A DNA stretch of 39,837 bases, from positions 1-39,837 of IMG/VR virus record IMGVR_UViG_3300047546_001664, one strand, 5' to 3'. This DNA comes from a virus. The stretch's first letter is position 1; every line of letters starts with the position of its first letter. Shown here piece after piece: positions 1 to 39,837 of the stretch. Below the pieces are notes generated by a model, which was given only the letters and a program-made list of their open reading frames with translations, did not search any database and was not told where the DNA came from. The translations under genes were made by a program, and so were the position numbers.

Positions 1-108
1 TCTCCGCATGGCAGCGCAAAAATGCTCGCGATGCTGATGCGGCTAAGGACAATCCATCTATCCGCATACGCATCTCGGGCTTGCGGCGGTTTTTACCGGG
101 CGAGAACA
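1..108. repeat. Terminal overlap, left copy (identical to 39730-39837)
   Basis: The first 108 bases are identical to the last 108 of the window. Because the overlap falls inside an intact polymerase gene, it most simply shows that a circular or circularly permuted genome was cut open during assembly. The unique unit is 39,729 bp. Confidence 0.97.
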
Positions 109-395
109 ACAAACTCACCACGCGCTGTAATACACCAATCCAAGGGGCTGGTGCAGCAGTCCTCAAACTTACTCTCGGCAAATTGTGGCCGTTACTCCAC
201 GCCGACGGGGAAGATGTTGTGCGCTTGGCCGGCGTGGTGCATGACGAGATCATCTTGCTCGTCGCTGAAGAACACGCCGACACTTGGGCGCTCCAGCTGC
301 AATCCGTGATGGAAGAGTGTGAGGCGAAGTGGTTAGGCGAGATTCCGCCGCTTGCCGAAGCTAAGGTCGGGGATAGCTGGGATCAGGCGAAGTGA
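1..395 (+). CDS. polA: DNA polymerase A, C-terminal part (continues from the window's right end)
   Basis: This is the 3' end of the family A DNA polymerase gene that starts at 38298. The sequence is circular, and the reading frame runs unbroken from 39729 into position 1 and stops at 393-395. This part holds the end of the fingers and the palm, including polymerase motif C (VVHDEI, near 234-251), whose Asp-Glu pair helps bind the catalytic metals. The joined protein is about 608 residues. The stop codon overlaps the GTG start of the next gene, so the downstream small genes are probably translated from the same message. Confidence 0.95.
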   Translation, partial: SAWQRKNARDADAAKDNPSIRIRISGLRRFLPGENNKLTTRCNTPIQGAGAAVLKLTLGKLWPLLHADGEDVVRLAGVVHDEIILLVAEEHADTWALQLQSVMEECEAKWLGEIPPLAEAKVGDSWDQAK

Positions 396-574
396 GCCCC
401 GAACAGGTCGTCGAAGACTACGAATACCGAGTGCGGATGCACCCGCGCCACGGTGGTACGCACGACCTGTTTGTTACTGCTCCAGATGCTTTCACCGCGA
501 GGATGAGGGCTCTGGAGCTTTGTCCTGATCAGCACGTTCAGTCGATCTTGAGAGTCTCAGAGTTAGACGCATGA
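392..574 (+). CDS. Small hypothetical protein, 60 aa
   Basis: A short gene begins with GTG inside the polymerase stop (GTGA overlap) and ends in an ATGA overlap with the next gene, so it is part of the early rightward operon. The 60-residue product is soluble-looking, with no membrane segment and no motif I recognise. The tight coupling on both sides is the main reason to accept it as real. Confidence 0.7.
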   Translation: MSPEQVVEDYEYRVRMHPRHGGTHDLFVTAPDAFTARMRALELCPDQHVQSILRVSELDA

Positions 575-786
575 GTCTCCCGCGGACAGGTAGAGAACTT
601 GTGATGGAGTGGTTGATGCGGGAGATTCGGCAGGCGAAGACTGCGGATTTGCATCGGGCTGCGGCGTTTCTGGAGTGGGCGCGGGGTATTCGGAAAGGCT
701 GTACCAAGCAGCGTTCCAGTGCAAGGGCGGCGCAGTCCAATGCTTGGCGGAAGGATGTGGATGATGACGTGCGCTGGCGGGTCTAG
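571..786 (+). CDS. Small basic hypothetical protein, 71 aa
   Basis: This gene starts with ATG overlapping the previous stop (ATGA). The 71-residue product is rich in Arg, Lys and Trp and is predicted mainly helical (ELVMEWLMREIRQAK). The basic composition could fit nucleic acid binding, but I recognise no family. It is followed by the palindromic region 783-819, which separates it from the ribbon-helix-helix gene, so the operon may end or be re-initiated here. Confidence 0.65.
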   Translation: MSLPRTGRELVMEWLMREIRQAKTADLHRAAAFLEWARGIRKGCTKQRSSARAAQSNAWRKDVDDDVRWRV

Positions 787-819
787 TGTGTCGCAGTATG
801 CTACTGTGTAGCAGACTAG
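783..819. promoter_or_regulatory. Nested palindrome and direct repeat upstream of the RHH gene (operator candidate)
   Basis: In the 43 bases before the ribbon-helix-helix gene, CTAGT (783-787) pairs with ACTAG (815-819), and inside it CAGTA (794-798) pairs with TACTG (802-806). The direct repeat GTGTCGCAG / GTGTAGCAG (788-796 and 806-814) has an 18-bp period. The 12-mer TGTAGCAGACTA (807-818) recurs at 16657-16668. This is the layout of an autoregulated operator, but binding is inferred. Confidence 0.5.
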
Positions 820-829
820 AGAAGCAGCA

Positions 830-1105
830 ATGCCGCTGAAGCACGGGTCAAAAATTTATTGCCAGTTGCTGCTTGACAGCCATCGCTACAAATTGGCCGA
901 GCAGCTTGCAGCCAGTGAAGGCAAGCGGGTAACTGGAATGTTGAGGGATATGGTTTACGCCGCTTTGGAGAAGGCTGTTCCAACGTCGGATTACAAGGCT
1001 GCGGAAGCTGCTGATAAGGCGGCCTGGGCGGAGTCGGTGCAACGGCGGGTACAGGGAAGGATGCGCTCCAAGCAAGAAGGAAGTGGGTTAGAGCAAGACG
1101 CATGA
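830..1105 (+). CDS. Ribbon-helix-helix DNA-binding protein (CopG/Arc type), 91 aa
   Basis: Residues about 7-50 fit the ribbon-helix-helix pattern: a short strand (SKIYCQLLLD), a helix (SHRYKLAEQLAASEG), then a second helix (RVTGMLRDMVYAALEK). Such proteins bind as dimers with the strand pair in the major groove and often repress their own promoter. The C-terminal 40 residues are charged, Ala-rich and probably helical or disordered. A palindrome with direct repeats sits just upstream (783-819). The family assignment rests on pattern and not on a search; its target sites are inferred. Confidence 0.7.
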   Translation: MPLKHGSKIYCQLLLDSHRYKLAEQLAASEGKRVTGMLRDMVYAALEKAVPTSDYKAAEAADKAAWAESVQRRVQGRMRSKQEGSGLEQDA

Positions 1106-1174
1106 GACTTAGTGAAATGTCTTCATAGTCTGGTTCCAACAGGCTAAACTTACTAGGCTTACACAGTAAATCAT

Positions 1175-1399
1175 TTGAAGGTAATGACGCGCTATGTCGT
1201 CATGGTTGAAGATCGCTGGGTTACGGCGGTTTACGGCCCTGGCAAAGGTATTGGTCTCACCGCATCCAAGGAAGATGCATCCAGCTGGGTTACGTACGAA
1301 CGAGCTATCGCTGCGGCGCGAGCTGTTGCTGAGTGCACTAACAGCAACGTTGCTGTTCATAGCGTCGATGAACCCACCTACCCCAAATCATGGAAGTAA
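1175..1399 (+). CDS. Small hypothetical protein, about 71-74 aa
   Basis: An open frame runs from TTG 1175, but ATG 1184 gives a better N-terminus (MTRYVVMVEDRWVTAV) and is likely the true start; the GAAGG before it is only 2 bases away, so spacing does not settle it. The product is a compact alpha/beta-looking protein with a helix rich in Ala (ERAIAAARAVAEC). No family recognised. It overlaps the next gene by 10 bases. Confidence 0.6.
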   Translation: MKVMTRYVVMVEDRWVTAVYGPGKGIGLTASKEDASSWVTYERAIAAARAVAECTNSNVAVHSVDEPTYPKSWK

Positions 1400-1707
1400 C
1401 TCCGTTCCAGCAACAACTCGACCCTGAAGTTCGTCTTGGCGAGGGACGTTCACGTACCAGTGCTGAAAAGACTGAGCTGTTTGAATTGAAGATTTGGCTG
1501 CCTGGTCAAGGCGCTATGCGGGATTTGGTGCGAGCAGAGTCTCTCCAGCAGGCTTTGCTATTTGCAGCAAATCGTTACCCGAATTGCAAGGTGGAGGTGC
1601 CGTCACAGGCGGCAAAAAAACCTAGGCTGGTGCGCTCGAACAATGGGCCGAAAGAATCGGCCCGGCGTCGTCTCAAACTAGTGGAGAGTAAAAATGAACA
1701 ACCCTGA
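1390..1707 (+). CDS. Hypothetical protein, 105 aa, basic C-terminus
   Basis: This gene starts with ATG inside the end of the previous one. The middle (LFELKIWLPGQGAMRDLV followed by a helix) resembles a small alpha/beta domain. The last 35 residues are rich in Lys and Arg and probably disordered, which would suit nucleic acid contact. I recognise no family. The following gene starts inside its 3' end, so translation is likely coupled. Confidence 0.65.
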   Translation: MEVTPFQQQLDPEVRLGEGRSRTSAEKTELFELKIWLPGQGAMRDLVRAESLQQALLFAANRYPNCKVEVPSQAAKKPRLVRSNNGPKESARRRLKLVESKNEQP

Positions 1708-1867
1708 ACTTGCTGATTGGGCTCGGCAGAACTGGGGCCAAGTGATCGTCGATCATTCCCGGATGGATCTGCTCGAAAAGTTGTATGAGTGGGATGGGCG
1801 CTCCAATCCAGAGCATCCAAATCACCACACGTATACAGGTTTGTACGAAAAGTACAGCCAGCGTTAG
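1694..1867 (+). CDS. Small acidic hypothetical protein, 57 aa
   Basis: This 57-residue gene has a good ribosome binding site (GGAG at 1682-1685, eight bases before the ATG). It overlaps the preceding gene by 14 bases and is the last gene of the rightward block. Its end converges with the leftward gene at 1864-2085, with a 4-base overlap. The product is rich in Trp, His and Tyr (PELADWARQNWGQVIVD) and has no recognised domain. Confidence 0.6.
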   Translation: MNNPELADWARQNWGQVIVDHSRMDLLEKLYEWDGRSNPEHPNHHTYTGLYEKYSQR

Positions 1868-2085
1868 GCCGAATTGCGGTCTAACCCGAATTGATCGGCC
1901 AGGTTATCGGCGGCTTCGCGGATAGCCCAGGCCGATTTTGTTCGTTCCAGCTGGTGGAGTGTGTTCAATACAAGAGCTGCTTCCAAGAGGCCGCGATAAT
2001 CTTGGCGGTTAAAAAGATCCACCAGCCATTTGTCGGTGGCGGCTTTGTGGAAGCTGGATTCAGCGGTGTGTTCGATGGGGCGCAT
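1864..2085 (-). CDS. Small helical hypothetical protein, 73 aa
   Basis: This is the last gene of the leftward block, starting 2 bases after the endolysin stop. The 73 residues are almost entirely helical with charged heptads (YRGLLEAALVLNTLHQLE). There is no signal peptide or membrane segment. Its position suggests a lysis-region accessory gene, but no function can be assigned. It converges on the rightward gene 1694-1867. Confidence 0.65.
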   Translation of the reverse strand: MRPIEHTAESSFHKAATDKWLVDLFNRQDYRGLLEAALVLNTLHQLERTKSAWAIREAADNLADQFGLDRNSA

Positions 2086-2087
2086 AG

Positions 2088-3215
2088 CTACCTAGGGCGA
2101 ACTTTTAAGAACCAGCCGGTGTCATTGCCTTCGATGAGCCAGCGAGGCAGCCAGTTTTTGCGGGAATACGCAACACCAGCGCCTCCCTTGTTACTGACGT
2201 AGCCGCCAGTAGTCAGGTTGGCCTCGCCAAATGGATCGTTGTGGATGAAATGCGTCGGCGTAAATCCGATCACTGCGCTCCAGTGGCCTGTACCACTTGG
2301 GTTGCTGATGGGTCCTTTGTGTAGCCAGCCGACTGGTACGGGGTAGCCGTGAGTAATTTCGGTTTCTAGGTCTTCGACTGTTCCATCCATCTCAAAGGTG
2401 GCGGTTAGTCCCAGTGATTTCAGTGCTGCAATCTGGGCTTTGGGATCGGTGGTGTCGCCGAAACGAGCGCGGATCTTGTTGTACTCGTAGTCGCCAGAGA
2501 TTTTGCCGTAGTAGCGGGCCACCATTGCACAGCTGGAGCTAAAGCACTGGCGATAACCCGTTGCTCCATCGTCTGGTCCGAGCTGGTACTCGTACGCGAC
2601 CTTGAGGATTTTTTCTTTTGGTGCGACCAGTGGTTTCGTGCCAGCGTGCTGGTTCATTAGTTCGATTAACTTACCTGGATAATTTGGATCTGTTGCATAT
2701 CCTTCTTTATGTAACCATTTGGCAGCTTCGTCGCGGGTTGCAGCGTTATTGCAGCCTTTGTAGTTTTTGAAGTCTTTGTACCAGTGGTCGACTAGGTACA
2801 TCACGCAGGACAGCAGATCGGGAAAGTCGATAAAGCTGTCGGTGATCGTGACCCACTGACCGTTGATGAATTCTTGGGTTTTCTTGTCGCTGCCTTCGCC
2901 CTTAAGACCAAAAAAGTTATTTCTCCCGGAGACTAGTTTTCCGTAGTTGGATTCCAGTGCCCATTGGGCGGCTACTAGTTCAGGGAATTTGGCGCCGGCA
3001 ACGCGGGCGGCTTCAAGAATTCCTTCCCAGCTGTTGGGGAAGTTAGTTTGTTTGCCGGCAACGCTCCAGGTTTTGAACCAGCCTTGGTCGCGACCAAGAA
3101 TATGGGGGTTGGCCTTATTGATCGCGGCCTCTAGCTCGGTCAGCGCGGCTGCTTGATGAGGCAGCTGGCGATAATACCGAAAGAGGTCAATCAGGCGGAT
3201 CTTGTTGGTTGGCAT
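2088..3215 (-). CDS. Endolysin: glucosaminidase domain plus C39-like peptidase domain
   Basis: The 375-residue protein combines two wall-active domains. Residues about 55-195 match the FlgJ/LytG-type glucosaminidase pattern, with the likely catalytic Glu in WALESNYGK (E88) and the downstream NNFFGLKG and GYATDPNYPGKL motifs. Residues about 208-370 look like a papain-fold C39-type peptidase, with Cys in QCFSSSCAM (C229), His in GHWSAV (H311) and Asn/Asp in IHNDPFG (about 326-327). Such proteins cut the peptidoglycan glycan strand and cross-links at the end of infection. There is no signal peptide, so release probably needs a holin. The 5' end overlaps the frameshifted extension ending at 3187. 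Confidence 0.9.
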   Translation of the reverse strand: MPTNKIRLIDLFRYYRQLPHQAAALTELEAAINKANPHILGRDQGWFKTWSVAGKQTNFPNSWEGILEAARVAGAKFPELVAAQWALESNYGKLVSGRNNFFGLKGEGSDKKTQEFINGQWVTITDSFIDFPDLLSCVMYLVDHWYKDFKNYKGCNNAATRDEAAKWLHKEGYATDPNYPGKLIELMNQHAGTKPLVAPKEKILKVAYEYQLGPDDGATGYRQCFSSSCAMVARYYGKISGDYEYNKIRARFGDTTDPKAQIAALKSLGLTATFEMDGTVEDLETEITHGYPVPVGWLHKGPISNPSGTGHWSAVIGFTPTHFIHNDPFGEANLTTGGYVSNKGGAGVAYSRKNWLPRWLIEGNDTGWFLKVRPR

Positions 3216-3471
3216 CGGACCAGGGGGAGTGGATATTCATGGCGCCACCCAGAAGGCGGCTTTCGCCGGTTTGTAGTTCGTCATTTGGTGGTTCGTGAAC
3301 CACAACGGGTTTTGGTGTTAATGGCTGATCCGCGTGCCAGTCTTCGATGGCGCGATCCAGGCGTGGTTTGAGCGTGGCGTTGAATTTGTGGTCCTGCGCT
3401 GCTTTGCGTAGGTGATCGCGCCAGCCCTTGTCGCCGAATCGCGCCAGCCAAACTGTGTTGGATCTCAGCGC
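3187..3471 (-). CDS. Frameshifted C-terminal extension of the 3465-3602 gene (94 codons)
   Basis: This open frame has no ATG, GTG or TTG near its 5' end, and an in-frame TAA closes it a few codons further upstream. It lies exactly in the -1 frame of the 45-residue gene, immediately after the heptamer CCCAAAG. A -1 slip would give a 138-residue fusion: a membrane N-terminus plus a soluble, basic domain (VWLARFGDKGWRDHLRKAAQ) and a Pro-rich tail. The frame contains no stop for 94 codons. It overlaps the endolysin start by 29 bases. Expression by frameshift is inferred; a CTG start is the alternative. Confidence 0.6.
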   Translation of the reverse strand, partial: ALRSNTVWLARFGDKGWRDHLRKAAQDHKFNATLKPRLDRAIEDWHADQPLTPKPVVVHEPPNDELQTGESRLLGGAMNIHSPWSDANQQDPPD

Positions 3472-3602
3472 TTTGGGAAAAGCACTTTCAGCGCTTTAAT
3501 GATCAGCTGGATCCAGCTGTTCTCTTTGACCGGGAGGATTGCGATGATCTCGGAGCCGGCGGCAACCAAGATTGCAATCACGGCTGCGGTGGTGGGATCC
3601 AT
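3465..3602 (-). CDS. Small membrane protein of the lysis region, 45 aa (frameshift donor)
   Basis: The 45-residue product starts MDPTTAAVIAILVAAGSEII, a hydrophobic N-terminal segment, then a polar turn and a second amphipathic stretch (WIQLIIKALKVLFPKR). I recall similar tiny proteins in cyanophages, without a proven role. Its location before the endolysin makes a holin-like or lysis-regulating role plausible. The zero-frame stop follows three codons after a CCA AAG slip pair, which would let some ribosomes continue into 3187-3471. No obvious ribosome binding site is seen upstream of the ATG. Confidence 0.7.
   Translation of the reverse strand: MDPTTAAVIAILVAAGSEIIAILPVKENSWIQLIIKALKVLFPKR
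3471..3477 (-). promoter_or_regulatory. Candidate -1 ribosomal slippery heptamer C CCA AAG
   Basis: On the minus strand the heptamer CCCAAAG is in the correct phase (X XXY YYZ) with the upstream gene. It is followed by sequence that can fold: GCGC/GCGC outside, CCAA/UUGG inside, about 30 bases. GGGAAAG is the comparable heptamer in the lambda G/GT frameshift. The phase match is seen in the sequence; use is inferred. Confidence 0.55.
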
Positions 3603-3683
3603 AGGAAGTAAGGATTCTTGGCAAAGTTTAGCTGTACTAAAGAAGAGATCCAGTGCGCGTAATAGTTTCTACCGCTACATTCT

Positions 3684-4019
3684 GTGGAGCCACTGCTGGG
3701 TATGGACCATCGCATCGAGGATGGCGAATACTTAAACAAAAAGGAAGCAAAGGCGCGATTTAGGCAATCAATTCTTAAACATTGGGAGAACAAGTGTGCC
3801 TACTGTTCTACAGATTTAGGTAGGTCGGCGACGCTGGATCACGTTCACCCCAAGATGCGGGGTGGTCATACGCACCAGCAGAATCTGGTGGCTTGCTGTT
3901 TTGCTTGCAATATCTCGAAGTCGGCCGAGGACTGGATTGAGTGGTACAGGCAGCAGGATTTTTGGGAGCCGTACCGCGAGGATGCAATCGTGCAGTGGAT
4001 TACTGGTGGTCTGCTTTAG
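3684..4019 (+). CDS. HNH endonuclease, free-standing, opposite to its neighbours
   Basis: The protein carries a complete zinc-bound HNH motif: CAYC near residue 39, ATLDHVHP with the DH pair, a central Asn (QQNLV), and the closing CCFACN-x-K. Such enzymes cut double-stranded DNA, and in phages are often selfish inserts. It is read rightward inside a leftward lysis block, which supports later insertion. The start could be GTG 3684 or ATG 3702 (MDHRIEDGEYLN); ATG 3702 looks slightly better. Its 3' end overlaps the end of the convergent gene 4000-4182. Confidence 0.88.
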   Translation: MEPLLGMDHRIEDGEYLNKKEAKARFRQSILKHWENKCAYCSTDLGRSATLDHVHPKMRGGHTHQQNLVACCFACNISKSAEDWIEWYRQQDFWEPYREDAIVQWITGGLL

Positions 4020-4182
4020 GGTCCCAGCCCATGCCTTCGAGATACATCATCGCGATGTAGTGGTCTTCGGCATAGCGGCAGACGCTGTTTAAACAGGCGC
4101 GGTAGTACAGTTCGCCCCGCTCGTTTTCCAGTTGGTCTAGGGTGTAGCCGTTGTCGAAATCAGTGGTGTTGACGACGCTCAT
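4000..4182 (-). CDS. Small hypothetical protein, 60 aa
   Basis: The 60-residue acidic protein (TTDFDNGYTLDQLENERGEL) has two Cys residues and no membrane segment. It follows the membrane protein gene at 4188 by 5 bases, so it belongs to the leftward lysis operon. No recognised family. Its 3' end overlaps the HNH gene on the other strand. Confidence 0.6.
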   Translation of the reverse strand: MSVVNTTDFDNGYTLDQLENERGELYYRACLNSVCRYAEDHYIAMMYLEGMGWDPKADHQ

Positions 4183-4187
4183 TTGTT

Positions 4188-4451
4188 TTACCGGCCAACT
4201 TTCATTTCAATCTGGCGCACTCTACTTTCAAGATCGCTAAGCCTTTCTTTGGAATCGTTCTTGAGTTCTTGAATATCGGCGGCTACTGTACTAACTGATT
4301 GATCCAGTTTGGCTACCTGCATAAAAAGACCGCCCAGCCCGATGACCGCAGCGGTCAAAAGAGCTGGCACGGCTTGGTTAAATGGGTTGGGGTGTTCAGG
4401 CGCTGCGGCGTAAACCTCTTCGTGGTTGTCCATTGCGAGGCATACTGCCAA
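4188..4451 (-). CDS. Single-span membrane protein with coiled coil (holin-like candidate)
   Basis: One strong membrane segment (about residues 26-47, AVPALLTAAVIGLGGLFMQV) is followed by a charged coiled coil (KLDQSVSTVAADIQELKND to the C-terminus). This layout resembles small phage lysis membrane proteins of the XhlA type and would suit a holin or holin partner. The start is either TTG 4451 or ATG 4433 (MDNHEEVY); the latter lacks a strong ribosome binding site, so I cannot decide. The gene lies between small conserved genes and the endolysin. Confidence 0.65.
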   Translation of the reverse strand: MAVCLAMDNHEEVYAAAPEHPNPFNQAVPALLTAAVIGLGGLFMQVAKLDQSVSTVAADIQELKNDSKERLSDLESRVRQIEMKVGR

Positions 4452-4464
4452 CCTTTTTTATAGG

Positions 4465-4599
4465 TTAGCGTCCTTGACCTCTTAGCTTTTTGCGCCCGTG
4501 ATTGGGCAGGCTGTTTTGTCCTTGACCCTGGCGCGTTTTCTTGGGACGGCCGGGTTTGTGGTCGAGGCGCCCCAGTGCGGTTTTGGATTTAACAGCCAT
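4465..4599 (-). CDS. Tiny basic protein, 44 aa, cyanophage-type
   Basis: The 44-residue product begins MAVKSKTALGRLDHKPGRPK and ends in a Lys/Arg/Gly/Gln-rich tail (RKKLRGQGR). I recall closely similar proteins, with the same GRLDH-x-PGRPKKTRQG core, as conserved uncharacterised genes of cyanophages. The strong positive charge suggests RNA or DNA contact, but no function is known to me. The start codon overlaps the previous stop (TGATG), indicating coupling with 4599-4916. Confidence 0.75.
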   Translation of the reverse strand: MAVKSKTALGRLDHKPGRPKKTRQGQGQNSLPNHGRKKLRGQGR

Positions 4600-4916
4600 C
4601 AGTTAGCCCACGGTACACCACTGCCTGTCACCGGATTGCGCTGCAGGTCGATCTGGTTCTGCAGTGCCTGCTGGATCTCCTGCACTTTTTCATCACCAAA
4701 GTGATTAGCGACCCAGCTGGCGACGGTGAATTCGTCGAGATCAGCGAAGGGGATCATCGCAGCAGGATCTGCAGGCTTAAGGCCAACACTGCCATAGGCG
4801 CTGCTGCTGTAGGTGCCATCGTGGGCGCTGACCGTGTAATGAACGGTCGTGACCATGCCATCGGCAAGGTTGCGCTCCATGTTGGCAACTTTCCAGGCGT
4901 AGGTGGTGTCAGCCAC
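4599..4916 (-). CDS. Conserved phage protein of unknown function, 105 aa (cyanophage type)
   Basis: The protein starts MADTTYAWKVANMERNLADG and continues as a beta-rich domain (VTTVHYTVSAHDGTYSSSAYGS) followed by a helical C-terminus (FADLDEFTVASWVANHFG). I recall this architecture in small cyanophage proteins of unknown function, annotated as a DUF. It lies between integrase and lysis genes and is translationally coupled to 4465-4599. No signal or membrane segment. Confidence 0.75.
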   Translation of the reverse strand: MADTTYAWKVANMERNLADGMVTTVHYTVSAHDGTYSSSAYGSVGLKPADPAAMIPFADLDEFTVASWVANHFGDEKVQEIQQALQNQIDLQRNPVTGSGVPWAN

Positions 4917-4940
4917 TGGGTTAGATAGTTTGCTAAGTGC

Positions 4941-5789
4941 TCATAATACCGGCATTTCGTACTCTTGTGTAGTATTGCAGTAGTGCTTAAAAATCACTTC
5001 GCTAGTGTTTCCAGCCCACGCCGCTACCTGTGGTACGGGAATCCCTGCTTCAATCCAGCGGCTTATAGCTGTGTGTCGGCAATCGTATGGTCGATACACA
5101 TGCGAAATTAGCTCTGCCTGCTTAAGCGGGGATAGCTTTTTACGGAAGTAACTCTGAAAAGCCAATCTATTCCACGGGAAGATAAACTTATCGGTTTTTG
5201 GTAAATCTTCCAAGATTTCTACGCAGCGCTGATTCAGAGGAACCCATCGCTTTTTATTTGTCTTTGTGCTGTTTTTTAGTCCGTGAGTAAGTGTGTAGTT
5301 TTGATGAACAAGAATTTTATTGTCTTTTATGTCGTCCCACATAAGGGAACGCACTTCGCCAGTACGCATTGCAGTCTGCAACATAAATTCCGTGTAGCTA
5401 GCCCAGTTGACGTGACGGTAAGTTTGTTTACCTTCTAGTGCTGCTAGTACCAAGCCCACTTCGTTTCTAGGTATAACAACTATCTCCTCATCTTTTTGTG
5501 GGGCTTTTGGCATTTTGAAGCTGGCGAGAGGGTTGCGTTCCAGCAGAGCAACGTCTTCCTGAGCAGCCCACTTGTACATGGTTTTTAGATACATGGCCAC
5601 GCGCCTGGCCGTTAAGACTGGTTGCTGCTGCAAGACCCAGATCATGATTTGCCTTGCTTGAGCCGGGTCTTGTATTGGGCACTGGGCCAGTCGCTTCGAT
5701 ACCTGCCGATAATCCGACGTAAGGCTGGTAGGGCATAAGGAAATGGAGCGCTCTTCCAGGAAGGCGCTCCAGAGATCATTCAATTTCAC
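4941..5789 (-). CDS. int: Tyrosine recombinase (phage integrase)
   Basis: The 282-residue protein has an N-terminal SAM-like DNA-binding region (about 1-95) and a C-terminal catalytic domain. Visible residues are Arg in QTAMRTGEVRSL (R142), Lys in NKKRWVPL (K180), Arg in YDCRHTAISRW (R238) and Tyr in FKHYCN (Y270). Two usual His positions differ: the box II His is Tyr (Y235), and the residue before the nucleophile is Asn (AGN, N261). It would catalyse integration of the circular phage DNA into the host. The start is GTG; the N-terminus MKLNDLWSAFLEE fits. A -35-like TTGACA and an inverted repeat lie upstream. No attP core can be identified from this sequence alone. Confidence 0.92.
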   Translation of the reverse strand: MKLNDLWSAFLEERSISLCPTSLTSDYRQVSKRLAQCPIQDPAQARQIMIWVLQQQPVLTARRVAMYLKTMYKWAAQEDVALLERNPLASFKMPKAPQKDEEIVVIPRNEVGLVLAALEGKQTYRHVNWASYTEFMLQTAMRTGEVRSLMWDDIKDNKILVHQNYTLTHGLKNSTKTNKKRWVPLNQRCVEILEDLPKTDKFIFPWNRLAFQSYFRKKLSPLKQAELISHVYRPYDCRHTAISRWIEAGIPVPQVAAWAGNTSEVIFKHYCNTTQEYEMPVL

Positions 5790-5793
5790 TGGA

Positions 5794-5820
5794 GTGTAGT
5801 ATGGATGTACTCTACTACAC
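5794..5820. promoter_or_regulatory. Inverted repeat upstream of the integrase (operator or arm-type site)
   Basis: GTGTAGTA (5794-5801) and TACTACAC (5813-5820) form a perfect 8-bp inverted repeat with an 11-bp spacer, only 4 bases from the GTG start of int. The same octamer occurs at 4967-4974 inside the int 3' end, and TACTACAC also at 36208-36215. It could bind a repressor, an excisionase or the integrase itself. Confidence 0.5.
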
Positions 5821-5846
5821 TACACTATAGGGTACCCTTTTGTCAA
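5819..5846 (-). promoter_or_regulatory. Putative leftward promoter for int
   Basis: On the minus strand a perfect TTGACA (5841-5846) is followed after 16 bases by TGTAGT (5819-5824), four of six matches to a -10 box. It overlaps the inverted repeat at 5813-5820. The rest of 5847-5951, between here and the tail fibre stop, shows no gene; an attachment site would be expected in this stretch but cannot be recognised without the host sequence. Confidence 0.45.
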
Positions 5847-5951
5847 ACAGTAGTGACGTGGACTAACGGCTTTGCTCAAAAACAAGTCTGGCTGACAAAG
5901 AATGCGGCTGCCATACTCATGCTGCGCAAAACCAGTATCGAAGGGGACTAA

Positions 5952-8636
5952 TCAGCAGGCCATCAGTACACAAGGCACGCAGTAGCTGCCGTCGTCATAG
6001 GTGCAGCTCACATTGGTGCTGGTCACCTTGGCGATGGTCTTGCTGCGGATGATGTCGTCATCTTGTGGTTTGGCGGTGCCATCACCAGCGGACATCAGCA
6101 GATTACCGCGCTCAACAGTGACGCCAGCGCCAATACGGATGATGAAGTCACCCGTCATCGCGCAGTAGAAATCGTTGGTGTAGGTGTCATCGTCATCGTC
6201 CCAAGCTTGGAACACGCCGGACACGTTCTTGTCACCTTCGACATCGCTCACCTTCATCCGGTTGAGCTGTTCGTTGTCCTCCTCGCCCCATTCGCACATC
6301 TCGTCGATGTTAGACAGCACAGAGCCACGCAGAATTTCAGTGCGCTCAGCACCAGAAGGAAGTTGCGACCAGCGGCTTAGGTGAGCACCGTTGTAGGAGA
6401 CGGTGGTGCCGGAGACAGAAATGCTGCCTTCTTGTACTGCATCTTGCTGAATCTCAACGATGGTTCCGTCGCTTGTATTACGGTTTACATAAAGACAAGT
6501 CCCAGAAGATCGCGCCAGTATCTCAACACCAGAACTCCAGAATTCAACACCATTTGAAGATGAGTTATCAGGAGTCTTGCCAATCCCAACACGCTGCTGC
6601 GAATCAATGCGAAGCGCTTCAGTTGGACTTGCCTGGCCATCTTTAGTAGTGGAGAACACTAGACGGCCTGGCATGTCATTAGCGCCAGGGGTGCCGTCTA
6701 CAACAGCCACGATCTCGGCAGCCCTTGTGTCTAAATCAGTGCCATCCGCGCCTGCAAAAATAATTTGCCCGAGAGTGTCGCCATTTTGAACAATCGTTGA
6801 CGAGCCAACAGTTGTTCCGCGAGATTTTCCGATAATGAATCGCGGTCCATTTGTATCGTTTCTGTTAAGAACACATGTAAAAGGTGTCAGGTCTGCTGAT
6901 GGCTGCTCAATGTAGATACCTGAGTTTTGTGCGCTCTGGAATCCTTCTCCGACCGCACGGACACTAGACGTACCAACTAAGAGCCTGCCGGAGCTGTCGA
7001 TGCGGGCGCGTTCGGTAGTGGACTGATAGAAGACCGTGGAGCCACCGTTTGTCGATAAAAAGGCGTCGGTACCGTTATGAGCTAACTCAACAGTTCCTGA
7101 GCCCGATTGCACTCTGGATGTAATTACGCCAGATGCTCCATAAACGTGGTGGTTGACTGCCGGACTCGCGGTTCCGATGCCGACGTTGCCGAGATGGGTA
7201 ATTGTTACCGCTTCGCTAAGCGTGCCGTTGTTTAATGTTGATAGCTTAAGGCCAGAGCCTACGCCTTGAGAAATGTAGCCACCAATGGCTCCTCCATAGC
7301 CGCTGTCTTTTTCAAGCCTGAGATAAGTAGCGGAAGTTCCAGTAACGTTGGCAGATGAAAGAAGCTGACCAAGATAAGTTGTTGCACTGTTGCTGCTAGA
7401 GACGGCGGTAAGCAAATATCCAGGACTACTAGTCCCCACGCCCACGAGGCCAGCCGAGGTGATTCGCAGGCGTTCTTGAGGGGTTACTGAGGCTGATGGA
7501 GTGGTGTTGAAAGTAAGAGACCCTGGCGAAGAGGTGCTGCTGACGGCTCCATCCGAGACACCAGCGACAGTGCTGACTGCCCTATAAGCGGTACTATCAA
7601 ATCCTTGGAACCGGACTGCACCAAGTGTTGTTGATGTAGAAATTGCTGCTGGAGAAGCTTGACTGCCTTCCGCCGCCCTTAAATTAATGCCCGGACCGCC
7701 ACCAGCTCTGTGGACGCTCAAGTTGCTTTCTGTTTTAAAGTCAATACTGCCATCGCTATTCACAAACAACCGCCCAGTGCCATTAGTCGAGATGGCTACT
7801 TGATCTGCGCCGGGGGAGTAGATGCCGGTGTTAGTGTCCGCGCCGAAGATCAGCGATGGCGTTGCAGCACTGCCTGCAGGCAGGTCCACCGCCTGATTGC
7901 TGGTCCAGGCGTCGGTGGTATCGCTCCAGGTGATCGTCTTATCGGTGGCGCCTTTCAGCGTGATGCCGCCACCGTCTGCTGTGGTGTCGGTGGGTGTGGC
8001 AACATCCGCAAGGATGATGTTCTTGTCTTCAACGACAAGGTTCTGCGTATTGATATTGGTAGTGGTGCCGTTGACGGTCAAATCGCCCGCAATGGTGACC
8101 GCCGCATCAAACGTGGCAGCACCAGTCACGTCCAACGTGCCAGGCACATCAACGTTGCTAGTCCACTCAACGCCAGTGCCGGCAGCATCGGTCTGCAGCA
8201 GTTGACGCGCTGCACCATCCGCCAGCTTGCTGACGGCGATCTCAGCACTGGCGCTGATATCCGCGTCAACGATGCTGGCGTTACCGCTCACGATGACGGT
8301 GCCGCTTTGGTTGGGCAGCGTGATCGTGCGATCAGCTGTCGGATCTGTCACCGCCAGCGTGGTCTCAAACCCATTAGCGGTGCTGCCTTCAAACGTCAGC
8401 GTGCCTGTGCTGCCGATCTCCAGATTTCCCAGCACCGTGCCGCCGGAGACGACGAACGGGAAGTAAGCGAGGCTGTTCCAGGCAGTGCTGCCGTTGCCGA
8501 CCTTTAGCTTCTTGGTGTCGGTTTCGAGTGCCAGCTCGTTGTTGAGCAGGACAGGGTTGACGGACGACCAGTTGGCGGCTGTATCAGCGCGAAGCTGCAG
8601 TTTGACTTGGACTGTTGTGGGAGTCGGTGTTGTCAT
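5952..8636 (-). CDS. Tail fibre, 894 aa, Mtd-like N-terminal domain
   Basis: Residues about 8-60 (VQVKLQLRADTAANWSSVNP ... KKLKVGNGSTAWNSLAYFP) match the short N-terminal domain of Mtd-type phage tropism proteins, which anchors fibres to the tail. The long centre (about 60-720) is Ser/Thr/Gly-rich and beta-repetitive, with recurring units such as RIDSSGRLLVGTSS and RITSAGLVGVGTSSPG, as in trimeric fibres. The C-terminal 170 residues form a distinct domain (GAHLSRWSQLPSGAE ... CVPCVLMAC) seen in other phage fibres, possibly for receptor binding or self-processing. It is the last of the tail genes and overlaps the preceding stop. Confidence 0.85.
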   Translation of the reverse strand: MTTPTPTTVQVKLQLRADTAANWSSVNPVLLNNELALETDTKKLKVGNGSTAWNSLAYFPFVVSGGTVLGNLEIGSTGTLTFEGSTANGFETTLAVTDPTADRTITLPNQSGTVIVSGNASIVDADISASAEIAVSKLADGAARQLLQTDAAGTGVEWTSNVDVPGTLDVTGAATFDAAVTIAGDLTVNGTTTNINTQNLVVEDKNIILADVATPTDTTADGGGITLKGATDKTITWSDTTDAWTSNQAVDLPAGSAATPSLIFGADTNTGIYSPGADQVAISTNGTGRLFVNSDGSIDFKTESNLSVHRAGGGPGINLRAAEGSQASPAAISTSTTLGAVRFQGFDSTAYRAVSTVAGVSDGAVSSTSSPGSLTFNTTPSASVTPQERLRITSAGLVGVGTSSPGYLLTAVSSSNSATTYLGQLLSSANVTGTSATYLRLEKDSGYGGAIGGYISQGVGSGLKLSTLNNGTLSEAVTITHLGNVGIGTASPAVNHHVYGASGVITSRVQSGSGTVELAHNGTDAFLSTNGGSTVFYQSTTERARIDSSGRLLVGTSSVRAVGEGFQSAQNSGIYIEQPSADLTPFTCVLNRNDTNGPRFIIGKSRGTTVGSSTIVQNGDTLGQIIFAGADGTDLDTRAAEIVAVVDGTPGANDMPGRLVFSTTKDGQASPTEALRIDSQQRVGIGKTPDNSSSNGVEFWSSGVEILARSSGTCLYVNRNTSDGTIVEIQQDAVQEGSISVSGTTVSYNGAHLSRWSQLPSGAERTEILRGSVLSNIDEMCEWGEEDNEQLNRMKVSDVEGDKNVSGVFQAWDDDDDTYTNDFYCAMTGDFIIRIGAGVTVERGNLLMSAGDGTAKPQDDDIIRSKTIAKVTSTNVSCTYDDGSYCVPCVLMAC

Positions 8637-9151
8637 TGACCTGCGCCGCCGCCGCTTAAAAGAAGGGTTGCCGTGGAGCTTGCGCTCCCACTGTTAAGGA
8701 TAAAGGGGGCGTACCCGTTAAACGCAAACGAGGTAAACGCTGTTGTTGCAGGTGCTGTTGCTCCACCGCCATTCAAGATGTAGAGCAGGATTGCCCCAAA
8801 CACCACGCGCAGCTGTACTGTCGCGCTGTAGTACAGCCCTTGGTGATCTTCTTGTGGAGCTGCGGCGTAGCGGTACAGGGCGTTCGCGTCTACGGCAGTC
8901 AGTCCGCCCCAGATTGAAGCCGGGACGTTGAAGTAACCGTGTGTACCGTTTTCGGTGTAAAAGTGATCGCGGAGGCTTTCAATTTGAGCCTGCGACAGAC
9001 CCGTGTAGTTAATGTTGAGCGTGTGTCCGCTGACACGCTGGTTATGCCGAAAGCGGACTGGCACCCGATCCTGTGAGGAAGACTCGCTTAAGTTCAGCTG
9101 TCCCAGGTCGAAACTGATTGAGTTTGGGATTAAGGCTGGAAATGTAGCCAT
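8633..9151 (-). CDS. Minor tail protein, 172 aa (paralogue of 9154-9813)
   Basis: The N-terminus MATFPALIPNSISFDLG is closely related to that of the next gene upstream (MATFPALNPNARTFVPG), and both continue into a similar beta domain (SGHTLNINYTGLSQAQIESLRDHFYTEN; the paralogue has SLRLTFTGLSTTDHFAIVSHY). Proteins starting this way occur in marine and freshwater siphoviruses between the tail hub and fibre. The C-terminus is Gly/Ala/Ser-rich and differs from the paralogue. Likely a structural component of the tail tip. Its stop overlaps the fibre start. Confidence 0.75.
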   Translation of the reverse strand: MATFPALIPNSISFDLGQLNLSESSSQDRVPVRFRHNQRVSGHTLNINYTGLSQAQIESLRDHFYTENGTHGYFNVPASIWGGLTAVDANALYRYAAAPQEDHQGLYYSATVQLRVVFGAILLYILNGGGATAPATTAFTSFAFNGYAPFILNSGSASSTATLLLSGGGAGQ

Positions 9152-9153
9152 GG

Positions 9154-9813
9154 CTAGCTAACGCAACCAACGGAGTACGACCAAGCAGTCCCTTCGGTCT
9201 GTGCCTCAATCGTAAGTGTGATGTACCGATCTGCTGTTGTTTTTGGGATCGAGACGGTCGCTGTGCCAGACACGTAACCCGTGTCGTAAGAGGCTGCCCC
9301 AGTGATGATGAAGCGATCTGGGATTGTGTAAGCGGTGTAGGTAAAGCTAAAAGATCCGTAACCGGGACCTACATCTATAACGCGGGTATAAGTGCCGATC
9401 CCACCTGTTTCTGCGTTAGCCGTAGTTGGGCATCCTGAAATATCTGTAGCCAGATCTCGTGGCTGAGCCTCTAGTTCAACAGTTGTCGTAACAATACCGG
9501 GGCTGTAGTCCGTGCTAGGGCTACTACTATATGTCCAGAGATAATTAGCCGGAAGTTGTATATTCGAGCCTCGCAGTGTAATTTCGGCAAGATCAAAATA
9601 GACGAACCTGCCGTGATTCGTGTAGTGGCTAACAATAGCGAAGTGATCTGTTGTTGATAGCCCTGTAAATGTAAGACGCAGGCTGTAGCTGGTTGAGGCG
9701 TTGGTATGGAGCACACTGAGTTCGTCGCCGTCGAGCGTGCCTATCGGCGTGGCAGCCTTTTGGCCTGGAACAAAGGTCCGGGCGTTCGGATTTAGCGCGG
9801 GAAAAGTTGCCAT
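9154..9813 (-). CDS. Minor tail protein, 219 aa, with C-terminal module shared with the tail hub
   Basis: I choose ATG 9813 because it gives the MATFPAL N-terminus of the paralogue and lies 2 bases after the hub stop. Residues 1-130 are the tail-tip domain shared with 8633-9151. The last 80 residues align without gaps to the last 80 of the hub protein 9816-12098, ending GTAWSYSVGCVS against GTAWVYSVGCAS, with 47 of 80 identical by eye. The module is beta-rich (SIPDRFVISGAA type) and could bind a cell-surface ligand. Function is inferred from position. Confidence 0.8.
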   Translation of the reverse strand: MATFPALNPNARTFVPGQKAATPIGTLDGDELSVLHTNASTSYSLRLTFTGLSTTDHFAIVSHYTNHGRFVYFDLAEITLRGSNIQLPANYLWTYSSSPSTDYSPGIVTTTVELEAQPRDLATDISGCPTTANAETGGIGTYTRVIDVGPGYGSFSFTYTAYTIPDRFIITGAASYDTGYVSGTATVSIPKTTADRYITLTIEAQTEGTAWSYSVGCVS

Positions 9814-9815
9814 GA

Positions 9816-12098
9816 CTAGGAGGCGCAACCTACCGAATAGACCCAAGCCGTTCCAGAAAGCGGTGCATACACAGTCACAGTAATCCAAGGATTAGTGCTT
9901 GTTTTTGTAACGGACGCACTGCCGCTGCCAGAAACAGTCCCTGTGTCAAAAGTAGCCGCCCCACTTATAACGAACCTGTCTGGAATACTGTACGCAGTCC
10001 AGCTAAAGGAGAAAGAGCCTGACCCTTCACCTACATTAACGAGTCGAGTAAATGTGCCTTGTCCACCAGAATCAGAGCCACCAGGGCAATAAATAGGCGG
10101 AACAGGCGGTTCACCTATAGGTTCAGTCTGCTCGGATTCGTGGCATGTACCGTAACCTGTAGGCGAACCTGGATCAGGACAACAGCCAACAACGTATACA
10201 GTTTTGCCTGTTAAATTTGGATCGGCAATAATATACTCAGCAGCTACACCTTCGGAAACAATAGTTTCTTCACCGGTTGCAGTATCCACTAAATACCAGG
10301 TATTGTATTGTCCTGGGCATACATTCGATACGCTTAATTCGTCTCCTGGCAGCGGCACGCCACCTGGCCCGCTTGGACCAGAAATAGTAGGAGCCGGTAT
10401 ATCTTCATCAAATGGATCGCTTGGGTTGCCGCCTGTTGGACTGCCGCTAGGTGGATAGCCCGTCGTAGACGTGCCTCCAGGGAAGACTGGGCGATCTGTG
10501 GGCGGTGTTGGATCATTCGGATCCAGCACATCAGGCGCTGGTAGGTCTACGTCAGTATCAGGCTCTTCTGGATTGTTGCCGTCACCTGGATCGGTCGGGT
10601 CCACAGGGGTGTCGTCATCTACGTTGTCTTCGTTATCGCATGTGTATTCGTTCCTGTCGATGTCGTACAAGTAACCTGTTCCTTCAGCTCCAGCGACATA
10701 CAACGCGAGGATGCTGCGTCCCAGTGCATCAATCGGAAAGTGCATCAGGTCAAGTTCAACAGCGCCAGATGCGGTTTTGTTGATCTTTTCGACTTCGTAT
10801 AAGTAATCGTGGAAACTGACGATACCTGGTTCAGTTTCGCGGCGTAATTGCACGCGCACAATGTTGCCCAGCACCAGTGTGGTGTTAAAGGAGTCGGGTT
10901 TAACTTTGATACGTAGCGCGTGCGTTACATACTTGCGGCGTGCAAGCTGATAAGCGCCAACTTTGACCGCATGATCCTCACGAGTACAAAATTGGCTCAT
11001 GTCATATTGTTCGTATGGACCATCGGGCGCTTCACCGTCGATGCGAACCTCCGTTGTACGAATAAAACCAACGTCATAAGGAGGCTGCTGCCGCCAAATC
11101 ATCTGAGCGCAAATCGGCTTGCGATCTTCTAAGTTGATGTATTCAATCTGGAAGCTATCTGGGACAATATGCTCCTCTGTGAAGCCAAAGACCCAGCTAA
11201 CGGGATTAGTGCTAATTAAATAGGTCATTCCGTTGTACGGCAGCAGCGGACGGAAGCCCTTTTTGCCGTTTTTATCACCTACACGCAGCAGGAAATATCC
11301 TGCCATCTGCTGCATCCAGTCTTCAAGATTTATGCCTTGATCAACAACGCCGTCCCAGGTAAATCCGTTCGCTTGCACATAATTTGCAGCGATAAACATC
11401 TGTGTCAGATCAATTAGCAGCTCTGGTACACGACTGGTTGCACGGATCAGATACAACGCTAGGTCGATCATGTTGTTGCTTGATCCGACCGTGCCAGGGA
11501 TCATCCGAGGGACATGGATACCCTCGCGGATAAATACATGAACCTGTTTGGTATAAGTATCGTCACCAGCTGCAAAATCATTACGGTAATAAAGAGTTGT
11601 TAGATCTTCGTATGTACCGGCGTCGGATCCTGTGTAGCTTGGTCCGTTCCAAGTGATTGTGATACTGCCGCCATTCTTTGTAAACGTACCAGGTGCAAAA
11701 TAAGGTCCGGCAAGTTTGTCGTATGCCCAAACTGCTGTGCCACGACGGCAGGTGCGCTGGTAAATGTCTTGAACTTTCGGTTGTGGTAAGTAGCCTTCGC
11801 TAAGTACCAGGCAGATCTTTAGTGTTAGTTCATTCGTTATTTCGTCGATTTCGTAGCGAACTTTTGTTGCGCCTGGGCTGATGAAGATGCCGCCGTGATC
11901 TGCATCGGTTCCTGGTTGATCGACATACTTGCCGAAGACAATCGGGACAGGCGTACCAAGTTGTACGGCACGCTGTTGAACGTCTAGCTGAGAGGATGTA
12001 TCGCCTTCGCCTGCTTTTTTGGTGCTAGCAGTAAAAATAACTCCCGTCTGATACGGAAGTAGCTGCAATGGATCGCTGACTCGGATCTTAGGTGTCAT
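9816..12098 (-). CDS. Tail hub / tip attachment protein, 760 aa
   Basis: The gene lies directly after the small tail protein that follows the tape measure, the usual place of the gpJ/Tal-type hub. The N-terminal half (about 1-450) is globular, with VQLGTPVPIVFGKYVDQPG near the start, typical of tip proteins. Residues about 480-590 are an acidic, Pro-rich flexible linker (DPTDPGDGNNPEEPDTD, then Gly/Pro/Ser). A Cys-containing domain follows (ELSVSNVCPGQYNTWYLVD, YVVGCCPDPGS), and the last 80 residues are the module also found in 9154-9813. This arrangement suggests a core hub extended by adhesion domains. Confidence 0.8.
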   Translation of the reverse strand: MTPKIRVSDPLQLLPYQTGVIFTASTKKAGEGDTSSQLDVQQRAVQLGTPVPIVFGKYVDQPGTDADHGGIFISPGATKVRYEIDEITNELTLKICLVLSEGYLPQPKVQDIYQRTCRRGTAVWAYDKLAGPYFAPGTFTKNGGSITITWNGPSYTGSDAGTYEDLTTLYYRNDFAAGDDTYTKQVHVFIREGIHVPRMIPGTVGSSNNMIDLALYLIRATSRVPELLIDLTQMFIAANYVQANGFTWDGVVDQGINLEDWMQQMAGYFLLRVGDKNGKKGFRPLLPYNGMTYLISTNPVSWVFGFTEEHIVPDSFQIEYINLEDRKPICAQMIWRQQPPYDVGFIRTTEVRIDGEAPDGPYEQYDMSQFCTREDHAVKVGAYQLARRKYVTHALRIKVKPDSFNTTLVLGNIVRVQLRRETEPGIVSFHDYLYEVEKINKTASGAVELDLMHFPIDALGRSILALYVAGAEGTGYLYDIDRNEYTCDNEDNVDDDTPVDPTDPGDGNNPEEPDTDVDLPAPDVLDPNDPTPPTDRPVFPGGTSTTGYPPSGSPTGGNPSDPFDEDIPAPTISGPSGPGGVPLPGDELSVSNVCPGQYNTWYLVDTATGEETIVSEGVAAEYIIADPNLTGKTVYVVGCCPDPGSPTGYGTCHESEQTEPIGEPPVPPIYCPGGSDSGGQGTFTRLVNVGEGSGSFSFSWTAYSIPDRFVISGAATFDTGTVSGSGSASVTKTSTNPWITVTVYAPLSGTAWVYSVGCAS

Positions 12099-12559
12099 AG
12101 CTTTGGTGGATTCCCTACAAGACGCGAGGAGAACGTGCGGGGTGGTACTTGCGATCCAACTGGTGCAAGGCTAGACCCGATGCTGGCTTCAATCTCATTG
12201 AAGTTACCGCCCAGTCCGACGACCTCTCCAATAAATGAACCAATCAAAAGTTGACTGGCTTGCGGCACGGCTTGGGATAAACGGCTATCAAACTCATACA
12301 TCTTGATTTCGCACAAGTAGTTCTTGTCGATTGCATTACTGAAAGCGGCCACCGTAGCCTGCAATGCAGGAGCTGTGACCGAGATGCCTGCTGCCGCTTG
12401 CGTGGCAGTACCAATCAGTGCATTAACAGTGAACGGTGTATAGATCCAGGAATTGCTGTCCCAGGTGACTGTGGTGTTGTAGTAGAAGTTTTGCCAGCGG
12501 ACGTAGGTGGCGGTCTCGTCGAAAATCCGCAGGTATTGAGATTGGGCGCGGTTTGCCAT
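12095..12559 (-). CDS. Minor tail protein after the tape measure, 154 aa
   Basis: The protein sits between the tape measure and the hub, overlapping both by a few bases. It is predicted beta-rich with several aromatic residues (YLRIFDETATYVRWQNFYYN). In lambda-like gene order this slot holds gpM/gpL-type tail tip proteins or a distal tail protein. I do not recognise the exact family; the assignment is from synteny. Confidence 0.7.
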   Translation of the reverse strand: MANRAQSQYLRIFDETATYVRWQNFYYNTTVTWDSNSWIYTPFTVNALIGTATQAAAGISVTAPALQATVAAFSNAIDKNYLCEIKMYEFDSRLSQAVPQASQLLIGSFIGEVVGLGGNFNEIEASIGSSLAPVGSQVPPRTFSSRLVGNPPKL

Positions 12560-15500
12560 CAGCTCACACCTTGGTAGCGGCGACCGCCAGAGGTACGGGA
12601 GTTCTCGAAGATCGTAGCGGCAAAGTCTTGCAGAATCTGCTCCAGGTCCTTAAGGCTGACGTATTTTTCGCCGTTGTTCTGTTGGATTACGGGTCCGGTC
12701 TGCAGGTTGATTGTGCTTGGGAAGCTGTCAATGATGGCTGTACCAGGGCCGCCGCCCGGTTGGCGCGATAGGCCGGTAGCAAGTGGTGCAGTAAGCGGGA
12801 TCGGCGCGGTACTTGGAGTTTTAGTAAGTGGGGCAGCGGGTGTTTCTGTAGAAATGGCAGGTGCTCCCGCTGCTTTCTGCTGCAGTACATAGTCTCTAAA
12901 CGCAATACGAGCGATTGCGTCGCGGGCACGCTGCAAAATATCCGCTTGGATGCTGGCGATGCCTTTTGTAGCGGCAAAACGCTCGGCATCTTTCCAGATC
13001 TTTTCGGCTTGCGCCTTGAGTCCTGGATCTTGGATAGCTCCGGCGCCACCCATCGCGGCGAACGGTGCCCCAGTCATTCCGCCCATGGCGCCAGCGGCGC
13101 GTTCCATGTTGCCGGCGAATTGTCCTGCAGCAGCGGCAACGCCGCCCATTTCTTTTTTGAGTTGGGCGGCGTCGACGGCGGCTTTGAATACCGCGTCGGC
13201 TGCTTTCAACTGCCATTGGGCAATTTGGCCGGCTGTGGTGAGATTATCTTTAGCGATGCGTAGTGCAGATCCTTGTGCTTCAAGTGCTTCGTAGTGAGCG
13301 CGATTGACTACGCCTTCGGCTTTTGCAATTTCTACAACAGCCCGCAACTCTTCGTATTTAAGTTGGACTGCTCGATATGCAGCTTGGGTCCGTGCCAGTT
13401 CAGCTTTAACTTGGGCACGAGTTGCTTCAAGAGCAACGCGAGCATTTTGTACTTCTAGCTCATAGATACGCTCCAGTATTTTGGCGCGTTGTCCTGTGCT
13501 GCTAGTGCGTTCCAGTTCGCGCGTAAGTCCTTCGATTTCTATGTTATTTATTGTTTGAACTGCTTGACTGATAGCAGCAGTCAGTGAAGCACGATTGCTA
13601 AGTGTGCTGGTCTGCTCTTCTAGTGCTCGTGTCGCTTTTTCTGTGTTACGTGCGTACTCCGCTGCGTACTCTGCTACTACAGCTTGCTTACGTTCAATTT
13701 CTATGATGTACGTAGCTTGTTTGTAAACTTCGTTAGCAATGTCTTTTTCAATCTTCGCTTGAGCTACGGTATTTTGGTATATCTTGTACCTGTTTTGGTA
13801 TTCTTCGACAGAAAGTTGACCCGCTTTAAATCGGGCATCGAGTATAGCAAAATCTAGTTGCGCTTGTTTTATTGCTGAGTCTTGATTACGGATTACATTA
13901 TCGCGTTCTAAGGCGGCAATCTTTAACTTTTGCGCTTGTATAGCATTAACAGAATTTACTTCTTGGTTTAAGTACAGGTTGAAGTCTTTTTGTACTTGTA
14001 AGCGCTGCAGTTCATTTTGCAGACGTGTTTTTTGTAGATTACTTTGTGTGTTTTCTAGTTGACTACGGCTTGCTTCCAAATCTTTCAAGGACTGCATGTA
14101 CGATATGTATACGTCTAGTAGAGCTTGTTGTTTTGCTCTTTTAGCCGCGAGATCCGCTTCTTGTTTTTGCAGTTCTGAGTTAGCGATAGCTATATCTCTC
14201 TTTAGTTTAAGTTGTTGCGCAGTAAGATTAACGCTGTCCGTGTTAATCTGCTTTAGCTCTTTTTCTAAATCTGTTTCACTCTGTAGGTATGCTTTTTTAC
14301 GTTCTGCCTCAATTTGCGATATACGTGCTTCTTCGGTAGTACCTTGAATTATCTGCTTATCTATGGCTAAACGCTGTTTTCTCGTCTGCAAATCAACTAC
14401 TCCTGCATCAATAGCAGCTTGGGCAGCGGCAACAAGTTTTTGCTGTTCTTCCGTATTTTGAGGTAAAACTTTTGCTAGTTGTTGGAGGAACGCTCCAACT
14501 GGATTGAGTATGGGTAAGTACGTGTTAAATATCTTGCCTAGTTCTCTTGCGCCTGAAACAACGACGTTAATACCTTTGAGGACAAGATTTACTAGCTGAA
14601 GTACGCCAGCCAGTGCAGTCTGGAGTTCGACTGTAAATACGGCTAATAGAGTATTTACAGTTCCGCTGACTGCGTTCCAGGCGGCTGAAAGCTGTTTTGT
14701 CGCTCTTGTTGAGTCTTGGATACCTGAACCAAGTGAGCCAGTCTGATTAGCGATTTCTTTTGCAATTACTGCACGAGCTTGGTCGTACTTGCCTGCTTCT
14801 ACCAGTAGACGTACTTGATTATCGAGTTCAGCGGTTACATTGATTGTTGATTCGCGCAAAGCTTGAACGTCAAGCTTGCTTAGTGCTGAGCCTAGTTCTG
14901 CTGTTTTCTGGATGGCGGCACCAAAAATTTGGTCGAGCTTTTGGCCGACGGCAGAAAGACCGATGCTTAGGGCCATGCCGGCCATGCCGCCCATCTTTCC
15001 ACCAATAAGACCGCCAGCAGCGCCACCGACGATGGCACCCGGTCCACCGCCAAACAGCATTGGAAAGCCGCCTCCCAAAATGGCGTCAAGAACACCAGGC
15101 CGCTCTAAGCCTGTCGGCGGTGCTTTCGGTCCTTGCATGCCAAAGCCAGCATTTTGAATACGTTCACGCCTAGTAGCTTCTTCACTTAACCGCTGGCGAG
15201 CGCCTGCACTAGCAGCGCCCTCACGACTACGGATTGCAGCAGCAGCTTCTTGGGCTTGAATAAGTAAATCGGTTGCTAAATTTTGTGCTTCAGTAAAGAA
15301 AGTATTCCAGCTATTCTTTATGTTCATAGCTTTTGCTGTTGCGGCTGCTTGTAGTTCCTGTCCTAATTGTGCGGCCTCTGTAAAGAAGGTGTTCCAGCTA
15401 TTTCTAATGTTTAGTGTTTTTGCTTTTGCAGCTACCTGCACCTCTTGACCTAGGTCAGCAGCTTCTGTAAAGAAGGTGTTCCAGCTGTTTCTGATGTTTA

Positions 15501-15975
15501 GTGTTTTTGCTTTTGCGTTTGTTTGTAACTCTCTGCCTAGTTCGTCTGCTTGAATAAAAAACGTGTTCCAGGCTTGCTGGATCTCGCGCCCGCGTACCAC
15601 TGCTGGAGGTAGCGCAGGACCTTGTTGCCCAAAAGGTGCTATTGAAGGATTTACACGTCTTTGATTGGCTATTTCTTGAGCAACTAATGAGTTCTGACGT
15701 GCACGGGCTGCGTTAGCCTCTCCGAGAGCTTTTACGTATTCTTGAATAGCTTTTGTTTCTGCTTGTGTGCCAGCACCTACGCGCTCAAGAGACGCTGCAG
15801 CTCGATTTAAGTTGTTTACGTAATTTTCTATGTTTTGAACTAATCCACCACGGGCACCTACAACATCGTTAAGGCTGTCTACAGCTTGAGCAGTTTTATT
15901 TATGTCTGAGCGAAGCTGCTCTAGGGCACGTACGCCGACTACGCCGATTTCAATATCAGCTCTATAAGCGGCCAC
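12559..15975 (-). CDS. Tail tape measure protein, 1138 aa
   Basis: This is the longest gene of the window. Long charged coiled coils occupy about residues 540-950, and a Gly-rich hydrophobic segment (GGGFPMLFGGGPGAIVGGAA ... MAGMALSIGLSAVG) near residues 300-350 would cross the host membrane on DNA ejection. Near residues 135-255 four 29-residue tandem repeats begin WNTFF. At the usual 1.5 angstrom per residue the tail would be about 170 nm, which argues for a siphovirus. It follows the tail chaperone genes as expected. The start is GTG (MAAYRADIEIGVVG), with only a weak ribosome binding site. Confidence 0.92.
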   Translation of the reverse strand: MAAYRADIEIGVVGVRALEQLRSDINKTAQAVDSLNDVVGARGGLVQNIENYVNNLNRAAASLERVGAGTQAETKAIQEYVKALGEANAARARQNSLVAQEIANQRRVNPSIAPFGQQGPALPPAVVRGREIQQAWNTFFIQADELGRELQTNAKAKTLNIRNSWNTFFTEAADLGQEVQVAAKAKTLNIRNSWNTFFTEAAQLGQELQAAATAKAMNIKNSWNTFFTEAQNLATDLLIQAQEAAAAIRSREGAASAGARQRLSEEATRRERIQNAGFGMQGPKAPPTGLERPGVLDAILGGGFPMLFGGGPGAIVGGAAGGLIGGKMGGMAGMALSIGLSAVGQKLDQIFGAAIQKTAELGSALSKLDVQALRESTINVTAELDNQVRLLVEAGKYDQARAVIAKEIANQTGSLGSGIQDSTRATKQLSAAWNAVSGTVNTLLAVFTVELQTALAGVLQLVNLVLKGINVVVSGARELGKIFNTYLPILNPVGAFLQQLAKVLPQNTEEQQKLVAAAQAAIDAGVVDLQTRKQRLAIDKQIIQGTTEEARISQIEAERKKAYLQSETDLEKELKQINTDSVNLTAQQLKLKRDIAIANSELQKQEADLAAKRAKQQALLDVYISYMQSLKDLEASRSQLENTQSNLQKTRLQNELQRLQVQKDFNLYLNQEVNSVNAIQAQKLKIAALERDNVIRNQDSAIKQAQLDFAILDARFKAGQLSVEEYQNRYKIYQNTVAQAKIEKDIANEVYKQATYIIEIERKQAVVAEYAAEYARNTEKATRALEEQTSTLSNRASLTAAISQAVQTINNIEIEGLTRELERTSSTGQRAKILERIYELEVQNARVALEATRAQVKAELARTQAAYRAVQLKYEELRAVVEIAKAEGVVNRAHYEALEAQGSALRIAKDNLTTAGQIAQWQLKAADAVFKAAVDAAQLKKEMGGVAAAAGQFAGNMERAAGAMGGMTGAPFAAMGGAGAIQDPGLKAQAEKIWKDAERFAATKGIASIQADILQRARDAIARIAFRDYVLQQKAAGAPAISTETPAAPLTKTPSTAPIPLTAPLATGLSRQPGGGPGTAIIDSFPSTINLQTGPVIQQNNGEKYVSLKDLEQILQDFAATIFENSRTSGGRRYQGVS
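15223..15570 (-). repeat. Four tandem 87-bp repeats inside the tape measure gene
   Basis: The word TTCCAGSYWDT-like start (ttccagctattc, ttccagctattt, ttccagctgttt, ttccaggcttgc) recurs at 15305, 15392, 15479 and 15566, exactly 87 bp apart. Each unit encodes 29 residues of the form WNTFFTEAADLGQEV plus KAKTLNIRNS. The middle copies are nearly identical in DNA, so the expansion looks recent. It could lengthen the tail by whole units. Confidence 0.85.
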
Positions 15976-16031
15976 GTCTCGTGTCTGCTGCGTCTTTGGT
16001 TTTCAGTCTATCCCGTAAAAAAGCCGCCGGG

Positions 16032-16223
16032 TTAGCGGCGGCGTTTGGCGGCTTCGTAGGCTTTTTTCTCCTCGTCAGCGCGGATGCTGAAGTAAGCGTT
16101 CCAGGCCAGCATTTCCATGTCGGTCATGCGGGTCCGTAGCTCGTTCAGCGTCATGCCCAGTTCTTTGGCGACGTAGAACTGGAGCATGAGGTAGGTGTCC
16201 TTGCGGAGCTGGTCCTCAAGCGC
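16032..16223 (-). CDS. Tail assembly chaperone, frameshifted extension (GT-like)
   Basis: This 63-codon frame follows the chaperone gene 16216-16566 in the +1 (or -2) frame and is highly charged and helical (ALEDQLRKDTYLMLQFYVAK to EAAKRRR). Long-tailed phages usually make a second chaperone by frameshifting between two such frames just before the tape measure. Here the zero-frame end reads ACC AAA AGC GCT TGA. A one-base forward slip on AAAA would join Lys to the extension. The arrangement is clear; the exact slip is inferred. Confidence 0.7.
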   Translation of the reverse strand, partial: ALEDQLRKDTYLMLQFYVAKELGMTLNELRTRMTDMEMLAWNAYFSIRADEEKKAYEAAKRRR

Positions 16224-16566
16224 TTTTGGTGTCCAGCTCTTCGCTGCCGTCCGTCAGGATTGCCAGCATCAGAGATTGGAGGTCTTTATCGCGCACGTCG
16301 TTCTTCAGCATGTCGATCTCACCTGCCTTGAACAACTTCTGGCCGTTCTCGTCGCAAGCCTTAGAGATCAGCAACTGCAGGGCAAAAGCGCTTGCGTCGT
16401 CGGACTTTGCCTGGCGTTGGGCGCGTTCGCGTTCGGCCATCGTCATGGGGGTGACCCACATCTCGAAGATGGAGCCATCGCTAAGCTCCACTTCCTTTTT
16501 GGTGGGCTCCAGGTTGGCTGCTTTGCGCAGGCGTTCCAGTGCGCTCATGACAGTTGGAGCAGGCAT
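16216..16566 (-). CDS. Tail assembly chaperone (G-like), 116 aa
   Basis: The protein lies between the major tail protein and the tape measure, where lambda-like phages carry gpG. It has a short beta start (KKEVELSDGSIFEMWVTP) and a helical remainder (MTMAERERAQRQAKSDDASA, LQLLISKACDENGQKLF), a pattern I associate with phage tail chaperones. Such chaperones coat the tape measure during tail assembly. The start could be at MPAPTVM or at the inner Met. A terminator (16611-16640) lies between it and the major tail gene, so its message is either reduced by read-through or newly started. Confidence 0.8.
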   Translation of the reverse strand: MPAPTVMSALERLRKAANLEPTKKEVELSDGSIFEMWVTPMTMAERERAQRQAKSDDASAFALQLLISKACDENGQKLFKAGEIDMLKNDVRDKDLQSLMLAILTDGSEELDTKSA

Positions 16567-16592
16567 AAAACTGCTAATTAAGACTTTTGTAG

Positions 16593-16604
16593 TGTAGCGG
16601 ACTA
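16593..16604. promoter_or_regulatory. Variant of the TGTAGCAGACTA motif (TGTAGCGGACTA)
   Basis: This 12-mer differs by one base from the copies at 807-818 and 16657-16668 and lies in the same 100-bp spacer before the chaperone gene. It may belong to a shared regulatory site, or to a leftward promoter for the chaperone and tape measure genes downstream of the terminator. Confidence 0.35.
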
Positions 16605-16610
16605 GAAATG

Positions 16611-16640
16611 AAAAACCCCAGTCCGGTTAGGGACTGGGGG
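16611..16640 (-). terminator. Rho-independent terminator after the major tail gene
   Basis: On the minus strand CCCCAGTCC (16616-16624) pairs perfectly with GGACTGGGG (16631-16639) around a 6-base loop and is followed by TTTTT. It lies directly downstream of the major tail protein gene and upstream of the tail chaperones. It could set the high tube-protein to low tape-measure ratio. Confidence 0.9.
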
Positions 16641-16656
16641 TTGCTGAACTGACTGC

Positions 16657-16668
16657 TGTAGCAGACTA
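16657..16668. promoter_or_regulatory. Second copy of the 12-mer TGTAGCAGACTA
   Basis: This is identical to 807-818, upstream of the ribbon-helix-helix gene, and abuts the major tail gene stop. Both copies are in intergenic DNA. A shared regulator-binding site is the simplest reading, but it is unproven. Confidence 0.4.
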
Positions 16669-17436
16669 TCAGGACTTGGCGAGGTCGAAGGTGGGGGCGG
16701 CGCTGGGGCGGAAGGCAATTTCCACGCTCTGGCCGTCGTCGGGGTTCACGGTGAGGCTGGCCGAGGTCAGGATCACGGGAACAGTGATCGAACGGCTCAG
16801 GGTGTCGTCCACAGAACCGCCGCTCACCACGCGGTCGATGTACAGCTTCATCGTGGCGCCCACTTGCTGGCGCTGCAGCACGTCTTCCACCATCCGGTTG
16901 GACAGGTTGGTGTCGTCGTCGGTGGTGTACACAGTTGCAGAGCCAGAACCATCGGCAAAGCCGGTGATGTAGCTGCGGAAGGGTGCGTACTGACCCAGGG
17001 TTTGACCGATGACTGTAACATCAATCTCGCTTCGTGTAATTTCGAAGCTCCACTCGCGTACAGAACCCACTACAGCGGGAGCGCCATAAGCCACCTTGAA
17101 GGCATTAGGGGCCACAGCGGTGCCGTTGTCGGTAATAGCTACAGAAGCACCGCCCAGAGTTGCCGAAACAGTCAGTGCTCCGGTGGCGGGGGTGTAGCCG
17201 ATCACGTAGTAGGTGGTGCCTGCAGACAGACCAGCAGGGAGGGTGCCAGTACCAGCGGCGCCGGTTTCGGTGTTGACGATGCTGAACTTGACGGGATCGC
17301 CGACTTTGAAGTTCAGGTAGGTGTCAACAGTGATGACGTCGGTGGTGTCGTTGACAGCTGCTTCGCCAAAGGTGGCGGTGGTGCCTGCAGGTGCGTAGTA
17401 GAGGGCGCCGGAAGTGCCCGAGAGAACGGTGGCCAT
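16669..17436 (-). CDS. Major tail (tube) protein, 255 aa
   Basis: The gene lies between the tail terminator and the chaperones and has its own strong terminator, as expected for an abundant tube protein. The sequence is beta-rich: an N-terminal part with VNDTTDVITVDTYLNFKVGD and a C-terminal tube-like region (REWSFEITRSEIDVTVIG, SGSATVYTTDDDTNL, ITVPVILTSASLTVNPD). Residues about 30-115 may be an inserted surface domain. I assign the role from position, length and the ITRSEIDVT-type motif. Confidence 0.85.
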   Translation of the reverse strand: MATVLSGTSGALYYAPAGTTATFGEAAVNDTTDVITVDTYLNFKVGDPVKFSIVNTETGAAGTGTLPAGLSAGTTYYVIGYTPATGALTVSATLGGASVAITDNGTAVAPNAFKVAYGAPAVVGSVREWSFEITRSEIDVTVIGQTLGQYAPFRSYITGFADGSGSATVYTTDDDTNLSNRMVEDVLQRQQVGATMKLYIDRVVSGGSVDDTLSRSITVPVILTSASLTVNPDDGQSVEIAFRPSAAPTFDLAKS

Positions 17437-17510
17437 TGGTCGTACCAGTGGTAAGGGTTGTCGCGGGCACAGCCCGGCTTAATACAGGTTAGCTCCAGTG
17501 CAGTTCGGTA

Positions 17511-17978
17511 TTAAGAAATAACCTGCGCTTGGAATCCTGCTTCGATTCGAGAAATAAAGAAGGGCGTAAATGCCCGGCGAGATTGTTGGTCGGGTGTCGT
17601 ACCGCCGAAGTCGGGGCTGAAGCTGGGACCGTCAATCGAGCCAGTGCGTACATACACACCTGAGGCGGGTTTTGCTGTGTTGTTGATTGTTTGTAGGGTT
17701 GTTGTTGCGACGTCGATCAGTGTTTGGTTGCGGGCAGGACCACGGCCTTTTGGTGTGTAGGTGCGAATGACGATGACCCCACGGATGCGGTCCGGGTTGT
17801 TGGTAAGCGTTAGTTCGGTGGTAAGTCCGAATTGGATGTTGACGTGGACAAATTCTTCGGCGCTGTCGGCGCCGTCGTTCATCACGTTGTCGAAGTAGAC
17901 CGGTACTGCTGGCGACAGATTGTTATACGCCGTCAACAGCGGAGTCTCGAAAACAGAACGGACTGCTTGGTAGTTCAT
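17511..17978 (-). CDS. Tail terminator protein, DUF4128-like, 155 aa
   Basis: The 155-residue protein (MNYQAVRSVFETPLLTAYNN ... PVYFDNVMND) matches the pattern of DUF4128 phage proteins, which sit before the major tail gene and resemble lambda gpU tail terminators. It has a central beta region (HVNIQFGLTTELTLTN, RIRGVIVIRTYTPKG). It overlaps the upstream connector gene by 4 bases. It would cap the tail tube and join it to the head. Family and role come from pattern and synteny. Confidence 0.75.
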   Translation of the reverse strand: MNYQAVRSVFETPLLTAYNNLSPAVPVYFDNVMNDGADSAEEFVHVNIQFGLTTELTLTNNPDRIRGVIVIRTYTPKGRGPARNQTLIDVATTTLQTINNTAKPASGVYVRTGSIDGPSFSPDFGGTTPDQQSRRAFTPFFISRIEAGFQAQVIS

Positions 17979-18505
17979 CGGTCGGTTGTTCTCATGGCGA
18001 TTTCAATAGTCTTGTCGATTCCGCCGCCTTTTACATACAGACTGAACCAGTCCAGGGGTGCTGTTCGTTGGTTACCGCCTGTGCCTGTCAACAGACCACG
18101 GATTCCTTTTTGTCGTTTGCCTGTTTTTTCGATGGGTTTAATCGGGTCTGTGCCGGGATTGATAAAGGTTCCGGGTTTGAAATCGGTGGCTATTTCTGCA
18201 TGCGGAGCAAAATTAGAGATACTGAACACAATTTTGTCTTTAGTTAGTAAAGATCGGGTTACCTGTCTTCCTGTTAAAGGTGGAACAACCAGACGTTGTG
18301 GAAGACCTGCTTGGCCAGTACCACCGACAACAGCAGTCGGTGTAGTTATTTGCCAGGAATTTGAGAACTCGCCTGTCCACGCTGGGCCTTGTTTTTGTAG
18401 ATCTTGTACGACTTTTTCTGCCGCTCTTTTAGGGCCGTTATAGACCGTTGTTGCAGCAACACGGTCTAACTCAGTCAGCAAGTTCCAGATGCCGTTGCGG
18501 GCCAT
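17975..18505 (-). CDS. Head-tail connector (HK97 gp10-like), 176 aa
   Basis: The gene is in the neck cluster between capsid and tail. The N-terminal helix (ELDRVAATTVYNGPKRAAEK) followed by a beta domain (WTGEFSNSWQITTPTAVVGG, DKIVFSISNFAPHAEIAT) resembles HK97 gp10-type neck proteins, in which N and A of SNFAPHAEIA are typical. It overlaps its neighbours by 1-4 bases. No catalytic motif. Confidence 0.7.
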   Translation of the reverse strand: MARNGIWNLLTELDRVAATTVYNGPKRAAEKVVQDLQKQGPAWTGEFSNSWQITTPTAVVGGTGQAGLPQRLVVPPLTGRQVTRSLLTKDKIVFSISNFAPHAEIATDFKPGTFINPGTDPIKPIEKTGKRQKGIRGLLTGTGGNQRTAPLDWFSLYVKGGGIDKTIEIAMRTTDR

Positions 18506-18882
18506 TATTGGGGCCTCAACAGGATGGTGTGGACTACCGGGTTTTCACCGCGAGATGTTTTGCACTGGATGATGCGGCCGGTTTTAGTGGCATTGTTTTG
18601 GGTGTATTGGATGCGGTCGCGGATGCTTGGGACATACGTTCCAAGCTCGGCATTGCCGATGATGACTTTGAGGTCGCTTGTTTGATACGTAGATTCAAAT
18701 TCTTCGGGCTTTGCCTCGAAGATCAAAGCGCGAACTGTGATGCTCGTGTCGGCGCCAGAGACGATGCCGGTTGTTGTGTTGTATGTCGGGGCGGCGTTAG
18801 CTTTGAGATAGGTCACGTTTTGGCCCCAGTCCGCGAGGAGTTGGGCGGGAATGCCGGCAAATGTGGTGTCGACGAGGCTCAT
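18505..18882 (-). CDS. Head closure / stopper protein, 125 aa
   Basis: The 125-residue protein is beta-rich with a connector-like pattern (VTYLKANAAPTYNTTTG, VRALIFEAKPEEFE, KVIIGNAELGTYVPSIRD). It lies second in the neck cluster, where SPP1 gp16-type stoppers are coded. It overlaps the following gene by one base. Assignment is by synteny and pattern. Confidence 0.65.
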   Translation of the reverse strand: MSLVDTTFAGIPAQLLADWGQNVTYLKANAAPTYNTTTGIVSGADTSITVRALIFEAKPEEFESTYQTSDLKVIIGNAELGTYVPSIRDRIQYTQNNATKTGRIIQCKTSRGENPVVHTILLRPQ

Positions 18883-18883
18883 G

Positions 18884-19414
18884 TCATCCCCTCACAATGC
18901 GAATCTGATAGCCGCCTACGCCGCCAATCGTGTAAGCGCCTAGGTATGACTGGAGCCAAGGGTAGACGTCGAAAATGTTGTTGATGGGGTTCTCGACTTT
19001 GCTGTCCTTGTAGCGGACTTTTAGGTCGCCAAGAGTGACTTCCTGATACAGCTCGTCCGGGTCGCTTTCGGTGTTGGTGATTGCGTCGGTGTCGTTTGCG
19101 AGGGCGCGTGCCAGTTCGTAGGTTGCGTACTTAATGTCCGGGGGGATGACGCTACAGGTCAGCTCCACGCGGTCGACGGTGTAGTTATTGCGGGGCCATT
19201 TGAGGGATTGGCCGTTGTCGCAGCGGTCGCCGTAAAAATTCAGGCTGTCGATCCAGCGGGTGGCTGAGATCAGGGCGCGGTTTTTCTGATCTGTGGTTTT
19301 GTCGGTCCAGGTGGCTGAATTCGGGACGGTTTCGAAATATGCGTCGGCGTCGGCAAGCGTGACGTAGCTGTTGGCCGACGCGCTGCTCAAACTAGCGTTG
19401 ATCGTCGCGGGCAC
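18884..19414 (-). CDS. Head-tail adaptor with DnaT-like domain, 176 aa
   Basis: The start SSASANSYVTLADADAYFET, with Trp residues further on (ATRWIDSLNFYGDRC), matches the DnaT-like domain of phage proteins placed just after the major capsid gene. Structures of analogous adaptors dock on the portal ring. It is helical in the first two thirds (IKYATYELARALAND). The gene is preceded by the capsid terminator, so it depends on read-through or a promoter in 19415-19452. Confidence 0.7.
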   Translation of the reverse strand: MPATINASLSSASANSYVTLADADAYFETVPNSATWTDKTTDQKNRALISATRWIDSLNFYGDRCDNGQSLKWPRNNYTVDRVELTCSVIPPDIKYATYELARALANDTDAITNTESDPDELYQEVTLGDLKVRYKDSKVENPINNIFDVYPWLQSYLGAYTIGGVGGYQIRIVRG

Positions 19415-19452
19415 AGCTACTTACTTGATCTTTGTTTCAGTGTAGCGCCAAC

Positions 19453-19476
19453 AAAAAAGCCCCACCGAAGTGGGGC
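19453..19476 (-). terminator. Rho-independent terminator after the major capsid gene
   Basis: On the minus strand GCCCCAC (19470-19476) and GTGGGGC (19459-19465) close a TTCG tetraloop and are followed by six T. It is 24 bases downstream of the capsid stop. This would raise capsid message over the neck and tail genes. Confidence 0.95.
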
Positions 19477-19499
19477 CTGGTGTACACGCAATCTGATTA

Positions 19500-20579
19500 T
19501 CAGATGGTGCTGGTGTCGAGGGGGCTGTTGACAGTGACTTGAACCAGGGGGATCAGGTCGATGTCATAGGTGGCTTGCCAGTTGCCGGCGGTAGCCAGGT
19601 TGCCGTTGGTCGGGTTGTCGCCAGCGTCCACCCACTTGGTGCCCGTCACGTGATAAGCGCCGTGGTAGTCGACCGAGAGCACGTCCTGCTTGGACAGGAT
19701 GTTGCGGTCGGCTTCGATGCGGAGATCCTGCTGCACACCTTCCAGGATGGTTCCTGACTTGGTGAGATAGCAGTAGAACTCGCGCTGGTGGCCGGCTGTG
19801 CCAGGGGCAACGGTGTTCACCAGGGGGTCCATAATCACGCGGCAACCAGCGAATTCGCCGATTGCACGGGCACCGACGCCCACGCCGCCACCGCCCCAAA
19901 CCACGGCGCCAGAGGCAGCCAGGGCAGAGGTCGAGAAGGTCAGCAGGCCCACCTGGTACAGGTAGAAGCCCACGGAGGGGTGAACCACCAGGGTGTCCAG
20001 TTCGTCGCCGCGCTCACCCAGCAGGGCGCGGGCGCGGGCCACGGAGGCACCAGTCAGGAAGTTGGCTTCGCCAGCGCCGGAGGCGGCGGCAACGCCCAGG
20101 TCCAGGCTGTTGGCGGACAGCGCAGTGCCGAACAAACCAGCAAGCTGGCTGAACAAGCGGGCGCTGTTCAGTTTGTTGATGGCGTCGGCAAGCTGGTTGC
20201 GGATGTGAAGCATCGGGTCTTCACCGGCCGCGAGCATCGCGACGTCGTCTACCGCGTATGCGAAACCGCGATGGCAGATGGTAGCGATCTGGGTCGCAGT
20301 GCCGATCTTCTGAGGAGTCAGATAGCCGGCGTTGCTGGTGCCCCAGGTAGCCGTCCCGTTCATGATCTCCTCAGTAGGAGCCACGGGGTTGAACTCGGGC
20401 ACTTGGATGCGGGTACCGCCTTCGCGGGCATCCAGCAGGCTGTTGCGAACAACAGCGCCGCTCTTCAGGAAGAGGCTGCGGTCCTTAATCGCCTCAGACA
20501 CATAGGTGCTGAGGTTATTGCGCTTGACGATGTCCGCCAGAAGGACACCGCCGGAATAGTTCTGAAATGGGGCGGCCAT
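19500..20579 (-). CDS. Major capsid protein, 359 aa
   Basis: The protein starts MAAPFQNYSGGVLLADIVKR and shows typical capsid features: a mid region LVVHPSVGFYLYQVGLLTF, a Gly-rich loop (GAVVWGGGGVGVGARAIGEF) and RVIMDPLVN before a C-terminal beta region. It lies between a scaffold-like gene and the connector cluster and has its own terminator. Length and order fit a HK97-fold capsid without a fused scaffold or protease; no separate protease gene is seen. The start follows a leader with an 8-bp RNA hairpin (20610-20628). Confidence 0.9.
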   Translation of the reverse strand: MAAPFQNYSGGVLLADIVKRNNLSTYVSEAIKDRSLFLKSGAVVRNSLLDAREGGTRIQVPEFNPVAPTEEIMNGTATWGTSNAGYLTPQKIGTATQIATICHRGFAYAVDDVAMLAAGEDPMLHIRNQLADAINKLNSARLFSQLAGLFGTALSANSLDLGVAAASGAGEANFLTGASVARARALLGERGDELDTLVVHPSVGFYLYQVGLLTFSTSALAASGAVVWGGGGVGVGARAIGEFAGCRVIMDPLVNTVAPGTAGHQREFYCYLTKSGTILEGVQQDLRIEADRNILSKQDVLSVDYHGAYHVTGTKWVDAGDNPTNGNLATAGNWQATYDIDLIPLVQVTVNSPLDTSTI

Positions 20580-20609
20580 TTCAAGCTCCAGTGATTGGGT
20601 TTGCGGGGG

Positions 20610-20628
20610 TTCAAGTCACAGACTTGAA
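20610..20628. promoter_or_regulatory. Perfect hairpin in the capsid gene leader
   Basis: TTCAAGTC (20610-20617) and GACTTGAA (20621-20628) are perfect inverted repeats around a 3-base loop, in the 67-bp spacer between scaffold and capsid genes. No T-run follows on the minus strand, so it is not a classical terminator. It may protect or process the capsid message. Confidence 0.55.
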
Positions 20629-20646
20629 GTGGTGTCCCACGGGGAC

Positions 20647-21372
20647 TTACCGACCGGCTTCTCTCTTCAGCACAGCTGCGAGATCAGGGTCGGAGGCTTC
20701 CAAGGCCATTTGCCTCGTTAAGTTAATACTACCTTCCTTCCATGGGTTAGCCATTCCGGGGGCAACATTAGATGCTGGTGTTGGTTTGGCGCCCATACCA
20801 GCGGCAGAACTCGGTTTGAAATGATGTTCAAAACCAGAGCCTGGGTTCTTTAAGTTGCTCAGATATGTACCAATGTTCTGCTCTACACCGCCGTTCAGAA
20901 TCACCACGTTTCCGTTGGCGTCCCTGCGGAGATTGCTTTGCAGAAGTTGGAGCATTTGCTCTGAGTTGATAGCTCCAGCCTGGTTGATGGCGGCAAGAGC
21001 GCTCGTGCGGATAGTGGCTTGCTCGTTGGAGGCCCGGAGGTCTTCCAGTTGGCGTTCCAGGTCCGCGATGCGGAGTTCTTTTTCTTGGGCGGTTTTGTTG
21101 GCTTCCTCCCAGAGGTCTTTCCATTGGCCTTGGTCTTCCAGCGTTTTCTTGCGCTGGTCGTCCTGCTTTTTGTAGACCTCGTCGAGTTTGTTTTTTATGC
21201 CTTGGAATTTCTCCTCGGCTTCTGTTGCTTGAGTTTTCAGCGCTGCAATCTGACTTTCGTATTCGCTACGGAGAGCGCCGAGGTCAGCTTGAGGAGCGGT
21301 GTCGACTCCAGCCACGGGCTGGTCAGGAATCACCACGGGTGTCTCCTGGATGACTTGCTCTTCCATACTCAA
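20647..21372 (-). CDS. Capsid scaffolding protein, 241 aa
   Basis: The protein lies directly upstream of the capsid gene. It is Glu/Lys/Gln-rich with a long coiled coil (about residues 30-118, LRSEYESQIAALKTQATEAE to IADLERQLEDLRASNEQ) and a flexible Pro/Ala/Gly C-terminal part. This is the usual make-up of scaffolds that template capsid assembly and leave before packaging. No protease motif is visible. Its start overlaps the small gene at 21369-21563. Confidence 0.85.
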   Translation of the reverse strand: MSMEEQVIQETPVVIPDQPVAGVDTAPQADLGALRSEYESQIAALKTQATEAEEKFQGIKNKLDEVYKKQDDQRKKTLEDQGQWKDLWEEANKTAQEKELRIADLERQLEDLRASNEQATIRTSALAAINQAGAINSEQMLQLLQSNLRRDANGNVVILNGGVEQNIGTYLSNLKNPGSGFEHHFKPSSAAGMGAKPTPASNVAPGMANPWKEGSINLTRQMALEASDPDLAAVLKREAGR

Positions 21373-21563
21373 AATTCGTATTCAGCGGTTTGGGAAATTG
21401 TTTCTTCGGTAACGTTGCGGCGCTTGGCACGCACAGGTTTTTGTTCTGCAGGCTCGGGTGCAGGCGCAGGTGCAGGTGCAGGTGCAGGTGCAGCTTCCCG
21501 GAGTTCGACCAATTCCCAGCGGAATGTGCCGTCCGGTTGTTGCACGTAATCCAGGCTTTTCAC
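21369..21563 (-). CDS. Small protein with Ala-Pro repeat, 64 aa
   Basis: The N-terminus (LDYVQQPDGTFRWELVELRE) is followed by an Ala-Pro run of about eight pairs coded by a GGTGCA tandem repeat, then a basic segment (KPVRAKRRNVTEE). It starts with GTG and overlaps the scaffold gene by 4 bases. The place between portal and scaffold suggests a head-assembly accessory role; no family recognised. Confidence 0.7.
   Translation of the reverse strand: MKSLDYVQQPDGTFRWELVELREAAPAPAPAPAPAPEPAEQKPVRAKRRNVTEETISQTAEYEF
21460..21493. repeat. Hexanucleotide tandem repeat (GCAGGT)n
   Basis: Four perfect GCAGGT units plus a partial unit (21466-21493) follow one GCAGGC unit. In the minus frame each hexamer adds one Ala-Pro pair, so copy-number change would alter only linker length. 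Confidence 0.9.
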
Positions 21564-21585
21564 CAGTGGATAACGGTAACGACGT

Positions 21586-21598
21586 TTCTAGTCTAGAA
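21586..21598. promoter_or_regulatory. Perfect 6-1-6 palindrome TTCTAGTCTAGAA
   Basis: This symmetric site is 23 bp upstream of the GTG start of the 64-aa gene, in the only spacer between portal and scaffold region. It could be an operator for the head operon. There is no T-run, so it is not a terminator. Confidence 0.4.
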
Positions 21599-21609
21599 CA
21601 AAAGAGGGT

Positions 21610-23124
21610 TTAGCTCTCTTCGAGGTCTTCACGCTCTTCTTCTGTTGCCTCTTCTTCGGCAGATTCCTGTGGTTCCAGCTGTTCGTCGTCGGTGTGGGGC
21701 AACATGCCAGTGCTAAGGATTTCGCCTTGGCGCAGAATGTCGCGGAATTCTTCGCGGTCGATGACCTGCTGTGCGAACAGGGAAGTCAGCGCCGTAATGT
21801 CTTGGCCGATCAGGCGGTCAATGTCGAAGTCGCGGCTGATGTAGACCTTCGGGGGCTCCAGTTGGAGGTAGGTGGCGGCGTAGTTGAAGGCTTGCTGCAA
21901 GGTCTGCTGGAGGTCCATCGAGACCATCGACAGCATGGAGTTGGTGTCGACACGATCCAGGCGGCGGGCGTCGGCAGATTCGGCAACAAACTTTTGTTGG
22001 CTCAGTGTGCTGATGCCCAGTGTTGCCATTTGCTGCTGCAGTTCGCGGATTTCGTTGGTCTGCGCTTCGAACGCGCTAGACGCAGGCTCCACGTAATAGA
22101 CCTTGTTACCGGGTTGAGTGGCAATCGCGTAGTTGACGCCGACCGCCATGTCCTTGGTCTGGTCGTCCCAGCCCTCTAGGACGAGCATTGGTTGGGATGC
22201 GATGTGGAGGCTATGGATGAGGTCGGCTTGGCGTTGGAAGTGCGCGAGGTTTAGGTATGCAATGTCCAGTAGGGGTGGCTTGCTAACCAGGGTGTCGGTT
22301 TTGTTGGCGTACAGCGTTACGAGAGGGATTTCGCCCAGGCTGTAACTGCCGGTTTCGACTAGCTCGTAGTCGCTGGTGGTGGCAGAGGTGGTGTCGTAGC
22401 TGTTGGGGTAGGGCATTGAGCCCACCATTTCTTTGCGGGTCTCGCTCTGGCGGTAGATGCGGTAACGGCCGGGTTCGATGACGCGGACTTGGTCGTAAAC
22501 CTTTTCGCCGAATTCGCCGTCGGGCAGCACGGCTTTTTCGCCGATGCGGACCTGGATCAATTTGCCGTAGTTGACTTCGCGGTCCAGGCGCCAGCCGTAG
22601 ACGTTCGCAGGGTCGACTTCGATCCAGTAGGGGCGGCGGTTGAGGGCGCGTTCTTCAGCAAGACTTCGCGCTCCAGAGGGAGCGGGGAAGTCCACCAAGG
22701 TGTGGCAGTGGCCATAGGTCAGGGCGCAGATCAGCGTGCGACGTGCATATTCGTCCAAGTCAGAGCCGCAACCGTCGACGTCCTTGGCGAAAACTTCGCT
22801 CCAGTACGGGTCGCCTTCAAGAGTGATTGGCTTGCGCAGGATTAGGCCGGAGGCGGCGCGGATTAAACGCTGCGTATAAGGAGAGAAAACAGCGCGGTTG
22901 ACACGGCTCAAATAGGCCGAGTAGTCCTCGCGGGGTTCCAGTGGGAGGAAGGCTTCGCTGTTCTCGCGCAGGTATTCCGTGCCAAGCGTCACCGCTTTCA
23001 TGATTTCCCAGCCCTTCATCTGGTCCAGCACGGCGCGGGTGCGGGTGAAGGGGTTGTCAGATCCGCCCATGTAGGTGGAGCTGACGAGGTGGGTGCGGAT
23101 CTGGCCGGGGACTGAGTACGTCAT
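21610..23124 (-). CDS. Portal protein, DUF4055-like, 504 aa
   Basis: The 504-residue protein matches the DUF4055 portal pattern: an early GWEIMKAVTLGTEYLREN region, ENSEAFLPLEPREDYSAYLS, then RLIRAASGLILRKPITLEG, and the long helical part around LNLAHFQRQADLIHSLHIAS. The C-terminus is strongly acidic (EEEATEEEREDLEES). Portals form the dodecameric vertex through which DNA enters and leaves. It lies between the small basic genes after the terminase and the scaffold, as expected. Confidence 0.88.
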   Translation of the reverse strand: MTYSVPGQIRTHLVSSTYMGGSDNPFTRTRAVLDQMKGWEIMKAVTLGTEYLRENSEAFLPLEPREDYSAYLSRVNRAVFSPYTQRLIRAASGLILRKPITLEGDPYWSEVFAKDVDGCGSDLDEYARRTLICALTYGHCHTLVDFPAPSGARSLAEERALNRRPYWIEVDPANVYGWRLDREVNYGKLIQVRIGEKAVLPDGEFGEKVYDQVRVIEPGRYRIYRQSETRKEMVGSMPYPNSYDTTSATTSDYELVETGSYSLGEIPLVTLYANKTDTLVSKPPLLDIAYLNLAHFQRQADLIHSLHIASQPMLVLEGWDDQTKDMAVGVNYAIATQPGNKVYYVEPASSAFEAQTNEIRELQQQMATLGISTLSQQKFVAESADARRLDRVDTNSMLSMVSMDLQQTLQQAFNYAATYLQLEPPKVYISRDFDIDRLIGQDITALTSLFAQQVIDREEFRDILRQGEILSTGMLPHTDDEQLEPQESAEEEATEEEREDLEES

Positions 23125-23128
23125 TTAG

Positions 23129-23407
23129 TCACCACTTGGTGCGATCCGCCCAGTAAGCGGCTGACATTTTTCCTTTTTTAATGTTAGCTGCATGGCGTGC
23201 TTTGAAAGCTTCGCGGCGTTTGCGGTCCGCTTCGCTTTCGCCGGCTTTCTTGGGTGAGCCAGTCACACCCTGTTGGCCGAAGCGGATTAGTTTTACTTCG
23301 CCGTCCTGTTTTGCGAGGACTGCGTGTGATTTAGTCGGGTGATTTGGGGTGCGTTTGGGTTTGTTGTAGCCCTCGAAGCGCTCGCCGCGATACTCAATCA
23401 TCGTCAT
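23129..23407 (-). CDS. Conserved basic protein, 92 aa (cyanophage type)
   Basis: The C-terminal half (KLIRFGQQGVTGSPKKAGES then RKRREAFKARHAANIKKGKM and SAAYWADRTKW) closely resembles a small protein I recall from many cyanophages near head genes. The Lys/Arg content and the conserved FGQQG suggest nucleic acid contact, but its function is unknown to me. It overlaps the upstream small gene by 14 bases and ends 4 bases before the portal start. Confidence 0.78.
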   Translation of the reverse strand: MTMIEYRGERFEGYNKPKRTPNHPTKSHAVLAKQDGEVKLIRFGQQGVTGSPKKAGESEADRKRREAFKARHAANIKKGKMSAAYWADRTKW

Positions 23408-23588
23408 CCTCCTCGTCGTCGGGGTCGGTGATAGGTACCAGCACTTCGATACCTTGAGTCAACATAGTTACGAAACCCCCGATAATTTCGGGGTTTTGGG
23501 GGGTCTTAAATACAAAGGTGGCGTGCGTTAGACCGTCCTCGGCGTCGATTTCGATGTGGACGCAGCCGCCATTGATGGTTTGGATCAT
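23394..23588 (-). CDS. Small acidic-tailed hypothetical protein, 64 aa
   Basis: The first 50 residues form a small beta-rich domain (GGCVHIEIDAEDGLTHATFV) and the last ten are almost all Asp/Glu (DPDDEEDDDD). It is coupled to its neighbours by overlaps. No family recognised. It lies in the string of small genes between terminase and portal. Confidence 0.65.
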   Translation of the reverse strand: MIQTINGGCVHIEIDAEDGLTHATFVFKTPQNPEIIGGFVTMLTQGIEVLVPITDPDDEEDDDD

Positions 23589-23956
23589 TAGCCGTCGGAT
23601 AGTGCTCCAAGCGTTACGGTTACGGTCGGACCGGCGTTTGTTAACGCAGTTACGTAAAAAACGTAGTCGCGAACCGGTTTGTCCTGGATGAAATAGAGGT
23701 AGGTGCCGTTGGCGCTGATGCGTTGGGCTCCAGCGTGTTTGGTGGCGGCTGCGACAAGTCCGAAGTCGTCGTTGCCGGTCAAACTTCCGCCGAAGTCAAT
23801 GTCAATGTGGCCGCTGACAAAACCAGTTACCTTGACCTGAAAACAGGTATGGCCGGCAACAACGTTGCGGAAAAATAGCGAGCCAACATCAGTAAGGCTT
23901 TGGCTGGGGTAGATCGTGAGTTCGCCGTCGTAGACGGTGCCGGTTCCAGTGGCCAT
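23588..23956 (-). CDS. Hypothetical beta-rich protein, 122 aa (possible head decoration)
   Basis: The sequence is almost all beta strands and turns (VTGFVSGHIDIDFGGSLTG, RDYVFYVTALTNAGPTVTV), with no charge clusters and one isolated Cys. Such a fold suits a capsid decoration or fibre subunit. It lies between packaging and portal genes, but no homologue is recognised, so the role is a guess from composition and place. Confidence 0.65.
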   Translation of the reverse strand: MATGTGTVYDGELTIYPSQSLTDVGSLFFRNVVAGHTCFQVKVTGFVSGHIDIDFGGSLTGNDDFGLVAAATKHAGAQRISANGTYLYFIQDKPVRDYVFYVTALTNAGPTVTVTLGALSDG

Positions 23957-23959
23957 GGG

Positions 23960-24124
23960 TTACTTTTTGCGGGGTTTCTTGGCGGTTTTGGCCGCTGCTT
24001 TGAAGTCGGCGGCTGTTGGGGCGCCTTTGCTGCCGGGTTTGCGCATCTTTTCGCCGGATCCAGCGGCGATGCGCTTGCGTTTGGCGTTGATGTTGTCGTA
24101 TAAGCCTTTTTTCTTGGGTGCCAT
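23960..24124 (-). CDS. Tiny basic protein, 54 aa (cyanophage type)
   Basis: The product starts MAPKKKGLYDNINAKRKRIA and contains AGSGEKMRKPGSKGAPTA. I recall nearly the same sequence as a recurrent small cyanophage protein. It is more than one third Lys/Arg and probably binds nucleic acid or sits in the capsid. The gene lies between two other small genes after the terminase, all leftward. Confidence 0.78.
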   Translation of the reverse strand: MAPKKKGLYDNINAKRKRIAAGSGEKMRKPGSKGAPTAADFKAAAKTAKKPRKK

Positions 24125-24126
24125 GG

Positions 24127-24276
24127 CTATTTCTTGCGCTTTTGGGCGGCTTTTTTCGCTTTGCGGGCGGTGTCGTAAGCAATAGCGGAGGCTTGCTTTT
24201 GGTCGTAGCCCTCTTTCACCAGCATCCGGATGTTCTCGGAGATGGTTTTCTGGGAATAGCCGCGTTTTAGGGGCAT
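24127..24276 (-). CDS. Tiny basic helical protein, 49 aa (cyanophage type)
   Basis: I choose ATG 24276 because [20 protein letters not shown] is the N-terminus of a small protein I recall as widespread in cyanophages and other phages, with the typical [16 protein letters not shown] ending. A longer reading frame upstream overlaps the terminase gene and has a low-complexity Ser/Pro/Ala translation, so I reject it. Function unknown; the basic character suggests DNA contact during packaging. Confidence 0.78.
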
Positions 24277-24307
24277 CGCACCAGTGCTTTGTTGCAGTCT
24301 AAAGCCC

Positions 24308-25558
24308 TTAATAGAGGCGATAGCTGGTTTGACCCAGCGTGCCGGCCTTGGCGAGGTTGAACTGCTGTAAACACAGGTAGCCAAAGGCGTCGAAGGCGTG
24401 GTCCACACCAAGATTCTTGTTGGGGAGGCCCGTGCCAGGGGCGTAGGTGAGGGTGCGGAGGGACTTGATGAGTTCTTTGCAGCGGGGGTGGATGTAGGTG
24501 CGGCGGGTTCCAGTCGCATCGAGAAGGGCGGTGTTGACGGCGGTGATCTTGTCGCGGATTTTCCAGGGGGCTTTTGGGCTGGAGACGTTGAAGCCGCTGC
24601 GGCGGAGGATGTTGTGGTCGGTCAGACCCACGCCGCTGGTTTTGCGGGCGCCACCAGTGGGGTCCGGGCAGGCGATCACGCGGCGATCCACGCCGAAACG
24701 GCGGGTGACTTCCTCGGCGAAGTCCCAGGTGGTGGCGCCGCCAGTGAGGATAATTTCGTCGAAAACATAGAGTGTTTCATTATCTTTTACAGCGCAAATT
24801 CCTGACATCGGGCTAACATTAAAGTCGACGCCAAGCAGTAGCGGTAGGACAGAAATATCTGATGCTTCGGTTGAAATGTTTTCGTCGCCGAATGATATTG
24901 CAACGAGGCCGCTGAGGTTCTCGAAGCTGGCCTCGAATTCTTGGCGGAAGGTGCGGGCGTCGAGTTGGCCTCTTGCGGCTTCAATCTCCTCCGGGGGGAC
25001 GTTGTCGCCTTCAATCGTCGTGAATTGCCAGCGGCTCCAGTTGTCGTCGCCGCTATCCGCGTATTGCCAGAGTTCGTAGAACCAGCTGGCGGTGCCATCC
25101 GGGGTGGAGATGAAGAGTGCCCAGCCTTGTTTGTCGGCGAGGGCGGGGCGGATAACCTCGAACCAGACTTCGCTGGACATAAATGCGGCTTCGTCGAGGA
25201 CGACTCCAGCGAGGCTTCTGCCTCGCAGAGCCATTGCGTTTTCGGTGCCTTTCAGCTCGATTGTTGAGCCGTTTACTAGTTCGATCTTCAAATCCGTCTC
25301 ATTTTTGGCCTTAATCCATGCTTTAGGGACTAACTTTTTCAATAATTTCCACACAATATCCTTACTCATGCGGTACGTTGGAGCACAATAAAAGAACGTT
25401 TCTCCGGGTCGTTCTATAGCTCCACGCAGAAGTTCCACGCAGGAGAGGTAGCTCTTACCGAAGCGGCGTCCGGCGACTAGGACGCGGAAGCGCTTGCGGC
25501 TTGAGAAAACTTGGCCCTGGGCGTAACGGAGGCTGACCGCTCCAGCAGATTCGGGCAT
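24308..25558 (-). CDS. terL: Terminase large subunit, 416 aa
   Basis: The protein has both activities expected of the packaging motor. ATPase motifs: Walker [10 protein letters not shown] (about 28-36), Walker B VVLDEAAF (119-126) and the coupling motif STPDG (151-155). The RNase H-like nuclease shows acidic residues in [10 protein letters not shown] (D245), IACPDPTGG (D299) and [12 protein letters not shown] (D386/D390). It translocates DNA into the prohead through the portal and cuts the concatemer. The gene is separated from the small subunit by the tiny secreted-peptide gene and a Fur-box-like palindrome. Confidence 0.95.
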
Positions 25559-25703
25559 TTTTATCTGGGGGGTACCTTCTAGTGTATTGCAGGAATCGCA
25601 ACCCCTCCCCCCGGTGTGTAACAGAGGAAGGAATTGCGAATGTATCAGTAAGTTCCCTACGCCCAGCCCTGCGCGTTAAGTTTTGCAACCCGCCCCCCAG
25701 GAA

Positions 25704-25718
25704 TGAGAATGATTCTCA
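25704..25718. promoter_or_regulatory. Fur-box-like palindrome, copy 1 (TGAGAATGATTCTCA)
   Basis: This is a perfect 7-1-7 inverted repeat of the type bound by Fur-family metal regulators (TGANAATNATTNTCA). It lies 146 bp upstream of the terminase start, in a 193-bp spacer (25559-25751) that otherwise shows only C-rich runs. An identical 15-mer is at 28650-28664, and both are followed by YTCCC. Fur binding is inferred. Confidence 0.6.
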
Positions 25719-25751
25719 CTCCCGCAGGGGCAAGCGGTGCGGCGTCAGTCG

Positions 25752-25895
25752 CTAGCGGCCGAGCACGAGCAGTCGGCACTCAGCCTGGCCGCGGCCGGTA
25801 GCCTCGCAACGTGCCAGCTGGGCGGCATTGTCGGCGCCCATAGCTAGGACGCCAACGCCGATCAGTAGGACGGCGAGTAGGTGGAGACGTGTCAT
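25752..25895 (-). CDS. Tiny secreted or membrane peptide, 47 aa
   Basis: The frame gives MTRLHLLAVLLIGVGVLAMG, a textbook signal or single-span segment, then a polar tail with two Cys (RCEATGRGQAECRLL). No homologue recognised. It sits between the two terminase genes and next to the Fur-box-like site. It may be a periplasmic or membrane accessory factor; a superinfection-exclusion or lysis role would be speculation. Confidence 0.55.
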   Translation of the reverse strand: MTRLHLLAVLLIGVGVLAMGADNAAQLARCEATGRGQAECRLLVLGR

Positions 25896-25946
25896 AGGGA
25901 AGCGTGGTGAGCTTGCCTCCCATTGTTGCACACTATCGGCCAGCGG

Positions 25947-26447
25947 TCAAGGCTGGCGCCGATCCTCCACGGTGATTTCCAGGCGAGGCGCTGCAGCCGC
26001 TGCGGCTTCCGGTGCGACCTCACCAACCACAGCGCCGAGGTCGCGCATCAGCAGCTGAGCGCTTCCGATCTGACCCTTACGAATTGCCACGTCGATAGCG
26101 CGTAGGCGCATCCCCTGGAGACGTGAAACTATCGACTCCCTATCCTTCTGCCAGTCCTGCTCGTTCCACTGTTTTACAGCATCCCAATCTCTCCAGGCTG
26201 TAACTTCGCCGATGCCTTCACGATCAGCATGATCTAGCACCAACTGCCGAACGGTCAAACCCGTTAGCTGGCGTTTGTACAAACGCTTCCTACGCTCTTC
26301 AATAACAGCGTCAGGATTCCGCTTACCGTATGGGCGCTGCGTATTCTTTACAGCTTCCGGCGCAATCTCCGGCGCTTCGCTGTTAGCTTCCGGTGCGTCG
26401 CTCACTGTTAAGATCCGCTGCGTTTGATTCAATACTAGCGCCACCAC
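25947..26447 (-). CDS. Terminase small subunit-like protein, 166 aa (or 152 aa)
   Basis: Residues about 45-140 have the pattern of phage small terminase subunits: a basic helix (AVIEERRKRLYKRQLTGLT), a helix-turn-helix (VRQLVLDHADREGIGEVTAW), and a helical oligomerisation region (RLQGMRLRAIDVAIRKGQIG). It would recognise the packaging site. The frame opens at GTG 26447; GTG 26405 (MSDAPEANSEAPE) is an equally good start. The position upstream of the large subunit agrees. Confidence 0.75.
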   Translation of the reverse strand: MVALVLNQTQRILTVSDAPEANSEAPEIAPEAVKNTQRPYGKRNPDAVIEERRKRLYKRQLTGLTVRQLVLDHADREGIGEVTAWRDWDAVKQWNEQDWQKDRESIVSRLQGMRLRAIDVAIRKGQIGSAQLLMRDLGAVVGEVAPEAAAAAAPRLEITVEDRRQP

Positions 26448-26504
26448 TGCGGCACAATAAAAGCCCGACCATAAGGCCGGGCCGTTGATCGGTAAGGGCG
26501 CCAG

Positions 26505-27152
26505 TCAGCAAGGCCGGAAGACTGCCCATTGGCTCCCGTTGATCCGTTGCAACCAGTAGGCGTCACCAATCTCTAGTTCGCGCCAGGCAGCCTGCCAGTC
26601 AATGCAACCTAGCGGCCATACTTGGGTGCCATCCGTCATCCCCAATTCTTCCGCTAACTGCTGAGCGTATTCTGCGCCAGCTTGTTCTGAGCTATAGCCT
26701 TCTGCCTCGCCTTGGTAGCAGTCTTTGTAGGTATCGGGATCGACGCCAGAAGCGCAAAGCTCAGAGACAACCGGCACCAAAGCCGCAGGGTCAGAGTCTG
26801 CAGCAAAGCCGCAATGCTCCAGGCACTCTGCCCATTCTTCCTGCAACCAGAATCCGAAACAAGAGCCATCGCCTTCGGACGCGCCAAAGTAGAAACCAGT
26901 CGGCGCCAGATCATTCAGGCGGTCGAAAGCCCAGGCAGTAGCCTCATCCCAGGCGTCGCACGGTTCCGGGCCGATAAGGTCCGAAGCGTAAGCGGCGCAC
27001 TGCTGCAGATCGGAACGGAACGGTTCCGGTATGTCTTGCCCCAAGCGGTCAAAAGCGCCAAGGTAGGCATCGGCCAGATGGTCGGTGCGCAACGTGTCAG
27101 TGCTGACGATCCAGGGGAAGGACGCCAGCTGTTCGGTGGTGTAGCGAGTCAT
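26505..27152 (-). CDS. Antirestriction ArdA-like protein with extra N-terminal region, 215 aa
   Basis: The C-terminal part (YQGEAEGYSSEQAGAEYAQQ, LAEELGM, then GCIDWQAAWRELEIGDAYWL) follows the ArdA pattern, whose family signature includes the IDWxAxAREL helix. ArdA proteins mimic DNA and block type I restriction; the whole protein here is strongly acidic, in agreement. The first 110 residues contain several Cys and Trp residues (SDLIGPEPCDAWDEATAW, GDGSCFGFWLQEEWAECLEHC) and are unlike a second ArdA domain. It is in the accessory module with other small acidic genes. Confidence 0.6.
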   Translation of the reverse strand: MTRYTTEQLASFPWIVSTDTLRTDHLADAYLGAFDRLGQDIPEPFRSDLQQCAAYASDLIGPEPCDAWDEATAWAFDRLNDLAPTGFYFGASEGDGSCFGFWLQEEWAECLEHCGFAADSDPAALVPVVSELCASGVDPDTYKDCYQGEAEGYSSEQAGAEYAQQLAEELGMTDGTQVWPLGCIDWQAAWRELEIGDAYWLQRINGSQWAVFRPC

Positions 27153-27209
27153 GGTGTGAGCCTATGGGTTGGGTCTCGTGAAATACAGTAAGCCCGGACG
27201 GGCCAGCCG

Positions 27210-27653
27210 TCAAGCGTTACAGGCTAGGTAGATTCGCCCGCCGTCTCCTACGTAGGCGCCGATCTCACCCTGCGCAATCGCTAACTGCTCCATCGTCTCG
27301 CAGCAGTCACGCTCCACGCCGGGCCGCCACCGATCCGTCATGCTGACGCCGTGGCCGTCTCGCGCCAGTACGTAGGCGTGTTCCACGCGGTCGACGCCTA
27401 GCAGATCTTCAACGGAAAGCTCGCCTAGGCCGTATTCCAGCAGGCAGCCATCGGCAAGGTCGCGCCAGGCATAGTACTGATCAGACAATGCCTGCATGTC
27501 TTCCCGCCATGCGGCGGACATGTCGTGATCACGCTCCAGCGGTTCGCCGTTGTCATCTGACGTGGCCCATAGGATCGTCTCCCATAGCGCGGCGTCAACC
27601 ATGCTCGGGCGCCAGCCTGCGGATTCTGCGGGATGGATGGTGCGGTTTTTCAT
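27210..27653 (-). CDS. Acidic hypothetical protein, 147 aa
   Basis: The protein is acidic and Trp-rich (AAWREDMQALSDQYYAWRDL) with a paired Cys near the C-terminus (ERDCCETMEQLA). No membrane segment or catalytic motif is visible. Together with the ArdA-like neighbour, with which it shares an acidic, aromatic composition, it may be an anti-defence factor, but that is an inference from company and charge only. It overlaps nothing; 57 bp separate it from 26505-27152. Confidence 0.65.
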   Translation of the reverse strand: MKNRTIHPAESAGWRPSMVDAALWETILWATSDDNGEPLERDHDMSAAWREDMQALSDQYYAWRDLADGCLLEYGLGELSVEDLLGVDRVEHAYVLARDGHGVSMTDRWRPGVERDCCETMEQLAIAQGEIGAYVGDGGRIYLACNA

Positions 27654-27656
27654 CGC

Positions 27657-27860
27657 TCAGGCCTCGCAAGTTGGGTTGATCTGAAGCGCTGCCAGAATCG
27701 CGCCAGTGGTTTGGTACGGGAAGTGCTGGCAGGTCGCACCGGCAAAGCGCCAGCAGCGGAACGTGCCAGACCAGTAAAGGTCTGAGGGATCTACACCAGC
27801 GGCCACAAGCTGAGCGGCTGTTGCTGGTGGGTGTGCTTGATCTCTGTAGTGGGTTTGCAT
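27657..27860 (-). CDS. Small hypothetical protein, 67 aa
   Basis: This is the first gene of the leftward accessory module, read away from the divergent promoter region 27861-28011. The product has two Cys and several aromatic residues (WSGTFRCWRFAGATCQHFP), possibly a small compact domain. Unrecognised family. It ends 3 bases before the next gene, so the two are co-transcribed. Confidence 0.6.
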   Translation of the reverse strand: MQTHYRDQAHPPATAAQLVAAGVDPSDLYWSGTFRCWRFAGATCQHFPYQTTGAILAALQINPTCEA

Positions 27861-27911
27861 GGTTGCCTAGGTGTGGCTGCCCCAGATCCTAGCCTCAGCT
27901 CCAGCCCCTCT

Positions 27912-27971
27912 CTGCTGTTACTGTTGCACATCTTAACGTGGCTGGCAGCTGGCGGTGCTGCTGTTACTGTT
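27912..27971. promoter_or_regulatory. Divergent control region with repeated CTGCTGTTACTGTT
   Basis: The exact 14-mer occurs at 27912-27925 and 27958-27971 in the spacer between divergent genes (27860 leftward, 28012 rightward). A short palindrome GAGGGTATCCCTC (27973-27985) follows. This is the place for promoters of both operons; the repeats look like operator half-sites for one regulator. Confidence 0.5.
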
Positions 27972-28011
27972 AGAGGGTATCCCTCAAGCCGTACCCCGGC
28001 AGGATCGCACC

Positions 28012-28197
28012 ATGGCCACAACAGGAAAGGTCGTAACCGTCACCCTCTCGGGTGAGCACTGGTTACGTGTAGAACGTGCACTTCACGGCGCAGCTGCTCA
28101 GCTCCACCGCACCGGCAACACCGCAGAAGCCAAGCGGTGCCAGCACACCCGCGAACTGATCCAGCACGTGATCACCCGTTGGGAGGTTGCGGAGTGA
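28012..28197 (+). CDS. Small hypothetical protein, 61 aa
   Basis: The ATG at 28012 gives MATTGKVVTVTLSGEHWLRV followed by a helix with several His and Arg residues (RALHGAAAQLHRTGNTAEAK). The strand-then-helix opening resembles ribbon-helix-helix regulators, but the match is weak. It is the first gene of a two-gene rightward unit, and its stop overlaps the next start (GTGA). Confidence 0.6.
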   Translation: MATTGKVVTVTLSGEHWLRVERALHGAAAQLHRTGNTAEAKRCQHTRELIQHVITRWEVAE

Positions 28198-28604
28198 GCG
28201 GCGGCGAATGGACGACAAAGGGGCGCCAGCGAGAAGCCCGAGAAGCGGAGCGCGAACAGTTACGCCTGGAGAAGCGCCACCTAAGAGACCTCCGTTGGGC
28301 CATTGAGCGCTCCAGCATCGAAGCTTCGGATTGGGCCGACCTTTTAACGCTCCAGCAGGCCCACGGTAAAGAAGGTCCGCTCCAGCTGTGGCGGGAGCTT
28401 GTGCCGTACTGGCGGGATTGCCAGCGCGTTAATGGTGGCGCCGATATCCCGGCGGATAGTTTTCCACAACTTCCGGGACTTTTAACGCGCGGCGCTCCAG
28501 CCGCTAGCGCTCCAGCGGCACGGGTCAAGGCATCGCCGGGGGCAGCCCGTAAGGTTCGCTCCAATAAAGGCAAAGCCCAGCCCAGCCGGAAGCGCTCCAG
28601 CTGA
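28194..28604 (+). CDS. Basic hypothetical protein, 136 aa
   Basis: GTG 28194 starts MSGGEWTTKGRQREAREAER and couples to the previous stop. A long charged helix (REQLRLEKRHLRDLRWAIER) leads to a middle domain and an Ala/Pro/Lys/Arg tail (ARKVRSNKGKAQPSRKRSS), suggesting DNA or RNA binding. No family recognised. The gene carries six copies of GCTCCAG on its coding strand, in all three reading frames, so the motif is not set by protein sequence. A hairpin follows the stop. Confidence 0.65.
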   Translation: MSGGEWTTKGRQREAREAEREQLRLEKRHLRDLRWAIERSSIEASDWADLLTLQQAHGKEGPLQLWRELVPYWRDCQRVNGGADIPADSFPQLPGLLTRGAPAASAPAARVKASPGAARKVRSNKGKAQPSRKRSS

Positions 28605-28610
28605 CCTCAC

Positions 28611-28631
28611 CGGCTCCCACCACGGGAGCCG
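28611..28631 (+). terminator. Hairpin after the 28012-28604 unit (weak terminator)
   Basis: CGGCTCCC (28611-28618) and GGGAGCCG (28624-28631) form a perfect 8-bp stem with a 5-base loop, 7 bases past the stop codon. The downstream bases are only moderately T-rich (attccctct), so termination may be partial. The 260-bp stretch to 28865 also holds a Fur-box-like site and a repeat array, but no gene I accept. Confidence 0.6.
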
Positions 28632-28649
28632 ATTCCCTCTGCCTTGGCT

Positions 28650-28664
28650 TGAGAATGATTCTCA
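28650..28664. promoter_or_regulatory. Fur-box-like palindrome, copy 2 (TGAGAATGATTCTCA)
   Basis: This is the same perfect 7-1-7 palindrome as at 25704-25718, in the gap between the convergent genes ending at 28604 and 28866. Because no clear gene starts here, promoter repression is not obvious; the site may instead have an architectural or recombination role, or control a leader that I cannot see. Confidence 0.55.
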
Positions 28665-28793
28665 TTCCCAGTGAGACTCATGAGACGCACCACGAGACAG
28701 CCGTAGGCGGAAATACCGGCCACGCTCCAGCAGACCTCCCATGCTGGGAGGAAGTATTAGCAGAATCGCCAATAAATACCAGGTATTGGCATT

Positions 28794-28930
28794 ATGAATG
28801 GTCAAAACAATACCTGAATGGCCTTGAATGGCGTTCCAGTCATGAATGGCTTTTCGTCGAGGCCGTTAGGCCGAGACATGAATGGCCGTTTGTAGGTTCT
28901 CGAAATATGAATGGCAGCGTTCCATGAATG
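28794..28930. repeat. Cluster of TGAATGGC repeats (iteron-like)
   Basis: The 9-mer WTGAATGGC or a one-base variant is found at 28794, 28814, 28824, 28842, 28878 and 28907, with a truncated copy at 28924 and a further copy at 29078. Spacing is irregular (10-36 bp). All are in the same direction, spanning the gap and the 3' end of the nuclease gene. Such direct repeats can be binding sites for a replication initiator. Confidence 0.5.
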
Positions 28931-29747
28931 AATTTTCTGCCTGTTCCAGTTCTGCTGCATCCATGTAGTGGACGTTGGGGGTGCCGCATCGACGTGCCAG
29001 CACGATGACGGCGCCGGATGCTTTTAGGCCGGTTAAATGTTTGAGTCCCAGTGAATACGCTCCACACTGGTCGATGTATGAATGGCCGCTGGGAAGCCTG
29101 TCGTCGCGGTCGGTTTTACGTCCCACGCTAGTCTTCCAGTCGACAACATGAATGCCTTGTTTTCCTTTTACGGTGAGTAAGGCATCTGCCGTTCCAGCAA
29201 AACCTGCTGGGTGGTGAATGGAAAATTCGGAGGCGAAAATCTCCGTGACGTTTTCGGCGATCCAGTCAGATAGTGAACGAGCGTAACCTTTTGCACTGAA
29301 TCCTACGGGGGGAACATTGGGGCGTACCCTTTTGAGTGCCCATTGTGTGATGGGAGCAGGAATACGCGCCAGGCCTTGTTCGTCCCAGCGAATAGAGTTT
29401 CTTTTGTTTGCTGTAGAACGTGCTAATTGCATTGAAGTTTTTAATAAATACTCTGCTTGATTGTGTGTCATGTTGCCTCTATTTGCTGCAACATTGCGCT
29501 GACAGGTGGCTTCTACTTCCCCGAGGCGTGCAGCCCAGCGTTCCAGTCCGGTGGTGTCGCTTGTCTCTTTTAGTATTCTAGTTACACTGTGATACACGTT
29601 ACCGTTAATGTCCCGGTAGATCCTGCCGCCGGGGTCGGATTCGTCATCACGTTCCAGCTTCCAACGCCTTAATCCAGCAAGTGTGTCTTGTGTATTAGGC
29701 ATTGAAGGTACTATTTCCCTTCTGGATTCTAGTACAGGTGTCAACAC
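28866..29747 (-). CDS. RecB/Cas4-like PD-(D/E)XK nuclease, 278-293 aa
   Basis: The C-terminal half shows the nuclease core: Glu in ASEFSIHHPAGFAGTADALL, Asp at TADALL, then IHVVDWKTSVG (D-W-K-T) and the QCGAYSLGL helix that follows in PDDEXK_1/Cas4-type enzymes. The N-terminal half is helical with an NGNVYHSVTRIL opening common to phage exonucleases of this group. It likely processes DNA ends for recombination or replication. The frame opens at TTG 29747, overlapping the HNH gene; ATG 29702 (MPNTQDTLAGLRRW) is a more natural start. Confidence 0.85.
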   Translation of the reverse strand: MLTPVLESRREIVPSMPNTQDTLAGLRRWKLERDDESDPGGRIYRDINGNVYHSVTRILKETSDTTGLERWAARLGEVEATCQRNVAANRGNMTHNQAEYLLKTSMQLARSTANKRNSIRWDEQGLARIPAPITQWALKRVRPNVPPVGFSAKGYARSLSDWIAENVTEIFASEFSIHHPAGFAGTADALLTVKGKQGIHVVDWKTSVGRKTDRDDRLPSGHSYIDQCGAYSLGLKHLTGLKASGAVIVLARRCGTPNVHYMDAAELEQAENSFMERCHSYFENLQTAIHVSA

Positions 29748-30295
29748 TTGAAAATTTTGCTGGTGGCCTTTGCGTGAAAACGCTTGATTGCACCAGGGGA
29801 TGCCTGTGGTAAGCCTTTTTCAGGCGTGTGTTCCCCGTGCAGCAGGGCCGCTGCGGCTAAGTAAGCCTCCCGAGCCTCTTGCTCTGTTGCGTAGTGCCCC
29901 AGGTAGTACTGCACGCCATCAATCCCGATTAAAGCCCTGTAGGTGCCGCTTGGGGTCCTCGTGTAGCCCTTTACGTTGCTGCGGTTGCAGTGATTGCCGG
30001 AACGGGTGGTCGAACGCAGGTTCCAGGGGCTGTTGTTGGCTCTGTTGCGGTCTATGTGGTCTATCTCCAGGGGCTCCGTACCTGTGACCCACTTCCAGAC
30101 AAGACGATGGGCTGAAAATTTGTCGTGGCGAATTTCGCCGACTATGTAACCCTTTGTGAATCGGCAACCAAACGGTTTACCTATGCGGTAGGGATTCTTG
30201 TGGGTGCGCCAGTAAAGCGTCCCAGTAAATGGATCTAGTGAAAACAGCTCCCACAGCTCTTCCGCAGCCGGTAGGGGCTTGTAAGCTTTCGCCAT
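29741..30295 (-). CDS. HNH endonuclease with AP2-type DNA-binding domain, 184 aa
   Basis: The middle carries the HNH_3 pattern (FSAHRLVWKWVTG, EIDHIDRNRANNSPWNLR, with the DH pair and NNxxNLR). The C-terminal part (GYTRTPSGTYRALIGIDGVQ, YYLGHYATEQEAREAYLAAA) is an AP2-like DNA-binding domain. This combination is typical of free-standing homing endonucleases in phages. It sits between the SSB-like and nuclease genes in the same direction, so the insertion left the operon orientation intact. Confidence 0.92.
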   Translation of the reverse strand: MAKAYKPLPAAEELWELFSLDPFTGTLYWRTHKNPYRIGKPFGCRFTKGYIVGEIRHDKFSAHRLVWKWVTGTEPLEIDHIDRNRANNSPWNLRSTTRSGNHCNRSNVKGYTRTPSGTYRALIGIDGVQYYLGHYATEQEAREAYLAAAALLHGEHTPEKGLPQASPGAIKRFHAKATSKIFKC

Positions 30296-30361
30296 CGCCT
30301 ATTCCTGGTAGGTGGTCGGGGGCAGGGTGTTGGAAGCACCGCTGCCCCACCATTTTACCTA

Positions 30362-30943
30362 TCAGGCAGGCTTAAAGGGGTTTGTTCCCTCCAGGAGCCT
30401 CGAAATATCGAAGCCGTCAGACTTCGCTTCCAGCCATGCTGCGTCAATAAATTCTTGAGATCCTTTCTTTCTAGGTACCGGACGAACTGAATACTCAGTC
30501 GTTAAACCTGAGCCTTTTTTTGATACGGAAAAATCCCAATCAAGCAAGTTGCTATAGTCATCAAGCTGACTAATCGCATCAATTTCTTTCAAAATTGATT
30601 TTTGGGTAATCTGTAGTACTTGAACTTTTCCAGCGTCATATACGTACACGGGGATTGCTATAGCAAACTTCACATCTGCTGTTCCAGGGCCACCGCGTCC
30701 TTCGCGGGGCTCGAACTCGCCCATTTCGGCAACCACGTCCTCATAAGTGGGCTCGTATGAAAACCGGAAAGGTTTGTTGACCCCGTTTGCTTGCCCCCAG
30801 CACTCGTGAAATTCCAGAGGTTCGTCAGTGAGTAGGGCGAAGCGGACGGATCCACCATCGGGGAGTTTGCTGAGGCTCAGGTAGCCGCCGCCGCTGTTGC
30901 CGCCGTTGACGTTTGCAGATGCGGATTTTGAAAGGAAAGCCAT
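30362..30943 (-). CDS. Single-stranded DNA-binding-like protein, 193 aa
   Basis: I start at ATG 30943 (MAFLSKSASANVNGGNSGGG); the longer frame runs through the divergent promoter region. The sequence SLSKLPDGGSVRFALLTDEP, then VYVYDAGKVQVLQITQKSIL and YSNLLDWDFSVSKKGSGLTT, resembles the gp32-like/SSB-type protein I recall next to primase and polymerase genes in cyanophage siphoviruses. It would coat single strands during replication. The C-terminus (LLEGTNPFKPA) lacks the usual acidic tip. A GGGGCAG/CTGCCCC inverted repeat lies in the spacer 30296-30361. Confidence 0.75.
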   Translation of the reverse strand: MAFLSKSASANVNGGNSGGGYLSLSKLPDGGSVRFALLTDEPLEFHECWGQANGVNKPFRFSYEPTYEDVVAEMGEFEPREGRGGPGTADVKFAIAIPVYVYDAGKVQVLQITQKSILKEIDAISQLDDYSNLLDWDFSVSKKGSGLTTEYSVRPVPRKKGSQEFIDAAWLEAKSDGFDISRLLEGTNPFKPA

Positions 30944-31021
30944 TTGTGTAGGTGTTTGGTGTGGTCGGCTGAGTGCCAACGAGTAACACACTAACACGCC
31001 TTGACACCGATGGCTAGGCTG

Positions 31022-31056
31022 AAAAAACGCCCCACAGCGGAAAAGCTGCAGGGCGT
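31022..31056 (-). terminator. Leftward hairpin with T-run in the divergent region
   Basis: ACGCCC (31027-31032) and GGGCGT (31051-31056), with an inner CAGC/GCTG stem, precede TTTTTT on the minus strand. It would stop transcription moving left toward the SSB-like gene, so it acts either as an attenuator of that operon or against antisense transcripts from the primase gene. On the plus strand it is a structured leader of the primase gene. Confidence 0.7.
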
Positions 31057-31084
31057 GTGGAACATTCTCATGTGAGACTCTAAC

Positions 31085-33481
31085 ATGTCGCAAGGTAAGA
31101 CGCAGGATCTGCTGGCTTTTGTGCGCCAGTTGCCTGTGGGGATGGCGTATGCACCGATCTACGCCAAAGGCGAGAAACTGCCCTCAGGGTCGGTAAGCAA
31201 GGGCAAGACGCCCACAAAGCGCAGTCATGACGAGGTGATGAGCCCGGCTGACGTCGCTCTGCAGATTGAGCGCCAGCCGAAGGTGTTCCAAGCGGTGGGC
31301 GTCTTTACGGGCGGTCGCAGCATGGGACTCGTGATTCTTGATGTGGATCGGAATCTCAGTCGTCTCAAAAAGAAATGGGGCGAGTCGCTGGAGGGTGCTC
31401 CAGTCGTTACCTCGACCAAGGCGAACGCGGCGAAGTACCTGTTCCGTGTCCCTGAAAATTTGTGGGGCTCGGTGCAGGGTTTTGGCCTGTCCGATACCGG
31501 GGCTGGGTACGAGGTGCTCTGGGGCCGTCAGGGCGTCATCTACGGGGCTTATCCGGGCTCCAGTGATGGGAAGGCACCAGAAGGTCAATACGGCTTTGAA
31601 GGGGACTTGGAGGCGATTCCAGAGGCTCCTGCGTGGCTGATCGCTGAGATGAAGGAGCGGGCTGGCAAAGGTGTTGAGGATGCCGGCTTCATCAGGAACC
31701 GCAAGGCGCTTGATTTCTCGGATCGAGATCCAGCTGAGGTGGCTGAGATCATTCAGTCGGCACTGAAGGTCATTCCGGGGCAGGGGGCTGGTAGCCGGGA
31801 CCACTGGGTCAAGGTGGGGATGGCGATCCACTCGGAGTTGCCGACTGACCTAGGGCTAACGCTGTGGTCTGCGTGGTCTGCGGAAGATCCGGAGTTTTCA
31901 CAGGAATGGGAGGAGGGCAATCCCTGCGAAGCCGCTTGGAGGAGCTTCAGGAAGGGCCCTGTAAGCCTCGGGACGCTCTTCTGGATGGCGGACCAGCAGA
32001 TGCCTGGGCGGCTGTGGCTTGCGGAGGATCTGCGGAAGGTTGTTGAGGAGGTTGAGGGCGATAACGTCACGCGGATTCGGCAAGTCGTCATTACCTATGC
32101 CGAGGTGATCCGCCGGGCCAAGGAGATCCAGCAGATTCAAAACCCGGCGGAAGCGGCGCACGCCATGAATGTTTTGGCGCTGGAAGCTGGGTATCGGGAT
32201 GCTGGGGCTCTGGAGCGGTTGCTGATCGCTCAGATGCAGTTCGAGCAGCAAGATGACGAGATGGCGATGGACAACCTGCTCAACAAAGATCTGAAGTTTG
32301 AGTACCTGATCCCAGATCTGCTGCCCTGCCCTGGGACCGTGATGATTCACGGCGCTGGTGGGGATGGCAAATCCATGTCCGCTTGGACGATTGCCAAGCA
32401 CGTGGCCCGTGGGATTCCATTCTCCGTGCGCGGGGATCTTGTTCCAGTGGAAGCTGGTCCCGTTTTGATCCTCAACGGCGACCAGTCAGAGGTCCAGGTT
32501 CAGCAGCAGCTTCGGGATCTGGAGTTCCAGCCGTCGGATCCGGTGACCGTGGTAATGGGGTGGGACCTGAACTGGTATTACCGCTTCGTCAAGCTGATCG
32601 AGAAGCACCAGCCGAAGCTCGTGATCATCGACTCGATCACGGGCTGCAGCAGGGGATCGGCGTTCGACGAAAACAAAAAGGAGTTTGCGAGCCCGATCTA
32701 CTGGTTAGCCAACAACAACGGACGCATGTTCCCGGCTTGCACCATCCTGCTGATCCACCACGCCAACAAAACTGGCGGCTTCCGGGGTTCCACGGCCATT
32801 AGGGACGCTGTGGATGAGGTGTGGGGGCTGCGGCGGCCGGACAAAAAACAGGTTGAGCAGACCGGCTACAACGCTCGCCTCATCACCGTGGAGAAGTCCA
32901 GGGCTGGCCGAGATGGCTCCAAGCTGCTGATGAAGCTCGAAAACGACCTCACCTTCTCCCTCGCGGATTACGTGGAGGTCGATACCGACAGCGCCAGCCC
33001 GGCATCAATCGTGGATCGGGTGCTCCAGCGCCTCAGGGCTGCTCACCCGCGTGCTCTGAGCCGCTCTGACCTCGCTGCGGATGCCCTGTGCGGTGGAAGT
33101 GTCGCCGCTATCGGCAAGGCGCTCCAGAGGCTTGCTTCGCGGGGATTGGTTGAGGTGGTCGGTCAGACCTCCACAGGTGCCAGACCTTCCAATCTGTACC
33201 AAGCAATTCTCTCGCGTGATATGTGTGTGAAAGTGTGTCCTGAATTGGGAAAACCCAGTCAGGGACTGGAAAGTAAAAAAGGACAGCCCTTGGACGTGTC
33301 CTCTTTTGCTGGGGAGACTGGAGCAAAAAAGGACAGCCCTACCCTGTGTCCCGATTTGTTTCCCAGTCGTACCAAGGGGTTTGGTGAAAGAGGACAGCTT
33401 TTTGAAGGCTCCCCAAGGGATGAACGCTCTCCTGAGGAGTTGGCAAGGCTGATGCAGGAAGCCGCACGGATGTGGGACTGA
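31085..33481 (+). CDS. Primase-helicase: PrimPol domain plus RepA-like helicase, 798 aa
   Basis: Residues about 10-190 form a bifunctional primase-polymerase domain: GLVILDVDRN with the DxD pair (D86, D88), GAPVVTSTKANAAKYLF, and the Arg/His-type GYEVLWGRQGVIYG. A PriCT-like helical domain (about 215-305) follows. Residues about 405-640 are a RecA-fold ATPase: Walker A IHGAGGDGKSMSAW (423-430), Walker B KLVIIDSITG (511-517) and sensor-like LLIHHANKTGGFRGS. A winged helix (about 640-710) and a low-complexity tail end the protein. It would prime and unwind phage DNA for the polymerase at 38298. The tail carries a 16-bp DNA repeat. Confidence 0.92.
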   Translation: MSQGKTQDLLAFVRQLPVGMAYAPIYAKGEKLPSGSVSKGKTPTKRSHDEVMSPADVALQIERQPKVFQAVGVFTGGRSMGLVILDVDRNLSRLKKKWGESLEGAPVVTSTKANAAKYLFRVPENLWGSVQGFGLSDTGAGYEVLWGRQGVIYGAYPGSSDGKAPEGQYGFEGDLEAIPEAPAWLIAEMKERAGKGVEDAGFIRNRKALDFSDRDPAEVAEIIQSALKVIPGQGAGSRDHWVKVGMAIHSELPTDLGLTLWSAWSAEDPEFSQEWEEGNPCEAAWRSFRKGPVSLGTLFWMADQQMPGRLWLAEDLRKVVEEVEGDNVTRIRQVVITYAEVIRRAKEIQQIQNPAEAAHAMNVLALEAGYRDAGALERLLIAQMQFEQQDDEMAMDNLLNKDLKFEYLIPDLLPCPGTVMIHGAGGDGKSMSAWTIAKHVARGIPFSVRGDLVPVEAGPVLILNGDQSEVQVQQQLRDLEFQPSDPVTVVMGWDLNWYYRFVKLIEKHQPKLVIIDSITGCSRGSAFDENKKEFASPIYWLANNNGRMFPACTILLIHHANKTGGFRGSTAIRDAVDEVWGLRRPDKKQVEQTGYNARLITVEKSRAGRDGSKLLMKLENDLTFSLADYVEVDTDSASPASIVDRVLQRLRAAHPRALSRSDLAADALCGGSVAAIGKALQRLASRGLVEVVGQTSTGARPSNLYQAILSRDMCVKVCPELGKPSQGLESKKGQPLDVSSFAGETGAKKDSPTLCPDLFPSRTKGFGERGQLFEGSPRDERSPEELARLMQEAARMWD
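33275..33340. repeat. Direct repeat AAAAAAGGACAGCCCT in the primase 3' end
   Basis: The exact 16-mer occurs at 33275-33290 and 33325-33340, 50 bp apart, and is read in two different frames, so protein sequence cannot explain it. Related GGACA/TGTCC elements lie at 33236-33241, 33296-33301, 33345-33351 and near 33392, some able to pair as small hairpins. Confidence 0.7.
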
Positions 33482-33825
33482 TGGGGCAGTTCAACCCGCC
33501 TAACTTTTTCCTAGGGCTCATGCGCGTTGTCGCGTGGGTTTTTTGGAGGGATCCCGTGGCCAAGCCTGAACCGCCCCAGCCGAAGCGTCCCAGGAAGCCG
33601 ATCCTGGGGTACACCGTCGGTGACATTCCCTTTGAGCTGATGGCCGTGGTCCGGGTCTCCTGGTACCGCAAAGGAATGGCCTACGAAGTTGAGGAGTACC
33701 AGATCCACGAGTGCGAAGACGCTCAGGATCAGTTCCACTACGTCGTTGGTACGGCCCTAAAGCAAGGCGCCGACGTGTGCGTGCTTACGCAGTACGAACC
33801 CGAAGAGCTAGGGGTTCCAACGTGA
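33481..33825 (+). CDS. Hypothetical protein, 114 aa
   Basis: ATG 33481 overlaps the primase stop (TGATG). A hydrophobic N-terminus (FFLGLMRVVAWVFW) may form a membrane anchor, followed by a Pro-rich linker and a small domain (YTVGDIPFELMAVVRVSWYR, YEVEEYQIHECED). No family recognised. It is coupled to the next tiny gene by a GTGA overlap. Confidence 0.65.
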   Translation: MGQFNPPNFFLGLMRVVAWVFWRDPVAKPEPPQPKRPRKPILGYTVGDIPFELMAVVRVSWYRKGMAYEVEEYQIHECEDAQDQFHYVVGTALKQGADVCVLTQYEPEELGVPT

Positions 33826-33905
33826 TCCCGCCCGTGATCGTGTTCGGGCTGACGTGGCTGCTGGGGATGCTGGCAGTCACCGTCTACCTGACTTTGGTAG
33901 CTTGA
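33822..33905 (+). CDS. 27-residue membrane peptide
   Basis: A GTG start overlaps the previous stop, and the 27-residue product is one hydrophobic span (VIVFGLTWLLGMLAVTVYLT). Its overlap and composition support it, although it is very short. It is the last gene before the non-coding region 33906-34403. Confidence 0.45.
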   Translation: MIPPVIVFGLTWLLGMLAVTVYLTLVA

Positions 33906-34057
33906 GCTGGTTCCCGCTCTGCGCCTCGTTCGCATCGGGCACTGGTGCGCGTTGGGCATATAGCCCAGAAGGCGGCCCGGTTCTGGAGGCGTCCGATAAC
34001 GTCTCCCCGAATAACACCCTCTAAGCCTCTCAACGATGCTCAAACCTGGGGGTCGCT

Positions 34058-34127
34058 GGAAGTGAAGCCAAAGGGAAAGGCACGCGGACAACGCACTCAG
34101 TAGCTGGTTCGAGTCCAGCCGCTTCCT
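34058..34127 (+). ncRNA. tRNA-like structure with defective anticodon arm
   Basis: GGAAGTG (34058-34064) pairs with CGCTTCC (34120-34126) as a 7-bp acceptor stem. The T arm GCTGG-TTCGAGT-CCAGC (34103-34119) is perfect. The D arm GCCAAAGGGAAAGGC resembles that of cyanobacterial tRNA-Gln. The 21 bases between the D and T arms cannot form a 5-bp anticodon stem with a 7-base loop, and position 33 is not T. No CCA is encoded. It is either a decayed tRNA or a tRNA mimic, since translation activity is unlikely. Confidence 0.6.
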
Positions 34128-34138
34128 TTCAAATGGGT

Positions 34139-34185
34139 GCCCGGTGGCCGGTCCTCACGCGGTGCCGGCCTCACCGCTGCCGGGC
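34139..34185 (+). other. Nested GC-rich hairpin
   Basis: GCCCGG (34139-34144) pairs with CCGGGC (34180-34185), and inside it GGCCGG (34146-34151) pairs with CCGGCC (34165-34170). It starts 12 bases after the tRNA-like element and has no T-run, so it is probably a structural part of an RNA. Confidence 0.6.
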
Positions 34186-34262
34186 GCAGCGGACGACTGA
34201 GATCCGAGATCTACAGAACCCTTACGATAACGCCCCAAACCCACTGGTGTGACTGGGTTGGA

Positions 34263-34292
34263 GGCATTACATAATTGTAATTATGTTATGCC
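34263..34292. promoter_or_regulatory. 30-bp AT-centred palindrome
   Basis: GGCAT-T-ACATAATT-GT-AATTATGT-T-ATGCC is symmetric except for one T/T pair and the 2-base centre. Its AT-rich core stands out from GC-rich surroundings. It could be an operator or, in RNA, a very stable hairpin just before the terminator. Confidence 0.6.
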
Positions 34293-34318
34293 CACGCCAG
34301 CGATTGTAAAGATGTGCG

Positions 34319-34348
34319 ACAGCCCGGCCTTGACGCTGGGCTGTTTTT
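34319..34348 (+). terminator. Rho-independent terminator of the non-coding region
   Basis: ACAGCCC (34319-34325) and GGGCTGT (34338-34344) form a 7-bp stem and are followed by four further T. It ends transcription of the primase unit and the structured RNA, so the small genes from 34404 on need read-through or a promoter in 34349-34403, where none is obvious. Confidence 0.88.
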
Positions 34349-34403
34349 GTGTAACGCTAAGGGCACGCCCGGAGAGACGGGCGCACTTACTACTGAATTA
34401 CAA

Positions 34404-34643
34404 ATGGACACGCTGCACACTCAAATCGAAAACACCAAGCTCAGCCCGTGGTACTTCGCGGTCAACTGGGGCATCATCACGCTCCAGCAGAAGATTGCGG
34501 AGATGGAGGCACGCGGCCAAGATCCCATCTACGACATCAAACAGCTGGAGAAGCTCCAGGACTTGGAGCAGTTTCTCAAGATGAGCTGGGACATGTGGCT
34601 GGCTCGTTATGAAACCAGCGAAACTGCACAGGAGGTCAAGTGA
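34404..34643 (+). CDS. Hypothetical helical protein, 79 aa
   Basis: I start at ATG 34404 (MDTLHTQIENTKLSPWYFAV); upstream sequence is the terminator region. The rest is helical and charged (EKLQDLEQFLKMSWDMWLAR), a possible short coiled coil. Unknown function. The stop overlaps the next start (GTGA), opening a chain of small coupled genes. Confidence 0.68.
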   Translation: MDTLHTQIENTKLSPWYFAVNWGIITLQQKIAEMEARGQDPIYDIKQLEKLQDLEQFLKMSWDMWLARYETSETAQEVK

Positions 34644-34894
34644 AGGTACTGGACATTGAGGAGCTGCGATTTGAGGGCGACCATCTCGTTGTCGATGCCC
34701 TTGTTGATGACGCTGTTTTGGTCTATGCGCAGACGGAACTTGACCCGCCCGAGTGGGGGCCTGCCCTGTGCCGAGGCACCCTCTACTTTTCAGATGAAGA
34801 CTTGATTCCAGCCACCGATGCACAACTCCGAGCCATGCTCACCGACCGCGTCGATGACTGGGCTCCAATCGACACGTCTGATTGGTACGACTGA
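34640..34894 (+). CDS. Acidic hypothetical protein, 84 aa
   Basis: The 84-residue product is strongly acidic (DIEELRFEGDHLVVDALVDD, ending DDWAPIDTSDWYD) and beta-rich in its first half, which would fit a small decoy-like or regulatory protein. No family recognised. It starts with GTG overlapping the previous stop and ends inside the next gene. Confidence 0.65.
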   Translation: MKVLDIEELRFEGDHLVVDALVDDAVLVYAQTELDPPEWGPALCRGTLYFSDEDLIPATDAQLRAMLTDRVDDWAPIDTSDWYD

Positions 34895-35144
34895 ATCACG
34901 CGAGCTTCGTAACGCGGACGATTACGACGATTGGGAAGTGGGACTCGAACCCATCCCCGGCGATACCCACTGGGTCAGGATCAAAACTCTGACCCAGCTT
35001 TACCGCCACATGATTTACGTGTTCGCCACCAGCGACACCATCAGCTCCACCCGCTTAGCCAACCTGGCTATCCACGAGATTCTCAAGTTGAGACTCACGG
35101 ATCTCACCCGGTTGCGCCAGCAGGATCCGAACTTCTTCGCATGA
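34854..35144 (+). CDS. Hypothetical protein, about 96 aa
   Basis: ATG 34854 is the nearest usable start and overlaps the previous gene by 41 bases. The informative part begins around TESRELRNADDYDDWEVGLE and continues as a helical domain (LTQLYRHMIYVFATSDT, NLAIHEILKLRLTDLTRL). Function unknown. The ATGA overlap with the next gene supports the frame; the exact start is uncertain. Confidence 0.6.
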   Translation: MTGLQSTRLIGTTESRELRNADDYDDWEVGLEPIPGDTHWVRIKTLTQLYRHMIYVFATSDTISSTRLANLAIHEILKLRLTDLTRLRQQDPNFFA

Positions 35145-35329
35145 ATTACGACGCACACGAGGATTACTACCGGCAGTCACGCGGTTACAACTGGCATGAC
35201 ATGCACGAGCTGCGCAAGCAGCCTCGGCCTACCAGCACGGAAGTGCCGGAGGTGTTCAAAGACATGTTCTCCGACCGGGCTGCTTACGATGCCTGGGTCG
35301 ATGAACGACGCAAACTTTATTTCGGCTGA
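35141..35329 (+). CDS. Small hypothetical protein, 62 aa
   Basis: ATG 35141 overlaps the preceding stop and the gene ends in an overlap with the next start. The product is rich in Tyr, Asp and His (MNYDAHEDYYRQSRGYNWHD) with a helical C-terminus (RAAYDAWVDERRKLYFG). Unrecognised. The two overlaps make it likely real. Confidence 0.62.
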   Translation: MNYDAHEDYYRQSRGYNWHDMHELRKQPRPTSTEVPEVFKDMFSDRAAYDAWVDERRKLYFG

Positions 35330-35589
35330 TGACTGAAAATTCAATGGTGCCGTTCTACCGCTCGTATCTGCTGAACGGGCGGACGGTTTACTTGGACAAG
35401 CTCTCGGAGTTGTCAGACACCGAGCTGCACATGCTCAATATCGACACCATGGCAGCGCTCCAGGAAGCGCGGCATGAGTACGAAAACATTGAAAACAAAC
35501 AGTCCGAGGAGGCTGGGCCTGCTTATCGCCGCCTAAAAGTGGCTGGTTATTTCCAGGCTGCGATCAAACTGGAACTTGAAAATGGCTAG
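35329..35589 (+). CDS. Hypothetical protein, 86 aa
   Basis: The start overlaps the previous stop (TGATGA). The first 25 residues are hydrophilic with aromatic residues (VPFYRSYLLNGRTVYLDKLS), and the rest is an amphipathic helix pair (ALQEARHEYENIENKQSEEA), possibly a dimerising coiled coil. No family recognised. Part of the coupled rightward chain. Confidence 0.65.
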   Translation: MTENSMVPFYRSYLLNGRTVYLDKLSELSDTELHMLNIDTMAALQEARHEYENIENKQSEEAGPAYRRLKVAGYFQAAIKLELENG

Positions 35590-35610
35590 TTCTACACACT
35601 TCTCTTTCTC

Positions 35611-35961
35611 ATGACTGACAACAACCATCCGATTACTCCGCCGCCTGATCTGATTGAAGACTGGGTTGAGATAGCCAAGCCGCTGCCTCAACGACCTCCT
35701 AATCCAGGCGAGCTTGCAGCACTGGCCGCCCGCTGGGGCGCTGATCAGGAGTTGGAGGCGTGCATCTTACTGATGCTCGAAAAAGGCTGGATGAACCAGT
35801 CATTTGCCGACAACCTCCGCGACGCCCGCCGCCCCAAGCCGCTGAGCTTGAAGGAGCAGGCACTACAAGCGTTGGACCTTTTGAAAGTGGATGCCTCTAC
35901 TCACGGTCTTGGCTTTGACTCATCTGCCATCCGCCGCGCTCTTGAATCCCTGCCCGAGTAG
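35611..35961 (+). CDS. Hypothetical protein, 116 aa
   Basis: The protein begins with a Pro-rich segment (HPITPPPDLIEDWVE) followed by a helical domain (ELAALAARWGADQELEACIL, KEQALQALDLLKVDASTHGL). I recall similar ITPPPDLVxQW-type openings in cyanophage hypothetical proteins, without a known role. It is separated from its neighbours by 21 and 14 bases, unlike the tightly overlapping genes before it. Confidence 0.7.
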   Translation: MTDNNHPITPPPDLIEDWVEIAKPLPQRPPNPGELAALAARWGADQELEACILLMLEKGWMNQSFADNLRDARRPKPLSLKEQALQALDLLKVDASTHGLGFDSSAIRRALESLPE

Positions 35962-35975
35962 ACAACATCACTTCT

Positions 35976-36143
35976 ATGCGTAATTACTTTCTTGCCACAC
36001 TGGCAATCCTCATCCTTGTTGTCGGCTACGTATTTCTTTTGCAGTCTGCTAACGACCGTGTTGAAGCCAGATGCGCTGCTGCTGGTGGTCAGGTATTGAC
36101 ACAGCCCGGCGAAGTATCCAAATGCTTACGCCTTGCCCAGTAG
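35976..36143 (+). CDS. Small membrane or secreted protein, 55 aa
   Basis: The frame codes an N-terminal hydrophobic segment (YFLATLAILILVVGYVFLLQ) followed by a short exported-type tail with two Cys (EARCAAAGG, SKCLRLAQ) that could form a disulfide. It ends the small-gene chain before a promoter-like region. No homologue recognised. Confidence 0.6.
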   Translation: MRNYFLATLAILILVVGYVFLLQSANDRVEARCAAAGGQVLTQPGEVSKCLRLAQ

Positions 36144-36158
36144 TCCGATCACCTAGCT

Positions 36159-36213
36159 AACTCCTAGTTTCCGCCTAATTAGGAGTTGACACAGACCCGC
36201 TCTTCCCTACTAC
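36159..36213 (+). promoter_or_regulatory. Promoter with overlapping operator upstream of the HTH gene
   Basis: AACTCCTA (36159-36166) and TAGGAGTT (36180-36187) are a perfect inverted repeat with 13-bp spacing. The right arm overlaps a consensus -35 box TTGACA (36186-36191), followed after 16 bp by TACTAC (36208-36213) as a poor -10. A protein bound to the repeat would block the promoter; the HTH protein just downstream is the natural candidate. Confidence 0.55.
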
Positions 36214-36232
36214 ACTGCACACGTTCCATCCG

Positions 36233-36628
36233 ATGAACATGTACATCCTTTCTGAAGCCCAGTTCGACGAGATCGTCAAAGCTCTGGATGCTGCCCGCTT
36301 TGTTGTTGATACGTGCCAGCACGTTCAGATTGATCTGACTAATCCCAAGCAGACCATTCCGCTGCCCGCTGGCGAGAAGATTGTTCGCGCCCAAGCGAAG
36401 TCTCAAGGTAAGACTCGTAAGTCCAGCCGCAAAGGCAAGCGTGGGCACTCGGTGTTGACTGAGCCCAAAGTGCTGGAAATTAAGCGCCAGTTGGCTGCTG
36501 GTGGAAAATCAGTGGCCAAGATCGCTAAGGAGTTTGGCGTTCATGCCACAACGGTGAATTGCATCAAATGGAATAAGACCTGGAAACATGTGGTGCTCCA
36601 GCAGGAAACCGTTGCGGCTGCGGCGTGA
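36233..36628 (+). CDS. Helix-turn-helix DNA-binding protein, 131 aa
   Basis: Residues about 75-120 form a resolvase-like helix-turn-helix (LTEPKVLEIKRQLAAGGKSV, AKIAKEFGVHATTVNCIKWN), preceded by a basic linker (KSQGKTRKSSRKGKRGH). The N-terminal 55 residues may be an oligomerisation or sensor part. It is likely a regulator of the early genes, and a palindrome overlapping a TTGACA box lies just upstream. ATG 36233 and ATG 36239 are both possible starts. The stop overlaps the deaminase start. Confidence 0.78.
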   Translation: MNMYILSEAQFDEIVKALDAARFVVDTCQHVQIDLTNPKQTIPLPAGEKIVRAQAKSQGKTRKSSRKGKRGHSVLTEPKVLEIKRQLAAGGKSVAKIAKEFGVHATTVNCIKWNKTWKHVVLQQETVAAAA

Positions 36629-37134
36629 TCCTGGCGGATATCGACATTTTCACGCTGGCGCGAAGGGAGCTTGTCACTCCATTCGATAAGGAGCTAGTGA
36701 ATCCAGCGAGTCTTGATGTGAGACTCGGCGAGAACTTGCTGGTGGAGTTGCCGTCAACGCCCGAGCTAGTGCCTTACTCCATTGCAGGGCACACGCAAAA
36801 AAAGCCGTTCATGCTCCAGCCGCATGAGTTCGTTCTGGCTGAAACGCTGGAGGAGTTCAAGTTGCCCGACTGTATTGCTGGGCAACTGGCGCTCAAGTCG
36901 AGCCGGGCTAGGGAAGGTATCGAGCATTTGCTTGCTGGGTATATCGACCCTGGCTACTGCGGGAGGCTAACGCTGGAACTGCAAAATGCGCGTTCTATGC
37001 ACCCGGTTGCGTTGTGGCCTGGGATGCGGATTGCGCAGATTGTGTTCCATCGGATGACGATGCTGCCCAGCAAGGACTACTCCCACACTGGGAGATACCA
37101 AGGCGACAAAGCTGTTCAGGCGTCAAAAGGATGA
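36625..37134 (+). CDS. dcd: dCTP deaminase, 169 aa
   Basis: The sequence follows the dCTP deaminase pattern: VNPASLDVRLGENLLVE near the start, LQPHEFVLAETLEEFKLPD, then the signature LKSSRAREGIEHLLAG, YIDPGYCGRLTLELQN with the catalytic Glu, and WPGMRIAQIVFHRM. The enzyme forms trimers and converts dCTP to dUTP, feeding thymidylate synthesis during replication. The start is GTG in a GTGA overlap with the HTH gene. No thymidylate synthase is found in the window, so the host enzyme would use the product. Confidence 0.93.
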   Translation: MILADIDIFTLARRELVTPFDKELVNPASLDVRLGENLLVELPSTPELVPYSIAGHTQKKPFMLQPHEFVLAETLEEFKLPDCIAGQLALKSSRAREGIEHLLAGYIDPGYCGRLTLELQNARSMHPVALWPGMRIAQIVFHRMTMLPSKDYSHTGRYQGDKAVQASKG

Positions 37135-37373
37135 ACGACAACGTGAGTCGCCCCAGTCATTACACGGCTGGGAAGGTTGAAGTCATTGATGTGATCGAAG
37201 ATTGGGTACGGCACGCGCCTGACCCGATTGTTGGTGGCTTGCATTGGCAGGTCATTAAGTACATCAGTCGGGCGTGGCTGAAGAAAGATCCGTATGAGGA
37301 TTTTCGTAAGGCTCGCTGGTATCTGAACCGCCTCATCAATACATTGGCTACGGAGGCGTACCAAGACCGATGA
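37131..37373 (+). CDS. DUF3310 family protein, 80 aa
   Basis: SRPSHYTAGKVEVIDVIEDW, then HWQVIKYISRAWLKKDPYED and FRKARWYLNRLI, is the DUF3310 pattern, common next to nucleotide metabolism and replication genes in phages. Members are sometimes labelled nucleotide kinase-like, but I know of no firm function. It overlaps the deaminase by 4 bases, consistent with a nucleotide-pool role. Confidence 0.85.
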   Translation: MNDNVSRPSHYTAGKVEVIDVIEDWVRHAPDPIVGGLHWQVIKYISRAWLKKDPYEDFRKARWYLNRLINTLATEAYQDR

Positions 37374-37534
37374 GGCATTGGTGGCGAGTTGTCGCCAAGG
37401 CCCTGGGAGAAAAGGCGCACCAGCACGACCGGGTTGCTGATCAGGTTGCACTGGTGCGTTTTTGTATCTTGGCGGCCTACATGACTACAAACATTTTCAT
37501 TTGCGCAGGCGTTATCAGGCACTGGAATGGCTAA
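37370..37534 (+). CDS. Small membrane protein, 54 aa (cyanophage type)
   Basis: The product starts MRHWWRVVAKALGEKAHQHD and has one membrane segment (FCILAAYMTTNIFICAGVIR) ending RHWNG. I recall near-identical small proteins with the same WWRVVAKALGEKA opening in cyanophages; function unknown. It overlaps both neighbours. Confidence 0.75.
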   Translation: MRHWWRVVAKALGEKAHQHDRVADQVALVRFCILAAYMTTNIFICAGVIRHWNG

Positions 37535-37997
37535 CCATTGCACTCACACTTTCAGACGAATCACCAACATTCATCAGTGGAAACATAAGCCGAACCTGTA
37601 TACCTACAGGCTGAAGTGCAAATGTTGTGGGCACCGGTGGAATGTTTACTTTGACCGGGTTGCCAAGAAAGAGGTGCAGGTGTCTCTGCGGGACATGCCC
37701 AACAACCGTCGCAGGATGACACCGAAAGAAGTGAAAATGATTTTGGAGGATTGGCGGTTTGATCACACCTTGGCTAACGCTTTAGGTATATCGCGTCAGT
37801 CAATTCATTCAATCCGAACAGGACGGACGTACAAAGATGTCTGTCCTGAGATCCCGCGCCGTCGATTGAAGCAGCGCCAGCAGCAAGGAAACGGTTGCAT
37901 CAAATGCAAGCACTGGCACAAAGACATGTGCGATTTTGATATTCCTGAAGCTGGTGAGGCCGGATTTTTTACCGAATGTATTCTTTTTTCTGAGTAA
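37527..37997 (+). CDS. Zinc-ribbon and HTH protein with Cys-rich tail, 156 aa
   Basis: An N-terminal zinc ribbon (YRLKCKCCGHRW) is followed by a helix-turn-helix (MTPKEVKMILEDWRFDHTLA, then NALGISRQSIHSIRTGRTYK) and a C-terminal Cys cluster (NGCIKCKHWHKDMCDF, ending TECILFSE). It is probably a transcription or replication regulator. The Cys tail resembles that of the next gene. Overlaps at both ends show coupling. Confidence 0.75.
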   Translation: MANHCTHTFRRITNIHQWKHKPNLYTYRLKCKCCGHRWNVYFDRVAKKEVQVSLRDMPNNRRRMTPKEVKMILEDWRFDHTLANALGISRQSIHSIRTGRTYKDVCPEIPRRRLKQRQQQGNGCIKCKHWHKDMCDFDIPEAGEAGFFTECILFSE

Positions 37998-38272
37998 TGG
38001 CAGTCACTATTAACAGCAGGCCGTGCCAGAAGTGCGGCAAGCACACGACTAATCCGGTCATGTGTATGAGGTGTTATCGCTCCAGTCCTGCGGGCCTTGA
38101 GGAGATTCGAATGGACCGGTTGCGCCAGAGTTACAAACCTCAGGCGGATGGGGGGCCTTGTAAGCACTGCGTTCATTGGGGGAAACGGTGTTTGCTTGGA
38201 CTTCCCGAAGGTGGGACACTCGCGGCGGCGGTGTTGTGTTCGGCGAGGGAGGTTGAAAGTCTGCTAGAGTAG
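37997..38272 (+). CDS. Zinc-finger protein with two Cys clusters, 91 aa
   Basis: The N-terminal cluster (RPCQKCGKHTTNPVMCMRCY) has two CxxC pairs and is a likely zinc ribbon. The C-terminal cluster (GPCKHCVHWGKRCLLGLPEG, then VLCS) has the same CxxCxHWxK layout as the tail of 37527-37997. Such proteins may bind nucleic acid or partner proteins. It starts one base before the previous stop ends and is the gene immediately before the DNA polymerase. Confidence 0.75.
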   Translation: MAVTINSRPCQKCGKHTTNPVMCMRCYRSSPAGLEEIRMDRLRQSYKPQADGGPCKHCVHWGKRCLLGLPEGGTLAAAVLCSAREVESLLE

Positions 38273-38292
38273 TAGGGTACAAGTTGCCCTAC
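38272..38292 (+). promoter_or_regulatory. Hairpin in the polymerase leader
   Basis: GTAGGG (38272-38277) and CCCTAC (38287-38292) form a 6-bp stem with a 9-base loop, from the last base of the previous stop to 5 bases before the likely TTG start of polA. It may limit ribosome loading. No T-run follows closely. Confidence 0.45.
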
Positions 38293-38297
38293 CAGGC

Positions 38298-39837
38298 TTG
38301 GACTTTTTTCTTGGCATCGAGCATCTGCATACGCTCGACGATGAACGGCTGATCGCGTTTGACTCGGAGACAACGCAGCTCCAGCCAAAGATGGGCGGGA
38401 TGCGGTTAGTGCAGTTGGGTGCCCCAGGTAAACCGCCTGTGGTGCTCGACTGCTTTGATTTGGACGACAACGACTGGATCGTTGTTGAGGAGTTTTTCAG
38501 CGTGGAGCGCACATGGGTAGCGCACAATGCTGTTTTTGATCTTGGATGGCTTCAGGAACACGAAATTTATCCAGCGGGAAAGGTTTTGTGCACCATGCTG
38601 GCCAGTCGGATTCTTACTAACGGGATGCCAAATGTGAAGCATGGGCTACAGCATTTGGTGAAGCGTTATCTGCACGAGGATATTTCTAAAGAAGAGCAGA
38701 AGAGCGATTGGTCGGGTGAGTTGACCGAGAGCCAGCTGGAATATGCGGCGAAGGATGTGCTGGTGCTTTTGGATTTGTTTGATCAGATTCAGCAGCGCAT
38801 GGCGACGGCGGCGCTCCACCCGGCTTGGTACTTGGAGTGCAATGCTTTGCCGGCAATGGCACAGTTGTGGCGTACTGGTCTTCCTTTTAAAAAGCAGTTA
38901 TTAGAGAAGTTAATAGAAGATTTGGATATTGAGCACTACGAAGTTGGTGAAAAGTTCATCGAAGATTTTGATACCGCTTTACCTGAAGGCCACAAACTTT
39001 GCCGGGGTATTGATGGAAAGTTGCTGTACCAGACAAAGCCTGGACCCAAAGGTAAAAAAGTAGATCCGAATGTTTTCAACCTCAATAGTCCTGCGCAGTT
39101 ACTGAAAAAGTTCACTGCGTTGTTGGGTGAGGCGCCGATTGATGCGAAAAATGGCAAGCCAAGTGCCAGTCGGATGGCGCTCCAGGAATACGTTGGTGAT
39201 CACAAAGTTGTTGCTGATTACTTGCGGTGGAAAAAGGTTGAAAAGAAGCGGCAAATGGCGGAAACATTGCTGAAGAACTTGGCAAAGGATGGATTTATTC
39301 GTGCCAGCTACATGCAGATGGGGGCTGATACTGGAAGGATGAGTTGCATGAGTCCCAACTTGCAACAGATTCCGAGGGATCAGCGGTTTAGGGCTTGTGT
39401 TCAGGTGCCAGAGGGGTGGAAGTTTGTGGTGGCGGACTATGGGCAGATGGAGTTGAGGTTGGCGGCGGCAGAAGCTAAGGATTCTCTTATGACTCAGGTG
39501 TTCCAGCAGGGGAAAGACCTCCATACGATTACGGCGACGCAGATTTATGGGGTCGCGGAGGATGAAGTTACAAAGGAACAGCGCCAGGTTAGTAAGAGCG
39601 CAAACTTCGGATTGCTCTATGGAAGTGGTGCAAAAGGGCTCAGGAATTATGCGGCAGCAACTGGAATCCAGATGGATCTTGCTGAGGCGGCGGAAGTGCG
39701 GGAAAAGTTCCACGCTGCATATAAAGGCATCTCCGCATGGCAGCGCAAAAATGCTCGCGATGCTGATGCGGCTAAGGACAATCCATCTATCCGCATACGC
39801 ATCTCGGGCTTGCGGCGGTTTTTACCGGGCGAGAACA
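38298..39837 (+). CDS. polA: DNA polymerase A with 3'-5' exonuclease (continues at position 1)
   Basis: The frame runs from about 38298 to the window end and continues at 1-395, in total about 608 residues. The exonuclease motifs are FDSETTQL (D22, E24), HNAVFD (D81) and YAAKDVLVLLDLF (Y149, D153). The polymerase motifs are VVADYGQMELR (A, D380) and RQVSKSANFGLLYG (B, R429, K433), with motif C after the junction. Phe occupies the position equivalent to E. coli Pol I F762. There is no 5'-3' exonuclease domain. No ATG or GTG is available in frame before the first motif, so TTG 38298 is the best start although it lacks a good ribosome binding site. It replicates the phage with the primase-helicase and SSB-like proteins. 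Confidence 0.95.
   Translation, partial: MDFFLGIEHLHTLDDERLIAFDSETTQLQPKMGGMRLVQLGAPGKPPVVLDCFDLDDNDWIVVEEFFSVERTWVAHNAVFDLGWLQEHEIYPAGKVLCTMLASRILTNGMPNVKHGLQHLVKRYLHEDISKEEQKSDWSGELTESQLEYAAKDVLVLLDLFDQIQQRMATAALHPAWYLECNALPAMAQLWRTGLPFKKQLLEKLIEDLDIEHYEVGEKFIEDFDTALPEGHKLCRGIDGKLLYQTKPGPKGKKVDPNVFNLNSPAQLLKKFTALLGEAPIDAKNGKPSASRMALQEYVGDHKVVADYLRWKKVEKKRQMAETLLKNLAKDGFIRASYMQMGADTGRMSCMSPNLQQIPRDQRFRACVQVPEGWKFVVADYGQMELRLAAAEAKDSLMTQVFQQGKDLHTITATQIYGVAEDEVTKEQRQVSKSANFGLLYGSGAKGLRNYAAATGIQMDLAEAAEVREKFHAAYKGISAWQRKNARDADAAKDNPSIRIRISGLRRFLPGEN
39730..39837. repeat. Terminal overlap, right copy (identical to 1-108)
   Basis: This is the same 108 bases as the start of the window, in the same polymerase codons. 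It should be removed once when closing the circle. Confidence 0.97.

Follow-up and report, generated by a model that had tools for sequence, protein, structure and literature searches.

A conserved site for predicted programmed -1 frameshifting in a lysis-region membrane gene of cyanophages

A programmed -1 ribosomal frameshift site is proposed here for a small membrane gene in the lysis region of cyanophages (hereafter the recoded gene), by which both a 45-aa membrane protein and an extended form of it would be made. Judged from sequence comparisons, this is very probably the best explanation of the locus. The slip site, the fixed frame and the coding selection on the extension together give strong comparative support for frameshifting, and comparative genomics renders programmed -1 frameshifting near-certain; no product has been observed and biochemical proof is lacking. 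Frameshifting of this kind is itself known, and is best known in its programmed form from phage tail chaperones and insertion sequences. What is new, as far as could be found, is its occurrence in a lysis-region membrane gene of dsDNA phages: the literature covered, which excluded most subscription journals, describes frameshifting in no lysis-region gene of any dsDNA phage, cyanophages included. Conserved -1 frameshifting in dsDNA phages would thereby gain a gene class that belongs neither to tails nor to transposons. The recoded gene spans environmental cyanophages and cultured phages whose annotation splits or misses it, meaning that gene callers overlook a conserved cyanophage protein, and it provides a testable candidate for how cyanophages make and tune a lysis-region protein.

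The stretch of DNA analysed (the window) is the 39,837-bp IMG/VR virus record IMGVR_UViG_3300047546_001664, which contains tail, major head, portal, integrase and primase genes (see Table 1 for the features of the locus). The membrane ORF ends with the zero-frame codons TTC CCA AAG CGC TGA, and its heptamer is in phase for tandem -1 slippage. The first ATG, GTG or TTG in the open -1 frame is a GTG at position 3303, far 3' of the junction. A first-pass annotation of the sequence had proposed a frameshift on the basis of this arrangement, i.e., a membrane ORF followed by a start-less -1 frame that is closed upstream by TAA, with a correctly phased heptamer at the switch point; all of these elements were present, and the 138-residue length it gave for the fusion was reproduced (44 + 94 aa). 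At the rate seen in the window's long stop-to-stop frames, an efficient heptamer (V_VVA_AAR) would fall within the last four codons by chance with a probability of approximately 0.2%. The endolysin start at 3215 falls inside the 3' end of the extension, with the ATG 29 nt upstream of the extension end. On the opposite strand, an HNH endonuclease gene (3684-4019, plus strand) lies between the upstream small transmembrane (TM) gene and the recoded gene. Residues S17, E18, N28 and Q32 of the 45-aa protein were invariant across the 19 rows of a family alignment. This membrane part belongs to PHROG 22542 (unknown function) and, weakly, to PHROG 15106; the PHROG 22542 profile (49 positions) spans the zero-frame part only, and the frameshift product is not represented.

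Table 1. Features of the recoded locus in the window
Feature	Position	Strand	Remarks
Endolysin gene	2088..3215	(-)	Glucosaminidase PF01832 and peptidase C39-like PF13529
Recoded gene, whole	3187..3602	(-)	45-aa short form and predicted 138-aa frameshift fusion
-1-frame extension	3187..3471	(-)	94 codons after the slip, then TGA (3189-3187); supported by dN/dS
Membrane gene, zero-frame (short form)	3465..3602	(-)	45 aa; sequence MDPTTAAVIAILVAAGSEIIAILPVKENSWIQLIIKALKVLFPKR, then stop
Slippery heptamer C_CCA_AAG	3471..3477	(-)	One codon 5' of the zero-frame TGA
TAA closing the -1 frame upstream of the slip site	3496..3498	(-)	
Upstream small TM and coiled-coil-like gene	4188..4451	(-)	Second lysis-cassette candidate

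Homologues were collected from two unbiased sources, namely, an extension-only query, which matched 87 viral loci (80 kept), and an endolysin-only query, which gave 80 loci and included relatives without the extension. Four more queries and annotated phage regions brought the total to 476 loci. Peptides spanning the junction were part of two later queries; the first two, free of them, had by then led to the same result. The membrane ORF and the extension ORF were each detected by their own profile. As the loci are not phylogenetically independent, p-values overstate certainty. A -1-frame extension was present in 232 of the 274 distinct gene ends (224 detected by profile, seven with short Arg/Lys-rich -1 tails and one truncated at a contig end). 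An in-phase slippery heptamer occurred in the last codons of 231 of these 232 homologues, always leading into the -1 frame, compared with 4 of the 42 relatives without a -1 extension (two more carried it just beyond the four-codon limit). No +1-frame extension by slippage was found among the 274 gene ends. The comparison of homologues that the first-pass annotation had suggested, for a conserved heptamer and frame arrangement, thus came out decisively in favor of its proposal. One gene, L268, has G_AAA_AAG, which is imperfect for tandem slippage.

Across the 230 genes tabulated by motif, A_AAA_AAG was the most frequent (157), followed by C_CCA_AAG (53), G_GGA_AAG (14), C_CCA_AAA (5) and A_AAA_AAC (1), and the heptamer lay exactly 10 nt before the stop in 219 genes and 7 nt before it in ten. 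In the A_AAA_AAG group, the preceding codon may encode Gly, Ala, Pro, Arg, Ser, Gln or Val, and its third position is always A. The peptide Phe-Pro-Lys was written as slippery TTC CCA AAR in all 57 genes with the extension versus 6 of 26 without it (Fisher p = 3e-14), and the extension of L008 is 90% alike to that of the window while their heptamers differ (AAAAAAG vs. CCCAAAG). It is the slip that is conserved rather than the peptide, and the heptamer is kept beyond coding need. In L155, L150, L149, L135, L131, L139 and L098, CCCAAAG is kept and a 28-aa Arg/Lys-rich -1 tail replaces the full extension. The case that had been named as a possible refutation, separate genes of which the second has its own start, is realised in S-CRES2 (and in S-CRES3, judging from its ORF layout), yet the heptamer is absent there; these genes are regarded as an alternative evolutionary solution and not as a refutation of frameshifting.

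Past the zero-frame stop, pairwise dN/dS was 0.17 in the -1 frame versus 1.26 and 2.01 in the other frames, and changes in the extension at the three codon positions numbered 5024, 3109 and 12244, respectively, a pattern indicative of purifying selection on the extension in the -1 frame only. The extension consists of a conserved helical region, a proline-rich linker and the C-terminal motif LQTGESRLLGGAMxIxxPW (core (L)GGxMxIxxPW). It had been described as basic in the first-pass annotation, a description that needs correction: with 12 K+R, 14 D+E and 5 H, the extension in the window is slightly acidic. AlphaFold predicted a single long helix plus a small unit at the C-terminus (mean pLDDT 74, pTM 0.34), a model too weak for a fold search, and a sequence search of the PDB gave no match. 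A link to cyanomyoviruses via the C-terminal motif (P-RSM4 PRSM4_145, S-CRM01 g111) was considered and is no more than a lead, with weak tblastn hits only (E 2-7) and no profile match. The single-ORF proteins of P-RSM4 (L168) and S-CRM01 (L169) carry a similar C-terminal motif (GGxM.LRAPW in S-CRM01), and any relation to the extension is suggestive only.

The same arrangement was found in the cultured cyanosiphoviruses S-CBS1, S-CBS3, KBS-S-2A and S-EIV1, and in the T7-like cyanopodoviruses S-B28, WH11-B and 7B11-B; at these sites, the phage records hold separate hypothetical proteins or no annotation. In S-CBP1, DSL-LC07, P60 and S-CBS4, the membrane protein lacks the extension and the heptamer alike. 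In the T7-like relatives, the recoded gene sits between the tail fibre and terminase genes, the position of holin gene 17.5 in T7. No relative was returned from host genomes by the window query, and another host-genome query returned one metagenome-assembled contig (TMED88, L477), also with GGA AAA AAG ATC TGA.

Frameshift stimulators are common, though not obligatory. An SD-like upstream stimulator was seen in only 5 of 230 genes and is not supported. Nor did the foldable downstream sequence that the first-pass annotation had claimed withstand comparison with shuffled sequences: of 200 dinucleotide shuffles of the 81 nt 3' of the slip site in the window, 140 matched or exceeded the stability of the native sequence (z = +0.56). 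In the relatives, the 80 nt downstream showed modestly more structure than shuffles did (mean z -1.35). For a subgroup with AAAAAAG (e.g., S-CBS3 and L304), a strong stem of ~12 bp is predicted ~45 nt downstream of the slip site. C_CCA_AAG, G_GGA_AAG and A_AAA_AAG rank highest in efficiency among -1 motifs in E. coli, where without stimulators they give a shift of only ~0.3% (Sharma et al., PMC4066793), so the ratio of long to short product may be low. Either the motif acts near-autonomously at a low ratio, or a stimulator is specific to some groups.

Other origins of the extension account less well for these data. Sequencing error or a pseudogene is excluded by hundreds of independent contigs together with the cultured genomes. 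If ribosomes terminated and reinitiated, the extension would be a separate protein begun at a non-standard CTG or TTG over the zero-frame stop; of 230 genes, 154 do carry CTG as the -1 codon there and 14 carry TTG, and a separate gene with a start of its own exists in S-CRES2. However, roughly one gene in four has CTA, TTA or GTA at this place, only one has GTG and none has ATG, which implies that leucine and not a start codon is conserved over the stop. For this reason reinitiation is rejected, and it would also leave unexplained the conservation of the heptamer, the loss of slippery codons where the extension is missing and the fixed -1 frame; its remaining probability is very small. Slippage of the polymerase on a run of A, yielding mRNAs with a base gained or lost, is conceivable for the 157 of 230 genes with A6G, but the other 73, including the window, have CCCAAAG, GGGAAAG, CCCAAAA or one AAAAAAC, mostly with three to four A only, and the sites hold the exact ribosomal phase X_XXY_YYZ. 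Transcriptional slippage is accordingly rejected for the CCCAAAG and GGGAAAG genes and, overall, retains hardly any credence.

Under programmed ribosomal frameshifting, most ribosomes would translate the 45-aa membrane protein and stop, and a minority would slip tRNA-Pro/tRNA-Lys back by one base on X_XXA_AAG and append 94 aa; in relatives, the slipping pair would be tRNA-Lys/tRNA-Lys or tRNA-Gly/tRNA-Lys. The two products would share exactly the same N-terminal membrane segment, and the slip rate would determine their ratio. The membrane protein contains one strong hydrophobic stretch (Kyte-Doolittle up to 2.5; no dedicated TM predictor was used) and an amphipathic C-terminal segment, and because basic residues flank the membrane segment on the cytoplasmic side, the extension of the long form is probably cytoplasmic. 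The recoded gene is encoded together with the endolysin and adjoins or overlaps the endolysin gene in most genomes. Among the 136 genes with a placeable endolysin start, 126 have an extension that ends past this start; none of 22 relatives without the extension reaches it, these ending 17-53 nt short, and translational coupling is therefore possible: the ribosome making the long form would terminate just inside the endolysin start and may couple both genes.

What the two products do is inferred with much less certainty, and a 'two-product lysis gene' is used as a working model. That the short form is holin-like, and that the minor long form joins it in assemblies and adjusts the timing of lysis, acting as an isoform of the antiholin-like or endolysin-linked type, is an inference with roughly even chances of being right. 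The fuller scheme, in which frameshifting sets the cyanophage lysis clock by supplying a holin and a C-terminally extended regulator from one gene while the frameshifted ribosome feeds endolysin translation, is put forward only tentatively. No holin family match was obtained in PHROGs, Pfam or NCBIfam for either part, and as no family library calls either part a holin, filing the gene as one is unjustified. It remains a substantial possibility, if somewhat short of an even one, that the frameshift is real and the gene encodes another membrane protein (e.g., an antiholin or regulator), the upstream TM/coiled-coil gene being the holin. Besides the missing family match, this would agree with the recurrence of small TM/coiled-coil genes upstream in S-CBS1, S-CBS3, P60 and 7B11-B, which all fall into PHROGs without a known function, and with S-EIV1, where no endolysin gene directly follows the recoded gene on its strand; that the recoded gene directly adjoins and overlaps the endolysin gene in most genomes speaks against it. 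The frameshift might also serve mainly to feed endolysin translation by coupling, with the extension protein secondary, as the overlap of extension stop and endolysin start would allow. This is considered unlikely, given the clear protein-level selection on the extension and the T7-like phages and S-EIV1, which shift without a directly following endolysin.

The recoded gene shares features with several known systems. As in E. coli dnaX (tau/gamma) and the IS1/IS3-family elements, tandem slippage would take place on A_AAA_AAG or V_VVA_AAG (PMC4066793). It differs from these in having neither an SD-like upstream stimulator nor an established downstream one, and in that the zero frame, which gives its short product, encodes a protein of a phage lysis region. 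An analogous logic would be that of dual-start holin/antiholin pairs such as lambda S105/S107, with two isoforms made from a single lysis gene at a set ratio, but the isoforms of the recoded gene would differ at the C-terminus and arise by frameshifting, and its role in lysis is inferred only. For phage MS2, recoding or termination was once proposed to control lysis-gene expression (Kastelein 1982 and Berkhout 1987, as listed in PMC5009743); MS2 has an overlapping lysis gene in an ssRNA phage, without a fixed in-frame heptamer and fused product. The tail-assembly chaperones (lambda gpG/gpGT) likewise belong to dsDNA phages, with an XXXYYYZ motif near the 3' end of a small gene and a minor C-terminally extended product, and the AAAAAAG motif is used in the tail-chaperone frameshifts of several phages (PMC3483164). 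The window contains a separate tail-chaperone-like ORF (16566-16216, minus strand) and, behind it in the +1 (or -2) frame, an ORF that lacks a start, near a 1138-aa ORF; there is no XXXYYYZ near this junction, which is possibly the phage's tail frameshift via a different signal. Antisense to the 1138-aa ORF (12559-15975), ARAGORN called a tRNA with a stop anticodon (TTA) at 13369-13445 (plus strand), which is probably spurious. The recoded gene does not meet the G/GT position upstream of a tape-measure gene; instead, it lies 5' of the endolysin in the window and beside the endolysin or terminase in its relatives, and, in contrast to the tail chaperones, it encodes a 45-aa membrane product and is conserved in cyanophages of at least two morphotypes.
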